NCBI RefSeq assembly: GCF_900108275.1
Contig: NZ_FNVD01000001.1
Location: 124,001 to 188,000, forward strand
DNA length: 64,000 nucleotides
Direction: 5' to 3'
Source: Jhaorihella thermophila
GTDB taxonomy: Bacteria; Pseudomonadota; Alphaproteobacteria; Rhodobacterales; Rhodobacteraceae
The notes under the pieces were generated by a model that saw only the letters and a list, made by a program, of their open reading frames with translations, had not been told where the DNA came from and made no database searches. Positions within the stretch are counted from its first letter, which is position 1. The number at the start of each line of letters is the position of its first letter. Positions 1 to 64,000 of the stretch are shown here, one piece after another. A program made the position numbers and the translations under genes.

Positions 1-675
1 TCGGGGGCGGCGTTCGCTGCGGCCACGATTCTGGCGCTGGTGATCGAACCGGGTCAGGCGCTGGGGGTGATGCTGCCGCTGTTGATGCTGGTCGATGCCG
101 CCACGCTGCGCCCCTACTGGCGCCGCTGGAGCTGGCCGGAATCCCGCGCGATGATCCTGGGCGGGCTGCCCGGCGTGGCGCTGGGGGTCGCGTTCTACCG
201 CGCGGTCGATGCGGATACGATGCGGTTGCTGATCGGTGGCATCGCGGTTGCCTTCGTGCTGTGGCAGATCGGCCAGCGCAGCGGTCTGATCCGGCCGTTC
301 GAGCGCCGCCTGCCGGTCTGGGCCGGGCTGATCGCGGGGGCGGCGGCGGGGTTCACCAGCTTTGTCAGCCATGCAGGCGGGCCGCCGGCGGCGGTGTATC
401 TTCTGTCGCGGCAGCTGGACAAGACGCGTTATCAGGCCTCGACGGTGCTGATCTTCTGGGCGATCAACATCTTCAAGTTCGTGCCCTACGCCTTTCTCGG
501 CATGTTCACGCTGCAGACGGCGCTGGCGGACCTTTTGCTCGCGCCCTTCGCGATCCTGGGGGCGTGGCTGGGGGTGCGGGCGCATTGGCTGGTGCCGGAA
601 CGGCTGTTTTTCGGCCTGACCTATGCGCTGCTTCTGGTCACGGGGGGCAAGCTGATCCTCGACGGGCTGGCATGA
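1..675 (+). CDS. TauE/SafE-family sulfite exporter-like membrane protein, 5' end outside window
   Basis: The reading frame is open from base 1, so the true start lies upstream; 224 residues are visible. The protein is almost entirely hydrophobic, with about six membrane segments. A glycine-rich segment, FTSFVSHAGGPPAAVYLL, matches the repeat typical of TauE/SafE (PF01925) permeases. Members are thought to export sulfite, sulfoacetate or other organosulfur anions across the inner membrane. Nothing visible here fixes the substrate. The TGA is followed within a few bases by a terminator that belongs to the convergent gene at 705-1022. The family assignment is good; the substrate is unknown. Confidence 0.8.
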   Translation, partial: SGAAFAAATILALVIEPGQALGVMLPLLMLVDAATLRPYWRRWSWPESRAMILGGLPGVALGVAFYRAVDADTMRLLIGGIAVAFVLWQIGQRSGLIRPFERRLPVWAGLIAGAAAGFTSFVSHAGGPPAAVYLLSRQLDKTRYQASTVLIFWAINIFKFVPYAFLGMFTLQTALADLLLAPFAILGAWLGVRAHWLVPERLFFGLTYALLLVTGGKLILDGLA

Positions 676-698
676 AAAACCCCGCCGCGGGGGCGGGG
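675..698 (-). terminator. Rho-independent terminator of the minus-strand gene at 705-1022
   Basis: On the minus strand CCCCGCC and GGCGGGG form a 7-bp stem with a 5-nt loop, followed directly by five T residues. It lies 7 bases past the stop of the convergent small gene and abuts the stop of the plus-strand exporter gene. Confidence 0.75.
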
Positions 699-704
699 TC
701 GGGC

Positions 705-1022
705 TCAGGCATCAAGGCCCGGTATCGGCGCGGGCCGGGCGATCGTGTCGAACGCCTCGCCCGAGGCCACAAGGCAGGTCCGCCCGTCCGCCCGCGTCGC
801 CGTGATGGTCCAGGTTCCCGTGAGCTCGGAGGCGAACAGTTCCACCACCACCCCCTGCGCGGTCAGCCCGATGCTGTGCGGCACCTCGCCATAGGCCGCC
901 GCCAGCCGTTCGACCACCTGCGCGCGCGGGGCGCAGTCGCGCATCCCCTCGGCGCGCAACTGGGTCGCGGCCAGCACCATCAGCCCCAGCCCCATCGTCA
1001 TCTTCACGAAAGTTTCCGCCAT
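705..1022 (-). CDS. Small secreted hypothetical protein (105 aa)
   Basis: I do not recognise a named family. Residues 1-24 look like a Sec signal peptide (MAETFVKM, then a hydrophobic stretch ending QLRA). The mature part has two cysteines (in MRDCAPRA and GRTCLVA) that could form a disulfide. The ATG at 1022 has a GGGGGAG ribosome-binding site at good spacing. It resembles small conserved Rhodobacteraceae periplasmic proteins that carry a T-W-T-I-T-A-T segment near the C-terminus. It is monocistronic, with its own terminator. Function is unknown. Confidence 0.7.
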   Translation of the reverse strand: MAETFVKMTMGLGLMVLAATQLRAEGMRDCAPRAQVVERLAAAYGEVPHSIGLTAQGVVVELFASELTGTWTITATRADGRTCLVASGEAFDTIARPAPIPGLDA

Positions 1023-1214
1023 CGGCTCCCCCTTTGCCCGTGAACAGGCAAAACCCTGAGAAGCAATCGCGCAAAAATGGTTAACAAACCGTTCGCAGGC
1101 CCGTTGCGCGGGGGGCTTCCTTGCCGATATCGCTGCGTCGCGGCAAATTTCCCTTGAACTTTCCGTTCAGAAATGCCCCTTTCCGCGCAAGAAAATGTCT
1201 CATGGGAGTTTGTC

Positions 1215-2084
1215 ATGGCCGAGAAAATCGACCCCCGCCTGCGCCCGTTCCGGTCGGTGCTGTATATCCCCGGCTGCAAGCCGCGGGCGCTGGACAAGGC
1301 GCGGAGCCTGGCCGTCGATGCGATCATCTTCGACCTCGAGGACGCGGTGTCGGCCGATGAAAAGGACAATGCGCGCGAAACGCTGAAGGAGGCGCTTGCC
1401 CAAGGCGGCTATGATCCGCGGGTCAAGATCGTGCGCATCAACGGGCTGGATACCGATTGGGGCCAGGCCGATGCCGAGGCGGTGATGCAGATGGATGCCG
1501 ACGTGGTGCTGCTGCCCAAGGTGTCGTCGGCCGACGACATCGACGCGCTGGCCGCGATCACGGGGGACAAGCCGATCTGGGCGATGATGGAAACCCCGCG
1601 CGGCATGCTGAACGCCGCCGAGATCGCCGCGCATCCGCTGCTGACGGGCATGGTGATGGGGACCAACGACCTGGCCAAGGAATTGCAGGTCCGCTATCGC
1701 CCCGACCGGATGCCGCTGATGACCGGGCTGGGCCTGTGCCTGCTGGCGGCCAAGGCCGAGGGCGTGGTGATCATCGACGGCGTTTACAACGCCTTCAAGG
1801 ACGAGGAGGGGCTGGCCGCCGAATGTGAGCAGGGCCGCGACATGGGCTTTGACGGCAAGACCCTGATTCACCCCGCGCAAATCGAGATCGCCAACAAGGC
1901 CTTTGCCCCCACGCCCGAGGAAATCGAGCTGGCCCGCCGCCAGATCGAGGCTTTCGAGAAAGTCCAGGCCGAAGGCCAGGGCGTTGCCGTGGTCGATGGC
2001 CGGATCGTCGAGAACCTGCATGTGGAAACCGCGCGCGAGATCCTTGCCAAGGCGGCAATGATCGAATCTGTGCTGGGGTTCTGA
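1215..2084 (+). CDS. mcl2: (3S)-malyl-CoA thioesterase (CitE-like HpcH/HpaI family)
   Basis: This 289-residue CitE-like TIM-barrel protein corresponds to Mcl2 of Rhodobacter, which hydrolyses (3S)-malyl-CoA to malate and CoA at the end of the ethylmalonyl-CoA pathway. Family landmarks are RSVLYIPGCKPRALDKA near the N-terminus, the acidic FDLEDAV at 39-45, RINGLDT at 74-80, METPRGML with the conserved Glu126, and GTNDLAKEL at 149-157. The start at 1215 is preferred over the upstream in-frame ATG at 1173 because a GGGAG lies 8 bases before it. The gene is 3 bp from nnrU and in the same operon as mch, which acts in the same pathway. A lyase rather than thioesterase activity cannot be excluded from sequence alone. 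Confidence 0.85.
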   Translation: MAEKIDPRLRPFRSVLYIPGCKPRALDKARSLAVDAIIFDLEDAVSADEKDNARETLKEALAQGGYDPRVKIVRINGLDTDWGQADAEAVMQMDADVVLLPKVSSADDIDALAAITGDKPIWAMMETPRGMLNAAEIAAHPLLTGMVMGTNDLAKELQVRYRPDRMPLMTGLGLCLLAAKAEGVVIIDGVYNAFKDEEGLAAECEQGRDMGFDGKTLIHPAQIEIANKAFAPTPEEIELARRQIEAFEKVQAEGQGVAVVDGRIVENLHVETAREILAKAAMIESVLGF

Positions 2085-2087
2085 GCC

Positions 2088-2645
2088 ATGACGGGCTTCA
2101 TCCTTCTGGTCGCCGGCGTCGTGCTGTGGTGGGCGGCGCATCTGTTCAAGCGCATCGCGCCCCAGGCCCGCGCGCGGATGGGCGATGCCGGCAAGGGCGC
2201 GGTGGCGCTGGCGCTGGTGGTGTCGATCGTGCTGATGGTGCTGGGCTTCCGCGCCGCGCCGGTGGTGGATCTGTGGTATCCGCCCTACTGGCTGCGCCAC
2301 GTCAACAACCTGCTGGTGCTGATCGCGTTCTTCATGATGAGCCCGGCCGGCCAGAAGGGGCTGGTCCTGCACCGGCTGCGCCATCCGCAGCTGGCCGGAT
2401 TCCGCGCCTGGGCCATCGCGCATCTTCTGGTCAAGGGGGATCTGGCTTCGGTGATCCTTTTCGGCGGGCTGTTCCTGTGGGCCATCGCCGAGGTGTTCGC
2501 GATCAACCGGGCCGAGCCGGACTGGCAGCCGGGTGAGCCGGGGACGCTGGCCAAGGACGCGATCTTCCTGGCCGCTTCGGTGGTGCTGGTCGCAGTGGTC
2601 GGCTGGATCCATGGGATGGTCGGTCCGTCCCCGTTCCCGGTGTGA
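2088..2645 (+). CDS. NnrU family membrane protein
   Basis: The 185-residue protein has about five predicted membrane segments and the NnrU-family pattern (N-terminal WWAAHLFKRIAP, later HLLVKGDLASVILFGG). NnrU proteins were first noted beside nitric-oxide-responsive denitrification genes and their biochemical role is unknown; they are related to isoprenoid-enzyme membrane proteins. Here the gene sits 3 bp after mcl2 and 13 bp before a DUF1737 gene, inside an ethylmalonyl-CoA operon and not with denitrification genes. That context suggests a more general role in this lineage. Confidence 0.8.
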   Translation: MTGFILLVAGVVLWWAAHLFKRIAPQARARMGDAGKGAVALALVVSIVLMVLGFRAAPVVDLWYPPYWLRHVNNLLVLIAFFMMSPAGQKGLVLHRLRHPQLAGFRAWAIAHLLVKGDLASVILFGGLFLWAIAEVFAINRAEPDWQPGEPGTLAKDAIFLAASVVLVAVVGWIHGMVGPSPFPV

Positions 2646-2658
2646 GCGGGAGGGTCCG

Positions 2659-2865
2659 ATGCCGAAGATCTATCGTCTGCTGACCGAAGACGACACCTCT
2701 GCCTTTTGCCACAAGGTGTCGCTGGCGCTGTCCAAGGGCTGGGAACTGCACGGCAGCCCGACCATGGCCTTTGATTCCGCGCGCGGGGTGATGCGTTGTG
2801 CGCAGGCGGTGACCAAGGAGATCGACACCCCCTATTCGCCGGACATGAAACTGGGAGAACAATAA
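2659..2865 (+). CDS. DUF1737 domain protein (68 aa)
   Basis: A short cytosolic protein that starts MPKIYRLLTEDDTSAF and contains LSKGWELHGSP, the hallmark of DUF1737 (PF08410). Members are small proteins of unknown function built around a strand-helix-strand core. The ATG at 2659 follows a GGGAGG site. An in-frame extension upstream would overlap nnrU and has no family support. The TAA is immediately followed by the mch ATG with no spacer, so translation is probably coupled. Confidence 0.8.
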   Translation: MPKIYRLLTEDDTSAFCHKVSLALSKGWELHGSPTMAFDSARGVMRCAQAVTKEIDTPYSPDMKLGEQ

Positions 2866-3912
2866 ATGGCCTCTGCCACTGGACAAAAGACCGATCCGGG
2901 CCGGTTTTTCGAAGATTATCGCGTCGGCCAGGTGATCCGCCATGCGGTGCCGCGCACCGTGTCGGGCGGCGAGCGGGCGCTCTATCACGCGCTCTATCCC
3001 GCGCGCCATGCGCTTTATTCCTCGGACGAATTCGCCCGCGTCTGCGGGTTGCCGTCCAGCCCGATCGACGACCTGGCGGCCTTTCACATCGTGTTCGGCA
3101 AGACTGTGCCGGACGTGTCTCTGAATGCCGTGGCCAATCTGGGCTATGCCGAGGGGCGGTGGCTCAAACCCGTCTACCCCGGCGACACGCTGCGCAGCGA
3201 ATCCGAGGTGATCGGGCTGAAACAGAACTCCAACGGCAAGACCGGCGTGGTCTGGGTGCGCACGCGGGGCATGAACCAGCGCGGCGAGGCGGTGATGGAG
3301 TATTGCCGCTGGGTGATGGTGCGCAAGCGCGACCTCGACGCGCCGGCGCCCGAGACGGTCGTGCCGGAACTGAAGCCCGCGCTGTCGGCCGCGGATCTGG
3401 TGGTGCCCGAGGGGCTGGATTTCTCGTCCTACGATTTCCGGCTCGCGGGCGAGCCGCATCGCTGGGGCGACTACGAGATCGGCGAGACGATCGACCATGT
3501 GGATGGCGTGACGATCGAGGAGGCCGAGCACATGATGGCCACGCGGCTGTGGCAGAACACGGCCAAGGTGCATTTCGACGCCACGTTCCGGCCCGATGGC
3601 CGGCGGCTGATCTATGGCGGGCATGTGATCTCGATGGCGCGGGCGCTGAGCTTCAACGGGCTGGCCAACGCGCAGATGATCGTGGCGCTAAATGCGGGTG
3701 CCCATGCCAATCCCTGTTTTGCCGGCGACACGGTCAAGGCATGGTCGGAGGTTCTGGACAAGGCCGAGACCGGTGCGCCTGGGGTGGGTGCGATCCGGCT
3801 GCGGCTGGTGGCGACCAGGGGCGGAGAGCCGTTTCGGCTGAAGGGCGAGGACGGCAAATACCTGCCCGAGGTATTGCTGGATCTCGATTACTGGGCGTTG
3901 ATGCCGATGTGA
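2866..3912 (+). CDS. mch: Mesaconyl-CoA (beta-methylmalyl-CoA) hydratase, MaoC family
   Basis: The 348-residue protein has two hot-dog (MaoC-like) halves and closely matches the length and opening of Rhodobacter Mch, which reversibly hydrates mesaconyl-C1-CoA to erythro-beta-methylmalyl-CoA in the ethylmalonyl-CoA pathway of acetate assimilation. Visible features are FEDYRVGQVIRH at the N-terminus, NLGYAEGRWLKPVYPGDTL in the first half, and WGDYEIGETIDHVDGVTI with AKVHFDAT in the second. It is the last gene of mcl2-nnrU-DUF1737-mch. A GC hairpin and a dispersed repeat follow the stop directly. Confidence 0.9.
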   Translation: MASATGQKTDPGRFFEDYRVGQVIRHAVPRTVSGGERALYHALYPARHALYSSDEFARVCGLPSSPIDDLAAFHIVFGKTVPDVSLNAVANLGYAEGRWLKPVYPGDTLRSESEVIGLKQNSNGKTGVVWVRTRGMNQRGEAVMEYCRWVMVRKRDLDAPAPETVVPELKPALSAADLVVPEGLDFSSYDFRLAGEPHRWGDYEIGETIDHVDGVTIEEAEHMMATRLWQNTAKVHFDATFRPDGRRLIYGGHVISMARALSFNGLANAQMIVALNAGAHANPCFAGDTVKAWSEVLDKAETGAPGVGAIRLRLVATRGGEPFRLKGEDGKYLPEVLLDLDYWALMPM

Positions 3913-3914
3913 GA

Positions 3915-3981
3915 AGAGGGGGCGCTGCCCCCTCTGGGCCTGCGGCCCATTCACCCCCGGAGTATTTTCAGCAAGATGAAG
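3915..3981 (+). repeat. Dispersed hairpin-core repeat, class 1 (copy A)
   Basis: A perfect 9-bp stem (AGAGGGGGC with GCCCCCTCT, 3-nt loop, 3915-3935) and a second small stem (GGGCC/GGCCC, 3936-3948) are followed by the class 1 core at 3955-3981: CCCCGGAGTATTTTC then AGCAAGATGAAG. It lies between two convergent genes, and its core contains the stop codon of the DUF1638 gene on the other strand. Related copies are at 34171-34199 and 40273-40299. Confidence 0.8.
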
Positions 3982-4696
3982 AACCGGGGTCGGCCCAGGC
4001 GGACAGCGTCGCTTCCAGATCGCCGTAGCCGGTGAGGCGGCGTTCGAAGGCGAGGCCGAGGCGGTCGGCATGGGCGCGGGCCAGCTCGGTCAGGCCGGGA
4101 TCGTCGGTCTGGGCCTGATAGACCAGTTTTTCGTAATGGCCGAAATACGTCTCGCGCAGGTCGGGGTGACGGTCGAGGCCGAGCGGTTTCCAGACGAAGG
4201 CATCGAACTGGCGGACCAGGAAATCCGTCAGGTAGAAGGCGGTCAGGTCGCTGTCGCCGTGGGCGGCAAAGCGCGTGTTGCCTTCGAGGAAGGAATAGCA
4301 GTGCGGGCCCTCGATCATCTCCACGGCCAGCCGGTCGCAGGCAGCCTTGAGCTGTCCGCCGGTGCCGCAATCGGCATAGACAACGAAAATCCTGTCGTAG
4401 CGGGCGCGATGGCGCCGGACGGCCTGTTCGACGCGCGGGGTGATCTGTTCGGGATGGTTGTGCAGGATCGCCGGCAGGCAGGTGACGTCCATGTGATCCC
4501 AGCCGTGCCGTGTCTTGAGGTCGAGGATCTCGCGCGCCAGAGCGCCGCAGGCGATCAGCAATATCCGCCCGGAGGCGCGTTCGGGCAGGTCGAGGCCGCG
4601 GTCGGTCAGGGCGCGGTCATCCAGAGGATCCGGGGACGAGAGGGCAGAAACGGCCCGCCGGGAGGAGGGACGGGCCGTTCTGTTGCGCCGGGTCAT
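3968..4696 (-). CDS. DUF1638 domain protein, probable partner of the corrinoid protein
   Basis: The core begins GRILLIACGALAREI and continues with TCLPAILHNHPEQI, FVVYADCGTGG and GPHCYSFLEGN, the conserved pattern of DUF1638 (PF07796). The conserved cysteines suggest metal or cofactor binding. The family recurs beside corrinoid methyltransferase genes, and the corrinoid gene here ends 9 bp upstream, so a role in handling or reactivating methyl-corrinoid is likely but unproven. The first ~25 residues, if translation starts at 4696, are low-complexity and lie over a terminator-like hairpin; no other in-frame ATG or GTG is visible before the domain. The last four residues (SSSC) and the stop fall inside a dispersed repeat. 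Confidence 0.75.
   Translation of the reverse strand: MTRRNRTARPSSRRAVSALSSPDPLDDRALTDRGLDLPERASGRILLIACGALAREILDLKTRHGWDHMDVTCLPAILHNHPEQITPRVEQAVRRHRARYDRIFVVYADCGTGGQLKAACDRLAVEMIEGPHCYSFLEGNTRFAAHGDSDLTAFYLTDFLVRQFDAFVWKPLGLDRHPDLRETYFGHYEKLVYQAQTDDPGLTELARAHADRLGLAFERRLTGYGDLEATLSAWADPGSSSC
4649..4679 (-). terminator. Terminator-like hairpin between corrinoid and DUF1638 genes
   Basis: AACGGCCCG and CGGGCCGTT form a 9-bp stem. On the minus strand it is followed by TTTCTG. It starts 26 bases past the corrinoid stop, yet lies inside the 5' end of the DUF1638 reading frame if that gene starts at 4696. It may reduce downstream transcription or force coupling to translation. Confidence 0.55.
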
Positions 4697-4704
4697 GGGG
4701 GAGA

Positions 4705-5406
<702 letters not shown>

Positions 5407-5420
5407 GCGCGTTTCCCCTG

Positions 5421-5440
5421 TCTGCCCGGGACTGCCCGGG
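5421..5440 (-). repeat. Tandem 10-bp repeat in the corrinoid gene 5' leader
   Basis: On the minus strand CCCGGGCAGT is followed by CCCGGGCAGA, two copies of a 10-bp unit that each carry the palindrome CCCGGG, ending 14 bases before the ATG. It could fold over or near the ribosome-binding site. No recognisable cobalamin or SAM riboswitch core surrounds it. Confidence 0.5.
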
Positions 5441-5550
5441 GAGGTTTGCCGATTGAGCCCTTTTTGCCCGTCGGGACGCCGCCGACTGCGATATTTGCGA
5501 CACTGGCGGCGCCGCAACCGACCTATAGGGGCGAAAACGCGGGATGAAAA

Positions 5551-6690
5551 ATGAAGAATCCGCGGGAAGATGATGGGGATCTTGCAAATGTTCCCGTTTT
5601 GTTTCAGGCTTGCCGCATGGATTGCGGGGGTCGGATAGACAAGGCCCGGCGGCGCGGGCGGGGGGCGGTCAGCAATGCCGCCGGTCGGTTCGATCTGGCG
5701 CGAAACGCCGAGCCGGAGGAGGCGGGCGAGCCGCGCCCGCCGTTGCGGACAGAACTCCGGCTGGAGGAAGCGCGCAGCATTATCGCCTGGAACCGCTCGC
5801 CCGATCTGCCCTTCGACCGCTCGATCAACCCCTATCGCGGATGCGAGCATGGATGCTCCTACTGCTTTGCGCGGCCCACGCACGCATATCTGGGGCTGTC
5901 TCCGGGGCTTGATTTCGAAACCCGACTGATCGCGCGGCCCAACGCCGCGCAGCTGTTGCGGCGGGAGCTGTCGGCCAGATCCTACCGGGTTGCGCCGATC
6001 GCGCTGGGGACCAATACCGACCCCTACCAGCCGGTGGAGCGCGACCGCCGGATCACGCGGCGCTGTCTGAAGGTGCTGGCCGAATTCAACCACCCGGTCG
6101 CGATCGTCACCAAGGGCACGCTGATCGAGCGCGATCTGGATATCCTGGCGCCGATGGCCGCGCGGGGGCTGGTGCGGGTGGGGATCTCGGTGACGACGCT
6201 GGATGCGCGGCTGAGCCGGCGGATGGAGCCGCGCGCGCCGACCCCGGGCCGGAGACTGCGCGCGATCCGAAGGCTTGCGGATGCGGGCGTGCCGGTGCGG
6301 CTGATGGTGGCGCCGGTGGTGCCCGCCCTGACCGATCACGAGCTCGAGGCGATCATGACGGCCGGGCGCGATGCGGGGGCGGTGGCGGCAAGCTGGATCA
6401 TGCTGCGCCTGCCGCGCGAGGTGGCGACGCTGTGGCGGGAATGGCTGGCAGAGCACGAACCGGGCCGGGCGGCGCGCGTCATGGCGCGGCTGCGCGAGAT
6501 GCACGGTGGGCGTGACTATGACCCGCGCTGGGGCCACAGGATGCGCGGGCGGGGGCACTATGCAGCGATGATCGCGGCGCGCTTTGCCGCGGCCGAGCGT
6601 CGGCTGGGGCTGAATGGGGCGTTGCCCGATCTGCGCTGCGATCTGTTCCGCGCGCCGCCGAAACCCGGCGATCAGCTGTCGCTGTTCTGA
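5551..6690 (+). CDS. PA0069 family radical SAM protein
   Basis: The protein has the CxxxCxxC iron-sulfur motif of radical SAM enzymes in GCEHGCSYCF (Cys98, 102, 105 from the ATG at 5551), preceded by WNRSPDLPFDRSINPYRG and followed by LGTNTDPYQPVER. This is the signature of the PA0069/SplB-like subgroup, whose reaction is unknown. RRRGRGAVSNAAGRF near residue 33 is also typical of the subgroup. The start could be 5551 (379 aa, GCGGGA upstream) or 5617 (357 aa). The gene is divergent from the corrinoid gene and shares its short upstream region. Confidence 0.85.
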   Translation: MKNPREDDGDLANVPVLFQACRMDCGGRIDKARRRGRGAVSNAAGRFDLARNAEPEEAGEPRPPLRTELRLEEARSIIAWNRSPDLPFDRSINPYRGCEHGCSYCFARPTHAYLGLSPGLDFETRLIARPNAAQLLRRELSARSYRVAPIALGTNTDPYQPVERDRRITRRCLKVLAEFNHPVAIVTKGTLIERDLDILAPMAARGLVRVGISVTTLDARLSRRMEPRAPTPGRRLRAIRRLADAGVPVRLMVAPVVPALTDHELEAIMTAGRDAGAVAASWIMLRLPREVATLWREWLAEHEPGRAARVMARLREMHGGRDYDPRWGHRMRGRGHYAAMIAARFAAAERRLGLNGALPDLRCDLFRAPPKPGDQLSLF

Positions 6691-6770
6691 AACGGCGCTC
6701 CGATCCGGCCGGTTGATCGCGCCGGGCCGGTGCATATCTGGAACGGACGGCACGGCAGAGGAGATCGCCC

Positions 6771-7373
6771 ATGTGGGACCAGAGATATTCAATTCCGGAC
6801 TATCTGTTCGGCACGGAACCGGCGGATTTCCTGCGGCGCGAAGCGGGCGTGATCCCGTCCGGCGCGCGCGTGCTGTGCGTGGCCGACGGCGAGGGTCGCA
6901 ACTCGGTCTGGCTGGCGGGGCAGGGGATGCGGGTGACGGCGTTCGATGCATCGCCGGTCGGCGTGGAAAAGGCGCGGACGTTGGCCGCCGAGCGTGGCGT
7001 GGACGTCGCGTTCAACGTCACCGGTGTAGAGGAATGGGACTGGTCCCGGCAATATGACGCGGTGGTGGCGGTGTTCATCCAGTTCGCGCCCCCGGACCTG
7101 CGCGACCGGCTGTTCGGCTGGCTCGGGCAGGCGGTTCGGCCGGGCGGGGTGCTGCTGCTGCACGGCTATGCGCCGCGGCAGGTGGATTATGGCACGGGTG
7201 GTCCGCCGAGCCGCGAGAACATGTACACCACCGACATGCTGCGCGCGGCCTATGACGGGTGGGAAATCCTGCGGCTGGACGACTATGACGCCGAAATCGA
7301 CGAAGGGCCGGGGCATTCCGGGCGTTCGGCCTTGGTGGATCTGGTTGCGCGCAAACCCGGCGGGCGTGGCTGA
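6771..7373 (+). CDS. Class I SAM-dependent methyltransferase
   Basis: The 200-residue protein has a SAM-binding motif I variant at about 33-48 (RVLCVADGEGRNSVWLA), an acidic end of strand 2 (VTAFDAS), and DAVVAVFIQFAPPDLRDRLF in the region after motif II. The opening MWDQRYS..DYLFGTEPADFL is typical of TehB/thiopurine-type small-molecule methyltransferases in proteobacteria. The substrate cannot be deduced. The ATG has a GAGGAG site 8 bases upstream. The gene faces gltA convergently across a bidirectional terminator. Confidence 0.85.
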   Translation: MWDQRYSIPDYLFGTEPADFLRREAGVIPSGARVLCVADGEGRNSVWLAGQGMRVTAFDASPVGVEKARTLAAERGVDVAFNVTGVEEWDWSRQYDAVVAVFIQFAPPDLRDRLFGWLGQAVRPGGVLLLHGYAPRQVDYGTGGPPSRENMYTTDMLRAAYDGWEILRLDDYDAEIDEGPGHSGRSALVDLVARKPGGRG

Positions 7374-7384
7374 TCGCGGCCGCG

Positions 7385-7424
7385 AACGAAAACGCCCCGG
7401 TCCGTTCGGCCGGGGCGCTTCTTG
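7385..7424. terminator. Bidirectional terminator between methyltransferase and gltA
   Basis: CGCCCCGG (7393-7400) and CCGGGGCG (7410-7417) form an 8-bp stem. T-rich tails follow in both directions: CTTCTTGT on plus and TTTTCGTT on minus. It fits both convergent genes. Confidence 0.8.
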
Positions 7425-7439
7425 TGACTGCGGAACCGT

Positions 7440-8735
7440 TCAGCGGTTTTCGATATCCACATAGTCGCGGCGGGTCGCGCCAAGATACAGCTGGCGCGGG
7501 CGGCCGATCTTGTGCGCGGGATCGGACTGCTGTTCCTTCCACTGGCTGATCCAGCCCACGGTGCGGCTGACGGCAAAGATCGGCGTGAACATCGAGGTCG
7601 GGAAACCCATCGCCTCGAGGATGATGCCGGAATAGAAATCCACGTTCGGGAACAGCTTCTTCTCGGCGAAATAGGGATCCTCCAGCGCCTGCTTTTCCAG
7701 TTCCTTGGCAACCTGCAGGATCGGGTTGTCGTCGATCCCCAGCAGGTCCAGAACCTCGTCCGCCGATTGCTTCATCACCTTGGCGCGCGGGTCGAAGTTC
7801 TTGTAGACCCGGTGGCCAAAGCCCATCAGGCGGAACGGGTCGTTCTTGTCCTTGGCGCGAGCGATGAATTCGGGGATGCGGTCAGGGGTGCCGATTTCCT
7901 TGAGCATCTCCAGGCAGGCCTGGTTGGCGCCGCCATGCGCCGGACCCCAGAGACAGGCGATACCAGCGGCGATGCAGGCAAACGGGTTGGCGCCCGAAGA
8001 GGACGCCAGCCGCACCGTCGAGGTGGAGGCGTTCTGTTCGTGGTCGGCGTGCAGGGTAAAGATCCGGTCCATCGCGCGGGCCAGGATCGGGTTCACCTCG
8101 TAATCCTCGGCCGGCACGGCAAAGCACATCCGCAGGAAGTTCGAGGCATAGTCCAGGTCGTTGCGCGGATACACGAAGGGCTGGCCGATGTGATACTTGT
8201 AGGCCCAAGCGGCGATGGTGGGCATCTTGGCGATCATGCGGATCGAGGCCACTTCGCGCTGCCAGGGGTCGTTGATGTCGGTGCTGTCGTGGTAAAAGGC
8301 CGACATGGCGCCGACCACGCCCACCATGATCGCCATCGGATGCGCATCGCGGCGGAAGCCGCGATAGAAATACTGCATCTGCTCATGCACCATGGTGTGT
8401 TTGGTCACGCGGGATTCGAAATCCTCCAGTTCCGCCGCGGTCGGCAGATCGCCGTAAAGCAGCAGATAGCAGACTTCGAGATAGTGCGACTTCTCGGCCA
8501 GCTGGTCGATCGGATAGCCGCGGTGCAGCAGTTCGCCCTTTTCGCCGTCGATATAGGTGATCGTCGAATCGCACGAGGCGGTGGAGGTGAAGCCGGGATC
8601 GTAGGTGAAAACGCCCGCCTGGGTGTAAAGCTTGCGAATGTCGATCACGTCCGGGCCGGCCGTGCCCGAAAGAACCGGCAGTTCGTAGCTTTGTCCGTTC
8701 AACGTCAGCGTGGCGGTCTTTGTCGTGTCCTTCAT
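7440..8735 (-). CDS. gltA: Citrate synthase (type II)
   Basis: The enzyme condenses oxaloacetate with acetyl-CoA at the entry to the TCA cycle. The 431-residue length is usual for hexameric, NADH-sensitive type II enzymes. Catalytic landmarks are [10 protein letters not shown] (first active-site His), [15 protein letters not shown] (second His and phosphate-binding Arg) and NVDFYSG (the Asp). The N-terminal region includes [19 protein letters not shown], as in proteobacterial GltA. The start at 8735 follows AAAGGGAC at good spacing. An in-frame extension to 8762 has no family support. The gene is monocistronic with a clear terminator. Confidence 0.97.
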
Positions 8736-8849
8736 CAGGTTGTCCCTTTCCTTTCCGGGCACGGGGACCGCGGCAGACTGCCCGACCCGTGCGGCATGGC
8801 CGGCGCATTCGTCGCGCCGGTCCTGTCGTATCCTGGCGGCGTAACCCGA

Positions 8850-10268
8850 CTATGAACGCCGGATCCGTTCCGCTGCATCCGTCAGCCGCGCAATCGTTTC
8901 GTCGCGGCCCAGCACAAGCATCATGTCGAAGACCGAGGGCGTCACCGCCCGACCTGCCAGCGCCGCACGCAGCGGCCCGGCCAGTTTGCCGAACTTGGTC
9001 CCATGCGCTTCCGCAAAGGCACCCAGCAGGGCCTCGAGATCCTCGCGTGTCCAGCTAGCATTTTGCAACTGCGGCGTCAATTCTTCCAGTATACCATCGG
9101 ATACAGACGCCAGCGCCTTTTGCGCCTTCTCGTCCGGTTCCACCGGTCGGGAGGTGAGTACAAAATGCGCCTTTTCAAGCAGTTCGGGGTAGGTCCGCGC
9201 CCGGTCCTTGAGGCAATACATGGCCCGCTCCAGCGCATCGCCCTGTTCCGGCGTCAGGGCAGGGCGACCGGCGGCCTCCAGATAGGCCTCGATCTCATGC
9301 CGCAGCGCGGCATCGTCCATGATGGCGATGTGCCGGCCGCAGAGATTTTCCAGCTTTTTCAGGTCGAAACGCGCGGGGCTTTTGCCGATGCCGTCCAGAT
9401 CGAACCATTTCTTCGCCTGATCGTCGGTGAAGAATTCGTCGTCTCCGTGGCTCCACCCGAGACGGGCGAGATAGTTGCGCATCCCCGCTGCCGGATAGCC
9501 CATGCCCTGGTATTCATGCACGCCCAAAGCACCGTGGCGCTTGGACAGTTTCTTGCCGTCGGGGCCGTGGATCAGCGGGATATGCGCCCAGACCGGCACC
9601 TCCCAGCCCATCGCCTCATAGATCATCATCTGGCGGGCGGCGTTGTTGAGGTGGTCGTCGCCCCGGATCACATGGGTCACCCCCATGTCGTGATCGTCCA
9701 CCACCACCGCCAGCATGTAGACCGGCGTGCCGTCGCTGCGCAGCAGCACCATGTCGTCCAGCTGGTCGTTGCGAATCGTGACCTCCCCCTGCACGCGGTC
9801 GCGGATCACCGTCACGCCCTCGCGCGGCGCCTTGATCCGGATCACATGGGGCGCGCCCTCGGGATGGGTCGAAGGATCGGCATCGCGCCAGGGGCTGCGG
9901 AACAGGGTGGACCGCCCCTCGGCGCGGGCCTGTTCGCGGAAGGTGGCGATTTCCTCCTGCGTGGCAAAGCACTTGTAGGCCTTGCCCTCGGCCAGAAGCT
10001 GCCGGGCCACCTCGACATGACGGTCGGCACGGGCGAACTGGCTGATCGGCTCGCCGTCCCAGTCGAGCCCAAGCCAGGTCAAGCCCCTGAGGATCGCCTC
10101 GGTCGCCTGCGGCGTGGAACGTTCGCGGTCGGTATCCTCGATCCGCAGCAGGAACTTTCCGCCGCGGCCGCGGGCATAGAGCCAGTTGAACAGTGCGGTG
10201 CGGGCACCGCCGATATGCAGATAGCCCGTTGGCGACGGGGCAAATCGGGTGACGACCTGGTCGGACAT
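8850..10268 (-). CDS. gltX: Glutamyl-tRNA synthetase, copy 1
   Basis: This 472-residue class I synthetase charges tRNA with glutamate. The HIGH motif is [14 protein letters not shown] (HIGG at 18-21), KMSKS is KKLSKRHG (about 239-246), and [11 protein letters not shown] follows the first. It belongs to the alphaproteobacterial GluRS branch with an anticodon-binding C-terminal half ([19 protein letters not shown]). A second, different GluRS starts at 63354. It is divergent from comEC. The start follows AAAGGATCAGG. A TTACC-TTTT-GGTAA inverted repeat sits 22 bases upstream (10290-10303). Confidence 0.95.
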
Positions 10269-10289
10269 GACGGCCTGATCCTTTCGGCT

Positions 10290-10303
10290 TTACCTTTTGG
10301 TAA
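10290..10303. promoter_or_regulatory. Short palindrome in the gltX-comEC divergent region
   Basis: TTACC and GGTAA flank TTTT, forming a small inverted repeat 22 bases upstream of gltX and about 57 bases from the comEC ATG. It may be an operator or a 5' leader hairpin. I recognise no specific regulator. Confidence 0.3.
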
Positions 10304-10359
10304 CCATGAGGGGAGTAATCTCGGCGCCTGTCTAGCGGTCCGAGCGGCGGGGGGCAAGC

Positions 10360-12435
10360 ATGCGGGGTCTGGCCTGGATCGACCTGGTTCTGCTTGGCCA
10401 GCGGGGGAACCTGTTCCCCTGGGCGCCGGTCTTCCTGGGGCTGGGGATCGGGATCTATTTCCTCGCACCGCAGGAGCCTTCGACGATGACCCTGGCGCTG
10501 TTGGCGGCGGGCGGGCTGGGAATGCTGTTCGTCGCCCTGCGTCGGCCCGGTGGCTGGTCGGCGATTGGCTGGGGGCTGGCGCTGATCGCCGCGGGGGTGC
10601 TGCTGGCCACGGTACGGGCGCATCTAGTCGCGGCGCCGGCGCTCTACTGGCGGTATTACGGCCCTGCCGAGGGGCGCGTCGTGGGGCTGGACCGGTCGGC
10701 ATCGGATGCGCTGCGGGTGACGCTGGACCGGGTGCGGCTTCAGGACGTGGCGCCCTGGCGCACGCCCGAGCGGGTGCGGGTATCGCTGCACGCGGAGTCT
10801 GACGCCGAAATCCGACCGACACCGGGGCAGAGGCTGCGGATTACCGGCCACCTGATGCCGCCCCACGGCCCGGTCGAGCCCGGCGGGTTCGACTTTCGCC
10901 GCCACGCCTGGTTCCGGGGCCTCGGCGCGGTGGGTTACACCACACGGCCCGTCGAGATGCTGCCGCCCGCGCGCGGCGACCCGGGGCTGCCGGTGTTGCG
11001 TCTTCGGATGCGGATTGCCGAGCGGATCCGCGCGGTGCTGCCGGGGGAAACCGGCGGCGTGGCGGCTGCCGTGACCACCGGGGACCGAAGCGGCATCCCC
11101 AGAGAGGCGCTCGACGCCCTGCGCGGCAGCAATCTTGCGCATCTGCTCGCTATCTCGGGGCTGCATATGGGGTTGCTTGCCGGGTTCGTGTTCGCCGCGG
11201 TTCGCGGCTGTCTGGCGGCCATTCCGCCACTGGCGCTGCGGTTGCCGCTGCGCAAGGTGGCCGCTTGCGTGGCGCTGCTGGTGGCGGCGGCCTATCTGGC
11301 GCTGTCGGGCGGCAACGTCGCGACCGAACGGGCCTTTGTCATGACGGCGGTGGTGCTGGGCGCTGTGCTGGTGGACCGGCGGGCGTTCTCGTTGCGGGCG
11401 GTGGCGGTGGCCGCGCTGATCGTTCTGGTGCTGCGCCCCGAAAGCCTGCTGGGGCCGGGGTTCCAGATGTCCTTTGCCGCAACCACCGCGCTGGTGTCCG
11501 TGTTCGGCGCGATCCGCGATCGCGGCTGGACGCTTGGCCCCCGCTGGCTGCGCCCGGCGTTGGCGGTGGCCCTGTCGTCGGCCGTTGCGGGACTAGCCAC
11601 CGCGCCCTTTGGTGCGGCGCATTTCAACACGCTGTCGCGATACGGGCTGCCGGCGAACCTCCTGACCGTGCCGGTGATGGGCGCGGTGGTGATGCCGGCG
11701 GCGGTGCTGGCGGCCTGTCTCGCCCCGTTCGGGCTCGAATCCTGGGGCCTGCGTATCATGGGCGTCGGGCTCGACTGGATCCTCGGCGTGGCGCGGTTCG
11801 TCTCGTCGCTGGACGGGGCGCAGGGGCATGTGGTCGCGCCCCCACCGCAGGTTCTGCCGCTGCTGACCCTGGGCGCGCTGTTCGTGGTCCTGTGGCAGGG
11901 GCGCGCGCGGATTGCCGGGCTCGTGCCGGTCGCGGCGGCGGGCCTGCTGTGGCTGGGGGCCGAACGTCCGCAGGTGCTGGTGGCGGAAAGCGGCGGGCTG
12001 GTGGGGGTCCAGACCCCGGGAGGGCGCGCGCTGAGCAAGGCGCGAGGCGCGGGGTTCGTCGCGCGCGTGTGGCTGGAAAATGACGGCGACGGCGCGCGGC
12101 AGGACAATGCCGCGGCCCGCTGGCCCGATCCGCCCGGCCCGGCCACGCCGCGGATTCGGCGGATCGATCTGGGAGGACAGGAACTGGTCCATCTGATCGG
12201 CAAGCGCGCGGTTCGATCCTTTGGCCGCTGCCGGGCGGACCAGATCGTCGTGACATCGGTGCCGGCCGTCATTCCGGGGGGCTGCACGGTCTATGACGTC
12301 AGGCGCCTGCGCCGCACCGGAAGCCTTGCCATCGACAAGGGTGAAATCGTCGCCGCCCGCGATGTGGCTGGACGACGCTTGTGGAACAGCCCGCCGCCGC
12401 GCCGTAGACGGCTAGCGCGGGCGGACACTCAGTAG
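10360..12435 (+). CDS. comEC: ComEC/Rec2 family DNA-uptake channel protein
   Basis: The 691-residue inner-membrane protein has the ComEC layout: membrane segments at the N-terminus, a DUF4131-like OB-fold (about 95-200), then the Competence domain (PF03772) with the signature [22 protein letters not shown] and [14 protein letters not shown]. The C-terminal part, after about residue 500, is short and lacks a clear metallo-beta-lactamase motif (no HxHxDH), so only the channel portion is conserved, as in many alphaproteobacteria. It would translocate single-stranded DNA during transformation. The last 7 bp overlap lexA convergently. Confidence 0.88.
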
Positions 12436-13127
12436 GTGCGGATCAGCCCGACCAGCCGGCCCTGGACCTGAACACGGTGCTCGGGCAGGACGCGGGTTTC
12501 ATAGGCCGGGTTCGCCGCCTCGAGCGCGATCGCGTTGCCCCGCCGCATGTAGCGCTTCAGCGTCGCCTCGTGCCCGTCCACCAGAGCCACCACGATATCC
12601 CCGTCGTCGGCGGTGGCGGTTTCGCGGATCACCACCACGTCGCCGTCATTGATGCCGACGCCGATCATCGAGTCGCCCTGCACCTCGAGCGCGTAATGTT
12701 CGCCGCCCCGGCCGAGCATCGCATCTGGCACCGCGACGTTCCGCGCGGCGTGGCTGATCGCCTCGATCGGCACGCCGGCCGCGATCCGCCCCATGACCGG
12801 CAGTTCGACCGCGCCGCCCGTCACCTCCATGCTGGCGGCGGGGCGGCGCGCATCGGGGCGATCGCCGTCGATCACCTGCGGCTGGAACCCCGCGCCGGCA
12901 TGGCCGCCCAGGCTTTCGGGCAGGCGCACGATCTCGATGGCGCGGGCGCGGTGGGCCAGGCGGCGGATGAAGCCGCGCTCCTCGAGCGCGGTGATCAGGC
13001 GGTGGATGCCCGACTTGCTGCGCAGGTTCAGCGCATCCTTCATTTCGTCGAAACTGGGCGGAACGCCGTCCCGCTGCATCCGCTTATGGATGAAGTCCAG
13101 CAGTTCCAGTTGCTTGCGCGTCAGCAT
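12429..13127 (-). CDS. lexA: LexA, SOS repressor
   Basis: The 232-residue repressor has an N-terminal winged helix ([17 protein letters not shown] with [13 protein letters not shown]), a variable linker, and an S24 autoprotease domain. The self-cleavage bond is in GRIAAGVP (Ala117-Gly118). The catalytic dyad is Ser153 in VQGDSMIG and Lys191 in EATLKRYMR. It represses DNA-damage genes and is cleaved after RecA activation. The start follows GAGGTGTG. A GTTC-N7-GTTC box lies 34-48 bases upstream, so autoregulation is expected. The gene follows moeA by 77 bp on the same strand. Confidence 0.96.
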
Positions 13128-13160
13128 CGTTCACACCTCATGTCCCATGCGCTCTGCTTT

Positions 13161-13175
13161 GTTCTATGCATGTTC
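13161..13175. promoter_or_regulatory. LexA box upstream of lexA
   Basis: GTTCTATGCATGTTC is an exact match to the alphaproteobacterial SOS operator GTTC-N7-GTTC. Its position 34-48 bp before the lexA ATG, in the only gap between moeA and lexA, indicates a separate lexA promoter under its own repression. Confidence 0.85.
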
Positions 13176-13204
13176 ACGTTTTGTGTCAACGATTGCCTTT
13201 GCAT

Positions 13205-14377
13205 TCAGATCGGAATGTAGCGCACCGTGTCTCCGGCCCCCCGCGCGGGGTCGTTCGGCGGACGCACCAGCAGCGCGTTGGCCGCGGCCAGAACGCTCAG
13301 AAGCGAACTGTCCTGATCGGTGAACGCGGTGAGCCGCCCGTCCTCGACCCGCGCCCGCATGTAATGTTCGCGGGGACCATTCGCGGCCACGTCGGCGGCC
13401 AGCGTGGTCTCGCGCGTCTGCGGCGCGTCCTTGCCCAGCCCCAGCATCGCCCGCAGCATGGGCAGCAGGAACACCCAGCCGCAGACCATGGCCGAAACCG
13501 GGTTGCCCGGCAGTCCCAGCATCGCGGCCTCGCCCATGCGCCCGGCCATCAGCGGTTTTCCGGGGCGCATCAAGACCTTGTAGAAACTTCTTTCCATCCC
13601 GAGATCGCCGGCCACCTTGCCGACAAGGTCGTGATCTCCGACCGACGCGCCGCCGATCGTCACCACCAGATCGGCCCCTTCGGCCAGCTCGAACGCGGCG
13701 CGGATCGAGGCTTCGGTGTCGCGTGCGATGGGCAGCATCCGCACCTCGGCGCCCGCCTGTTCGGCCAGTGCCTTCAGCCCGAAGGCGTTGGAGGCGATGA
13801 TCTGATCCGGGCCGGGGTCTTCGCCGGGCATCACCAGTTCGTCCCCGGTCGAGATCAGCGCCACGACGGGTCGGCGCACCACCGGCACCGAGTCGACGTT
13901 CATCGCGGCCAGGAGGGCGATGTCCGCAGCGGCCAGCACCCGCGGCGCGGCGATGGTGGAGCCGTCGCGGAAATCCACGCCGGCGGGGCGGACGTTCGAA
14001 TTGCCACCGGGCTCTTCGGCGATGGTGATGAGGTCGCCCCTGCGGTCCACATTCTCCTGGATCACCACGAAATCGGCCCCTTCGGGCATCGGTGCGCCGG
14101 TAAAGATGCGCACCGCCTGGCCCGCGCCTACCGCGCCGTCAAAGCGGTGCCCGGCCGCGGATTCGCCGATCACCTTAAACATGGCGTGCAGCTGCACCTC
14201 GTCCGCCTTGACCGCATATCCGTCCATCGCCGAGGCGGCAAAGGGCGGCTGATCGCGCCGCGCGGTCACGTCGCGGGCCAGAACCCGGCCGGCACCCTGC
14301 GCGAGCGGAACCTCTTCCACGGGCAGCGGGGAAACCAGTTCGAACAGACGGGCGCGGGCTTCTTCTACCGTGATCAT
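13205..14377 (-). CDS. moeA: Molybdopterin molybdotransferase
   Basis: MoeA inserts molybdate into adenylylated molybdopterin, the last step of molybdenum cofactor synthesis. The 390-residue protein has the MoeA N-terminus ([15 protein letters not shown]), [14 protein letters not shown], the [12 protein letters not shown] loop, and the MoCF-binding signature [15 protein letters not shown]. Its start overlaps the moaC stop by 4 bp (ATGA), so translation is coupled. It closes the trpGD-ung-trpC-moaC-moeA run ahead of lexA. Confidence 0.95.
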
Positions 14378-14847
14378 TTCGCTTCGTAACGTCCTGATTT
14401 TCCGCCATCCTTCAGCAGCACCCGGATGCCGCCGATCTCCATCGCCTTGTCCACCGCCTTGGCCATGTCATAGACCGTGAGCGCAGCCGTGCCGACCGCC
14501 GTCAGCGCCTCCATCTCGACCCCGGTCTGGCCGGTGGTCTTTACGGTCGCCTCGATCCGCACGCCGGGCAGGTCCGCATCCAGCGTCAGCTCCACCGCCA
14601 CCTTGGTCACCGGCAGCGGGTGGCACAGCGGGATCAGGTCCGGCGTGCGTTTGGCGCCCATGATCCCCGCAAGCCGCGCCACGCCCAGCACGTCTCCCTT
14701 CTTTGCCCGGCCTTCCTTTATGATATCAAAGGTTTGCTGGGCCATCTTGATGTAGCCTTCGGCGACCGCCACGCGCGCTGTCACGAGCTTGTCCGAAACG
14801 TCCACCATGTGGGCATCGCCCTTGGCATCGAAATGGGTCAGCGGCAT
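14374..14847 (-). CDS. moaC: Cyclic pyranopterin monophosphate synthase
   Basis: MoaC, with MoaA, converts GTP to cyclic pyranopterin monophosphate, the first step of molybdenum cofactor synthesis. The 157-residue protein contains the signature [27 protein letters not shown] and the C-terminal [12 protein letters not shown]. The ATG at 14847 overlaps the trpC TGA by one base (TGATG) and has GGAGGG upstream; a GTG one codon earlier is possible. It overlaps moeA by 4 bp. Confidence 0.96.
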
Positions 14848-15659
14848 CACATCCCTCCGGGCATGAGCGGGTTGGCAAGCAGGTGGCGGGTGGCGGCGGC
14901 CACGTCGTCCTGCCGCATGAGGCTTTCGCCGATAAGAAAACAGCGCGCGCCGTGGCGTGCCATGTCGGCCAGATCCTCGGGCGTGGACAGGCCGCTTTCG
15001 CAGACCATGATCCGGTCGGCGGGCACCAGCTTGCTGAGCCGCCGCGTGGTGTCGAGCGTGGTCTCAAACGTCTTGAGGTTGCGGTTGTTGATGCCCAGAA
15101 GCGGACTTTTCAGCGCGGTGGCGCGTTCCAGTTCCGCCTCGTCATGCACCTCGATCAGCACGTCCATGCCCCAGTCGAAGGCCGCCTGTTCCAACTCGGC
15201 GGCCTGCGCGTCGCTCACGCTGGCCATGATGATCAGGATGCAGTCGGCCCCCAGCGCCCGCGCCTCGGCCACCTGGTAGGGGTCATACATGAAATCCTTG
15301 CGCAGCGCGGGCAGCGAACAGGTGGCGCGGGCGGCGGTCAGATACGCCTTGGCACCCTGGAAGCTGGGCGTGTCGGTCAGCACCGACAGGCAGGTCGCGC
15401 CGCCGTCCTGATAGGCGCGCGCCAGCGCCGGCGGGTCGAAATCGGTCCGGATCAGGCCCTTGGAGGGGCTCGCCTTCTTGATCTCGGCGATCAGGCCATA
15501 GCCTTCGCGGCTGGCCTTGCGCAGCGCCTCGGCAAAGGGGCGCACGGGGTCGGCGGCGCGGGCTTCGGCCTCGATCTCCGCCAGCGGCCTTTCCGCCTTG
15601 GCGGCGGCGACCTCCTCCAGCTTGTAGGCCTTGATACGGTCCAGAACGGTTTCGGTCAT
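14847..15659 (-). CDS. trpC: Indole-3-glycerol phosphate synthase
   Basis: TrpC closes the indole ring in tryptophan synthesis (CdRP to indole-3-glycerol phosphate). The 270-residue TIM barrel carries the active-site lysines in [11 protein letters not shown] and [12 protein letters not shown], the conserved [10 protein letters not shown], and [11 protein letters not shown]. The start at 15659 with CGGAG upstream is preferred over an in-frame extension to 15692. It lies 25 bp after ung and overlaps moaC by one base. Confidence 0.96.
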
Positions 15660-15684
15660 GGCGGCTCCGGGTCGTGGCGTTGTC

Positions 15685-16329
15685 TCAGGCACTCCAGTCG
15701 ATTTCGGGCTCGCCCCGTCCGGCCAGCCAGCGGTTGACGGCCGAGAAGGGACGCGATCCGAAAAAGCCCCGCCGCGCCGAAAGCGGCGAAGGGTGCGCGG
15801 TCTTCAGGATCAGGTGATCGCCTGTGGTGATGTGATTTGCAAGGGCCTGCGCCTTTCTGCCCCATAGGACAAATGCCGTGGGCCGGGCCGACACGCGGTC
15901 GATCACCTGCCGGGCCAGCCGGTCCCATCCCAGCCCGGCGTGGCCGTCGGGCGCGCCTTCCGGCACGCTGAGCGAGGTATTTAGCAACAGCACCCCCTGA
16001 CGCGCCCAGCCACGCAGGTCGCCATTGGTGCGTGATATTTCAAGATCGTCGCGTAACTCCCTGAAAATGTTCACAAGAGAGCGGGGCAGGGCGGCGACGT
16101 CCGGTTCCACCGAAAAGGCCAGCCCGTGCGCGTGGCCCGGCGTCGGATAGGGATCCTGGCCGAGGATCACCACCCGCGCGCGATCCGGCGGCGTGAGCTC
16201 CAGCGCGGCGAAACGCTGCGGCGCGGGCGGCAGGACGGGGCGTGTTTCGGCCTCAAGCGCCGCGCGAATCCGCGGCCAGTCCTCGGTGAAAAAGGGCAGG
16301 TCCGCCCAAGGCGCGGGAACCGGCGTCAT
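15685..16329 (-). CDS. ung: Uracil-DNA glycosylase (family 1)
   Basis: Ung removes uracil from DNA to start base-excision repair. The 214-residue protein has the water-activating motif GQDPYP (57-62, Asp59), the [11 protein letters not shown] segment, and the minor-groove loop [11 protein letters not shown]. Its ATG overlaps the trpD stop by 4 bp, and trpC starts 25 bp downstream, so a DNA-repair gene sits inside the trp operon on the same mRNA. Codon and base composition look like the neighbours. Confidence 0.95.
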
Positions 16330-17345
16330 TCCGTCGCCGAGGTGATCCGCGCCAGCGCCTCGATCTTTGCCCGCGCCGCGCCGCTGTCGATGCTGTGTGC
16401 GGCCATCTCGACCCCTTCGCGCAGGTCGGACGCCGCCCCCGCCACCACCAGCGCGGCGGCCGCGTTCAGCAGCACCGCGTCGCGATAGGCCGACGGCTCG
16501 CCGGCCAGCAGCGCGCGGAAGGCCTGCGCGTTCTCTTCCGGCGTGCCGCCGACGATCGCCTCGAACGGGTGCACCGGCAGGCCGGCATCCTCGGGGTGCA
16601 GTTCGACCTCCTTCACCGCGCCGTTCTCCAGCGCGGCAACCCAGCTGATCCCGGTTATGGTCAGCTCGTCCGTGCCGTCCGAGCCATGGACCAGCCAGGC
16701 GCGGTCGCTGCCCAGCTGCCCCAGCGTTTCCGCCATCGGCCGGATCAGGTCGCGGGAAAAGGCGCCGGTCAGCTGACGTTTGACCCCCGCGGGGTTGGTG
16801 AGGGGTCCAAGGATGTTGAAGATCGTGCGCGTTCCCAGCTCCTGCCGCGTGGGCATCACATGGGCGATCGCGGGGTGGTGCATGGGCGCCATCATGAAGC
16901 CGATCCCGGTCTCTTCCAGTGCCTTTTCAACCACTTGCGGGCCGACCATCACGTTCACGCCCATCTGCGTGAGCGCATCCGCCGCGCCGGATTTCGAGCT
17001 GAGGTTGCGGTTGCCGTGCTTGGCCACCGGCACGCCCGCGCCGGCCACGACAAAGGCCGTGGCGGTCGAGATGTTGAGCGTCCCCTTGCCGTCGCCGCCC
17101 GTGCCCACGATGTCGATCGCGCCTTCGGGGGCGCGCACATGGTGGCACTTGGCGCGCATCACGGCGGCCGCGGCGGCGTATTCGTCCACCGTCTCGCCAC
17201 GGGTGCGCAGGGCCATCAGCAGCCCGCCCATCTGGCTGGGCGTGGCTTCGCCCTCGAAGAGGATGGTGAACGCGGCCTCGGCCTCTTCGCGCGTCAGGGG
17301 ACGATCGGCCGCCGCGCCGATCAGCGGTTTCAGGGCGTCGCTCAT
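16326..17345 (-). CDS. trpD: Anthranilate phosphoribosyltransferase
   Basis: TrpD transfers phosphoribosyl from PRPP to anthranilate. The 339-residue protein shows the family motifs [41 protein letters not shown] and [12 protein letters not shown]. The ATG at 17345 overlaps trpG by 4 bp, as expected for coupled translation. An in-frame extension to 17456 is a shadow of trpG. Confidence 0.96.
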
Positions 17346-17923
17346 GCGGGAACCTTCAGTTCGTTCAGGAAGTTCTGGAGCAGGGCGTGGCCATGCTCGG
17401 ATGCGATGGATTCGGGGTGGAACTGCACCCCGTGGATCGGCAGGTCGCGGTGGCACAGCCCCATGATCGTGCCGTCCTCGAGCCAGCCGTTGACCTCCAG
17501 GCAGTCCGGCAGGCTTTCGCGCTCCACCACCAGCGAATGATAGCGCGTTGCGTCAAAGGGTGAAGGCAGCCCGGCAAAGACGCCCGACCCGTCGTGGTGG
17601 ATGCGCCCCATCTTGCCGTGCACGATCTCGCGAGCACGCACTACGCGGCCGTCGAAGGCCTGGCCGATGGTCTGATGGCCGAGGCACACCCCCATCAGGG
17701 GCGTGCGCGTCTCGGCGGCGGCTGCGGTCAGGGCGAGGCAGATCCCGGCCTGATCCGGGTCGCAGGGGCCGGGGCTCAGCAGGATGCCGGCGGGTTTCAT
17801 CGCCATCGCCGCCTGCACGTCCAGCGCGTCGTTGCGGCGCACCACGACCTCGGCGCCCAGCTCGCCCAGATAGTGGACGAGGTTGTAGGTGAAACTGTCG
17901 TAATTGTCGATCAGCAGCAGCAT
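17342..17923 (-). CDS. trpG: Anthranilate synthase glutamine amidotransferase subunit
   Basis: TrpG supplies ammonia from glutamine to TrpE for anthranilate synthesis. The 193-residue class I amidotransferase has the oxyanion strand LLSPGPCDP, the nucleophile Cys80 in [11 protein letters not shown], and the His-Glu pair in [11 protein letters not shown]. The first ATG with family support is at 17923. It starts the trpG-trpD-ung-trpC-moaC-moeA run, while its partner trpE lies separately at 19875-21386 on the same strand. Confidence 0.95.
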
Positions 17924-18092
17924 CCGGTTCGGCCTCTTCGCGGGCTCATTAAGGGCTGGTGACGGGGCGCCCAGCCGAGATATAGTGGTCGTGACATACA
18001 TGCTCAGGCTTGCGCGGCAGCGTCAAGGGCAACAGGGTCGCGCCCAGCCCGGCCTGAAGGAAAACAGGGTTGGCAGTCGGGGAAGAGGCAGG

Positions 18093-19754
18093 ATGCGCGG
18101 ATTTCTGGGTGGATTTGTCGTCGGCGTCGCGGTTTTTCTGGCCGTGATGGCGGGACTGTCGCTGGTGAAGCCTCTGATCGAGGCGCCCGAGGTCTCGGCA
18201 ACCGCGCCGACCCCCGAGGAGACCGGCTCTGGCCTGTCGCCCGAAACCGACGCCTCCGCGCTGGCCACGACCGGGCGGGATGCGGATCTGGTCGAGGTGG
18301 CCCCGACCGTGCCCAGCGACGAGGGCGTCCAGCCCGAACCGACCGCGCCGGCCGAGATGGCCGATACCGCGCCGGCCGGCAAGCCGCAGGTTGCCGAGGA
18401 TCCGGCGGAACTTGCGGGACCGGCGCAGTCGCCTTCGGTCCACGGCATCGACGTGACGACCGAACCGCCGGTGGCCCCGGTGGCTCCGACGATCGAACCG
18501 CCCGAGCCCGCCGAGGCCGACACGCCCGCGGTGGCCGAGGTCGAGCCCGCCCGCCCGGCCCCGCCCGCGCCCACGGAAGCCGCGCCTTCGTTGCAGGGCG
18601 AGGTCGGGGCCGAAGAACAGGCACCGTCGCTGCCGGCCGCGACGCAGACGGAACCGCGCGTCGAGATCGCCACCACGCCGACGACCGAACCTGATTCCGA
18701 GACGCAACCGCAGACCGCACCGCAAAGCGCCGTGATCCCCGAAGCCGCAACCGAACCTGCCGCAACGCATCCGCCCGCGGGCGCGGAACCCTCGCCCTCG
18801 GCGGGGTCCGTCGCGGAAACGATCACTGAACCCGCCGCGCCGGATGGCTTGGGCGTCCAGGACACGCCCGAAGCCGCGCCGCGCGCCGAAACCGACCCCG
18901 GTGCTGCGCCGGCGCCGACCGCGCCGCGCATCGCCGCCCTGCCGCAGGCTGGCACCCAGCCGGATCAGGCGCGGCCCCGGATCGGCACCCCGGCCCGGCC
19001 CCTGACCGAGAGGGACGAGCAGCCCGAAGCCGCGGCCGAAACCGAGACGGCAGACGAGGAGGCCGCGCCCGCGACTCCCCCGCTTCAGGCCTTTGCCATG
19101 CCCTTCGACAACCCCGACAACAAGCCGCTGATGTCGATCGTTTTGATCGACGATGCCGACTCGATCGGGGCCGAGGCGCTGGCCGATTTTCCCTATCCGC
19201 TGACCTTTGCCGTGGACGCGACACTGCCGGATGCGACCGAACGCATGGCTCGCCACCGCGCCAACGGGTTCGAGGTCGTGGCGCTGGTGCAACTGGCCCC
19301 GGATGCCCGCCCGACAGACGCCGAAACCGCACTCGCCGCGGCGCTGGCAAAGCTGCCCCAGGCCGTGGCAATCCTGGAAGACCCCGACAAGAGCCTGCAG
19401 CGCGACCGCGCCGTGTCGGATCAGGTGTCGGCGATCGTCCGACAGACTGGGCATGGCCTGATCCTGCAGAACAACGGCCTCAACACAGCGCAGAAACTCG
19501 CCGCCAAGGCGGGCGTGCCATCGGCCGTGGTGTTCCGCGACTTCGACGGGGCCGGGCAGACGCCGACGGTCATGCGCCGCTTTCTCGATCAGGCTGCCTT
19601 CCGCGCCCGCCGGGACGGCGCGGTGATCATGGTGGGGCGGGTGCGTCCCGATACCATATCGGCGCTGCTGCTCTGGGGGCTTCAGGACCGCGCCAACCGC
19701 GTCGCCCTGGCCCCGGTCTCGGCGGTGCTGCTGCAGGGCCGCGCCGACAACTGA
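18093..19754 (+). CDS. Divergent polysaccharide deacetylase (YibQ-like) with long Pro/Ala/Glu/Thr linker
   Basis: The 553-residue protein has an N-terminal membrane anchor (MRGFLGGFVVGVAVFLAVMAG), a strongly biased region rich in Pro, Ala, Glu and Thr (about 30-330), and a C-terminal domain (about 335-550) of the divergent polysaccharide deacetylase family (PF04748), with PLMSIVLIDDADSIGAEAL, PYPLTFAVDATLPDA and ILQNNGLNTAQKLAAKAG. It should be a periplasm-facing, inner-membrane-anchored protein linked to cell-envelope processes; the substrate is unknown. The ATG at 18093 follows AAGAGGCAGG. Upstream in-frame codons overlap the divergent trpG region and were rejected. Confidence 0.8.
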   Translation: MRGFLGGFVVGVAVFLAVMAGLSLVKPLIEAPEVSATAPTPEETGSGLSPETDASALATTGRDADLVEVAPTVPSDEGVQPEPTAPAEMADTAPAGKPQVAEDPAELAGPAQSPSVHGIDVTTEPPVAPVAPTIEPPEPAEADTPAVAEVEPARPAPPAPTEAAPSLQGEVGAEEQAPSLPAATQTEPRVEIATTPTTEPDSETQPQTAPQSAVIPEAATEPAATHPPAGAEPSPSAGSVAETITEPAAPDGLGVQDTPEAAPRAETDPGAAPAPTAPRIAALPQAGTQPDQARPRIGTPARPLTERDEQPEAAAETETADEEAAPATPPLQAFAMPFDNPDNKPLMSIVLIDDADSIGAEALADFPYPLTFAVDATLPDATERMARHRANGFEVVALVQLAPDARPTDAETALAAALAKLPQAVAILEDPDKSLQRDRAVSDQVSAIVRQTGHGLILQNNGLNTAQKLAAKAGVPSAVVFRDFDGAGQTPTVMRRFLDQAAFRARRDGAVIMVGRVRPDTISALLLWGLQDRANRVALAPVSAVLLQGRADN

Positions 19755-19807
19755 CCCCGCGCCCCGGCAAGGCAAAGCGGCGCGCCAGCCTTCCCGGCAC
19801 CGTGCCC

Positions 19808-19853
19808 CTGCTTCTTTCTGGTCACAAATACCCGCTGCGCGACTTTGCCGCGC
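19808..19853 (-). repeat. Dispersed hairpin-core repeat, class 2 (copy D)
   Basis: Read on the minus strand, a GCGCG/CGCGC hairpin is followed by the class 2 core GGGTATTTG, TG, ACCAGAAAGAAGCAG (19808-19834). It lies 22 bases past the trpE stop in the trpE orientation, between convergent genes. Confidence 0.8.
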
Positions 19854-19874
19854 GGCGCCCGGCCGGTGGCGGGC

Positions 19875-21386
19875 TCAGCCGTTGCGGCCGCGGACGAACC
19901 GCGCCGCGTCCTCGGCGGCACGCCGGATCGCATTCGACTTGTGCACGGTCTCCATGTATTCGGCCTCGGGGTCGCTGTCGAAAACCACGCCGCCGCCGGC
20001 CTGGATATACAGCTTGCGATCCTTCACGATCGCGGTGCGCAGGGCGATGCACATGTCCATGTCGCCGCCGGCGCTGAAATAGCCCACGCCGCCGCCATAG
20101 ACGCCGCGCTTTTCCGGCTCCAGCTCGTCGATGATCTCCATCGCCCGCACCTTGGGCGCGCCGCTCACCGTGCCGGCGGGCATGCCGGCAAAGAACGCAT
20201 CCAGCGCATCCTTGTCCTCGGCCAGCTCGCCCACCACGTTCGACACGATATGCATGACGTGGCTGTAGCGTTCGATGATGAATTTTTCGGTCGGGCGCAC
20301 CGTGCCGACCCTGGCCACCCGACCCACGTCGTTGCGGCCCAGATCCAGCAGCATCAGGTGCTCGGCCAGTTCCTTTTCGTCGCCCAGCAGGTCGGCCTCC
20401 AGCGCCTTGTCCTCCTCCGGCGTGGCGCCGCGCGGGCGGGTGCCGGCGATCGGGCGGATCGTCACCTCGCGGCCAAAGACCCGCACCAGAATCTCGGGGC
20501 TCGCGCCGACCACCTGAAAGCCGCCGAAATTGAAATAGAACATGAAGGGCGAGGGGTTCGTCCGCCGCAGGCTGCGGTAGAGCGCAAAGGGCGGCAGCGG
20601 AAAATCCTGCGTCCAGCGCTGCGACGGCACCACCTGAAAGATGTCGCCGGCCCGGATGTAGTCCTTGGCCTTCTCGACCGCGGCCATATAGCCCTCGCGG
20701 GTGAAGTTGCTGACCGGCGGCGCGATCTCGGCGGCATCACCCAGGTCGCGGCTTTCGCCCGGCAGGCCGCGATCCAGATCGCGCACCGCGTCCATCACCC
20801 GTTCGGCCGCCTGCGCATAGGCCGCCCGCGCCGAAAGCCCCTCGGACACCCAGGCCGGCGCCACCACGGTCACCTCGCCCTTGACCCCGTCCAGCACCGC
20901 CACCACCGAAGGCCGCAGCATCAGCGCATCCGGCAGGCCCAACGGGTCGGGATTGACGCCCGGCAACCGTTCCACCAGCCGCACCATGTCATAGCCCAGA
21001 TAGCCGAACAGCCCCGCACTGGCCTGCGGCAGGTCGGCGGGCAGGTCGATCCGGCTTTCGGCCAGCAGCGCGCGCAGATTGTCCAGCGGATTGCCCTGCT
21101 GCGGCTCGAAGGCTTCGGCGTCGAACCGGGCCGAGCGGTTGATCGAGGACCGCTCTGCGTCGCAGCGCCAGATCAGGTCGGGCTTCATGCCGATGATGGA
21201 ATAGCGCCCGCGCACCTCGCCGCCGGTCACCGATTCCAGCATGAAGGCGTCCCTTTGCGCCGCTGTCAGCTTGAGCATCAGCGAAACCGGCGTGTCCAGA
21301 TCCGCCGCGAGGCGCGCGTAAACCACCTGATTCTGCCCCGCCTCCCAGGCAAGGGCAAAGCTGTCGAAATCCGGGGTCAGGTTCAT
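19875..21386 (-). CDS. trpE: Anthranilate synthase component I
   Basis: TrpE makes anthranilate from chorismate with TrpG. The 503-residue protein has the feedback-site motif FMLESVTGGEVRGRYS near the N-terminus and the chorismate-binding signatures FQVVPSQRW, RPIAGTRPRG, DLGRNDVGRV, GTVSGAPKVRAMEIIDELE and IQAGGGVVFDSDPEAEY. It starts 8 bp after the PpiD-like gene, so the two are probably co-transcribed. It is separated from trpGDC. I see no Trp-rich leader peptide nearby. Confidence 0.96.
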   Translation of the reverse strand: MNLTPDFDSFALAWEAGQNQVVYARLAADLDTPVSLMLKLTAAQRDAFMLESVTGGEVRGRYSIIGMKPDLIWRCDAERSSINRSARFDAEAFEPQQGNPLDNLRALLAESRIDLPADLPQASAGLFGYLGYDMVRLVERLPGVNPDPLGLPDALMLRPSVVAVLDGVKGEVTVVAPAWVSEGLSARAAYAQAAERVMDAVRDLDRGLPGESRDLGDAAEIAPPVSNFTREGYMAAVEKAKDYIRAGDIFQVVPSQRWTQDFPLPPFALYRSLRRTNPSPFMFYFNFGGFQVVGASPEILVRVFGREVTIRPIAGTRPRGATPEEDKALEADLLGDEKELAEHLMLLDLGRNDVGRVARVGTVRPTEKFIIERYSHVMHIVSNVVGELAEDKDALDAFFAGMPAGTVSGAPKVRAMEIIDELEPEKRGVYGGGVGYFSAGGDMDMCIALRTAIVKDRKLYIQAGGGVVFDSDPEAEYMETVHKSNAIRRAAEDAARFVRGRNG

Positions 21387-21394
21387 CGGGTGCC

Positions 21395-23239
21395 TCAGCG
21401 GAGATTGGACAGGACGGCAGCCGCGGCCTGCTGGTCGAAGGTGGGCTGCGCCCGCAGTTGCGCGTCGCGGGCATAGGCCTCGAACAGGGCCTGACCCAGC
21501 GCCTGATCCGCCTGCTGGGCATAGGCGGTCTTCAGCATCGTCATCTGGTCGTCCTCGGCCGGCGGCAGGATCTCGTCCAGCCGGACGAGGTGGAGCACCG
21601 CGCCGGACCCGATCACGCGGACTTCGCCGGGCTCCATCTTGAACACCTGTGCCATGAAATCCGGGGGCGTTCCCTCGACAAAGGCGGTGCGGGTCAGCCC
21701 GGATTCGGTTTCCGTGTCCAGCCCGGCCGCGGCCAGATCGCCGTCCTCACCCAGATCGGCCAGGATCCGCTCGGCCTCGGCGCGCAGCGCCTTTTCCGTC
21801 TCGGCCAGACGCCAGGCGTCGGCCACCTTGTCGCGGGCCTGCTCGAAGGGTTCGGGGCGGGGCGGCAGAACCTCGTCCACGCGCAGCGCGAACAGCCCGC
21901 CATCGTCCAGAAAAAGCGCCTCGGGATAGTCGTCCGGGGTGGCCTTTTCGGCTGCCTGCCGGAAGGCGTCATAGGCGGCGATGCCCTCGGCGGCCTCGGC
22001 GGTCCAGTCGATATGGTCAAGCCGCAGGCCCTCTTCCTTGGCCAGTTCCTCGAGGGTGGCACCGCCGGCGAGCAGGTCGTTGATCGCCTCGGCGCGGCCC
22101 TCGATCACCCGCCGGGCGGCCTCGCCCGCCAGTTCCTCGCGCAGTTCGGCGCGGGCTTCCTCGAACGGGGTGTGATGCGCGGCCAGCGTGCCGTTCACGC
22201 GGAACAGGGCCGGACCCAGATCGGTCTGCACCGGTCCCACCACGTCGCCCACCTCGGCGGCGAACACCTGCTCCGCGGCGTTGCCCAGATCGGCGGCGGT
22301 CACGTCGCCCATGTCCACATCTTCCAGCTCCAGCCCCCGGTCGCGCACCAGCGCCTCGAAGGTGGTTCCGCCGACCTCCAGCTGTGCCTTGGCATCGCGG
22401 GCGGCCTGTTCGTCGGGAAAGACCAGTCGTTCCACCAGCCGCCGATCGGGGATGTCGTATTTGTCACGGCGCTCGTCATAGAGCTTGCGGATCGCGGCCT
22501 CGTCCACCTCGACCACGTCCATCACCATCTCGGGGCTGAGCAGCGCGTAGGTGATCTTCTTGGTCTCGGGCAGGCGGAAGTCGTCCTTGTGCGCCTCGTA
22601 ATAGGCGCGCAGGTCGTCTTCGGTCGGCTCGGGGATCGGGGTGCCCAGCGACTCGGCGGTCAGCCGCGCCATGGTGAAGCTGCGCCGCTCGCCCACATAG
22701 GCCGCGATGGTGTCGGTCAGAACGGCCGGCATCCGCGCACCGCCCATGATCGCGCCCTGCACCAGCGTGCGGGCCTGTTCCTTGCGCAGATCCTCTTCGA
22801 ACTCGGCTTCGGTCAGGCCGGCCTGTTCCAGCTGGAACTTGTAGGTGTCGCGGTCGAACTTGCCGTCGGGGCCCTGAAAGGCGCCGATCTTCAGGATTTC
22901 CTTCTGCAGGGTTTCGTCGCCCACCGACAGGCCGATATGCGCGATCTCGTTGTCGATGGCGGCGATCGCGATCAGCCGGCCCAGCACCATCTGGTCCAGC
23001 CCCGCCTGCCGGATCTGATCCGATTGCAGCCGCTGGCCGGTCTGGGCCTCGACGACGCGAATCTCGCGCTGCAGCTCGCGCGCGAACTGTTCGGTGGTCA
23101 CCACCTCGTCGCCCACGGTGGCAACGGTGCGCACCGTGGCGGACAGGTTCAGCGCCCCGTAACCGCCAAGCCCGGCGATCACCATCGCCAGAAGAATCCA
23201 GACGAAGGTTTTGGACAGGTTCTTGATCCGTGCGGCCAT
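21395..23239 (-). CDS. PpiD/SurA-like peptidyl-prolyl isomerase, membrane-anchored periplasmic chaperone
   Basis: The 614-residue protein starts with a cytoplasmic stub and one membrane helix (FVWILLAMVIAGLGGYGAL), then a SurA-type N-terminal domain (TVGDEVVTTEQFARELQREIRVVEAQTGQ), then a central region that resembles a divergent parvulin domain flanked by helical repeats. This is the PpiD architecture: a foldase at the Sec exit in the periplasm. The catalytic parvulin motif is weak, so chaperone activity may dominate. The start at 23239 follows AAAGGGAAAG. It sits directly upstream of trpE. Confidence 0.85.
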   Translation of the reverse strand: MAARIKNLSKTFVWILLAMVIAGLGGYGALNLSATVRTVATVGDEVVTTEQFARELQREIRVVEAQTGQRLQSDQIRQAGLDQMVLGRLIAIAAIDNEIAHIGLSVGDETLQKEILKIGAFQGPDGKFDRDTYKFQLEQAGLTEAEFEEDLRKEQARTLVQGAIMGGARMPAVLTDTIAAYVGERRSFTMARLTAESLGTPIPEPTEDDLRAYYEAHKDDFRLPETKKITYALLSPEMVMDVVEVDEAAIRKLYDERRDKYDIPDRRLVERLVFPDEQAARDAKAQLEVGGTTFEALVRDRGLELEDVDMGDVTAADLGNAAEQVFAAEVGDVVGPVQTDLGPALFRVNGTLAAHHTPFEEARAELREELAGEAARRVIEGRAEAINDLLAGGATLEELAKEEGLRLDHIDWTAEAAEGIAAYDAFRQAAEKATPDDYPEALFLDDGGLFALRVDEVLPPRPEPFEQARDKVADAWRLAETEKALRAEAERILADLGEDGDLAAAGLDTETESGLTRTAFVEGTPPDFMAQVFKMEPGEVRVIGSGAVLHLVRLDEILPPAEDDQMTMLKTAYAQQADQALGQALFEAYARDAQLRAQPTFDQQAAAAVLSNLR

Positions 23240-23317
23240 GTCTTTCCCTTTGCGGCGGTTGCCGCGCCTTGATGCTGTTGCCGCCCTGCATACGATGCAG
23301 GCCAAGGGGGGGCAAGG

Positions 23318-24490
23318 TCAGAAGGAAAGCGCCGAGAGCCTGTCGAACAGGGCGCCGATTCCGGCGCGGTCGATATTGGCGAACGCGATGCGCAGCTGGC
23401 GCGCGCCGGTCGGGTCGCCTTCGGGCACGAACATGGTCGCGGGCAGCAGCAGGACGCCGGCCTCGCGCACCAGCCGCCGGGCCAGCTCGTCCGCGCTCAT
23501 GTCGAAGGGATGTTCGACATAGGCGAAATAGGCGCCCAGTCCCAGAAGTCGCCAGCCCCGCGCCTGAAGCCCGCCGAACCCGTCGGAGATCGCGGCGCGG
23601 CGGTCGAGGATGTCGGCCCGTTCCCCCGCCACCCACTGGCCGAGGTTGCGCAGCCCCCAGAGCGCGCCGAACTGGCCGATCTGGCTGGGGCAGATGGTGA
23701 CGGTATCGAGGAACTTTTCGGCCTCCTCCAGCAGCGCGGGGGACGCGGCCAGCGCGCCGATGCGGTGGCCGGTCAGCCTGTAGGTCTTGGAAAAGGAATA
23801 GAGATGCACGAACACCTCGTCCCAGGCGGGATCGGCGAACAGGTCGTGCGGGGGCCCCGACCGGCTGTCGAAATCGCGATAGGTTTCGTCCACGATGAGC
23901 CGGATGCCGCGCGACCGTGCCAGATCGCGGAAGGCCTGCACCAGCTCGGCGGGGTATTCCACGCCGCAGGGGTTGTTCGGCGTCACCAGCGCGATCGCGC
24001 GGGTGCGGTCGGTAACAAGGCGCGCCGCCCGGTCCGGGTCAGGCAGCATGTCCGGACCCACCGGCAGCGGCACGGCGCGGATGCCGGCCATGTCCAGCCA
24101 CATCTTGTGGTTGAAGTACCATGGTGTCGGCAGGATGATCTCGTCCCCCTGGCCGGCGATCGCCATGGTTACGGCGGCAAAGGCCTCGTTGCAGCCCGAA
24201 GTGATCGCCACCTGCGCGGCCGCGACCGATCCGCCGTAGTGCCGCGAAATATCCTCGGCCAGCGCGGCGCGCAGTTCGGGCATGCCCAGAACGGGGCCGT
24301 AAAGATGCGCGGCGTCCTCGTTCAGCGCGTAGTCGGCCATCGCCTGCCGAAGCGCGCGCGGCGGCGGGTCAACCGGGGCGGCCTGGCTGACATTGATGAG
24401 CGGCCTTTCGGGCGAAAAGGTCACGCCGTCGAGCCATTTGCGCGCCTGCGGGATCGGCGGGGCGAACGTCGCCGCGGTGCGGGGGGCCAT
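23318..24490 (-). CDS. Class I/II pyridoxal-phosphate aminotransferase
   Basis: The 390-residue fold-type I aminotransferase has the schiff-base lysine in YSFSKTYRLTGHRIG (Lys236), ITSGCNEAFAAV, the TPNNPCGVEYP segment, and VDETYRDF preceding the lysine. The substrate is not evident; aspartate/alanine-like specificity is plausible. It lies 9 bp upstream-to-downstream of gpt on the same strand and about 78 bp before the PpiD-like gene. The final residues LSAL align with the normal family end. Confidence 0.88.
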   Translation of the reverse strand: MAPRTAATFAPPIPQARKWLDGVTFSPERPLINVSQAAPVDPPPRALRQAMADYALNEDAAHLYGPVLGMPELRAALAEDISRHYGGSVAAAQVAITSGCNEAFAAVTMAIAGQGDEIILPTPWYFNHKMWLDMAGIRAVPLPVGPDMLPDPDRAARLVTDRTRAIALVTPNNPCGVEYPAELVQAFRDLARSRGIRLIVDETYRDFDSRSGPPHDLFADPAWDEVFVHLYSFSKTYRLTGHRIGALAASPALLEEAEKFLDTVTICPSQIGQFGALWGLRNLGQWVAGERADILDRRAAISDGFGGLQARGWRLLGLGAYFAYVEHPFDMSADELARRLVREAGVLLLPATMFVPEGDPTGARQLRIAFANIDRAGIGALFDRLSALSF

Positions 24491-24499
24491 CGGTTCGCG

Positions 24500-25015
24500 T
24501 CAGTCCGAACCGCGGAAGGGCTGGACGTATTGCAGCGCCATGTCCCAAGGGAAGAAGATCCAGGTGTCCTGGCTGACCTCGGTGATGTAGCTGTCCACCT
24601 GCGGTTTGCCCTTGGGCTTGGCATAGATCGTGGCGAAATGCGCCTTGGGATACATGCTGCGCACCAGCTCAAGCGTCTTGCCGCTGTCCACCAGGTCGTC
24701 GATCACCAGCACGCCCTCGCCATCGCCCATGAGTTGCGCGTCGGGGGCCTTGAGCACTTGGGCCTCGCCCTGCGCCTGGTGATGGTAGGACTTGACCGAG
24801 ATCGTGTCCACGATGCGGATGTCCAGTTCGCGGCTGACGATCATCGCCGGGGCCATGCCGCCGCGGGTGATCGCCACCACCGCCCGCCAGGCGCCATTGT
24901 CGGGGCCTTGCCCGTCCAGCCGCCAGGCCAGCGCGCGGGCGTCGCGGTGCAGCTGGTCCCAGCTGACGTGAAAGCCCTTTTCATGGGGCAGGCGGTTGGG
25001 ATCCTTGTCGCTCAT
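24500..25015 (-). CDS. gpt: Xanthine phosphoribosyltransferase
   Basis: Gpt salvages xanthine (and guanine) with PRPP to form the nucleotide. The 171-residue protein carries the PRPP loop [13 protein letters not shown] (102-114), [17 protein letters not shown], and the C-terminal [12 protein letters not shown] shared with XGPRT of proteobacteria. It starts 4 bp after the fabI stop. Confidence 0.93.
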
Positions 25016-25019
25016 CGCT

Positions 25020-25826
25020 TCAGCCTTTCGTGATGTCGGGGGCGTCCACGGCCTTCATGCCGACGATGTGATAGCCCGCGTCCACATGCAGATTCTCGCC
25101 GGTCACCCCCGAGCCCAGATCGCTTAGCAGGTAGAGCGCGGATTTGCCCACGTCGTCGATGGTCACGTTGCGCCGCAGGGGCGAGTTGTATTCGTTCCAC
25201 TTCATGATGTAGCGGAAATCGCCGATGCCGCTGGCCGCCAGCGTCTTGATCGGCCCGGCCGAGATGGCGTTGACCCGGATGCCGTCCTTGCCCAGATCCT
25301 CGGCGAGATAGCGCACGCTGGCCTCGAGCGCGGCCTTGGCCACGCCCATCACGTTGTAATGCGGCATGACGCGTTCGGCGCCGTAATAGGTCAGCGTCAG
25401 CGCCGATCCGCCATTGGTCATCATCTTTTCGGCCCGCTGCATCACCGCCGTGAAAGAATAGACCGAGATGTCCATGGTCATGGCGAAATTGCCGCGGGTG
25501 GTATCCACATAACGGCCGCGCAGTTCGTTCTTGTCGGAAAAGCCGATCGCGTGAACGATGAAGTCGAGCCGGTCCCAGCGTTCCTTCACCGCCGCGAAGA
25601 GCGCGTCGATGGAGTCTTCGTCGGACACGTCGCAGGGCAGGACGATATCGCTGCCCAACTGCCCGGCCAGCGGGGCGACCCGTTTCTTCAACGCTTCGCC
25701 CTGGTAGGAAAAGGCCAGTTCCGCCCCGGCGTCCGCCACGGCTCTGGCAATGCCCCAGGCGATGGACTTGTCATTGGCCAGACCCATGATCAGGCCGCGT
25801 TTGCCGGCCATCAGCTGATTGGACAT
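25020..25826 (-). CDS. fabI: Enoyl-[acyl-carrier-protein] reductase (NADH)
   Basis: FabI catalyses the last reduction of each fatty-acid elongation cycle. The 268-residue short-chain dehydrogenase has the FabI opening [20 protein letters not shown], the substrate-contact [22 protein letters not shown] with Tyr157 and Lys164 (Y-x6-K) and Tyr147, and [14 protein letters not shown]. It follows a 135-bp divergent region shared with pdxH that contains an operator-like palindrome. It appears to lead the fabI-gpt-aminotransferase run. Confidence 0.95.
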
Positions 25827-25840
25827 GCGCACACTCCGCT

Positions 25841-25860
25841 GCGTCAATTTGCGATGACGC
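25841..25860. promoter_or_regulatory. Operator-like palindrome upstream of fabI
   Basis: GCGTCA and TGACGC form a perfect 6-bp inverted repeat with an 8-bp spacer, 15-34 bases upstream of the fabI start, where a repressor could cover the transcription start. No regulator is known from the sequence. Confidence 0.4.
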
Positions 25861-25960
25861 TGACCTTTAGGCGATTGGCCCGTGCCCTTCAAGGGCGCGG
25901 GCTCTTGCCGCTCTGCGCCCCCCGGAATAGGGTCGCCGCGACACCGAACGGAGAAATACC

Positions 25961-26566
25961 ATGAGCGACCGCACGGGCATCTTTGCCGGCGACGACCCCT
26001 TTGCCATCGCCCGGGCCTGGCTGGCCGAGGCCGAAAAGACCGAGCCCAACGATCCCAATGCGATCGCGCTGGCGACCGTGGATGCGGACGGTATGCCCAA
26101 CGCGCGGATGGTTCTGCTGAAGGAGATCGAGGACGACGCATTCGTGTTCTACACCAACTACGGCAGCGCCAAGGCGCGTGAACTGGACGGCTCCGGCAAG
26201 GCGGCCTTTGTCATGCACTGGAAGTCGCTGCGCCGGCAGGTGCGGGTGCGGGGGCTGGTCACCCGCGAGGACGGGCCCAAGGCGGATGAATATTTCGCCT
26301 CGCGCTCGCTCAAGAGCCGCCTGGGCGCCTGGGCCTCGCACCAGTCGCAGCCGCTGGCCAGCCGGGCAGCGCTGATGGCCGAGGTGGCGAAGGTGACGGC
26401 GCGATTCGGCACCAATCCGCCGCGCCCGCCATTCTGGGGCGGCTATCGGCTCACGCCGCTGGAAATCGAGTTCTGGGCCGACGGTGCGTTCCGTCTGCAT
26501 GACCGTTTCGTGTGGCGCAGGGCCGATCCGGGATCAACTTGGGACGTCAGGCGGCTCAACCCCTGA
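25961..26566 (+). CDS. pdxH: Pyridoxamine 5'-phosphate oxidase
   Basis: PdxH oxidises PNP or PMP to pyridoxal phosphate using FMN. The 201-residue protein contains [70 protein letters not shown], and the C-terminal [11 protein letters not shown]...WDVRRLNP, all family hallmarks. The ATG follows CGGAGAAA. It is divergent from fabI. Confidence 0.95.
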
Positions 26567-26687
26567 GCGAAATCCTGCCTGCCGTAAGGTAAATCGATGC
26601 GCGTGCCGTCAATGCCCTTGAAATGAGAGGGCGCTTTGGGGCAAACCGGGGCGCGGGGCGCAAGACAACAACAATGAGCCGGGACAA

Positions 26688-27254
26688 GTGGCCGAAGATC
26701 TGAACAACTTTCAGCAGGTGCAAGGGCGGGTGAAATGGTTCGATCCCGCCAAGGGATTTGGGTTCATCGTGGCGGACGGCGGTGGACCGGATATCCTTTT
26801 GCATGTGAACGTCCTGCGCAATTTCGGGCAAAGCTCGGTGGCGGACGGCACGCGAATCGAAGTGGTGACCCAGCGCACCCAGCGCGGCGTTCAGGCGGTC
26901 GAGGTGGTTCACATCGAAGCCTCCGACATCGGCGAAACGCCGCCTCTTGCCGATTTCGCCCATCTGGACCCCGAGGTGATCCAGAGCAAGCCGCTGCTGC
27001 CGGCGCGCGTGAAATGGTTCGACAAGGCCAAAGGGTTCGGGTTTGCCAATCTCTTCGGCGATGCGCGGGACGTGTTTCTGCATATCGAAGTGATCCGCCA
27101 GTCCGGTCTGGCCGACCTTCAGCCGGGCGAGGCAATCGCACTCCGCGTCATCGAAGGCCGCCGGGGGCTGATGGCGGTGCAGGTCAAGGCCTGGGAGGCC
27201 GCGGCCCAGGCCAGAGAGTCCCAGAGCGTCAGCCCGATTCGGGTCGAGGCCTGA
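26688..27254 (+). CDS. Cold-shock-like protein with two CSD domains
   Basis: The 188-residue protein has two cold-shock (OB-fold) domains at about 12-78 and 105-170. Each carries the RNP-1-like core (VKWFDPAKGFGFI and VKWFDKAKGFGFA) and an RNP-2-like ILLHV or VFLHI. Such proteins bind single-stranded RNA or DNA and act as RNA chaperones. The only in-frame start before the first domain is a GTG at 26688 with a weak GGGAC site. The second domain's RNP-1 ends in A rather than I, suggesting the halves differ. It is 6 bp from the DUF192 gene. Confidence 0.85.
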   Translation: MAEDLNNFQQVQGRVKWFDPAKGFGFIVADGGGPDILLHVNVLRNFGQSSVADGTRIEVVTQRTQRGVQAVEVVHIEASDIGETPPLADFAHLDPEVIQSKPLLPARVKWFDKAKGFGFANLFGDARDVFLHIEVIRQSGLADLQPGEAIALRVIEGRRGLMAVQVKAWEAAAQARESQSVSPIRVEA

Positions 27255-27260
27255 GCCCCG

Positions 27261-27755
27261 GTGCGCTGGCGCCTCGCAACGAACGTGGCGGCGGCGCTGA
27301 TGGTTGCGGTTCTCGTCATGGCAGCCGCGCCGGGGGCGGGGAATGGCGCCGAATGCCGCGCGGACACAGTTCAGCTTAAGGGCGACTGGGGGCAGATCGC
27401 CTTTTCGGTCGAGATTGCCGACGAGCCGCGCGAACGGGCGCGGGGGCTGATGTATCGCAGGACGCTGCCGCGCGGCGCTGGGATGCTGTTCGTCTATGAG
27501 CGCCCGCAAAACGTCCGTTTCTGGATGAAGAACACCCTGATCCCGCTGGACATGCTGTTTCTCGACCGGTCGGGGCGAGTGACGCGAATCCACGAAATGG
27601 CCAGGCCGGGCGACCTGACTCCGATCGACGGTGGCGATGCCGTGTTCGCCGTGCTCGAGATCAACGGCGGCCTCGCGCGCCGCTATGGGATCACCGAAGG
27701 CAGCGTCATGCGCCACCCGGCCTTTGCCGGAGGGCCGGCGGCCTGGCCCTGTTAG
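27261..27755 (+). CDS. DUF192 domain secreted protein
   Basis: The 164-residue protein starts with a GTG and a signal peptide (VAAALMVAVLVMAAAPGAGNGA). The mature part is DUF192 (PF02643): FSVEIADEPRERARGLMYRR, GMLFVYERPQNVRFWMKNTLIPLDMLFLD split across the core, and VLEINGGLARRYGI. Members are small periplasmic or archaeal proteins of unknown function. The gene is close behind the cold-shock gene, so it may be co-transcribed. Stop is TAG, 54 bp before tRNA-Pro. Confidence 0.85.
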   Translation: MRWRLATNVAAALMVAVLVMAAAPGAGNGAECRADTVQLKGDWGQIAFSVEIADEPRERARGLMYRRTLPRGAGMLFVYERPQNVRFWMKNTLIPLDMLFLDRSGRVTRIHEMARPGDLTPIDGGDAVFAVLEINGGLARRYGITEGSVMRHPAFAGGPAAWPC

Positions 27756-27809
27756 CGGCCGGTTGGGGCTTTTCAAACCGGGCGGCTGCGGTTAGACACG
27801 GCTACGGTT

Positions 27810-27886
27810 CGGGACGTGGCGCAGTCTGGTAGCGCACCTGTTTTGGGTACAGGGGGTCGTGAGTTCGAATCTCGCCGTCCCGACCA
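27810..27886 (+). tRNA. tRNA-Pro (anticodon TGG)
   Basis: The 77-nt sequence folds as a cloverleaf: acceptor CGGGACG with CGTCCCG, discriminator A, encoded CCA at 27884-27886. The anticodon loop reads TTTGGGT with TGG at 27844-27846 flanked by T33 and G37. The T-arm contains GAGTTCGAATCTC. It has no close partner gene. Confidence 0.97.
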
Positions 27887-27899
27887 TTTTCCGCTTGTT

Positions 27900-28130
27900 T
27901 CACTCTTGCCGCCGACCGCGCCGGCCACCGCGGCGCCGCGTCAGCAGAACCGCCCGATCCGGCAGCGCGGCGCGGATTTCGGCGCGTTCGGCGGGGGTCA
28001 TCCTGGACCAGCGGGCGATCTCGTCGATGCTGCGATAGCAGCCGGTGCAGATCCGCGCCCCGGGGTGGACCACGCAGATTTTCACGCAGGGGGAGTCGGC
28101 TTCGTCGCGTTTCCAGATGTCGTCGGTCAT
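27900..28130 (-). CDS. DUF1289 domain protein (76 aa)
   Basis: A small protein with the DUF1289 cysteine pattern: SPCVKICVVHPGARICTGCYRSIDEIARW, here noted as Cys-x3-Cys then Cys-x2-Cys, likely a metal site, followed by MTPAERAEIRAALPDR and a basic tail. Function is unknown. The ATG at 28130 overlaps the ruvX stop by 4 bp, so the two are translationally coupled. Confidence 0.85.
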   Translation of the reverse strand: MTDDIWKRDEADSPCVKICVVHPGARICTGCYRSIDEIARWSRMTPAERAEIRAALPDRAVLLTRRRGGRRGRRQE

Positions 28131-28609
28131 CGCCGCCCTTCCGTTCCCAGATGGCGCATCCGGTCCAGCGCCCCCTGCAGGATATAGCCCGCCGCGACGT
28201 GGTCGATCACCTCGGCGCGACGTTTCCGGGACGTATCCGCCTCGAGCAGGGCGCGCTCGGCGGCGACGGTGGACAGGCGTTCGTCCCAGAACCCGATCGG
28301 CAGGTCGGTCAGGCGCGCGAGGTTTCGGGCAAAGGCGCGGGTGGACTGGCAGCGCGGGCCTTCGGTCCCGTCCATGTTGCGCGGCAGGCCCAGCACGATG
28401 CCGCCCACGCCGCGCTCTGCCACGATCGCCAGGAGCTTCTGGGCATCCGCGCCGAACTTGCGCCGCCGGATGGTCTCCAGCGGGCTGGCCACCTGGCCGA
28501 AAGTGTCCGACACCGCCACGCCGATCGTGCGCTCGCCCAGATCCAGCCCCACCAGCGCGGTCATCGCCGGGCAGGCGGCGGCGAACTCCTCGAAACTCTC
28601 GAACACCAT
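28127..28609 (-). CDS. ruvX: Putative pre-16S rRNA nuclease YqgF / Holliday junction resolvase RuvX
   Basis: The 160-residue RNase H-like protein has the nuclease core LVGLDLGERTIGVAVSDTFG, the VLGLPRNMDGTEGP segment, FWDERLSTVAAERALLE, and DHVAAGYILQGALD with the C-terminal acidic residue. In E. coli the homologue matures the 5' end of 16S rRNA. The start at 28609 is before the conserved FESFEEFAAA opening; codons further upstream (to 28678) have no family match. It overlaps the DUF1289 gene by 4 bp. Confidence 0.9.
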   Translation of the reverse strand: MVFESFEEFAAACPAMTALVGLDLGERTIGVAVSDTFGQVASPLETIRRRKFGADAQKLLAIVAERGVGGIVLGLPRNMDGTEGPRCQSTRAFARNLARLTDLPIGFWDERLSTVAAERALLEADTSRKRRAEVIDHVAAGYILQGALDRMRHLGTEGRR

Positions 28610-28794
28610 GGGCGGTCCTTCCGGCGGCACAGACGATGCCCTCCATCTAGGCGCGGCCCGCCCCATGCGAAAGGGCAAATCCCCGACTTGCCCGCCCCAT
28701 GTCGCAACCGCGCAATATAGCGGCGGAACGCGACATGGGCGCAGGGGGCGATCGCGGCATATGTCATCCTGTCTGGAAAGGATCGGATTCGCCC

Positions 28795-30039
28795 ATGAAA
28801 CGCTATTCAGCCTTTGCCATCGCCCGCGAGGCCCTGCGCTATCACACCGGGTGGGAACGCGCCTGGACCTCGCCCGAGCCCAAGCGGCACTATGACGTGA
28901 TCATCATCGGCGCCGGCGGTCACGGGCTGGCCACCGCCTATTACCTGGGCAAGAACTACGGCATCACCAATGTCGCGGTTCTGGAAAAGGGCTGGCTGGG
29001 CGGCGGCAATACCGGGCGCAACACCACCATCATCCGGTCGAACTACCTGCAGGATCCCTCCGCCGCGATCTACGAAAAGGCGCGCGCGCTCTACGAGGAT
29101 CTCAGCCAGGATCTGAACTACAACCTGATGTTTTCCCCGCGCGGCGTGATGATGCTGGCCCAAACCCATCACGAGGTCCGCGGCTACAAGCGCACCGCCC
29201 ATGCCAATGCCCTGCAGGGGGTGAAAACCGAATGGATTTCCCCGCAGCGGGTCAAGGAACTGGTGCCGATCATCAATATCGACGGGCCGCGCTATCCGGT
29301 GCTGGGGGCGCTGTGGCAGGAACGCGGCGGCACGGCGCGGCACGACGCGGTGGCCTGGGGCTATGCGCGGGCCTGTTCGCGGATGGGGATGCATATCATC
29401 CAGAAATGCGAGGTTACCGGCATCCGGCGCGAGGGCGGCAAGGTCGCCGGCGTGGACACCACAAAGGGGCCGATCGACTGCAACAAGCTGGGGCTGGTGG
29501 TGGCGGGGCACTCGGGCGTGCTGGCGCAGATGGCCGGCTTCCGCCTGCCGGTCGAGAGCGTGGCGCTTCAGGCGCTGGTCAGCGAGCCGATCAAGCCCTG
29601 CATGGACGTGGTGGTGATGGCCAACACCGTGCATGGCTACATGAGCCAGTCCGACAAGGGCGAGATGGTGATCGGCGGCGGCGCGGACGGGTTCAACAAC
29701 TACACCCAGCGCGGCAGCTTCCACCATATCGAGGAAACCGTGCGCGCGCTGATCGAAACCTTCCCGATCATCAGCCGCCTCAAGATGCTGCGGCAATGGG
29801 GCGGGATCGTGGACATGACCGGCGACCGCAGCCCGATCCTTTCGAAAACCCCGGTGGAGAACATCTTCATCAACTGCGGCTGGGGTACCGGCGGGTTCAA
29901 GTCGATCCCCGGATCGGGCTGGGGTTTCGCCCAGCTCATGGCCACGGGCGATTCACCGCTCTGCCGGGCGTTTTCGCTCGACCGCTTCAAGGAAGGCCGC
30001 TTCATCGACGAAAGCGTCGCCGCCGGCGTGGCGCACTGA
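28795..30039 (+). CDS. soxB: Sarcosine oxidase beta subunit
   Basis: SoxB carries FAD and the covalent FMN of heterotetrameric sarcosine oxidase, which demethylates sarcosine to glycine and transfers the methyl group to tetrahydrofolate. The 414-residue protein has the dinucleotide fold VIIIGAGGHGLATAYY (glycines 39-44), GGNTGRNTTIIRSNY, and ARHDAVAWGY with His183, in the position of the FMN-linked histidine. The start at 28795 follows GGAAAGGA. It is the first gene of soxB-soxD-soxA-soxG. Confidence 0.96.
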   Translation: MKRYSAFAIAREALRYHTGWERAWTSPEPKRHYDVIIIGAGGHGLATAYYLGKNYGITNVAVLEKGWLGGGNTGRNTTIIRSNYLQDPSAAIYEKARALYEDLSQDLNYNLMFSPRGVMMLAQTHHEVRGYKRTAHANALQGVKTEWISPQRVKELVPIINIDGPRYPVLGALWQERGGTARHDAVAWGYARACSRMGMHIIQKCEVTGIRREGGKVAGVDTTKGPIDCNKLGLVVAGHSGVLAQMAGFRLPVESVALQALVSEPIKPCMDVVVMANTVHGYMSQSDKGEMVIGGGADGFNNYTQRGSFHHIEETVRALIETFPIISRLKMLRQWGGIVDMTGDRSPILSKTPVENIFINCGWGTGGFKSIPGSGWGFAQLMATGDSPLCRAFSLDRFKEGRFIDESVAAGVAH

Positions 30040-30066
30040 TGCGCGCGACAAGGAAAGGATGACGAC

Positions 30067-30396
30067 ATGCTGATCCTGCAATGCCCCTATTGCGGCATCG
30101 ACGCCGAGGAAACCGAACTGGCGCCGGGCGGCGAGGCGCATCTGAAACGCCACGGCCCCGGCTCCTCCGACGAGGACTTCCACGACTATCTCTTCGCGCG
30201 CGAGAACCCGCGCGGCGTGCATTTCGAACGCTGGCGCCACGCCAACGGCTGCGGCAAGTGGTTCCACGCCGCCCGCGACACCGCCACGCTCGAGGTTTTC
30301 GGCACCTATCCCGCCCAGACCACCGAGCCGCCCAAGGAGATCCGAGACGCGATCACCGCCCGCCGCCCCGGCTGGAGGTGGAGAGAGTTCTCCTGA
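30067..30396 (+). CDS. soxD: Sarcosine oxidase delta subunit
   Basis: SoxD is the small zinc-binding subunit of heterotetrameric sarcosine oxidase. The 109-residue protein has CPYCG at 6-10, and His58 and Cys62 in RHANGCGKWFH, matching the Cys2-His-Cys zinc site of known structures. It lies 27 bp after soxB. A dispersed class 2 repeat begins right after its TGA, before soxA. Confidence 0.95.
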   Translation: MLILQCPYCGIDAEETELAPGGEAHLKRHGPGSSDEDFHDYLFARENPRGVHFERWRHANGCGKWFHAARDTATLEVFGTYPAQTTEPPKEIRDAITARRPGWRWREFS

Positions 30397-30421
30397 TGCT
30401 TCTTTCTGGTTCCAAATACCC
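30397..30421 (-). repeat. Dispersed repeat, class 2 core (copy E) inside the sox operon
   Basis: The complement reads GGGTATTTG, GA, ACCAGAAAGAAGC(A), identical at all invariant positions to the other class 2 copies. It starts the base after the soxD TGA and ends 36 bases before soxA, antisense to the operon. The adjoining hairpin is weak in this copy. Confidence 0.8.
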
Positions 30422-30457
30422 AAATCCCGCCCTCACCCCATGCGAAAGGGTCGCCAA

Positions 30458-33400
30458 ATGAGCGCACGCATCGCCACCCAGGGCCGCCTGATCGACCGGT
30501 CGAAACCGATCACCTTCACCTTCAACGGCAAGCGCCTGCACGGGTTGCAAGGCGACACGCTCGCCTCGGCGCTGCTGGCCAACGACCAGATGCTGGTGGG
30601 CCGGTCCTACAAGTATCACCGCCCGCGCGGCATCCTCGCCTCGGGCGCGGAGGAACCCAACGCGCTGATGGGGCTGGGCGAAGGCGGAAAGTTCGAACCG
30701 AACCAGCGCGCCACCACGACCGAGCTCTACGACGGGCTCACCGCGCGCAGCCAGAACCACTGGCCCAGCCTGGAATTCGACGTGGGCCAGGTGAACGCGG
30801 CGCTGTCGCGCTTCTTTCCGGCGGGGTTCTACTACAAGACCTTCATGTGGCCGAAATCCTTCTGGGAAAAGGTCTATGAACCCGTCATCCGCCAGGCCGC
30901 GGGTCTGGGCGCGGTGCCCAAGGAGCGCGACGCCGACACCTACGAATACTTCTACGCCTTCACCGACATCCTCGTGATCGGCGGCGGGGTGGCCGGGCTT
31001 CAGGCGGCGAAGGCCGCCGCGCAGACGGGCGCCAAAGTGCTGGTGCTGGAACAGACCCCGCATTGGGGCGGCCGCGCGCCGGTGGATGGCGGCACCGTGG
31101 ATGGCGAGCCGGTGGAGGCCTTCGTCGAGCGGACCGTGGCCGAACTGTCGGCGATGGAGAACGTGACCCTGCGCACGCGTGCCATGGGGGCGGGGGTCTA
31201 TGACCACGGCTATGCGCTGGGCTATGAGCGGCTGACCGACCACGCGCCGCTGCTGGCTGGTCCGCGCCACCGGCTGTGGCGGATCCGGGCGAAGCGGATC
31301 ATTACCGCCACCGGCGCGATCGAGCGCACGCTGAGCTTTGCCGGCAACGACATTCCCGGCGTGATGCTGGCCTCGGCCATGCGCGACTATGTGGTGAATT
31401 ACGGCGTGGCCCCCGGCCAGCGGGTCGTGATCGCCACCAACAACGACGATGCCTACCGCACCGCTATCGCGCTCAAACAGGCTGGGATCGAGGTGCTGCG
31501 GGTGCTGGACGCGCGCAACTCGGGCGGCGGCGATCTGATGCGGCAGGCGCACGAGATGGGCATTCGCATCGACTGCGGCCGGGCGATCGCCAGGGTCAAG
31601 GGGGCCAAACGTGTGACCGGCGTCTCGGTCTGCGCCCATGACGGCGAGGGCGGCGCGCTGGAGGAGGTCGCCTGCGACGCGGTCGCCATGTCGGGCGGCT
31701 GGTCGCCGGTGGTTCATCTGTGGTCCCATTGCGGTGGCAAGCTGATCTGGGACGAAACCCAGGCCCATTTCCGCCCCGACCCGAACCGCCCGCCCACCGG
31801 CGCGGATGGCGAAGGCTTCGTGGTTCCCGCGGGCGCGGCCAATGGCGAGCTGATGCTGGATGCGGTGCTGTCGGATGCCGACGCCGCCGGCAAGCTGGCC
31901 GCCAAGGCGATCGGGTTCAAGCCCAAACGAGGCAAGGTGCCCCAGGGCGCCGGCCCCGAAGAGGCGCCGATGATGCCGGTCTGGCTGATGCCCGCGCGGG
32001 CCACCACGGCCCTGCGCAACAAGGCGTTCCTGGATTATCAGAACGACGTGAAAGTGTCCGATGTCCAGCTCGCGGCGCAGGAGGGCTATGAAAGCGTCGA
32101 GCATACCAAGCGTTATACCACGCTGGGCATGGCCACGGATCAGGGCAAGATCGCCAATATCAACGGGCTGGCGATCCTGGCCGACTCGCTCAATGCGCCG
32201 ATCCCGCAAGTGGGCACGACCACCTTCCGCCCGCCCTATACGCCGATCAGCATGGGCGCGATCGCGGGCGAGGCGCGCGGCGAGATCTTCCAGCCGCTGC
32301 GGCGCACGCCGATGCATGACTGGCACGACGAAAACGGCGCCGACTGGGAGCCGGTCGGCCACTGGCGGCGGCCCTATGCCTATGTGCGCCCTGGTGAAAG
32401 CGTGCATGACGCGGTGATGCGCGAGGTGAAGAACACCCGCGAAAAGCTCGGGCTTCTGGATGCCTCGACGCTGGGCAAGCTGATCGTGAAGGGCCGGGAT
32501 GCGGGGAAATTCCTCGACATGCTCTACACCAACATGATGAGCACGCTGAAGCCGGGCAAGTGCCGCTATGGGCTGATGTGTTCGGAAAACGGTTTTCTGA
32601 TCGACGATGGCGTGGTGGCGCGGATCGACGAGGACACCTTCTTGTGCCACACCACCACCGGCGGCGCGGACCGGATCCACGCCCATATGGAGGAATGGCT
32701 GCAGTGCGAATGGTGGGACTGGCAGGTCTATGTCGCCAACGTGACCGAGCAGTTCGCCCAGATCGCGGTGGTGGGGCCGAATGCGCGCAAGCTGTTGGAA
32801 AAGCTGGGCGGCATGGATGTTTCGAAAGACGCGCTGCCGTTCATGGAGTGGCGCGACGGACAGCTCGCAGGGTTCGACGTGCGGGTCTATCGGATCTCGT
32901 TCTCGGGCGAGCTGAGCTATGAGATTGCCGTTCCGGCGTGCCGGGGCCGCGCCTTCTGGGATCTGTTGCTGAAGGAGGGGGCCGAGTTCGGCGTGATGCC
33001 CTATGGCACCGAGGCGCTGCACATCATGCGGGCCGAGAAGGGCTTCATCATGATCGGGGACGAAACCGACGGCACGGTGATCCCGCAGGATCTGGGGCTG
33101 CACTGGGCGATCTCGAAGAAGAAGGACGACTACCTGGGCAAGCGGGCGCAGCAGCGGTCCCACATGACCGACCCGAACCGCTGGAAGCTGGTGGGGCTGG
33201 AAACGCTGGACGGTTCGGTCCTGCCCGATGGCGCCTATGCGGTGGCCGAAGGCGTGAACGAGAACGGCCAGCGCAATGTGCAGGGGCGGGTGACATCGAC
33301 CTATTTCTCGCCCACGCTGGGCCGCGGCATCGCGATGGGGCTGGTGCTGCACGGCCCCGACCGCATGGGCGAAGTGCTGGAGTTTCCGGGCACCGACGGC

Positions 33401-33469
33401 AAGGCCTTCAAGGCGAAGATCGTGAGCCCGGTCTTCTACGACAAGGACGGGGAGAAGCAGAATGTCTGA
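30458..33469 (+). CDS. soxA: Sarcosine oxidase alpha subunit
   Basis: The 1003-residue alpha subunit has an N-terminal ferredoxin-like fold (FTFNGKRLHGLQGDTLASALL), a NAD-binding Rossmann domain (ILVIGGGVAGLQAAKAAA, 172-189), and a C-terminal GcvT-like tetrahydrofolate-binding region (about 590-1000) with EWRDGQLAGFDVRVYRISFSG split across the aminomethyltransferase fold. It couples sarcosine oxidation to 5,10-methylene-THF formation. The start at 30458 follows AAAGGG. It overlaps soxG by 8 bp. A very long open frame on the opposite strand here is a composition shadow. Confidence 0.96.
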   Translation: MSARIATQGRLIDRSKPITFTFNGKRLHGLQGDTLASALLANDQMLVGRSYKYHRPRGILASGAEEPNALMGLGEGGKFEPNQRATTTELYDGLTARSQNHWPSLEFDVGQVNAALSRFFPAGFYYKTFMWPKSFWEKVYEPVIRQAAGLGAVPKERDADTYEYFYAFTDILVIGGGVAGLQAAKAAAQTGAKVLVLEQTPHWGGRAPVDGGTVDGEPVEAFVERTVAELSAMENVTLRTRAMGAGVYDHGYALGYERLTDHAPLLAGPRHRLWRIRAKRIITATGAIERTLSFAGNDIPGVMLASAMRDYVVNYGVAPGQRVVIATNNDDAYRTAIALKQAGIEVLRVLDARNSGGGDLMRQAHEMGIRIDCGRAIARVKGAKRVTGVSVCAHDGEGGALEEVACDAVAMSGGWSPVVHLWSHCGGKLIWDETQAHFRPDPNRPPTGADGEGFVVPAGAANGELMLDAVLSDADAAGKLAAKAIGFKPKRGKVPQGAGPEEAPMMPVWLMPARATTALRNKAFLDYQNDVKVSDVQLAAQEGYESVEHTKRYTTLGMATDQGKIANINGLAILADSLNAPIPQVGTTTFRPPYTPISMGAIAGEARGEIFQPLRRTPMHDWHDENGADWEPVGHWRRPYAYVRPGESVHDAVMREVKNTREKLGLLDASTLGKLIVKGRDAGKFLDMLYTNMMSTLKPGKCRYGLMCSENGFLIDDGVVARIDEDTFLCHTTTGGADRIHAHMEEWLQCEWWDWQVYVANVTEQFAQIAVVGPNARKLLEKLGGMDVSKDALPFMEWRDGQLAGFDVRVYRISFSGELSYEIAVPACRGRAFWDLLLKEGAEFGVMPYGTEALHIMRAEKGFIMIGDETDGTVIPQDLGLHWAISKKKDDYLGKRAQQRSHMTDPNRWKLVGLETLDGSVLPDGAYAVAEGVNENGQRNVQGRVTSTYFSPTLGRGIAMGLVLHGPDRMGEVLEFPGTDGKAFKAKIVSPVFYDKDGEKQNV

Positions 33470-34043
33470 TGCGGTCAGCGCGCTGAAGGGCGCGTCTTTC
33501 GATGGCCTTGTCCGGGTCGAGGAGTGCGGCCTGCAGGGGATGATCACGCTGCGCGGGGATCTGTCGAACCGCGCGGTGGCCAAGGCGGCGACCTCGGTCA
33601 GCGGGCAGAAGATGCCGGGGCAGAACCGTGCCAATGTGGCCGGAGAAAGCGGCATCTGCTGGATGTCGCCGGACGAGCTGCTGGTTCTGGTGCCGTATTC
33701 CGAGGCGGGCGCGGCGGTGGAGAAGATGACCGCCACGCTGGGCAAGGTGCATTCGCTGGCGGTGAACGTGTCGGATGCGCGCGCGGTGTTCCGGTTGTCG
33801 GGACCGGCGGCGCGGGACGTGCTGGCCAAGCTGTGCCCGGTGGATCTGTCGCCCGAGGCCTTCGGGCCGGGCCAGTTCCGCCGCACCCGGCTGGCGCAGG
33901 TGCCGGCGGCGTTCTGGATGGACGATGCGGAGACGTTCCGCATCGTCTGTTTCCGCTCGGTCGCGCAATATGTGTTCGATCTGCTGAAGGCGGCGGCGCA
34001 TCCGGCGGCGGCGGTGGGCTATCACACGTCCGTGGGCGGGTGA
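33462..34043 (+). CDS. soxG: Sarcosine oxidase gamma subunit
   Basis: SoxG is the third-largest subunit; it stabilises the complex and resembles a folate-binding GcvT fragment. The 193-residue protein has the typical ALKGASFDG start, DLSNRAVAKAATSV, CWMSPDELLVLVP, SLAVNVSDARAVFRLSGPAARDVLAKLCPVDL (noted here in parts), and FRRTRLAQVPAAFW. The ATG lies within the end of soxA (8-bp overlap). Multiple hairpins and a class 1 repeat follow. Confidence 0.92.
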   Translation: MSDAVSALKGASFDGLVRVEECGLQGMITLRGDLSNRAVAKAATSVSGQKMPGQNRANVAGESGICWMSPDELLVLVPYSEAGAAVEKMTATLGKVHSLAVNVSDARAVFRLSGPAARDVLAKLCPVDLSPEAFGPGQFRRTRLAQVPAAFWMDDAETFRIVCFRSVAQYVFDLLKAAAHPAAAVGYHTSVGG

Positions 34044-34059
34044 ACGCGGGTGTCGGACC

Positions 34060-34199
34060 GGCGGGGCCGGTCCGACCGGTGCGAGGGGCGCTGCCCGTTG
34101 CGCCAAAGGCGCACCGAGTCCGTAGCGCCAAAGGCGCACAAGGGATGCGAGGGGCGCTGCCCCTCGCGCTCCCCGGAGTATTTTCGGGCAAGATGAAGG
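34060..34199 (+). repeat. Hairpin array ending in a class 1 core (copy B)
   Basis: Downstream of soxG lie, in order: a GGACCGG/CCGGTCC-type stem, a partial unit TGCGAGGGGCGCTGCCC, two exact 15-bp copies of the palindrome-bearing GCGCCAAAGGCGCAC (34100-34114 and 34125-34139), a full 9-bp stem GCGAGGGGC/GCCCCTCGC (34147-34167), and the core CCCCGGAGTATTTTC then GGGCAAGATGAAGG (34171-34199). It separates two convergent operons. The stem-core segment is nearly identical to copy C. Confidence 0.8.
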
Positions 34200-34218
34200 G
34201 GACGGGGGGACGTCTCCC

Positions 34219-34563
34219 TCAGAGGAGTGACAGGACGTTTTCCGGCGGGCGGCCGATGACGGCCTTGCCGTCGCGGATCGCAAGGGGACGTTCGATCAGG
34301 ATCGGATGCGCCGCCATCGCCGCGATCAGGGTGTCGTCGTCGTCGGACTTGTTCAGACCCAGTTCGCGGAAGCGTTTTTCCCCTGGGCGCATCATCTCGA
34401 TCGCCGGCGGGTTGCCCAGCGCGGCACGGGCGGCGCGGATTTCGTCCTCGGTCGGTGGTTCGTCCAGGTAACGGCGCACCTTCACCTCCGCGCCGCGTTC
34501 CTTGAGCAATGCAAGCGCCGCGCGGGATTTCGAGCAGCGCGGGTTGTGCCAGAGTTCGATCAT
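34219..34563 (-). CDS. arsC: Arsenate reductase (glutaredoxin-dependent), ArsC family
   Basis: The 114-residue thioredoxin-fold protein has the ArsC active site [13 protein letters not shown] (Cys10) and the arginines in [13 protein letters not shown] and [16 protein letters not shown]. It reduces arsenate to arsenite with glutathione and glutaredoxin, although many family members have no proven arsenate role. The ATG at 34563 gives a 4-bp ATGA overlap with pyrD and ideal spacing from GGGAG; an ATG two codons upstream is too close to that site. No ars regulator or efflux gene is nearby. Confidence 0.88.
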
Positions 34564-35621
34564 GTCCATGTCTCCCTGTCGGTGCCGACGGCTTCGGCCA
34601 CGTTGGCGAAACCGTCGCGCTGCAACAGCCGGTCCAGCCCGCGGGCGATCTCGGCTGCCAGCGACAGGCCGCCATAGACCAGCGCGGTATAGAGCTGCAC
34701 GGCGCAGGCGCCGGCGCGGATCTTGGCATAGGCGTCCTCGGCCGAGCCGATCCCGCCCACCCCGATCAGCGGTATCGCGCCATCGGTCATCACCGAGAGT
34801 TTCGCCAGCACGCGGGTCGATTTTTCGAACAGAGGCGCGCCGGACAGCCCGCCTTTTTCGCCGGCATGGGGGGCGCGCAGGCCGGTGCGGTCCAGAGTGG
34901 TGTTGGTGGCGATGATCGCGTCGAGGCCGCTGTCGCGGGCCACCTCGGCGATGTCCTGCAGTTCGGCATCGGTCAGGTCGGGGGCGATCTTCAGAAACAC
35001 CGGGATCGGGCGGGTGAGACGGTCGCGCGTCTCCATCACCCCGTGCAAGAGCGCGCCCAGCGCGTCCTTGCCCTGCAGGTCGCGCAGTTTCTCGGTATTG
35101 GGGGAGGAGACGTTGACGGTGGCGAAATCCAGCCATTGCCCGCAGCGGGCCAAAACGCGGGCATAGTCGCCGGCGCGGTCGGTGCTGTCCTTGTTGGCGC
35201 CGAGGTTCAGGCCGATCACAGCGTTCTTCGGTCGCCGGGCAAGGCGTGCGGCGACCGCCTCCATCCCATCATTGTTGAAACCGAAGCGGTTGATCGCCGC
35301 CCGGTCCCGGGTCAGACGGAAAAGACGGGGGCGCGGATTGCCGGGCTGGGGGCGGGGGGTCACCGCGCCGACCTCGATGAAGCCGAAGCCGGAACGGGAG
35401 AGCGGCACCAGCGCCTCGGCATTCTTGTCGAAGCCTGCCGCCAGCCCGACCGGGTTCGGCAGGTCCAGCCCCGCAAGCCGCGTGCGCAGGCGGGGCGAGG
35501 TGACGGGCCCCGGCTGCGGGGTCAGGCCCAGTTGCAGGGCGCGGATCGCCAGCCGGTGTCCGGTTTCCGGGTCGAGGCAGCGCAGCGCCGCCAGCCCCGC
35601 GCGTTCCATGATCGTGGGCAT
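34560..35621 (-). CDS. pyrD: Dihydroorotate dehydrogenase (quinone), class 2
   Basis: PyrD oxidises dihydroorotate to orotate, passing electrons to the membrane quinone pool. The 353-residue FMN barrel has the N-terminal helical extension of class 2 enzymes, [61 protein letters not shown] (with the catalytic Ser), and [21 protein letters not shown]. It overlaps the DUF1330 gene upstream by one base and arsC downstream by 4 bp. Confidence 0.96.
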
Positions 35622-36055
35622 CAGCCGAACACCTCTCCGGCCTCGGCGGTGGCGCAGCGGATCAGGCGCGAGGTCAGCACCGCCGCCTGCCGGTGCACTA
35701 CGGCCTGCCGGTAGTCGGGGTCCGTCACCATCTGCAGGAAGGCGTGCGCCGAGGGGTAACGCGCGACGAAGCAGTGATCCCAGCGTTCGTCGCCCGGCCC
35801 GATCAGCGTGGTCTGGAATTCACCGCGCCAGACGATCCGCCCGCCCACGCGGGCGAAGACGGGGCCGCTTTCGGCGCCGTAACGGGCATAGGCGTCGGCG
35901 CCGGTCAGCCCCTTGCCCGCCAGGTCGTGCCCGTCGGGATAGGCGGCCAGATCGCGCAGGCGCACAAGGTTCAGCATGTCGATCGGCAGGTCGCGGTCGA
36001 GCGCCTTGAAGGCTTCGAACTGCGCGCGGTCGGGGTCGATAAAGGCGTCGGTCAT
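35621..36055 (-). CDS. DUF1330 domain protein
   Basis: The 144-residue protein shows the DUF1330 ferredoxin-like pattern: [39 protein letters not shown] (in parts), and the C-terminal [30 protein letters not shown] region. The function is unknown; related folds include EthD-like and monooxygenase-like small enzymes. Its TGA shares a base with the pyrD ATG, and its ATG overlaps the DUF952 stop by 4 bp. Confidence 0.85.
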
Positions 36056-36390
36056 TGCAGATCCTCCGGGAAGCGATGGATGCCGTCGACAAGGGGCAGC
36101 GGCTTGGCCCACAGCACCTCGGCCAGCCGTAACCTGCGGTAGAGGTGCGGGAACAGCGCGCCGCCCCGCGACGGTTCCCATCTCAGCGCCTCGCCCAGCG
36201 TTTCGGCATCGACCGCCAGCAGCACCAGCCCGTCTTCGCCGGCGAAATGTTTCGCCGCCGTTTCGGCCACCTGTTCGGCGGTGGAGAAGTGAATGAAGCC
36301 GTCGGCCAGATCGACCGGGGCGCCGGCGGTCTCGCCCGCCTCTTGCAGCGCCGCCCATTCGGGGGCGCGGAATATCTTGTAGATCAGCAT
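36052..36390 (-). CDS. DUF952 domain protein
   Basis: The 112-residue protein has the DUF952 (PF06108) pattern: MLIYKIFRAPEWAALQEAG, LADGFIHFSTAEQVAETAAKHF in the core, and VDGIHRFP at the end. The GFIH..ST motif resembles ADP-ribosyl-transferase-like folds, but no reaction is established. It is the first gene of DUF952-DUF1330-pyrD-arsC, all overlapping. Confidence 0.85.
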   Translation of the reverse strand: MLIYKIFRAPEWAALQEAGETAGAPVDLADGFIHFSTAEQVAETAAKHFAGEDGLVLLAVDAETLGEALRWEPSRGGALFPHLYRRLRLAEVLWAKPLPLVDGIHRFPEDLQ

Positions 36391-36515
36391 GGATAGGGTG
36401 ATGCCCCGGCGGCGGCGCGTTTTCAACCCGGAACGCGGTTGCCCCGACACGATCTTTGACAGGGCCGTCATTGCCGCGCAGGATCAGCGCATAACAACTA
36501 AACGGGGAGATTTCC

Positions 36516-38090
36516 ATGTTCAAGCCATTGCTGGCCTCTTGTGCGGCGCTGGCCATTTCCGCCACTGCCGCCACGGCCGACTACAAGCTGACGATCCTGC
36601 ACACCAACGATTTCCATTCGCGGATCGAGCCGATCAACAAATACGACAGTGGCTGCAAGCCCGAGGACAACGCGGCCGGAAAATGCTTTGGCGGCTCGGC
36701 CCGGCTGATGACCGCGATCGCGCAGGCGCGGCAGAGGTCGAACAATTCGATTCTCGTGGACGGGGGCGACCAGTTCCAGGGCTCGCTGTTCTACACCTAT
36801 TACAAGGGCAAGGTCGCGGCCGAAATGATGAACCGCATGGGCTATGACGCGATGACCGTGGGCAACCACGAATTCGACGACGGGCCAGAGGTGCTGCGCG
36901 GCTTCATGGATGCGGTAGAGTTCCCGGTGCTGATGTCCAATGCCGACGTGAGCGCCGAGGAGGTGCTGGCCACCAAGATCCTGAAATCGACGGTGATCGA
37001 GCGGGGCGGAGAGAAGCTGGGGCTCATTGGGCTCACGCCCGAGGATACCGATGAGCTGTCCTCGCCCGGACCCAACGTGCATTTCACCGATCCCGTCCCG
37101 GCCGTGCAGGCCGAGGTGGACAGGCTGACGGCGCAGGGCGTGAACAAAATCATCGTGCTCAGCCATTCCGGCTATGACGTGGACAAGCGCGTGGCAGCCG
37201 GGGCGCGGGGCGTGGACGTGATCGTGGGCGGGCATTCGCATACGCTGCTGTCCAACACCTCCGACCGCGCCAAAGGGCCTTACCCGACCATGGTGAACGG
37301 CGTGGCGATCGTGCAGGCCTATGCCTATGGCAAGTTCCTGGGCGAGCTGAACGTGACCTTTGACGATGCCGGCAATCTGACCGAGGCGGTGGGTGAGCCG
37401 CTGATCATGGACGTCTCCATCACCGAGGACGCGCAGGTCGTGGCGCGGGTGCAGGAACTGGCGCAGCCGCTCGAAGAGATCCGGCAGAAGGTGATCGCCC
37501 GGGCCGCGTCCGCGATCGAGGGCAGCCGCGATATCTGCCGGGTGCAGGAATGCGCGATGGGGAATCTGGTGGCCGATGCGATGCTGGATCGCGTTGCCGA
37601 CCAGGGCGTGCAGATCGCCATCATGAACTCGGGCGGCCTGCGCGCGAGCATCGACGCCGGGCCGATCACCATGGGCGAAGTGCTGACCGTTCTGCCGTTC
37701 CAGAACACGCTCTCGACCTTCCAGATCAGCGGCCAGGGGATCATCGACGCGCTGGAAAACGGCATGAGCCAGGTCGAGGAAGTCAAGGGCCGCTTTCCGC
37801 AGGTGGCGGGGATGCGCTTTGCCTGGGATCCCGCGCAGCCGCCGGGCAGCCGCATCGTCGAGGTGTTGGTCAAGACGGATGACGGATACGTTCCGATCGA
37901 CCCCAAGGCGACCTATCTCGTGGTGACCAACAATTATGTTCGCAACGGTGGCGACGGCTACAAGATGTTCGCCGGCGACGACAAGGACGCGTATGACTAC
38001 GGACCCGATCTGGCCGATGTGGTGGCCGAATACCTGGCCGCGAACCAGCCCTACAAGCCCTTCACCGAAAACCGGATCGTCCGGAAGTGA
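36516..38090 (+). CDS. Secreted bifunctional 5'-nucleotidase / metallophosphatase
   Basis: The 524-residue protein has a signal peptide (MFKPLLASCAALAISATAATA), a metallophosphatase domain with LHTNDFHS (Asp32, His34), VDGGDQFQGS, VGNHEFDDG and VGGHSHTLL, and a C-terminal 5'-nucleotidase domain (about 345-510) with NSGGLRASIDAG and VVTNNYVRNGGDGY. It dephosphorylates extracytoplasmic nucleotides to recover phosphate and nucleosides. The ATG at 36516 follows GGGGAGA. It is monocistronic. Confidence 0.93.
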   Translation: MFKPLLASCAALAISATAATADYKLTILHTNDFHSRIEPINKYDSGCKPEDNAAGKCFGGSARLMTAIAQARQRSNNSILVDGGDQFQGSLFYTYYKGKVAAEMMNRMGYDAMTVGNHEFDDGPEVLRGFMDAVEFPVLMSNADVSAEEVLATKILKSTVIERGGEKLGLIGLTPEDTDELSSPGPNVHFTDPVPAVQAEVDRLTAQGVNKIIVLSHSGYDVDKRVAAGARGVDVIVGGHSHTLLSNTSDRAKGPYPTMVNGVAIVQAYAYGKFLGELNVTFDDAGNLTEAVGEPLIMDVSITEDAQVVARVQELAQPLEEIRQKVIARAASAIEGSRDICRVQECAMGNLVADAMLDRVADQGVQIAIMNSGGLRASIDAGPITMGEVLTVLPFQNTLSTFQISGQGIIDALENGMSQVEEVKGRFPQVAGMRFAWDPAQPPGSRIVEVLVKTDDGYVPIDPKATYLVVTNNYVRNGGDGYKMFAGDDKDAYDYGPDLADVVAEYLAANQPYKPFTENRIVRK

Positions 38091-38093
38091 GGA

Positions 38094-38312
38094 TCAGGCG
38101 ATTTCGGGCCAAGGCGCCGGGTCGAGCCATTTCATGAACGGCGCCGGCATTTGCGGATGCTGGCGCCAGTGCCGCCCGACCGAGAGGGAATGAACCGGCC
38201 GGCGCAGCTGAACGGCACTTGCCGTGAGGATCTGCCCGGCTTCCGCTCCGTCCTGCACGGGGCAGTAGAATGCGCAGCGGAACGCAACCGGCGTGCCGTT
38301 TCGCCCAGCCAT
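38094..38312 (-). CDS. Possible small hypothetical protein (72 aa)
   Basis: An open frame MAGRNGTPVAFRC...KWLDPAPWPEIA has coding-like GC bias at third positions and fills the gap between the 5'-nucleotidase and the SRAP gene. It has no clear ribosome-binding site and no family I recognise. It would be divergent from the SRAP gene, 14 bp apart. It may be real or a chance frame. Confidence 0.35.
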   Translation of the reverse strand: MAGRNGTPVAFRCAFYCPVQDGAEAGQILTASAVQLRRPVHSLSVGRHWRQHPQMPAPFMKWLDPAPWPEIA

Positions 38313-38325
38313 GGCGTGGACAAGA

Positions 38326-38991
38326 ATGTGCGGACGCTTTGCCATAAATGTGCCCATTGACGCGATGGCCCGGCTTTTCGCGGCCCGGCCGGCGAACGAC
38401 CTGCCGCCGGTTCCGAACTACAACGTCTGCCCGACGAACCGGATCCACGTCGTGCGTGGCTCGGATACCGGGCGCCAACTGGTGGGCATGCGATGGGGCT
38501 TCCTGCCGTACTGGTACAAGAGCGAAACCGACGGCCCGCTTCTGATCAACGCGCGTGCCGAAACCCTCGCGGACAAACCCGCCTTCCGCGCGGCCTGTCG
38601 CGAACGGCGCTGCATCGTGGTGGCCTCGGGGTTCTACGAATGGCACAAGACGCCGGAAGGCAGGCGCTTGCCCTGGTACATCTACCGCAGGGACGGGGCG
38701 CCGATGGCGCTGGGCGGCATCTGGCAGAACTGGGGCACGGATCACCCGATCGCCACCTGCGCCATCGTCACCACGCCCGCCAACGCTGGGATTTCTTCGA
38801 TCCACAGCCGGATGCCGCTGATCCTCGAACCGCCCGACTGGCCGCTCTGGCTGGGCGAGGCCGGAAAGGGCGCCGCGCGCCTGATGGTGCCCGCGGATGA
38901 CGAGGTTCTGGGCTTCCACCGCGTCTCCACGGCGGTCAATTCCAATCGCGCCACCGGATCGCGGCTGATCGAACCGATCGACGCGGACTGA
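38326..38991 (+). CDS. SRAP (SOS response-associated peptidase) family, YedK/HMCES-like
   Basis: The 221-residue protein begins MCGRF, so the catalytic Cys2 is exposed after Met removal. The other catalytic residues align exactly with E. coli YedK: Asn75 in LLINARAET, Glu105 in GFYEWHK, and His160 in SSIHSRMP. The protein forms a stable thiazolidine cross-link with abasic sites in single-stranded DNA to protect them. I see no GTTC-N7-GTTC LexA box upstream, so SOS control is not evident here. Confidence 0.95.
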   Translation: MCGRFAINVPIDAMARLFAARPANDLPPVPNYNVCPTNRIHVVRGSDTGRQLVGMRWGFLPYWYKSETDGPLLINARAETLADKPAFRAACRERRCIVVASGFYEWHKTPEGRRLPWYIYRRDGAPMALGGIWQNWGTDHPIATCAIVTTPANAGISSIHSRMPLILEPPDWPLWLGEAGKGAARLMVPADDEVLGFHRVSTAVNSNRATGSRLIEPIDAD

Positions 38992-38999
38992 TCCAACCC

Positions 39000-39048
39000 G
39001 CTTCTTTCTGGTTCCAAATACCCCGGGGGTCCGGGGGCTGGCCCCCGG
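39000..39048 (-). repeat. Dispersed hairpin-core repeat, class 2 (copy F)
   Basis: Read on minus, an 8-bp stem CCGGGGGC/GCCCCCGG is followed by the core GGGTATTTG, GA, ACCAGAAAGAAGC (39000-39022). It starts 8 bases after the SRAP stop, between two plus-strand genes and antisense to them. Confidence 0.8.
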
Positions 39049-39108
39049 TTCCACGCTTGCCTCAAGCGGTACGCTTCCGGTTTCGCACAATCCGCGCTAG
39101 AGGGGCGC

Positions 39109-40197
39109 ATGGCCATCGAATACACGTCCCTCGCCGACATCCTGAATCACGGTTTCGACACCGTGATCGACGTGCGCAGTCCCGCCGAATATGCCGAAGA
39201 CCACGTGCCGGGTGCGATCAACCTGCCCGTGCTCGACGACGAGGAGCGCGCCCGCGTTGGAACCATATACAAACAGCAAAGCCCCTTTCTCGCGCGAAAG
39301 ATCGGTGCCGCATTGGTATTCCGCAACGCCGCCGATCATATCGAGCTGCGCCTGATGGACCGTTCCGGCGGCTGGCGGCCGCTGGTCTACTGCTGGCGGG
39401 GCGGACAGAGATCGGGATCCTTCACATGGTTGCTGCAGCAGATCGGGTGGCGGGCGGATTCGGTGCAAGGCGGCTACCAGACCTATCGACGGCTTGTGAA
39501 CCGTTATCTCTACAATGACGCGCTGCCGCACCGGCTGATCGCGCTCGACGGCTATACCGGAACCGCCAAGACCGAACTGCTGGGGCTGTTGCGCGTCAGG
39601 GGCGTGCAGGTAATCGACCTTGAAGGCCTGGCCGCGCACCGTGGTTCGCTACTGGGCGAGATGTCCGATCCGCAACCCGGCCAGAAGGCCTTCGAGACCC
39701 GCCTGGCGGTGGAATTGACCGCGCTGGATCCGACCCGGCCGGTAGTGGTCGAGGCCGAGTCGAGCAAGATCGGCGCCCGGATTCTGCCGCCCAGTCTCTG
39801 GCAGGCGATGAAAGTCGCGCCGAGGATCGAGATCGTCGCTCCGATCGAGGCGCGGGCGCGGTATCTGGCGCGCGCCTACGAGGACATCCTGTCCGATTCC
39901 GAGCGGTTGCAGTGCAAGCTGCGTCCGCTCAAGGCGCACCGTGGGCGCGATGTGGTGGAGGGGTGGTTTTCGCTGATCGAGGCGGGCGATCGCGTGGGTC
40001 TGACCCGGGCTCTGATGGAGCAGCATTATGACCCGTCCTACGCCAAGTCGCGCAGGGCGGTGGGCGCGCCTGTCGTCGCGCGGATCAAGACGCCGGGGCT
40101 CGAGCCGGCGGATCTCGAGGACGTGGCGGCAGGGATCGAACGGGTCCTGGGCGAAGTTGGCCAGGAGGAAGAAATCGGGGTAAAATCGGAAAAGTGA
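39109..40197 (+). CDS. mnmH: tRNA 2-selenouridine/geranyl-2-thiouridine synthase
   Basis: MnmH (SelU/YbbB) replaces sulfur with selenium in the wobble 2-thiouridine of certain tRNAs via a geranylated intermediate. The 362-residue protein has an N-terminal rhodanese domain (DVRSPAEYAEDHVPGAINLPV) with the active Cys95 in VYCWRGGQRSGSF, and a P-loop domain with GYTGTAKTELL (148-158). Selenium use would need selenophosphate synthase (SelD), which is not in this window. A class 1 repeat follows 27 bp after the stop. Confidence 0.93.
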   Translation: MAIEYTSLADILNHGFDTVIDVRSPAEYAEDHVPGAINLPVLDDEERARVGTIYKQQSPFLARKIGAALVFRNAADHIELRLMDRSGGWRPLVYCWRGGQRSGSFTWLLQQIGWRADSVQGGYQTYRRLVNRYLYNDALPHRLIALDGYTGTAKTELLGLLRVRGVQVIDLEGLAAHRGSLLGEMSDPQPGQKAFETRLAVELTALDPTRPVVVEAESSKIGARILPPSLWQAMKVAPRIEIVAPIEARARYLARAYEDILSDSERLQCKLRPLKAHRGRDVVEGWFSLIEAGDRVGLTRALMEQHYDPSYAKSRRAVGAPVVARIKTPGLEPADLEDVAAGIERVLGEVGQEEEIGVKSEK

Positions 40198-40223
40198 GTT
40201 GGCGGAACCGAAAGATGGTTTCG

Positions 40224-40299
40224 GATTGGCTGCGCCAATCCGACTGATGCGAGGGGCTCTGCCCCTCGCGCTCCCCGGAGTATTTGCAGCAAGATGAAA
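40224..40299 (+). repeat. Hairpin-core repeat, class 1 (copy C)
   Basis: Two stems (GATTGG/CCAATC at 40224-40240, and GCGAGGGGC/GCCCCTCGC at 40249-40269) precede the core CCCCGGAGTATTTGC then AGCAAGATGAAAG (40273-40299). The segment from TCCGAC through the core aligns with copy B downstream of soxG. It lies between mnmH and dctB, both on plus. Confidence 0.8.
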
Positions 40300-40416
40300 G
40301 AGTCCCTTGGTTCTGGCCGCATGGGCGGGCGCCGCGCTGGTCTGGCCTGATATTGCCGGCCCGTCGGGCGGCTAAAGTCGTTCAAGCCGGCGGAAAGCTG
40401 GGTTAGGTTGCGGTCG

Positions 40417-42159
40417 ATGGAACGGAACCGAAGATGGATCGTGCCGGCCTTTTTGCTGGCGGTGGGGGTGCTTGCAGGCGCGGTTTGGCGCTATGGCTAT
40501 CTGCAGGCGCTGGACCAGCTGGCCCGGCGGGGCCGGGCCGATCTGGAACTGGCCAGCGACCGGCTGAGCACGCAGTTGCAGGTCTATCGCGAACTGGCCG
40601 TTCTGATGGCCGATCACCCGGTGCTGGACGGGCTTGATGATCCGTCGCGGCGCGTGGCGGCGCGGGACGTTCTGACCGAGGTGGCGGACAAGACCTCGGC
40701 CTTTGACATCTATTTTGTCGCCCCTGACGGCACGGTTCTGGTCTCGGCCCGTGGCGGCGCGGGACGGTCCGTCGCCGGGTCGGCGCAGTTCCGGCGTGCG
40801 ATGCAGGGGGCGTTGGGCAGCGATCACGGCGTCGATTCCGCCGGCGGGCACCGGGTTTACAGCTATGCCGCGCCGGTCTTTGGCGCAGGGGGGCGTGTGC
40901 GCGGGGCGCTGGTGGTGGTCGCCGATGTCGAGGACGTGGAGAGCACTTGGCGGGGCAGCGCGCCGGTGGTCTATTTCACCGATACGCGCGGAGAGGTGTT
41001 CATCACCAACCGTTCGGAACTGCTGTTCTGGCAGCGGCCCGAGGGCTGGGTGGGGCTGCGGCCCGCGCAAGGGGCGGCGGCGGCCTTTGACGTGCAGACC
41101 ATCGGGCGGCATGAAATCTGGCGGCTGGGGTGGGGGCCTTATGTGCCGGCCCGCGCGCTGCATCTGTCGCGGCCGCTGCCGGTGATCGGCCTGACCGGAG
41201 AGGTGCTGGTCGATGTCGGGCCCGCGCGGCGGCTGGCGGGGTTGCAGGCGGCGGCCATCGCGGCGGTCTGTCTGGCCTTTGGCGCGGTGCTCTACATGAC
41301 GATGGAGCGTCGCCGGGCGCTGGCCGAGGCAAACGCCGAGCTGGAGCAAAGGGTGGAGGCGCGCACGCGCGAGCTGTCCGACACCAACCGGCGGCTGCTG
41401 CGCGAAATCGAGGAACGCCACGAGGCAGAGGCGGCGCTGCGGCGGGCCCAGGCGGAGCTGGTGCAGGCGGGCAAGCTGAGCGCGCTGGGGCAGATGAGCG
41501 CGGGCATCAGTCACGAGTTGAACCAGCCGCTGATGGCGATCCAGCAGTTCGCCGAAAACGGCGCGGCGCTGTTGGAAAGGGGGCGGGTGGAGACGGCCGC
41601 GCGAAATCTGGACCGGATCGCGCAGCTGGCGGCGCGGGCGGCGCGGATCATCCGCAACCTGCGCGCCTTTGCCCGCAACGAGGCGGAGCCGCCGGCGCGG
41701 ATCGATCTGGTGGCGGTGGTGACGGCGGCGGTGGAACTGACCGAGGCGCGGCTGCGCGCCGAAAGCGTCGTGCTGGACTGGGTGCCGCCGGATGGACCCG
41801 TTTACGCCTGGGGCGGCGAGGTGCGGCTGGGGCAGGTTCTCATCAACCTCATCAACAATGCCGCCGACGCGATGGCCGATCAGGGCGACCGCCGGATCCG
41901 CATCCGCATCGAGGATGGCGATCGGCTGGCGGTGACCGTCGCCGACAACGGCCCCGGCATCGTCGATCCGGACCGGATCTTCGAACCCTTCTATTCCACC
42001 AAGGAGGTCGGCGGCGGCATGGGGCTGGGGCTGTCGATTTCCTATGGTATCGTTCAAAGCTTTGGCGGCAATATCCGTGGCGCCAACAGCCCCGAGGGCG
42101 GCGCCGTGTTCACCGTCGAACTGGATCGCTGGCAGGAAGGAGAGGAGCAGGCCGCATGA
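40417..42159 (+). CDS. dctB: C4-dicarboxylate sensor histidine kinase
   Basis: DctB senses periplasmic C4-dicarboxylates and phosphorylates DctD. The 580-residue protein has a transmembrane segment (WIVPAFLLAVGVLAGAV), a periplasmic double-PAS/Cache region (about 30-270, with FDIYFVAPDGTVLVSARGG), a second helix (about 275-293), a coiled coil (about 300-345), the H-box SAGISHELNQP with His366, and the ATPase core INLINNAADAM, DNGPGI and GMGLGLSISYGI. The ATG at 40417 is preferred over a TTG three codons upstream. Its stop overlaps dctD by 4 bp. Confidence 0.93.
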   Translation: MERNRRWIVPAFLLAVGVLAGAVWRYGYLQALDQLARRGRADLELASDRLSTQLQVYRELAVLMADHPVLDGLDDPSRRVAARDVLTEVADKTSAFDIYFVAPDGTVLVSARGGAGRSVAGSAQFRRAMQGALGSDHGVDSAGGHRVYSYAAPVFGAGGRVRGALVVVADVEDVESTWRGSAPVVYFTDTRGEVFITNRSELLFWQRPEGWVGLRPAQGAAAAFDVQTIGRHEIWRLGWGPYVPARALHLSRPLPVIGLTGEVLVDVGPARRLAGLQAAAIAAVCLAFGAVLYMTMERRRALAEANAELEQRVEARTRELSDTNRRLLREIEERHEAEAALRRAQAELVQAGKLSALGQMSAGISHELNQPLMAIQQFAENGAALLERGRVETAARNLDRIAQLAARAARIIRNLRAFARNEAEPPARIDLVAVVTAAVELTEARLRAESVVLDWVPPDGPVYAWGGEVRLGQVLINLINNAADAMADQGDRRIRIRIEDGDRLAVTVADNGPGIVDPDRIFEPFYSTKEVGGGMGLGLSISYGIVQSFGGNIRGANSPEGGAVFTVELDRWQEGEEQAA

Positions 42160-43373
42160 CCGATCCGGTGCTTCTGGTCGATGACGACATCGAGGTGCGC
42201 GAGGCGCTGGCGCAGACGCTGGAGCTGGCGGACCTGCGCCCGATCGCGGTGGGGTCGTTCGTGGCGGCCAAGGACCACATCACCCGCGATTTCCCCGGCG
42301 TGATCCTGTCGGACATCCGCATGCCGGGCCGCGACGGGTTCCATTTGCTGGCCCATGCGCGCGAGGTGGACGAGGATCTGCCGGTGATCCTGCTGACGGG
42401 CGAGGGCGACATCCCGATGGCATTGCGCGCGGTGGAGCAGGGGGCGTTCGGGTTTCTCGAAAAGCCCTGTTCGCCGTCGGACCTGGTGGCCGAGCTGCGC
42501 AAGGCGCTGGAACGTCGCCGGGCGGTGATGCAGGACCGGGCCGAGCGGGTCCGGCGCGAAGCCGGCGATCCGGCGGCGCGGTTGATCTTTGGCGTGTCCG
42601 AACTGGCGCAGGATTTGCGGGCGCGGGTGCGCGAACTGGCGCGGCTGGGCACCGACGTTCTGGTGATCGGCCCGCCGGGTAGCGGCACGCCGAAGGTGGC
42701 CGAGGTGGTACATCTGTGCGCGCCCGCCGCGCAGGGGCCGTTCGAGAAACACGCCGCGCAGGGGCTGGGCCGGGCTGCGCTGGCGCAGGCGCTGGAGGCG
42801 GCGGTGGGCGGGTCGCTGTTTCTGGACGAAATCGCGCGGCTGCCTGCGGACACGCAACTGGCGCTGGTCGCGGCGCTGGAAGAGAAGGGGGCGCCCCGGC
42901 TGATTGCGGGGTCAACGGTTCCGCTGGACGAGGACACAATCCACCCCGACCTGTTCTATCGCCTTCAGGTCGGCACGGTGCGCATCCCGTCACTGGCCGA
43001 GCGCCCCGAGGACATCCCCGTGCTGTTCCGCCACTATGTCGAACAGGCCGCCGAACAGGCCGGGATCGCCCCGCCCGAGGTCACGCCCGAACACACCGCC
43101 GCGCTGATGGCGCAGGACTGGCCCGGGAATGCCCGGTCGCTGATGAGCGCGGCGATGCGCTTTGTCCTGGGCATGCCCGACGAGGTGACGCAGGCCGCCG
43201 ACCTGGGACTGGCCGAGCAGATGGCGCGGGTGGAACGGTCGCTGCTGATCGCCGCGCTGGGGCGGCACAACGGGCGGGCATCCGCCGCGGCGCAGGCGCT
43301 CAAGCTGCCGCGCAAGACCTTCTACGACAAGCTGGCCCGGCACGGGATTCGCCCCGAGAACTACAGGCGCTAA
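42156..43373 (+). CDS. dctD: DctD-type response regulator with a degenerate AAA+ domain
   Basis: The 405-residue regulator has a receiver domain (acidic VDDD at 8-11, phospho-acceptor Asp53, Lys103), a shortened AAA+ region (about 145-310), and a Fis-type helix-turn-helix (NGRASAAAQALKLPRKTFYDKL). The Walker A loop is GPPGSGTPK, lacking the usual GK, Walker B is GGSLFLDEI, and the DLFYRL arginine segment is kept. The stretch between GPFE and GGSLF is only about 21 residues, so the whole GAFTGA sigma-54 loop is absent. It probably activates a sigma-70-type promoter. The likely targets are the palindromes upstream of dctP. Confidence 0.9.
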   Translation: MTDPVLLVDDDIEVREALAQTLELADLRPIAVGSFVAAKDHITRDFPGVILSDIRMPGRDGFHLLAHAREVDEDLPVILLTGEGDIPMALRAVEQGAFGFLEKPCSPSDLVAELRKALERRRAVMQDRAERVRREAGDPAARLIFGVSELAQDLRARVRELARLGTDVLVIGPPGSGTPKVAEVVHLCAPAAQGPFEKHAAQGLGRAALAQALEAAVGGSLFLDEIARLPADTQLALVAALEEKGAPRLIAGSTVPLDEDTIHPDLFYRLQVGTVRIPSLAERPEDIPVLFRHYVEQAAEQAGIAPPEVTPEHTAALMAQDWPGNARSLMSAAMRFVLGMPDEVTQAADLGLAEQMARVERSLLIAALGRHNGRASAAAQALKLPRKTFYDKLARHGIRPENYRR

Positions 43374-43376
43374 CAT

Positions 43377-43396
43377 TTGTGCGAAATTTCGCACAA
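43377..43396. promoter_or_regulatory. DctD operator 1, perfect 20-bp palindrome
   Basis: TTGTGCGAAATTTCGCACAA is a perfect palindrome starting 4 bases after the dctD stop, 217 bp upstream of dctP. Its TGTGCG-N6-CGCACA core matches the form of DctD sites upstream of dct transport genes. Confidence 0.75.
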
Positions 43397-43410
43397 TGTC
43401 GGTGACGGGC

Positions 43411-43428
43411 TGTGTGAAATCCCGCACA
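43411..43428. promoter_or_regulatory. DctD operator 2, imperfect copy
   Basis: TGTGTGAAATCCCGCACA is the same TGTGCG-N6-CGCACA site with one mismatch in the left arm. Its centre is 33 bp from operator 1, about three helical turns, suitable for two dimers on one DNA face. Confidence 0.7.
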
Positions 43429-43613
43429 TGACGTGGCGTCGTTTTGATTCATCGGATATGGCAGATTCCACAAGCAACGGAAAACAAAGCGATTTCCCGG
43501 GATTCGGCGAATCGGCAACCAAGGGCTTGAGCGATTCGCGCCGACTCGCTTGACTCCTCGCGACGCCACGGAACTCCGTGCGCGCCCCAGTATTCTCGAA
43601 ACCGGAGGAGAAC

Positions 43614-44621
43614 ATGCTCAAATTTCTGACCACCGCGGCCACGGCTCTGGCGCTCACTGCCACGGCCGCCCTGGCCAACCCCGAAGGGTGCGACGACGGC
43701 GAGATCGTCGTCAAGTTCAGCCACGTCACCAACACCGACAAGCACCCCAAGGGGATCGCTGCCGAGTTGCTGAAGACGCGCGTCAACAAGGAAATGGACG
43801 GCAAGATGTGCATGGAGGTCTACCCGAACTCCACGCTCTACAACGACAACAAGGTGCTTGAGGCGATCCTGCAGGGCGACGTGCAGCTGGCCGCGCCGTC
43901 GCTGTCGAAGTTCGAGAAGTTCACCAAGAAGTTCCGCATCTTCGACCTGCCGTTCATGTTCAAGGACATCAACGCCGTCGATGCGTTCCAGGCCTCGGAT
44001 GCTGGGCAGGCGCTGCTGGATTCGATGCAGAAGCGCGGCCTGCAGGGGCTGGCCTACTGGCACAACGGCATGAAGCAGATGTCGGCCAACAAGCCGCTCA
44101 TCCACCCCTCGGACGCCAACGGGTTGAAGTTCCGCGTGCAGTCCTCGGATGTTCTGGTGGCGCAGATGGAGGCGATCGGCGGCAGTCCGCAGAAGATGGC
44201 CTTTTCCGAAGTCTACGGCGCGCTGCAGCAGGGGGTCGTGGACGGCCAGGAAAACACCTGGTCCAACATCTACGGCAAGAAGTTCTTCGAGGTGCAGGAC
44301 GGCGTGACCGAGACCAACCACGGCATCATCGACTATCTGGTGGTGACCAGCGTGGACTGGCTGGACAGCCTGCCCGAAGACGTGCGTGAGCAGTTCCTGA
44401 CGATCCTGAAAGAGGTCACCGAGACGCGGAACAAGGAATCGACCAAGGTGAACGAAGAGGCCAAGCAGGCGATCATCGCGGCCGGCGGCGTGGTCCGCAC
44501 CCTGACGCCGGAACAGCGCCAAGAATGGGTCGATGCGATGAAGCCGGTCTGGGAAAAGTTCAAGGATGACGTCGGGCAGGACATGATCGACGCCGCCCAG
44601 GCGATCAACGCGAGCATGTAA
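43614..44621 (+). CDS. dctP: TRAP dicarboxylate transporter, periplasmic binding protein
   Basis: DctP captures C4-dicarboxylates (malate, succinate, fumarate) for the DctQM permease. The 335-residue protein has a signal peptide (MLKFLTTAATALALTATAALA), DGEIVVKFSHVTNTDKHPKG (the family opening), LAYWHNGMKQMSANKPL, GLKFRVQSSDV with the conserved substrate-carboxylate Arg, and QQGVVDGQENTWSNIYGKKF. The ATG at 43614 follows GGAGGAG. A strong terminator lies 16 bp after the stop, before dctQ. Confidence 0.95.
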   Translation: MLKFLTTAATALALTATAALANPEGCDDGEIVVKFSHVTNTDKHPKGIAAELLKTRVNKEMDGKMCMEVYPNSTLYNDNKVLEAILQGDVQLAAPSLSKFEKFTKKFRIFDLPFMFKDINAVDAFQASDAGQALLDSMQKRGLQGLAYWHNGMKQMSANKPLIHPSDANGLKFRVQSSDVLVAQMEAIGGSPQKMAFSEVYGALQQGVVDGQENTWSNIYGKKFFEVQDGVTETNHGIIDYLVVTSVDWLDSLPEDVREQFLTILKEVTETRNKESTKVNEEAKQAIIAAGGVVRTLTPEQRQEWVDAMKPVWEKFKDDVGQDMIDAAQAINASM

Positions 44622-44637
44622 GCCACCGCTCACCTGT

Positions 44638-44675
44638 GGGCGCGGCAGGAAAGGATGGCCTGCCGCGCCCTTTTT
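44638..44675 (+). terminator. Strong intrinsic terminator between dctP and dctQM
   Basis: GGGCGCGGCAGG and CCTGCCGCGCCC form a perfect 12-bp stem with a short loop, followed by TTTTT. It should end most dctP transcripts and let a minority continue into dctQM. Confidence 0.85.
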
Positions 44676-44713
44676 GCAAGAGATTTCCGACACAGCGGAA
44701 CGGGGGAGGGCCG

Positions 44714-45376
44714 ATGCAGGACCATCGGAGTTCGTTCATCGACCGCATCGAGGAGACGCTGATCGCGGTGATCCTCGGGGCCATGACGGTCATCACTTTC
44801 GCCAACGTGATCGCGCGCAAGGCGTTCAATTCCAACATCCTGTGGGCGCTGGAACTCACCGTGTTCCTGTTTGCCTGGCTGGTGCTGCTGGGCGCGTCCT
44901 ATCTGGTCAAGAAAAAGGCGCATCTTGGCGTGGACGCGATCATCAACATGCTTCGGCCGGGCCCTCGCAGGGCGCTGGCGCTGATCGCGGCGGGCTTGTG
45001 CATCGTGTTTTCCTTTCTCCTGCTCAAGGGATCGTGGGACTACTGGGCCAATTTCGCCAATCTGCCGGGCACCGAGGGGCGCTGGTTCCCCACCGGGTTC
45101 GAGGACAAGTTCCGCCCCAAGGGCTGGTACGAGGTCAACGACATCCCAATGCCCGATGCGCTGCGGTTCATCGAGGGGCCGATGAATGACGGCGACCATT
45201 ACGAAAAGCTGCCGCGGTTCATTCCCTACGCGGTGCTGCCGCTCAGCATGGCGCTGCTGTTTTATCGGTTCTTGGTGGTGGCGGTTCATATCTGGCGCGG
45301 CGACATCGACCGCATGATCGCCAGCCACGAGGTCGAAGACGACGTCGCGGATGCCCGCGCGCATCAGGAGGGCTGA
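44714..45376 (+). CDS. dctQ: TRAP transporter small permease
   Basis: DctQ is the four-helix small membrane subunit that pairs with DctM. The 220-residue protein shows the family pattern FIDRIEETLIAVILGAMTVITFANVIARKAF (in parts), ELTVFLFAWLVLLGASYLVKKKAHLGVD across helix 2, and an unusually long periplasmic segment (about 105-170, with WFPTGFEDKF) before the last helix. The ATG at 44714 has GGGGGAGG upstream. It is 5 bp from dctM. Confidence 0.92.
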   Translation: MQDHRSSFIDRIEETLIAVILGAMTVITFANVIARKAFNSNILWALELTVFLFAWLVLLGASYLVKKKAHLGVDAIINMLRPGPRRALALIAAGLCIVFSFLLLKGSWDYWANFANLPGTEGRWFPTGFEDKFRPKGWYEVNDIPMPDALRFIEGPMNDGDHYEKLPRFIPYAVLPLSMALLFYRFLVVAVHIWRGDIDRMIASHEVEDDVADARAHQEG

Positions 45377-45381
45377 AGCCG

Positions 45382-46776
45382 ATGACCGTTGCCATTCTTT
45401 TCCTGATGGTCGTGGGAATGCTGCTGATCGGCGTGCCGATCGCGGTGTCGCTGGGTCTGTCGTCGATCCTCTTCCTGCTGGCGTTCTCGGACAGCTCGCT
45501 GGCCTCGATTGCCCAGACCCTGTTTTCGGCCTTCGAGGGGCATTACACGCTTCTGGCGATCCCCTTCTTCATTCTCGCCTCGTCCTTCATGTCCACCGGC
45601 GGGGTGGCGCGGCGGATCATCCGCTTCTCGATCGCCTGCGTGGGGCATCTGCGCGGGGGGCTGGCAATCTCGGGCGTGTTCGCCTGCATGCTGTTCGCGG
45701 CGCTGTCGGGGTCGTCGCCGGCGACCGTGGTAGCGATCGGGACCATCGTCATCGCGGCGATGCGGCAGGCGGGCTATACCAAGGAATTCGCCGCGGGCGT
45801 GATCTGCAATGCGGGCACGCTGGGCATCCTGATCCCGCCGTCGATCGTCATGGTGGTCTATGCCGCCGCCGTCGAGGTGTCGGTGGGGCGGATGTTCCTG
45901 GCCGGGGTCATTCCGGGCTTGGTCGCGGGGCTGATGCTGATGGTGGCGATCTATGTGATGGCGCGCATCAAGGGCATGCCCAAGGGCGACTGGCAGGGCT
46001 GGGGCGAGATCTGGGACAGCTTCCGCGAGGCCTTCTGGGGGCTGATGCTGATCGTCATCATCATGGTGGGTATCTACGGCATCCCCGGTGTCACGGGCGC
46101 CTTCTTCACCCCGACCGAGGCCGCGGCGGTGGCCTCCGTCTATGCCTTTTTCGTGGCATCCTTCATCTATCGGGACATGGGGCCGCTGAAGACCGAAGGC
46201 GAGGGGCGCAACCTGACGCTGCTGGAGAACCCCAAGGCGCTGGTCACCGCGTTCTTTCATCGCGACACGGTGCACACGCTGTTCGAGGCCGGCAAGCTCA
46301 CGATCATGCTGATGTTCGTGATCGCCAATGCGCTGATCCTGAAACATGTGCTGACCGACGAGCAGGTGCCGCAGCACATCGCCGAGGCGATGCTGTCGGC
46401 GGGGCTGGGGCCGGTGACCTTTCTGATCGTGGTCAACGTGATCCTGCTGATCGGCGGGCAGTTCATGGAGCCGTCGGGGCTGCTGGTGATCGTGGCGCCG
46501 CTGGTGTTCCCGATCGCGATCGAGCTGGGGATCGATCCGATCCATCTGGGCATCATCATGGTGGTGAACATGGAGATCGGCATGATCACGCCGCCGGTGG
46601 GTCTGAACCTGTTCGTGACTTCGGGCGTGGCGGGGATGCCGATGATGCGGGTGGTCACGGCGGCGCTGCCGTTTCTCGCGGTGCTGTTCGTGTTCCTGAT
46701 CCTGGTGACTTATGTGCCCTGGCTGTCCACTTTCCTGCCCAACACGCTGATGGGGCCGGAGATCGTGACCAAATAG
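45382..46776 (+). CDS. dctM: TRAP transporter large permease
   Basis: DctM is the sodium-coupled elevator transport subunit. The 464-residue protein has about 12 membrane segments with the family motifs GVPIAVSLGLSS, ALSGSSPATVVAIGTIV, GTLGILIPPSIVMVVYA, and GMITPPVGLNLFV near the C-terminus. It takes dicarboxylates from DctP into the cytosol. A terminator lies about 38 bp after the stop. Confidence 0.95.
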   Translation: MTVAILFLMVVGMLLIGVPIAVSLGLSSILFLLAFSDSSLASIAQTLFSAFEGHYTLLAIPFFILASSFMSTGGVARRIIRFSIACVGHLRGGLAISGVFACMLFAALSGSSPATVVAIGTIVIAAMRQAGYTKEFAAGVICNAGTLGILIPPSIVMVVYAAAVEVSVGRMFLAGVIPGLVAGLMLMVAIYVMARIKGMPKGDWQGWGEIWDSFREAFWGLMLIVIIMVGIYGIPGVTGAFFTPTEAAAVASVYAFFVASFIYRDMGPLKTEGEGRNLTLLENPKALVTAFFHRDTVHTLFEAGKLTIMLMFVIANALILKHVLTDEQVPQHIAEAMLSAGLGPVTFLIVVNVILLIGGQFMEPSGLLVIVAPLVFPIAIELGIDPIHLGIIMVVNMEIGMITPPVGLNLFVTSGVAGMPMMRVVTAALPFLAVLFVFLILVTYVPWLSTFLPNTLMGPEIVTK

Positions 46777-46813
46777 CGCGCTGCCGCGCAAGGTCGTTTT
46801 CCGCATGGAGAGG

Positions 46814-46845
46814 CGCCGTCCCCGGTCCGGGGGCGGCGTTTCGTT
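46814..46845 (+). terminator. Terminator of dctQM
   Basis: CGCCG-CCCCGG pairs with CCGGGG-CGGCG in a long GC stem with minor mismatches (46814-46838), followed by TTTCGTT. It precedes a class 2 repeat and the tup operon. Confidence 0.75.
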
Positions 46846-46861
46846 GCAAGTGTCGGAACTT

Positions 46862-46887
46862 GGGTATTTGGGACCAGAAAGAAGCAG
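46862..46887 (+). repeat. Dispersed repeat, class 2 core (copy G)
   Basis: GGGTATTTG, GG, ACCAGAAAGAAGCAG. It follows the dctM terminator by 16 bases and lies about 120 bp upstream of tupB, in the direction of both genes. Confidence 0.8.
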
Positions 46888-47005
46888 CGGCGGGGGGGAC
46901 GTCGTGCCCTGGCCCGGAGTGTCGCGCACAGAAATGTGTGGCGGGTCGGAGCTTTCCTTCGTTATCCTGCATCACACGCAAGGAAGGGGAGAATTCAGGG
47001 AGGAA

Positions 47006-47719
47006 ATGCAGGATTTTGCGCAAGAATTCACCCGTGCGCTGGGACTGATTCTGTCCGGCGATCCAGGCTTGTGGGAAATCGTGCTGCTTTCGCTGCGTGT
47101 CTCCGTGCTCGCGGTGCTGATTTCGGCGCTGATCGGCATGCCGGTCGGTGCGGTGCTGGCGGTTTACCGGTTTCCGGGGCGACGGGTTCTCATCGTTCTG
47201 TTGAATGCGTTGATGGGCCTGCCGCCGGTGGTGGTGGGGCTTGCGGTCTATCTGGCGCTGTCGCGATCGGGGCCGCTGGGCGGGATGCAGCTGTTGTATA
47301 CGCCGACCGCGATGATCGTCGCGCAGGTTCTGCTGGTTCTTCCGATCATTGCCGCGTTGACGCGGCAGGTCGTCGAGGCGCTGGACGAGGAATATGCCGA
47401 GCAGTTGCGCTCTTTGGGCGTGTCGCGGCTGGCCTCGGTGCCGACGTTGTTGTGGGATGGGCGGCTGGCGCTGCTGACCGCGGTTCTCGCGGGGTTCGGG
47501 CGCGCGATTGCCGAGATGGGGGCGGTCATCATCGTGGGGGGCAACATCAACCATGTGACGCGGGTGATGACCACGACGATCGCGCTGGAGACCTCCAAGG
47601 GCAATCTGGCGCCGGCGCTGGCGCTCGGCGTGATCCTGGTGGGCATCGCGGTTGCGGTGACGGGTGCGGTCAGCGCACTGAGCCTGCGCGGCGATGTCGA
47701 GGCGTTGCGCCATGCGTGA
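47006..47719 (+). CDS. tupB: Tungstate ABC transporter permease
   Basis: TupB is the membrane subunit of a tungstate importer. The 237-residue protein has five to six membrane segments, GMPVGAVLAVYRF, LMGLPPVVVGLAVYLALS, the coupling-helix region EEYAEQLRSLGVSR, and GRAIAEMGAVIIVGGNINHVTRVMTTTIALE (in parts), all typical of TupB-type permeases. The start at the ATG after GGGAGGAA was chosen; a longer in-frame version would run through a dispersed repeat. It overlaps tupC by 8 bp. Confidence 0.88.
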   Translation: MQDFAQEFTRALGLILSGDPGLWEIVLLSLRVSVLAVLISALIGMPVGAVLAVYRFPGRRVLIVLLNALMGLPPVVVGLAVYLALSRSGPLGGMQLLYTPTAMIVAQVLLVLPIIAALTRQVVEALDEEYAEQLRSLGVSRLASVPTLLWDGRLALLTAVLAGFGRAIAEMGAVIIVGGNINHVTRVMTTTIALETSKGNLAPALALGVILVGIAVAVTGAVSALSLRGDVEALRHA

Positions 47720-48455
47720 GTTGCCGGTTGCGGAAACCATACGGCACGGCGTGCTGGAGATCGAGGGGCTGCGGGTCCGCGCCGATGGCGGCACGTTGCT
47801 GGATGTGCCGCGGCTGGTGCTGGGCGGGCCGGGACCGACGGTGATCCTGGGGCCAAACGGGGCCGGCAAGAGCCTGCTGTTGCGGTGTCTGCACGGATTG
47901 ATCCGGCCTGATCGCGGGGCGATCCGGCAGGACGGCGTGCCGCTGGATGCCGCGATCCGGCAGCGCCAGGCGATGGTGTTTCAGCGCCCCGTCCTGTTGC
48001 GGCGAACCGTGGCGGCCAATCTGGACTATGTGCTGCGGCGGCGCGGGCTGGGGCGGGGCGACCGGCGTGCGCGGATCGGGGCGCTGCTGGCAGAGGGAGG
48101 TTTGGCGCGCAAGGCCCGGCAGTCGGCGCGGAGCCTGTCGGGGGGGGAGGCGCAGCGGCTGGCGATTCTGCGGGCGCTGGCGATCGAACCCGAGGTTCTG
48201 TTTCTGGACGAGCCGACCAGCGCGCTGGATCCGGCCGCGACGCAGGCGATCGAGACGCTGGTCAAGCGCGCCTCGCGGCGGGGCATGCGGGTGGTGATGG
48301 TGTCGCATGATATCGGGCAGGCACGGCGGATGGCGCGCGACGTGGTGCTGATGCGGGCCGGACGCGTGGTCGAGCACGCGCCGGCGGCGGCGTTCTTTGC
48401 GGCGCCGGCAACGCTCGCCGCGCGCCAGTTCCTGACCGGAACTCTGGTGATCTGA
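47712..48455 (+). CDS. tupC: Tungstate ABC transporter ATP-binding protein
   Basis: TupC powers tungstate uptake. The 247-residue ATPase has Walker A GPNGAGKSLLL, the Q-loop MVFQRPVLL, the signature LSGGEAQRLAI, Walker B VLFLDEPTSALD, and the H-loop VSHDIGQA. The start at 47712 lies inside the end of tupB; an ATG six codons upstream is less likely. It is 8 bp before tupA. Confidence 0.88.
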   Translation: MRELPVAETIRHGVLEIEGLRVRADGGTLLDVPRLVLGGPGPTVILGPNGAGKSLLLRCLHGLIRPDRGAIRQDGVPLDAAIRQRQAMVFQRPVLLRRTVAANLDYVLRRRGLGRGDRRARIGALLAEGGLARKARQSARSLSGGEAQRLAILRALAIEPEVLFLDEPTSALDPAATQAIETLVKRASRRGMRVVMVSHDIGQARRMARDVVLMRAGRVVEHAPAAAFFAAPATLAARQFLTGTLVI

Positions 48456-48463
48456 AAGGAACG

Positions 48464-49294
48464 ATGATGCTGAAACCTGGAGCGGGCTGGTTGCGCGCGG
48501 TCGCGGTCGCCGCCGCCGTCATGCTGGCGGGGGCGGCGAGGGCCGAGACGCCCTTCATCACCGTGCAATCCACGACATCGACGCAGAATTCCGGGCTGCT
48601 GGACGCGATCCTGCCGCAGTTCACGGCGCGGACCGGAATCGAGGTGCGGGTGGTCGCTGTGGGCACGGGGCACGCGATCCGCAACGCGATGAATGGGGAT
48701 GGCGACGTGTTGCTCGTGCATGACAAGGCGGCCGAGGAGCGGTTCGTGGCCGATGGCTGGGGGGTGCGGCGGTTCGACGTGATGCACAACGATTTCGTTC
48801 TGGTCGGGCCGGTCGAAGATCCGGCCGGTGTGGCGGGCGGGCAGGATGCGGTTGCCGCGTTCCGGGCGATCGCGGCGGCGCGGGCTCCGTTCGTATCACG
48901 CGGGGATGACAGCGGTACCCACAAGGCCGAGCTGCGGTTGTGGAAGCTGACCGGACTCGACCCGGTGGCCGCATCGGGGGAGTGGTATCGCGAAACGGGT
49001 GCGGGCATGGGCGCGACGCTGAACATCGCGGCCGGGATGGGGGCCTATGCGCTGACTGATCGCGGGACATGGATCGCCTTCGGTAACAAGGCGGGGCTCG
49101 ACATTCTGGTTGAGGGGGATCCAAGGCTGTTCAACCAGTATGGCGTGATCCTGGTCAATCCCGCGCGGCATCCGCACGTGAAGGCGCGCGAGGGGCAGGC
49201 CTTCATCGACTGGCTCACGGGGCCGGAGGGGCAGGCGGCGATCGCGGCCTTCAGGGTGGGGGGAGAGCAGCTGTTCTTTCCCGATGCCCGGTGA
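48464..49294 (+). CDS. tupA: Tungstate ABC transporter substrate-binding protein
   Basis: TupA binds tungstate in the periplasm. The 276-residue protein has a signal peptide ending AGAARA and, near the mature N-terminus, VQSTTSTQNSGLLD, the TTS-type oxyanion motif of TupA. Later motifs are RNAMNGDGDVLLVHD, VSRGDDSGTHKAEL and INPARHPHVK-like VNPARHPHV. It is the last gene here (order permease, ATPase, binding protein), whereas tupA often comes first. Tungsten would serve a W-dependent formate dehydrogenase or similar enzyme not in the window. Confidence 0.9.
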   Translation: MMLKPGAGWLRAVAVAAAVMLAGAARAETPFITVQSTTSTQNSGLLDAILPQFTARTGIEVRVVAVGTGHAIRNAMNGDGDVLLVHDKAAEERFVADGWGVRRFDVMHNDFVLVGPVEDPAGVAGGQDAVAAFRAIAAARAPFVSRGDDSGTHKAELRLWKLTGLDPVAASGEWYRETGAGMGATLNIAAGMGAYALTDRGTWIAFGNKAGLDILVEGDPRLFNQYGVILVNPARHPHVKAREGQAFIDWLTGPEGQAAIAAFRVGGEQLFFPDAR

Positions 49295-49316
49295 GGGGAT
49301 CATCGTCTTTCTGAAC

Positions 49317-49370
49317 GGCCCCAAAGGGGCCGTGCCTCCGGCGGGGGTATTTGGAACCAGAAAGAAGCAG
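49317..49370 (+). repeat. Dispersed hairpin-core repeat, class 2 (copy H)
   Basis: The stem GGCCCC-AAA-GGGGCC (49317-49331), then GTGCCTCCGGCGG, then the core GGGTATTTG, GA, ACCAGAAAGAAGCAG (49345-49370). It lies between convergent tupA and the hydroxyacid dehydrogenase gene, 22 bases after the tupA stop. The intermediate TGCCTCCGGC is shared with copy I. Confidence 0.85.
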
Positions 49371-49377
49371 GGCGCGG

Positions 49378-50310
49378 TCAGTAGCCGCGGGTGCGGTCCA
49401 CGAGGTGGAGGAGCGGCTCGCCCGCCTCGCCGCGTCGGATGTTTTCGGCGATCACGCGGGCGGCGGAGTCGGGTCGCGTTTCGGCGGCGATATGCGGGGT
49501 GACGGTGACGCGCGGGTGGGACCAGTACGGGTGTTCGGCCGGCAGCGGTTCGGTGCGGAACACGTCGAGCGTGGCGTGGCCGATCTGACCTCTGTCCAGC
49601 GCTGCGAGAAGGGCGTCGTCGTCGATCAGCGTGCCGCGGCCGGGATTGATGACGATGGCGCCGCGCGGCAGCAGCGACAGCGTGTCGGCGTCGAGGATGT
49701 TCCGGGTTTGCGGCGTGTCGGGCAGGAGCAGCACCACGATTTCGGCGCGGCGCAGGACGCGGGCGAGCCCCTCTGCGCCGTGATCGGTCTTCAGCCCGTC
49801 CAGAGACTTTGCGGTGCGGCTCCAGCCGGTCACATCGAAGCCGAGGCCGGCAAGCGCGCGTGCGGCGGCCTGGCCGAGCGCGCCCAGACCCAGCATGGCG
49901 ACGCTGCGGTCCCGGGCCAGGGGGGGGACAGATTTTCGCCAGGTGCCGTCCTGGCCGGTGATGTGGCTGTCCATCCCCAGGTGGTGGCGCAGCACATGGC
50001 CCACGACCCATTCGGTCATGCCCTGGGTCAGCCCGTGATCGACCATGCGGGCCAACGGCACGCGCAGGGTATCGTTGCCGACGATGCGCTCGACCCCGGC
50101 CCACAGGCTGAGCACGGCGCGTAGCCGGGTGAAGGGCGAAAAGTCCTGCACTGCGCTGCTGGGGGCATAGACGATGTAGTCCACCTGGTCCGGGGGCAGG
50201 TCGCGGGCGAGGGCGCAGTCGAGCCCTGCCTCGGCGAAGGCGCGCGTCAGCGGTTCGCGATAGGTGGGCCAGTCGGCTTCGGCGGCGGCGAAGAGGACGT
50301 TGATCGGCAT
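49378..50310 (-). CDS. Glyoxylate/hydroxypyruvate reductase, GhrA-like 2-hydroxyacid dehydrogenase
   Basis: The 310-residue NAD(P)H-dependent dehydrogenase has a Rossmann motif LGLGALGQAAARAL (about 138-151), INPGRGTLIDDDAL, and the catalytic Arg in SLWAGVERIV, Glu in DVFRTEPLPAEHPYW and His in VTPHIAAETRP. It reduces glyoxylate or hydroxypyruvate to glycolate or glycerate. Specificity is not decided by sequence. It lies 9 bp downstream of rodA on the same strand, so it may be at the end of that operon. Confidence 0.9.
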   Translation of the reverse strand: MPINVLFAAAEADWPTYREPLTRAFAEAGLDCALARDLPPDQVDYIVYAPSSAVQDFSPFTRLRAVLSLWAGVERIVGNDTLRVPLARMVDHGLTQGMTEWVVGHVLRHHLGMDSHITGQDGTWRKSVPPLARDRSVAMLGLGALGQAAARALAGLGFDVTGWSRTAKSLDGLKTDHGAEGLARVLRRAEIVVLLLPDTPQTRNILDADTLSLLPRGAIVINPGRGTLIDDDALLAALDRGQIGHATLDVFRTEPLPAEHPYWSHPRVTVTPHIAAETRPDSAARVIAENIRRGEAGEPLLHLVDRTRGY

Positions 50311-50319
50311 GTCGGGTTC

Positions 50320-51465
50320 CTACTTTTGCCTTGGGCGGTGGACATGGGCGCTTTGCACCAGCCCGAAGGCGGCCATCAGCACCAGCATGGCCGAGCCGCC
50401 GTAGCTGACCAGTGGCAGCGGCACCCCGACCACGGGGGCGAGTCCCATTACCATCGACATGTTGACGCCGAAGAACAGGAAGAAGGTGATCGCGATGCCC
50501 AGCGTGTTCAGCGAGGAAAACCTGTCCCGCGTGCCCAGTGCGGTGACGATGCAGGCGATGATGATGAGCGTGTAGAGCGCCAGAAGCGAGGCGCCGCCGA
50601 CGAAACCGAATTCCTCGGCCAGGGTGGTGAAGATGAAGTCGGTGTGTTTCTCGGGCAGAAAGTTCAGCCGCGTCTGGGTGCCCTGCATGAAGCCGCGGCC
50701 CGCCCAGCCGCCCGAACCCAGCGCGATCTTGGACTGGGTGATGTGATAGCCCGCGCCGAGCGGATCGCTCGACGGATCCAGAAAGGTGTCGATCCGGCGA
50801 TACTGGTAGTCTTTGAGCAACTGCCAGCTGGTGCCGCGGCTTTCGAACACCGCCGCGACCAGCCCGACCACCGCGGCGATCACGGCGGCGAAATAGCCCC
50901 AGTGGACGCCGGCGAGGAACATCACGCCTCCGCCCGCTGTCATGAGCAGGATCGCGGTGCCGAGGTCGGGCTGGCGCAGCACAAGATAGGTCGGCAGCAG
51001 AATGATGACGAGCGGCACGAGAACCCACAGCGGTCGCGATATCCGTTCGGCCGGGAGCCAGTCGTAATAGGCCGCCAGCATCATCACCATCGTGATCTTG
51101 GTCAGTTCCGACGGCTGAAGGCGGAGGAAGCCCAAGTCGATCCAGCGCTGCGCCCCCATGCCGACAGAGCCGAACAGTTCCACCGCCACCAGAAGCGCCA
51201 GCGAGCCGAGATAGGCGACCGCCGAGACGTTGCGCCAGAACCAGATCGGGACCATGGCGATCGAAAACATCACGAACAGGCCCAGCACGAAACGCTTGAT
51301 CTGCGGTTCGGCCCAAGGGCGGAAAGACCCGCCCGCGACGGAATAGAGCATCAGGAAGCCGAACGCCGCGACGCCCATCAGAAGCACCACCAGCGGCCAG
51401 TTGAGATGAAGGATCTTGCGCCAGCCGGTGGGAACGGACTGGACCCTGTATTCCAGATAGCTCAT
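50320..51465 (-). CDS. rodA: Peptidoglycan glycosyltransferase RodA
   Basis: RodA polymerises glycan strands for lateral wall growth, with PBP2. The 381-residue SEDS protein has ten predicted membrane segments, GAQRWIDLGFLRLQPSELTK, LRQPDLGTAILL, the EEFGFVGG segment of the large loop, KHTDFIFTTLAEEFG, and VGVPLPLVSYGGSAML. Its ATG overlaps the mrdA stop by 4 bp. The gene order mreB-mreC-mreD-mrdA-rodA is the classic rod-shape cluster. Confidence 0.95.
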   Translation of the reverse strand: MSYLEYRVQSVPTGWRKILHLNWPLVVLLMGVAAFGFLMLYSVAGGSFRPWAEPQIKRFVLGLFVMFSIAMVPIWFWRNVSAVAYLGSLALLVAVELFGSVGMGAQRWIDLGFLRLQPSELTKITMVMMLAAYYDWLPAERISRPLWVLVPLVIILLPTYLVLRQPDLGTAILLMTAGGGVMFLAGVHWGYFAAVIAAVVGLVAAVFESRGTSWQLLKDYQYRRIDTFLDPSSDPLGAGYHITQSKIALGSGGWAGRGFMQGTQTRLNFLPEKHTDFIFTTLAEEFGFVGGASLLALYTLIIIACIVTALGTRDRFSSLNTLGIAITFFLFFGVNMSMVMGLAPVVGVPLPLVSYGGSAMLVLMAAFGLVQSAHVHRPRQK

Positions 51466-53405
51466 GCCCGGTCGCCCCTGACGGTGGCGCGGCGGCGCTG
51501 TTCGCGGCGGATGCGTTCCTGCTGGGCCTTGACCCGGCTGCGTTCTGCTTCGGGATAGGCCTCGAGCGGCGGCATCCCGTCGTAGAGCGCGTAAAGCACG
51601 ATGTCGCGCGCCGGCGGCGCGGCGGCCCTGGATCCGCCGCCGCCATGTTCCACCACCACCGCCACCGCGTATTTCGGCGCGTCGAAGGGGGCAAAGCAGA
51701 CGAACAGGGCGTGGTCGCGCCGCTCCCAGGGCAGATCTTCGTTGCGGGTCACGCCGGCGGCGCGTTCGGCGGCGGTGATGTTGCGCACCTGGCTGGTGCC
51801 GGTCTTGCCGGCCATGCGCAGTTCCTTTTCCGCGATGCGGCTGCGAAAGGCCGTCCCGCGCCGGTTGTTGGACACTGCGAACATGCCGCGCCGCACCTGG
51901 CGCAGGTTGTTTTCGTTCAGGCCAAGGGACACGCCCGTTCCCGTGGGCTGCTCGACGCCGTTGATCGACCTGATGAGCCGGGGCGTCACGGAGCGACCGG
52001 TGGCGATCCGCGCCGTCATCACCGCCAGTTGCAGCGGGGACGCCAGCACATAGCCCTGTCCGATGGCGCTGTTTGCGGTGTCGCCGATCAGCCAGTCCTT
52101 GCCATAGCGTTCGGCCTTCCATTCGCGGGTGGGCGCAAGCCCACCGGAGACCGCCGACATCGGCAGGTCGAACCGCTCGCCCAGGCCCAGCTTGCGCGCC
52201 ATCTCGGCGATCCGGTCGATGCCGACGCGCAGCGCCACGTCATAGTAATAGACGTCGCAGCTTTGCTCGAGCGACTTCAGCAGGTCGGTATGGCCGTGTC
52301 CGCCGCGTTTCCAGCAGTGAAAGCGCCGGTTGGCTACTTCCAGAAAGCCGGGGCAATAGACCGTGTCCTCGGGCGTGGTGGCGGCATTTTCCAGCGCCGC
52401 CAGCGCAGTGACCATCTTGAAGGTCGAGCCCGGCGGATAGGTGTCCTGCACCGCCTTGGCCGCCAGCGGGCGATAGGGATCCTCCAGCAGGGCGCGGTAA
52501 TCCGCGACCGATATGCCGCGCACAAAGAGGTTGGGGTCGAAACTGGGCGTCGATGCGATCGCCCGAAGATCGCCGTTTTCGCAGTCGATCACCACGGCGG
52601 CGGCGCTCTGCCCCTGCAGGCGGGCATGGACGTATTCCTGAAGATCCGCGTCCACGGTCAGTTGCAGATCCGCGCCGGGTTCGCCTTCGCGCCGGTCCAG
52701 TTCGCGCATGATGCGTCCCGCGGCGTTCACTTCGACCCGCCGCGCGCCGGCCTTGCCGCGCAGCAGGCTTTCGCGCTTGGCCTCGACGCCGGTCTTGCCA
52801 ATCTGGAACCGCGGGATGCGCAACAGCGGGTCGGGATCCTCGATCCGCGACAGGTCATAGTCGCTGACCGGCCCGACATAGCCCACCACATGGGCAAAGC
52901 TCGCGCCTCGGGGGTAATGCCGGGTCAAGCCGACCTGCGGCGTGATACCCGGCAGGGCGGGCGCGTTGACGGCCACGCGCGAGATGTCCTTCCAGCTGAC
53001 CCGGTCGGCCAGCGTCACCGGCAGGAACGGGGCGCTGCGTTCGAGTTCCTCGAGCGCATCCTCCAGCTCTTGCGGATCAAGTTCGATCAGCCGCCCCAGA
53101 TCGGCCACCACCTGCGCGACGTCGCCGGCATCCTCGCGCACGATCACGACGCGATAGCTGGGCGTATTCTCGGCCAGGATCGTGCCGTTGCGGTCGAAAA
53201 TGCGGCCCCGTGCGGGCGGCAGCAGGCGTATGTTGATCCGGTTTTCCTCGGCCAGCAGCCGATACTTGTCGGCCTCTTCGACCTGGAGATAGCGCATCCG
53301 AAGCGCCAGCCCGCCGGCAAAGGCCAGCTGCAGGCCGCCCACGAGCAGGGCCCGGCGGCCGGTGCGGCGATAAAGGGCATCCAGTTCCTTCGGATTACGT
53401 TTCAT
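51462..53405 (-). CDS. mrdA: Penicillin-binding protein 2 (transpeptidase)
   Basis: PBP2 cross-links peptidoglycan during elongation. The 647-residue protein has an N-terminal helix (RRALLVGGLQLAFAGGLAL), the pedestal domain with RGRIFDRNGTILAENTPSYRV, and a transpeptidase domain with the nucleophile Ser in PPGSTFKMVT, SLEQSCDVYYY (SxN-like SCD), and AGKTGTSQV. The start at 53405 matches the family N-terminus and overlaps mreD by 4 bp. Confidence 0.95.
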   Translation of the reverse strand: MKRNPKELDALYRRTGRRALLVGGLQLAFAGGLALRMRYLQVEEADKYRLLAEENRINIRLLPPARGRIFDRNGTILAENTPSYRVVIVREDAGDVAQVVADLGRLIELDPQELEDALEELERSAPFLPVTLADRVSWKDISRVAVNAPALPGITPQVGLTRHYPRGASFAHVVGYVGPVSDYDLSRIEDPDPLLRIPRFQIGKTGVEAKRESLLRGKAGARRVEVNAAGRIMRELDRREGEPGADLQLTVDADLQEYVHARLQGQSAAAVVIDCENGDLRAIASTPSFDPNLFVRGISVADYRALLEDPYRPLAAKAVQDTYPPGSTFKMVTALAALENAATTPEDTVYCPGFLEVANRRFHCWKRGGHGHTDLLKSLEQSCDVYYYDVALRVGIDRIAEMARKLGLGERFDLPMSAVSGGLAPTREWKAERYGKDWLIGDTANSAIGQGYVLASPLQLAVMTARIATGRSVTPRLIRSINGVEQPTGTGVSLGLNENNLRQVRRGMFAVSNNRRGTAFRSRIAEKELRMAGKTGTSQVRNITAAERAAGVTRNEDLPWERRDHALFVCFAPFDAPKYAVAVVVEHGGGGSRAAAPPARDIVLYALYDGMPPLEAYPEAERSRVKAQQERIRREQRRRATVRGDRA

Positions 53406-53941
53406 CGGCGCGTCCCCGTTGCGATGGTCTCGCCCGGTTGCGGGCGGCGCAGGCCCAGAACGGTCCGGCAGAACAGCACGACGAAGGGGTAGATCGCGAT
53501 CGTCAGCCCGGTTCTCATCATGCCCAGGCCAAGTTGCGCCCGCGGCACGTTCAGAACCGTCAGGGCCACCCGGTCTGCCGCGAAAAGCGCGGCCATGACC
53601 AGCGCCACCGTCACCCATTCGCGCGCAAAGCCGGCGCCGCGATGGGTCACGGCCCTGTTTCGCAGATATTCGACCCCGAGAAGCACCAGTGCGGCCATCA
53701 GCCCCGGGGGCCTCTGGAACACCAGATCCGCCAGCAGCATCACCACCGCGACACTCAGGACGGGAACATGATCCGGGCGCAGCATCACCCAGGCGAAGGT
53801 CAGCGCGACCAGAAGATCCGGCCCGGCCCAGCGGCGGGGCGCGGTGTCCAGCGGCAGCAGGTGCAGGAAGATCAGCGCCAGCGCCAGCACGACATAGAGG
53901 CCGCGCATCAGGATCAGGCGGGTCGGCGACAGTTCAGCCAT
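53402..53941 (-). CDS. mreD: Rod shape-determining protein MreD
   Basis: The 179-residue inner-membrane protein has five to six hydrophobic segments, an LLPLDTAPRRWAGPDLLVALTFAWV region and DLVFQRPPGLMAALVLLGVEYLR, typical of alphaproteobacterial MreD. It links MreC to the elongasome. The ATG at 53941 overlaps mreC by 8 bp, and the stop overlaps mrdA by 4 bp. Confidence 0.85.
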   Translation of the reverse strand: MAELSPTRLILMRGLYVVLALALIFLHLLPLDTAPRRWAGPDLLVALTFAWVMLRPDHVPVLSVAVVMLLADLVFQRPPGLMAALVLLGVEYLRNRAVTHRGAGFAREWVTVALVMAALFAADRVALTVLNVPRAQLGLGMMRTGLTIAIYPFVVLFCRTVLGLRRPQPGETIATGTRR

Positions 53942-54827
53942 CGGGACGCACCTCTTGCCGCGGCACGCGGGCGGGCGCGACGATGCCGCCGGGGTCGCGG
54001 ATCGTTTCGGTGCCGTGATGACGCAGCACGCGCAGGTATTCGAGCCGTTCCAGATCCGCGGCGAGCCGCACGCGCAGGCGACCGTTGCGGTCCAGCGCGA
54101 CATGCCCGATCAGCAGCCCCGGCGGGAACACGTCGCCGTCGCCGGAACTGACGACACGGTCGCCGGGGCGCACGAGGTCGGGGTTTTCGAGAAAGTCGAG
54201 CAGCGGCGCCGAAGTGTTGTCGCCGGTGACGAGTGCTGCCTGTCCCGACGGCTGGATGATTGCCGGAACCGAACTGGCCGCATCCGTGACCAGCAGCACG
54301 CGCGAGGTGGTCCGCCCGGTGCCCGAGATGCGCCCCACCAGCCCGATCCCGTCCATCGCCGCCCAGCCGTCCACCACGCCGTCGCGCGCGCCCACATTCA
54401 GCAGCACCGATTGCCGGAACGGAGAGCCGCTGTCGGCCAGCACGACGCCGGTGATATAGGTCAGTCGCGGGTCGAGCCGCACCTTGTTGAGATCCAGAAG
54501 CCGCGCGTTTTCCTGCTCCAGTTGCAGCGCCGCCTCCTTCCACGACTGCATTTTGCGCAGTTCGCGCCGCAATTCGCGGTTCTGTTCGGCCAGCCGCCGG
54601 TAGCTTTCGAAATCGCGCACGAGATTGATGAATCCCGTAACCGGCGCCATGGCCCAGTCCATCGGCGGAACGACCCGGTCGATCACCTGGGCGCGGAACC
54701 GTTCCACGCGCGGGCTGTCGATCCGCCAGAGGATGAACAGGCCCAGAAGGCACAGCACCAGAATCCCGATCAGCAGGCGTCGCAGCGGGGTGGTATATTC
54801 GTCGCGCTGTGAACGGTCCCTGGCCAA
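53934..54827 (-). CDS. mreC: Rod shape-determining protein MreC
   Basis: MreC is a membrane-anchored periplasmic scaffold that activates PBP2. The 297-residue protein has a cytoplasmic RSQRDEYTTPLRR, a helix (LLIGILVLCLLGLFILW), a coiled coil (about 70-105, FESYRRLAEQNRELRREL), and the beta-barrel domain with RLTYITGVVLADSGSPFRQ and VGRISGTGRTTSRVLLVTD. No in-frame ATG exists before the helix except one deep inside mreB. A TTG at 54827 has AAGGAG at ideal spacing and gives the normal N-terminus, so a TTG start is chosen. Confidence 0.88.
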   Translation of the reverse strand: MARDRSQRDEYTTPLRRLLIGILVLCLLGLFILWRIDSPRVERFRAQVIDRVVPPMDWAMAPVTGFINLVRDFESYRRLAEQNRELRRELRKMQSWKEAALQLEQENARLLDLNKVRLDPRLTYITGVVLADSGSPFRQSVLLNVGARDGVVDGWAAMDGIGLVGRISGTGRTTSRVLLVTDAASSVPAIIQPSGQAALVTGDNTSAPLLDFLENPDLVRPGDRVVSSGDGDVFPPGLLIGHVALDRNGRLRVRLAADLERLEYLRVLRHHGTETIRDPGGIVAPARVPRQEVRPDG

Positions 54828-54888
54828 GGCGCTCCTTCCGGCGTCTATCGCGATATGGCTTAAGCCGCGCGCGCTCAGGGTGCGCGGC

Positions 54889-56010
<1,122 letters not shown>

Positions 56011-56107
56011 TTATATGCGGCCCGCGCGATGGGTGGAAGGGCGGAATCGGCGGGTTGCGCGTGAATCCGCCGGGGCGCAGGGTGTGGCGAGGGATGATCC
56101 AGCGGAG

Positions 56108-56201
56108 GCGGGCCTTGCGGCCCGCCGCGCCTCTTGAGCCCGCCCCGTGGGCGGGGCGGGCATTGCCTCCGGCGGGGGTATTTGCCACCAGAAAGAAGCA
56201 G
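56108..56201 (+). repeat. Dispersed hairpin-core repeat, class 2 (copy I)
   Basis: Two stems (GCGGGCC-TTGC-GGCCCGC at 56108-56125; GCCCGCCCCG-TGGG-CGGGGCGGGC at 56138-56161) precede TGCCTCCGGCGG and the core GGGTATTTG, CC, ACCAGAAAGAAGCAG (56176-56201). It lies between mreB (5' end) and leuA (3' end), antisense to both. The rest of this roughly 300-bp gap shows no gene. Confidence 0.85.
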
Positions 56202-56232
56202 GGGCCGGGCGCGCGCCCTGGGGGGCCTGCCG

Positions 56233-57792
56233 TCAGGCGGCTGAGCCTTCGGCGCCGGGGCGCGATTTCTGCTGGCGCAGCGCGAGCCGGTTCAGCGCGT
56301 TGATATAGGCGCGCGCGCTGGCGACCACGGTGTCGGTATCCGCCGACTGGCCGGTGGCGATGAAGCCGTCCTCTTCCAGCCGGACGCTGACCGTGGCCTG
56401 GGCATCGGTGCCTTCGGTCACGGCATGCACCTGGTAGAGCTGCAGCCGGGCGTTGTTGGGATAGATCGCGCGCACGGCCTTGAAGGTGGCGTCCACGGGG
56501 CCGTCGCCATGTTCGGTGGCGATCGCCTCCTTGCCGTCCACCTCCATCTCGAGCGTCGCCTCGGCCGGGCCGCCGGTGCCGCAGATCACCTTGAGCGAGA
56601 CCAGTTCGAGCTTGTCGGCGCTGCCGTCGGCGGTGGCGCCCACCAGCGCGATGATGTCGTCGTCATAGACTTCCTTCTTGCGGTCGGCGAGTTCCTTGAA
56701 GCGGACGAAGATGTCCTTGAGCTGGTTGTCGCCCACCTCGTAGCCCAGCTGACGCAGCTTGTCGCGCAGCGCGGCGCGGCCCGAATGCTTGCCCATCACC
56801 AGGTTGGATTCGGTGAGGCCCACGTCCTCGGGGCGCATGATCTCGTAGGTGCCGGCATGTTTCAGCATCCCGTCCTGATGGATGCCGCTTTCATGGGCAA
56901 AGGCGTTCTTGCCGACCACGGCCTTGTTGTATTGCACCGGAAAGCCCGTGGCGGTGGAAACCATGCGGCTGGCGCGCATGATCTTCGTCGTGTCGATGCC
57001 GGTGCGGTAGGGCAGGATGTCGTTGCGCACCTTCATCGCCATCACGACCTCTTCAAGCGCGGCGTTGCCGGCGCGTTCGCCAAGACCGTTGATGGTGCAT
57101 TCGATTTGACGCGCGCCCGCCTCGACCGCGGCGAGCGCGTTGGCCACCGCCATGCCGAGATCGTTGTGGCAATGGGTCGAGATCACCACGTCGTCAATCC
57201 CCGGCACGCGCTCCTTCAGCATGGCGATAATGCGCGCGCTTTCCTTGGGCGCGGTATAGCCGACCGTGTCGGGGATGTTGATCGTGGTCGCGCCCGCCTT
57301 GATCGCGGTTTCCACCGCCCGGCAGAGAAAGTCGGGTTCCGTGCGGGTGCCGTCCTCGGGGCTCCACTGCACGTCATCGGTCAGGTTGCGGGCGTGGGAT
57401 ACAGAGGCCGCGATCGCCTCGATCACCTGCTCGGGCTCCATCTGCAGCTTGTATTTCATATGCAGCGGCGAGGTGGAGATGAAGGTGTGGATGCGCCAGC
57501 GGGGGGCGTGTTTCAGCGCCTCGGCCGCGCGATCGATATCGCCGAAGGCGGAGCGCGCCAGCCCGCAGATCACCGCGTTCTTCGCGTTCTTCGCGATCTC
57601 GGAGACGGCGAGGAAGTCGCCTTCGGAGGCGATGGGAAAGCCGGCTTCGATGATGTCCACGCCCATCTCGTCCAGCAGCGCGGCGATTTCCAGCTTGTCC
57701 TCGTGGGTCATGGTCGCGCCGGGGCTCTGTTCGCCGTCGCGCAAGGTGGTATCGAAGATCAGCACGCGATCTTGTTCGGTGGAATTGGTCAT
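56233..57792 (-). CDS. leuA: 2-isopropylmalate synthase
   Basis: LeuA condenses acetyl-CoA with 2-ketoisovalerate, the first committed step of leucine synthesis. The 519-residue protein has the catalytic barrel start FDTTLRDGEQSPGA, the metal-binding HCHNDLGMAVAN, GLGERAGNAALEEVVMA, and FAHESGIHQDG, and a C-terminal LeuA allosteric domain (about 390-510, GGPAEATLEMEVDGKE) for feedback by leucine. The ATG at 57792 is preferred over a TTG nine codons upstream. A leader peptide and competing hairpins precede it. Confidence 0.96.
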   Translation of the reverse strand: MTNSTEQDRVLIFDTTLRDGEQSPGATMTHEDKLEIAALLDEMGVDIIEAGFPIASEGDFLAVSEIAKNAKNAVICGLARSAFGDIDRAAEALKHAPRWRIHTFISTSPLHMKYKLQMEPEQVIEAIAASVSHARNLTDDVQWSPEDGTRTEPDFLCRAVETAIKAGATTINIPDTVGYTAPKESARIIAMLKERVPGIDDVVISTHCHNDLGMAVANALAAVEAGARQIECTINGLGERAGNAALEEVVMAMKVRNDILPYRTGIDTTKIMRASRMVSTATGFPVQYNKAVVGKNAFAHESGIHQDGMLKHAGTYEIMRPEDVGLTESNLVMGKHSGRAALRDKLRQLGYEVGDNQLKDIFVRFKELADRKKEVYDDDIIALVGATADGSADKLELVSLKVICGTGGPAEATLEMEVDGKEAIATEHGDGPVDATFKAVRAIYPNNARLQLYQVHAVTEGTDAQATVSVRLEEDGFIATGQSADTDTVVASARAYINALNRLALRQQKSRPGAEGSAA

Positions 57793-57825
57793 GTCGGTAT
57801 CTTTCGTGTCTGTTCCCAAGCCAAC

Positions 57826-57861
57826 TGGCGCGCAGGCGTCATCCTCTGAGCGGGCGCGCCA
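57826..57861 (-). promoter_or_regulatory. leuA attenuator hairpin 2
   Basis: On the transcript, TGGCGCGC (57861-57854) pairs with GCGCGCCA (57833-57826), a perfect 8-bp stem. It uses sequence from the loop of hairpin 1 and encloses hairpin 1's 3' arm, so the two cannot coexist. It ends 33 bases before the leuA ATG. No U-run follows. Confidence 0.6.
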
Positions 57862-57878
57862 AGGGGCACGCTCAGAGG
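57843..57878 (-). promoter_or_regulatory. leuA attenuator hairpin 1, overlapping the leader stop codon
   Basis: CCTCTGAGCG (57878-57869 on minus) pairs with CGCTCAGAGG (57852-57843), a perfect 10-bp stem with a 16-nt loop. The 5' arm contains the last codon and TGA of the leader peptide, so a ribosome finishing the leader blocks it, and one stalled at the Leu codons frees it. Confidence 0.65.
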
Positions 57879-57955
57879 CGGACTAGGAGCAGTAGGCCGC
57901 GCAGAGCCACGCCGCGGGCGGCGGTCGGGGCAGGGATATGCGCGTGGGTCGTCAT
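57872..57955 (-). CDS. leuL: leuA leader peptide (27 aa, leucine-rich end)
   Basis: The small reading frame begins MTTHAHIPAP and ends GLLLLVRL before TGA. The leucine run uses CTA-CTG-CTC-CTA and then CTC as the last sense codon, with two CTA codons that are rare in such GC-rich DNA. Six of the last ten residues are leucine. The ATG is 7 bases past a predicted -10 box, so the mRNA is probably leaderless. Ribosome stalling here when charged tRNA-Leu is low would control leuA. The frame was found by looking for it upstream of leuA. Confidence 0.75.
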   Translation of the reverse strand: MTTHAHIPAPTAARGVALRGLLLLVRL

Positions 57956-57962
57956 GGAATCC

Positions 57963-57990
57963 GTTATAGGGACGGCGCGGCGGAATGCAA
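57963..57990 (-). promoter_or_regulatory. Predicted leuL-leuA promoter
   Basis: On the minus strand TTGCAT (57990-57985) and TATAAC (57968-57963) are separated by 16 bases. The expected transcription start falls at or within a base or two of the leader ATG (57955). Confidence 0.5.
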
Positions 57991-58015
57991 AGACGGAAAA
58001 TCGCCGGATCGCGGC

Positions 58016-59407
58016 TCAGTTCTTCAGCGCGCCGTTCTCCCAGGTGCCGGATGCCTCCTGCCCCGTGGCATAGCGCATGGTGCCGGTCCCCTGACGCTTG
58101 CCGTTGACGAACTGGCCTTCGTAGACGTCGCCATTGGCATAGGTGGCCACGCCGTATCCGGTGATCTCGCCGTTCTGCCATTCGCCCTTGTAGCGGAAGC
58201 CGTCGGGCATCACGATTTCGCCCTGCCCGTGGCGCTGGCCGTTGACGAACTGGCCGGTATAGACCGAGCCGTCGGCATAGGTCGCCTTGCCCTGTCCGTG
58301 GCGTTTGCCGTCCTTCCATTCGCCTTCGTAGCGATAGCCGTCGGCATAGGTCATCACGCCGTAGCCGTCGTTCTTGGCGTTCTTGAAGTGGCCCTTGTAG
58401 ACGATCCCGTTGGGGTAGGTGGCGACGCCTTCGCCCTCGATCACTCCGGCCACCCAGTCACCTTCGTAGGTCGAGCCGTCGGCATAGGTGATCTTGCCCT
58501 TGCCGTCGGGCAGGTCGGCGCGGAACTGGCCTTCGTAGACTGAACCGTCGGGATAGGTGACGCGGCCCTGGCCCTCGATCTGGCCGGCGACCCACGAGCC
58601 TTCGTAGATGTAGCCGTCCGCGCCGACAAAGGTGCCCTGGCCGTGGCGGCGGTCGTCCTTGAACTGGCCTTCGTAAACGTCGCCGTTGGCATAGGTGACG
58701 CGGCCGTATCCCTCGCGCCGGCCGGCGACGAAATCGCCTTCGTAAACGTCGCCGTTGGGCTGGGTCAGCTTCCCCTTGCCGTCGATCTGGCCGTCTTTCC
58801 ATTCGCCTTCGTAGATCAGCCCGTCGGGCAGGGTCAGCTTGCCCTGGCCGTGGCGCTTGCCGGCCTTGACCTGGCCTTCGTAGACCGATCCGTCGGGGTA
58901 GGAGATTCGGGCTTGGCCTTCCTTTTCGCCGTTCACCCAGTCGCCGCGATATTCATAGCCGTTCGGGGTTTGCAGCACGCCGAATCCGTGATGCTTGGCG
59001 TTGTGAAAGCCGCCTTCGTAGCGATAGCCGTTGGCGTAGACGGCGATGCCCTGGCCTTCGATCACGCCGTCTTTCCATTCGCCCTCGTAGGTGCCGCCAT
59101 CGGCAAAGGTGATCTTGCCCACGCCGTGCGGCTTGCCTTTGGCGAACTCGCCTTCATAGACCGAGCCGTTGGGGAACCGCGCGACGCCTTTGCCGCGGAT
59201 TTCGCCCATCACCCATTCGCCGCTGTATTCGTAACCGTTCGGCAGCCGATAGGTGCCGTGGCCGTGCTGCAGCCCGTCCTTGAAGGTGCCTTCGTAGACG
59301 CCGCCGATCTCGTCCTGCGTGGTCAGCACCTGACCGTCCTGCGCCATGGCCGCGCCGGCCAGCGCGCCGCCGATGACGAATGCGAATGCCTTGCCCGTTG
59401 TGGTCAT
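58016..59407 (-). CDS. Secreted MORN-repeat protein (463 aa, about 19 repeats)
   Basis: After a signal peptide (AFAFVIGGALAGAAMA) the protein is almost entirely MORN repeats of 23 residues (G-Y-x-Y-x-G-E-F/W-x-x-G-x-x-H-G-x-G pattern), about 18 clear plus one degenerate at the C-terminus. Repeats ending in EGxF alternate with EGxW (for example YEGEF, YEGEW, YEGQF, YEGSW). MORN arrays form a long beta-sheet that binds lipids or proteins. Export to the periplasm or surface is expected. The start at 59407 follows AGGAAG. Function is unknown; it lies about 60 bp from the leuA promoter. Confidence 0.88.
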   Translation of the reverse strand: MTTTGKAFAFVIGGALAGAAMAQDGQVLTTQDEIGGVYEGTFKDGLQHGHGTYRLPNGYEYSGEWVMGEIRGKGVARFPNGSVYEGEFAKGKPHGVGKITFADGGTYEGEWKDGVIEGQGIAVYANGYRYEGGFHNAKHHGFGVLQTPNGYEYRGDWVNGEKEGQARISYPDGSVYEGQVKAGKRHGQGKLTLPDGLIYEGEWKDGQIDGKGKLTQPNGDVYEGDFVAGRREGYGRVTYANGDVYEGQFKDDRRHGQGTFVGADGYIYEGSWVAGQIEGQGRVTYPDGSVYEGQFRADLPDGKGKITYADGSTYEGDWVAGVIEGEGVATYPNGIVYKGHFKNAKNDGYGVMTYADGYRYEGEWKDGKRHGQGKATYADGSVYTGQFVNGQRHGQGEIVMPDGFRYKGEWQNGEITGYGVATYANGDVYEGQFVNGKRQGTGTMRYATGQEASGTWENGALKN

Positions 59408-59563
59408 GCGACTTCCTGCCATCCCTGTTGGCCTTGCCCTTTCGCGGAACCCCTAGACGTTAGGCGAGCGGACGAAAAGGGGCAACGCCTTTTGCCGCAA
59501 GTCCCTTTTCCTTCGGGCACGATCTGGTAAATGCGGGGCGGGACAAGAGGGCAAGAGGGCATC

Positions 59564-61222
59564 ATGGCCGATCGTTTCCGCCTGACACTGGCGCAGCTGA
59601 ACCCCACCGTGGGCGACATCGCAGGCAACGCAGCCAAGGCCCGCGAGGCGTGGGAACGGGGCCGGGCGGCCGGGGCGGATCTGGTGGCCTTCCCCGAGAT
59701 GTTCATCACCGGCTACAACACGCAGGATCTGATCCTGAAGCCCGCCTTTCACCAGGCCGCAATCGCCGCGCTGGAAGAGTTGGCGCGCGACTGCGCCGAC
59801 GGGCCGGCTCTGGCGATCGGCGGGCCGGCGCTGGAAGGCGTGGACCTCTACAACGCCTATTACGTCATGCAGGGCGGCCAGATCACCTCCCGCGTGCTCA
59901 AGCATCACCTGCCCAACGACACCGTGTTCGACGAAGAGCGCCTTTACAGTTCGGGGCCGGTCACGGGGCCCTATGTGGTGAACGGCGTGCGCATCGGCAG
60001 CCCGATCTGCGAGGACGCCTGGTTCGAGGACGTGGCCGAGACCCTGGCCGAGACGGGGGCGGAATTCCTGCTGGTGCCCAACGGGTCGCCCTACTACCGC
60101 GACAAATATGACGTTCGGATCAACCACATGGTGGCCCGCGTGGTCGAAACCGGCCTGCCGCTGATCTATCTGAACATGGTCGGCGGGCAGGATGACCAGG
60201 TCTTCGACGGTGGCACTTTCGGGCTGAACCCCGGCGGTGCGCTGGCCTTCGAGATGCCGCTGTTCGACGAGGCCGTGACCCATGTGGACCTGATGCGGAC
60301 CGATGACGGCTGGCGCATCGCCGAAGGCGCGCGCCACCACCACCCCGACGCCTGGGAGCAGGACTATCGCGTGATGGTCGTCGCCCTGCGCGACTATCTG
60401 CGCAAGACGGGGTTCTCGAAGGTGTTGCTGGGGCTGTCGGGCGGGATCGACTCGGCGCTGGTGGCGACCATCGCCACCGACGCGCTGGGCGCGGAAAACG
60501 TGCGCTGCGTGATGCTGCCTTCGGAATACACCAGCCGGGAATCTCTGGAGGATGCCGAGGCCGTGGCCCGCGCGCTGGGCTGCCGTTACGACTACGTTCC
60601 GATCTCGAAACCCCGCGCGGCGGTGACCGAGGTGCTGGCCCCGCTGTTCGAGGGGACGGCGCCCGACATCACCGAGGAAAACATCCAGTCCCGCCTGCGC
60701 GGCCTGCTGCTGATGGCGATCTCCAACAAGTTCGGGGAGATGCTGCTGACCACTGGCAACAAGTCCGAGGTCGCGGTGGGCTATGCCACGATCTATGGCG
60801 ACATGGCCGGCGGCTACAACCCGATCAAGGATCTCTACAAGACGCGGGTGTTCCAGACCTGCCGCTGGCGCAACGCCAATCACCGCGACTGGATGAAGGG
60901 GCCGGCGGGCGAGGTGATCCCGCCGCGCGTGATCGAAAAGCCCCCCAGCGCCGAGTTGCGCCCCGACCAGAAGGACGAGGACAGCCTGCCACCCTACGAG
61001 GTGCTCGACGCGATCCTGGAAATTCTCGTGGACAAGGACGGGTCGATCGCCGACTGCGTGGCGGCCGGGTTCGACCGGGACACCGCCAAGCGGGTGGAGA
61101 ACCTGATCTACATCAGCGAATACAAACGCTTTCAGTCCGCCCCCGGCGCCCGGCTGACGCCACGCGCCTTCTGGCTGGACCGGCGCTATCCCATCGTCAA
61201 CCGCTGGCGCGATCCGGGCTGA
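59564..61222 (+). CDS. nadE: Glutamine-dependent NAD+ synthetase
   Basis: NadE amidates nicotinate adenine dinucleotide to NAD+. The 552-residue protein has an N-terminal nitrilase-type glutaminase domain (Glu45 in FPEMFITGY, Lys113 in LKHHLPN, Cys149 in SPICEDAWF) and a C-terminal synthetase with the PP-loop LGLSGGIDSALVATI, LTTGNKSEVAVGY and GDMAGGYNPIKDLYKT. The glutaminase allows glutamine as the nitrogen source. The ATG at 59564 follows AGAGGG. Confidence 0.96.
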   Translation: MADRFRLTLAQLNPTVGDIAGNAAKAREAWERGRAAGADLVAFPEMFITGYNTQDLILKPAFHQAAIAALEELARDCADGPALAIGGPALEGVDLYNAYYVMQGGQITSRVLKHHLPNDTVFDEERLYSSGPVTGPYVVNGVRIGSPICEDAWFEDVAETLAETGAEFLLVPNGSPYYRDKYDVRINHMVARVVETGLPLIYLNMVGGQDDQVFDGGTFGLNPGGALAFEMPLFDEAVTHVDLMRTDDGWRIAEGARHHHPDAWEQDYRVMVVALRDYLRKTGFSKVLLGLSGGIDSALVATIATDALGAENVRCVMLPSEYTSRESLEDAEAVARALGCRYDYVPISKPRAAVTEVLAPLFEGTAPDITEENIQSRLRGLLLMAISNKFGEMLLTTGNKSEVAVGYATIYGDMAGGYNPIKDLYKTRVFQTCRWRNANHRDWMKGPAGEVIPPRVIEKPPSAELRPDQKDEDSLPPYEVLDAILEILVDKDGSIADCVAAGFDRDTAKRVENLIYISEYKRFQSAPGARLTPRAFWLDRRYPIVNRWRDPG

Positions 61223-61231
61223 TTGGCGGCG

Positions 61232-61621
61232 TCACTCCCACCAGCGGTCGATTTCGGCGATGTCGTCGTCGGACCATCCGAAATGGTGGGCGAATTCGTG
61301 CACCGTGACATGGGCGACCAGATCGTCCAGCGCGACGTCGCCCCGGTCCCGCCATTCCGCCAGAATCGGTTCCCGGAACAGCCATACCACGTCCGGCTGC
61401 TGCGGCACGTCCCAGACCGACTTCATCGTCAGCGGCGTGCCTTCGTAAAGTCCGGTGAGCTCCAGCGGGTCGTCGATGCCGAGATCGCGCAGCATCTCGT
61501 CGCTGGGGTAGTCCACGACCCGCAGCGCAACCTCTGCCGCATGGGCGCGGAACGGCTCGGGAAATTCCGATACCGTTCGCCGAGCAATTTCTGCGAGATG
61601 GGCGGCGGAGGTGTCCTGCAT
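61232..61621 (-). CDS. Small zincin-like metallopeptidase family protein
   Basis: The 129-residue protein has the HExxH zinc motif in VTVHEFAHHFGWSDDDI (His108, Glu109, His112), the LYEGTPL and PDVVWLFREPIL segments, of the minimal-gluzincin-like metallopeptidase family (DUF1025, PF06262) widespread in alphaproteobacteria. The substrate is unknown. It is convergent with nadE, with 9 bp between stops. The ribosome-binding site is weak, so the start could be slightly off. Confidence 0.85.
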   Translation of the reverse strand: MQDTSAAHLAEIARRTVSEFPEPFRAHAAEVALRVVDYPSDEMLRDLGIDDPLELTGLYEGTPLTMKSVWDVPQQPDVVWLFREPILAEWRDRGDVALDDLVAHVTVHEFAHHFGWSDDDIAEIDRWWE

Positions 61622-61704
61622 GATGTCGGATATCGCGCGCCCGGTCCCGAATTTCCAGACCCCTCAACCGGCGTTGCGAAACATGGCGGCAATTGGGCAT
61701 TTCT

Positions 61705-61726
61705 CACAATTTTGCCACAATTTTGC
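61705..61726. repeat. Tandem 11-bp repeat in an AT-rich intergenic region
   Basis: Two exact adjacent copies of CACAATTTTGC, one helical turn each, sit 84 bp from the divergent zincin gene and 164 bp before the 85-residue gene, in a locally AT-rich stretch (61690-61730). It could be a tandem operator or promoter element. The remaining 61622-61890 holds no gene I can support. Confidence 0.5.
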
Positions 61727-61890
61727 CCGCATTTCGCCGAACAAGGCTGGAATATGACGACTTGATGGCGGCGAAGAGAGGTGATTGTCACGATCTGGCC
61801 ATCTTCGCCACGAGCAGGCCCCCCGGATCGGGAAAGCGAGACAAGATCGCGCCGGGAAAAGTGATTTGTTTGAGTTCAAGGAGTCCCGCC

Positions 61891-62148
61891 ATGGCCGATT
61901 GGGCGACGCGCGTCAGCGCTGAAGGAAAGAAGATCACCGAATTGCAGCCGAAACCGGCCCAAGTCGAGATCGACGAAACCATTTCCAACATTCGCCGCAT
62001 TATTCGCGAGCAGGAGGAGCTCTTGCCCGACGATATTTTCGCGGCCGAGGCGCGCCGTCGCGCGGAGCAGAAGCATGCCGCAGATGCGGAGTCCGAGGGC
62101 CTCCGGCCGCGCGGGCTTCTGGCGGCCCTGTGGTCGCGCCTCAACTGA
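61891..62148 (+). CDS. Hypothetical helical protein (85 aa)
   Basis: I do not recognise a family. The protein is charged and predicted helical over most of its length (VEIDETISNIRRIIREQEELLPDDIFAAEARRRAEQK, noted in parts), with a more hydrophobic C-terminal LLAALWSRL. The ATG at 61891 has AAGGAG at ideal spacing, which supports translation. An in-frame extension upstream passes through the AT-rich intergenic sequence and was rejected. The gene is monocistronic. Confidence 0.7.
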   Translation: MADWATRVSAEGKKITELQPKPAQVEIDETISNIRRIIREQEELLPDDIFAAEARRRAEQKHAADAESEGLRPRGLLAALWSRLN

Positions 62149-62191
62149 CCGGCGCGGTCCGTGGCAAACCGGCGCAGGATCGGGAAGGCCC

Positions 62192-63133
62192 TCAGCCCAT
62201 CAACTGGTAGCTGACCGGAACAAAGCGGAACCCGTCGCCGCGGGTTTCCACGAAACCGGCGGCGGGGAAGGGCATGTGGTAGCCGATCATCGGCACGCGT
62301 TCGGCGGCCAGCATGCCAAGAACCTTGCGGCGTGACGCGGTGGCCGCCGCCTTGTCCATGTCGAATTTCACCTCCCAGTCGGGATGGGCAAAGCTCCAGA
62401 CGTAGTGGTTTGCAGGATCGGCCGTCAGAACCAGCCGCTCGTTGCCGCTCTCGAGGTGGAAGGCCATGTGACCCGGCGTGTGGCCGAAGGCCGCCATCGC
62501 AGTGATGCCCGGCGCAACGGTGGCGCCGTCGTCGAGAAAGGTCATCCTTTCCGCCAACGGCGTGACGTTCTTGGCCACCAGATCGCCGACCCGGTTGCCC
62601 GGCGCCATCCTGCTCCAGAAATCGTATTCCCGCGCGGCGGTCATGTAGGTGGCATTCGGGAAGACCGGGGCGCCGTCGCTCATCAACCCGCCGATGTGAT
62701 CCGGATGCATGTGGGTAATCACCACCAGGTCGATATCGGCCGCAGAATGGCCGGCTCGGGCCAGCGCGGTCCCGATCCCGCCCTTGCCCAGACCGGTGTC
62801 GAACAGGATCTTCTGCGCACCAGTGTCCACCAGTGTCGGAGTGAAGTAGAACTGCGCCTTGTCGGCAGGAATGAAGTTTTCTTCGGAAACCCGGGCGAAT
62901 TCTTCGTCGCTCACATTGCCGCCGAAGATGCCCTTGGCTTCGTCGCGGGGAAAGCTCGCGTCCAGCAGCGTGGTCAGGTTGAACGCGCCCAGCCGAAACT
63001 TGCGCGTCACCGGGACGGCTGACATGTCGTCATGGCATTCTGCGCGGGCCGCAGTCGCAGTCACGGCAACCGGCAAGGTCGCGGCGCCGGCCAGAAGGGT
63101 CCGTCGGGACACACCGGTGGGTTTGCAGTACAT
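62192..63133 (-). CDS. Tat-exported MBL-fold metallo-hydrolase
   Basis: The 313-residue protein has a twin-arginine signal (SRRTLLAGAATLPVAV with Arg10-Arg11) and an MBL fold with the metal motif THMHPDHIGG (His141, His143, Asp145, His146), a later FGHTPGHMAF, and LTADPANHYVW. Tat export implies folding with metal in the cytosol before transfer to the periplasm. The substrate is unknown; lactonase-like or aryl-ester activities occur in the family. Stop is 43 bp after the hypothetical gene, convergent with it. Confidence 0.9.
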   Translation of the reverse strand: MYCKPTGVSRRTLLAGAATLPVAVTATAARAECHDDMSAVPVTRKFRLGAFNLTTLLDASFPRDEAKGIFGGNVSDEEFARVSEENFIPADKAQFYFTPTLVDTGAQKILFDTGLGKGGIGTALARAGHSAADIDLVVITHMHPDHIGGLMSDGAPVFPNATYMTAAREYDFWSRMAPGNRVGDLVAKNVTPLAERMTFLDDGATVAPGITAMAAFGHTPGHMAFHLESGNERLVLTADPANHYVWSFAHPDWEVKFDMDKAAATASRRKVLGMLAAERVPMIGYHMPFPAAGFVETRGDGFRFVPVSYQLMG

Positions 63134-63233
63134 GACACCAAGCTCCTTTTTCCTCGATTTCGTTCAGGAGAGTACGGCTTCACGACAGGCCCTGCCGCCG
63201 GGGATCACGTTTCCGTGAGAGGGCCATGCCCAT

Positions 63234-63288
63234 CTGCTTCTTTCTGGTCGCAAATACCCGCGCCGCAGGCACGCGCCGCAAGGCGCGT
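63234..63288 (-). repeat. Dispersed hairpin-core repeat, class 2 (copy J)
   Basis: On minus, a stem ACGCGCC-TTGC-GGCGCGT (63288-63271), then GCCTGCGGCGC, then the core GGGTATTTG, CG, ACCAGAAAGAAGCAG (63259-63234). It lies in the divergent gap between the MBL gene and gltX2, upstream of both, which argues against a pure terminator role. Confidence 0.8.
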
Positions 63289-63353
63289 TCCCGTGCGCGC
63301 GCTGGACAAAGACGCGCCCGTGTGACAAAGCGCGCGCGAACAGGAGAAACCCG

Positions 63354-64000
63354 ATGACCGTTACCCGTTTCGCCCCTTCGCCCACCGGCTACATCCATGT
63401 CGGCAATCTGCGCACCGCGCTGATGAACTGGCTGATCGCGCGCAAGGCCGGCGGCACTTTCATCCTGCGAATCGACGACACCGACCCCGAGCGGTCGAAG
63501 GAAGAATACGTCGACGCGATCAAGGAAGACCTGGAATGGCTGGGCCTGACCTGGGACCGCATCGAGCGGCAGTCGCAGCGGCTGGACCGCTATGCCGAGG
63601 CAGCGGACCGGCTGCGCGAGATGGGACGGTTCTACGAGGCCTTCGAGACGCCCACCGAGCTGGACCTGAAGCGCAAGAAGCAGCTCAACATGGGCCGCCC
63701 CCCGGTCTATGACCGAGCGGCGCTGAACCTGACCGACGAGGAAAGGGAAAAGCTCCGGGCCGAGCGGGGCAACGGGGTCTGGCGGTTCAAGCTGAACCAT
63801 GAAAGGATCGAGTGGGAAGACGGGATCCTGGGCCATGTGTCCATCGACGCGGCCAGCGTGTCCGACCCGGTCCTGATCCGGGCGGACGGGCAAGTGCTCT
63901 ATACGCTGGCTTCGGTCGTGGACGACGCCGAGATGGGCGTGACCGACATCGTGCGCGGCGCCGACCATGTGACCAACACCGCGACCCAGATCCAGATCTT
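63354..64000 (+). CDS. gltX: Glutamyl-tRNA synthetase, copy 2, 3' end outside window
   Basis: A second class I GluRS starts at 63354 (AGGAG at 63342) and runs past base 64000; 215 residues are visible. The HIGH motif is [19 protein letters not shown], followed by [15 protein letters not shown] and [18 protein letters not shown]. It differs clearly from copy 1 at 8850-10268. Alphaproteobacteria with two GluRS often use one for tRNA-Glu and the other for misacylation of tRNA-Gln, which GatCAB then converts. Which is which cannot be decided from this part. Confidence 0.92.

Follow-up and report, generated by a model that had tools for sequence, protein, structure and literature searches.

Enterobacterial leu and ilv attenuators combine a leader peptide carrying a run of Leu codons, a logic based on ribosome position and a terminator with a U-tract. 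In Actinobacteria, the LEU element described by Seliverstov et al. (2005; PMC1262725) places a leader ORF with a Leu run before leuA. Its base stem is formed by the Leu codons and the Shine–Dalgarno (SD) sequence of leuA, and an inner pseudoknot of the order A-B-A′-B′ or an alternative hairpin is built on this same base stem (PMC1262725). Mutations in the leuA leader of Streptomyces coelicolor were at odds with classical attenuation, as reported in the same paper, and the mechanism of the LEU element was left open by its authors in 2005 (PMC1262725). Among the Alphaproteobacteria, the trpL attenuator of Sinorhizobium meliloti (rnTrpL/peTrpL) is leaderless, attenuates transcription and gives rise to a small RNA (PMC10117765), and an alphaproteobacterial ilvB leader peptide is credited to Vitreschak et al. 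(2004) in a passage of PMC1273637. Rfam has no family for the control of leuA by leucine in alphaproteobacteria, and the literature searched yielded neither a description of it nor any paper on a leuA leader from this class; outside this search lay the 2004 survey of proteobacterial attenuators by Vitreschak et al., which may mention one.

The region upstream of leuA was analysed in a stretch of 64,000 nucleotides, hereafter called the window, and in related genomes. The leader found there is read as a leader of the LEU-element type that responds to leucine by way of the ribosome and most likely acts on the initiation of leuA translation, a reading to which we assign a probability of roughly 0.6. 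As such, the element provides a concrete, testable model of translational control by a leader peptide.

Leader ORF, promoter and neighbouring genes

The gene, its leader ORF and the putative promoter are arranged in the window as follows.

56233 to 57792, minus strand: leuA, 2-isopropylmalate synthase (TIGR00973, 714.6 bits, over the cut-off; NF002087, 863.6 bits)
57800 to 57805, minus strand: weak SD-like GAAAGA of leuA, from the sequence
57872 to 57955, minus strand: leader peptide ORF of 27 codons, MTTHAHIPAPTAARGVALRGLLLLVRL, from the ATG at 57955 to the TGA at 57874–57872
57884 to 57895, minus strand: Leu codons CTA-CTG-CTC-CTA, the candidate sensor codons
57963 to 57991, minus strand: promoter-like pair, with a −35 TTTGCA at 57991–57986, a 17-nt spacer and a −10 TATAAC at 57968–57963

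The leader peptide contains codons for the end product of the pathway, as expected of a classical attenuator. A reading made earlier from the sequence only had this 27-codon ORF ending in four Leu codons; CTA-CTG-CTC-CTA and the final CTC are present, but GTC CGC CTC intervene before the TGA. Its proposal of a leuA leader peptide with Leu sensor codons was borne out in relatives, 26 of 29 of which (nearly all of different genera) carry a Leu-run leader upstream of leuA, with Leu found at the four sensor positions in 107–122 of 122 leaders. An in-frame ATG was present in 122 of 126 family leaders, and their median length was 28 codons.

In the window, exactly 7 nt separate the end of TATAAC from the leader ATG; a strict consensus promoter scan reported no site. 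Across the family, the −10 element ends 7–8 nt 5′ of the ATG in 94 of 122 leaders, and an SD-like motif is found at the leader start in only 6 of 122. Given this spacing and the near-constant absence of an SD sequence, the predicted leaderless start, which had been called probable on the strength of the promoter-like pair in the window, is a conserved property. Going by the conserved position of the −10 element, transcription would start at the leader ATG or directly adjoining it.

In 72 of 122 leaders, His-Ile (or His-Asn) occupies residues 6–7 (57935–57940, minus strand, in the window), and the DNA for these residues is exactly CATATC in 54 of those 72, a conservation at the nucleotide level that lies far from the Leu run. 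Upstream of the leader, a gene at 58016–59422 (minus strand) encodes a long MORN-repeat-like protein with YEGEF/YEGQF repeats, and the −35 element of the leader begins about 25 nt past its stop codon. A match to the Rfam family BcKCsr2 within the leuA coding sequence (57103–57231, minus strand) scored 24.6 bits against a gathering score of 40 and is probably due to chance.

Conservation and range

The typical leader peptide ends in LLLLSRL directly before the stop codon, and its DNA is near-invariant (CTTAGCCGCCTCTGAGCGTGCC-N4-GGCGCGACCGCTCAGAGG...GCGCC); an ending of this type is kept in 26 of 29 relatives and across the class. Many of the 126 family leaders were gathered by a motif search on the C-terminal codons, and their shared peptide ending therefore reflects selection in part; the 29 relatives form the unbiased set. 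Searches with the family model returned seven matches outside the family, five of which immediately precede leuA in alphaproteobacteria of other families. With R2, a class-wide core model of the alphaproteobacterial leader, matches were found in 48 of 142 genomes. Of the 68 leuA genes sampled across the Alphaproteobacteria, 44 have an R2 match on their own strand 42–415 nt upstream, and there are almost no matches away from leuA. Phaeobacter inhibens and Paracoccus denitrificans are among the carriers. A scan of the phylum outside the class gave only four matches, near E 0.006, which were taken as chance, and searches against Rfam 15 at gathering score gave no match for the window, the distant alphaproteobacterial loci or the actinobacterial loci.

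At one locus from another family (L332; G048:C1:208500-211500), the leader precedes a gene for an actinobacterial-type LeuA (MLRDPSTKYRPF...), and genomes of the same family related to this one have R2 matches too. The presence of the leader before an actinobacterial-type LeuA in one genome indicates that the element stays with the pathway even though the gene is non-orthologous.

Helices P1, P2 and P0

Three helices were compared across species, the arms of which are located in the window as follows.

57869 to 57878, minus strand: 5′ arm of P1a (beta), CCTCTGAGCG; contains the stop codon and pairs with 57852–57843 in a perfect 10 bp
57843 to 57852, minus strand: 3′ arm of P1a (gamma), CGCTCAGAGG; from sequence, pair counts and class-wide covariation
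57865 to 57869, minus strand: 5′ arm of P1b, GTGCC; pairs with GGCGC at 57860–57856, is present in the window MFE, is conserved in A1 and excludes P2
57854 to 57861, minus strand: 5′ arm of P2, TGGCGCGC; lies within the P1a loop and pairs with 57833–57826 in a perfect 8 bp, with covariation
57826 to 57833, minus strand: 3′ arm of P2 (delta), GCGCGCCA; no U-run follows it
57880 to 57888, minus strand: 5′ arm of P0 (alpha), TCCTAGTCC; overlaps Leu codons 3–4, with 8 of 9 positions pairing with 57822–57814
57814 to 57822, minus strand: 3′ arm of P0 (epsilon), GGCTTGGGA; ends 21 nt 5′ of the leuA ATG

The perfect 10-bp stem that encloses the TGA and the perfect 8-bp stem formed from its loop and a downstream arm were both found as first described. 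The leader fold of the window is only modestly more stable than shuffled sequences (z −1.5), and the decision therefore had to come from comparison. Permutation of partners between species weakens all three helices, with z values of −8.9 for P0, −7.2 for P1 and about −7.8 for P2; reversed-partner controls ranged from −2.3 to +1.3 overall (−1.5 for P0), and the unproposed pairing of alpha with delta gave +0.4. Such permuted-partner tests do not fully remove shared ancestry, and the reversed controls share that ancestry too. An alignment of 34 sequences gave pair counts consistent with the three helices; presence of a P0 partner was the criterion for picking these sequences, and the 90% pairing of P0 among them is therefore not its prevalence. 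P1 is near-invariant inside the family, yet it covaries across the class, where five pairs are changed on both sides and the covariation score was reached by 0 of 500 shuffles. The sequence-only reading had named a lack of conservation of the small ORF or the stems in close relatives as the result that would speak against it; the leader was instead present in 26 of 29 relatives, and the three helices coevolve.

The two stems had also been proposed to be mutually exclusive, and this did not hold. The conflict with P2 is limited to the inner part of stem 1 (57869–57865 with 57860–57856), which is P1b alone, and from the sequence the outer 9–10 bp of stem 1 and P2 could coexist as an H-type pseudoknot. 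P1a and P2 are two interleaved inner helices that both coevolve and could form a pseudoknot, as in the LEU element. The loop lengths of the pseudoknot are mostly 6–11 nt, permissive by our own estimate, and the P2 loop is long at about 17–25 nt. The hairpin of P1a and P1b has a predicted mean of −22.1 kcal/mol, and the predicted gain from P1b is −8.3 against −18.7 for P2 stacking with the pseudoknot penalty still uncharged. In standard parameters this penalty is roughly 9 kcal/mol, after which the P1a+P1b hairpin and the P1a+P2 pseudoknot are predicted to be similar in stability. At two loci (L040 and L012) an extra hairpin or insertion is found between the 3′ arms of P2 and P0, and the length of this connector is flexible.

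P0, which had been missed earlier, pairs Leu codons 3–4 and the next codon with a segment beside the ribosome-binding site (RBS) of leuA (TCCTTAGCC with GGCTAAGGA), and this helix between the Leu codons and the RBS region is the strongest mechanistic clue. Among members with a GCTAAG-type partner, the wobble base of Leu codon 3 agrees with its partner for T-A in 20 of 21, for C-G in 35 of 38 and for G-C in 3 of 4, and this agreement was not a selection criterion of the search. The wobble covariation permits synonymous mutants in which P0 is broken and then restored with the peptide unchanged. About 40% of family members are without a clear GCTAAG-type epsilon, and P0 of the window is itself weak, with one mismatch and two G-U pairs. 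Epsilon ends mostly 15–23 nt before the start and lies directly on the SD sequence in some members only; in more distant alphaproteobacteria a P0-like partner was seen by eye 25–40 nt before the leuA start, off the SD sequence. Codon choice in the leader is biased to CTT and CTC, both able to pair with SD sequences of the AAGG type: among the Leu codons within the final eight codons of the leader, about 45% are CTT (279 of 626), against 6.8% in the leuA coding sequence. At six loci from several genera (L068, L069, L080, L094, L141 and L143), a small cupin gene separates the leader from leuA or follows the leader directly, and in the cupin-containing genera epsilon sits at the start of the cupin gene instead of leuA.

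Regulatory output and comparison with known systems

Predicted accessibility of epsilon plus the SD sequence was 0.461 for the natural RNA and 0.522 after synonymous recoding of the Leu and Ser codons of alpha (p 2e-11). Predicted accessibility before the first gene was lowest in ribosome-free RNA and higher with a ribosome on the Leu codons, and these effects of the ribosome and of recoding favour translational attenuation. For the window, masking or recoding of alpha barely changed the predicted accessibility of the SD sequence. In the proposed mechanism, the ribosome-free RNA would hold the base stem P0 closed over the inner P1 hairpin or the P1a/P2 pseudoknot, and closed P0 beside the leuA RBS would hinder 30S loading, with leuA off. 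Under a shortage of charged tRNA-Leu, the ribosome on the leader would stall at the Leu run and cover the 5′ arm of P0 while leaving most of P1 free, so that P0 would open and leuA would be on; with plentiful leucine, the ribosome would reach the stop codon and depart, and P0 would re-form. Ribosome stalling, the sign of its effect on leuA and control at the level of translation are our inferences. The predicted SD openness is equal with the ribosome at the stop codon or on the Leu codons, and the role of P2 is therefore unaccounted for by the translational model.

Classical transcription attenuation would give P2 such a role, with P1 as antiterminator and P2 as an unusual intrinsic terminator without a U-tract. 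The geometry fits, as a ribosome at the Leu codons would permit P1 and one at the stop codon would mask P1 and permit P2, and P2 covaries. The absence of a U-run after the second hairpin, from which a non-classical output had been suggested at the outset, nevertheless proved general: none of 115 family members has a T-rich stretch after P2, taken as at least 5 T within the following 10 nt, and no T run upstream of the first gene exceeds 4 in these relatives, which makes intrinsic termination unlikely. Considering also the long loop of P2, classical attenuation appears quite improbable. An intrinsic terminator was rejected on the missing U-run in the 115 relatives and the lack of a terminator-like site in a scan, and strictly exclusive antiterminator and terminator hairpins were rejected because exclusivity is limited to P1b against P2.

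The missing U-run would suit Rho-dependent attenuation, the main rival, in which the position of the leader ribosome would set Rho loading before leuA or the pursuit of RNAP by Rho, with P1, P2 and P0 gating a putative rut site. Such a mechanism would use the shift in the P1/P2 alternative between a ribosome at the stop codon and one on the Leu codons, which translational occlusion leaves unexplained, and a like proposal has been made for other actinobacterial leaders that lack terminators (PMC1262725). P0, however, coevolves with a segment adjoining the start of the first gene, which Rho would not need, and we consider this explanation unlikely. For actinobacterial LEU elements, Seliverstov et al. 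preferred a structured RNA that is bound by a regulatory protein (PMC1262725); applied here, with translation of the leader incidental, this would fit the very high conservation of the P1 sequence beyond pairing needs in Rhodobacteraceae-type genomes, but the Leu residues at the four sensor positions and the leaderless spacing point to a translated ORF, and a protein site is very unlikely. That a small ORF and hairpins without function arose by chance would agree with the unremarkable single-sequence fold; set against class-wide conservation, the place upstream of leuA and covariation, it merits almost no credence. Translational control through P0 thus remains the preferred reading.

The leader-peptide features given by the sequence-only reading were largely upheld; beyond P0, it had overlooked that the leader ranges across the class and that it matches the LEU element of Actinobacteria. 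With S. meliloti trpL, the leuA leader shares an alphaproteobacterial leader peptide, an ORF at the RNA 5′ end (predicted here) and sensor codons for the pathway product, but its sensor is Leu and it has no U-run terminator. The enterobacterial leu and ilv attenuators, likened to it by description, share the Leu-codon run and the ribosome-position logic; unlike these, the leuA leader has no U-tract terminator and has a helix between the Leu codons and the RBS region.

Shared with the LEU element are the position before leuA, the Leu-run ORF, the order of elements, a predicted inner pseudoknot or alternative hairpin and the predicted leaderless start, and neither has a family in Rfam 15. At actinobacterial leuA loci, TANNNT is found 6–8 nt before the leader start in 61 of 72. 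Of 30 actinobacterial loci, 2 have an R2 match at the right leader site with E about 0.001 (105 kb) and 2 more have a weaker one, and a Nakamurella leader has the 16-mer CTCCTTCTTAGCTGCC in common with one alphaproteobacterial locus (L163). The permuted-partner test on actinobacterial leaders gave z −1.8 for the Leu run and −1.4 for P2, weak values that probably reflect too little sequence variation and were not used as support. Common descent with the actinobacterial leaders is suggested by the sequence comparison. That one ancient leuA leader was common to Alphaproteobacteria and Actinobacteria, with the Leu codons as both sensor and RBS-blocking strand and the translational attenuator kept despite replacement of leuA, is put forward as a tentative and rather doubtful possibility. 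The alphaproteobacterial leader offers an independent lineage in which the mechanism of the actinobacterial LEU element could be resolved. The two differ in the sequences of their helices, in the stop codon, which lies in the P1 5′ arm in the alphaproteobacterial leader and in the first-stem loop in Actinobacteria, in the base stem, which is often a few nt upstream of the SD sequence in the former and on it in the LEU element, and in the gene, which encodes a bacterial-type LeuA (TIGR00973) here and an actinobacterial-type LeuA there. The leader has the architecture of a LEU element in a different phylum, with a sequence and a stop-codon placement of its own.
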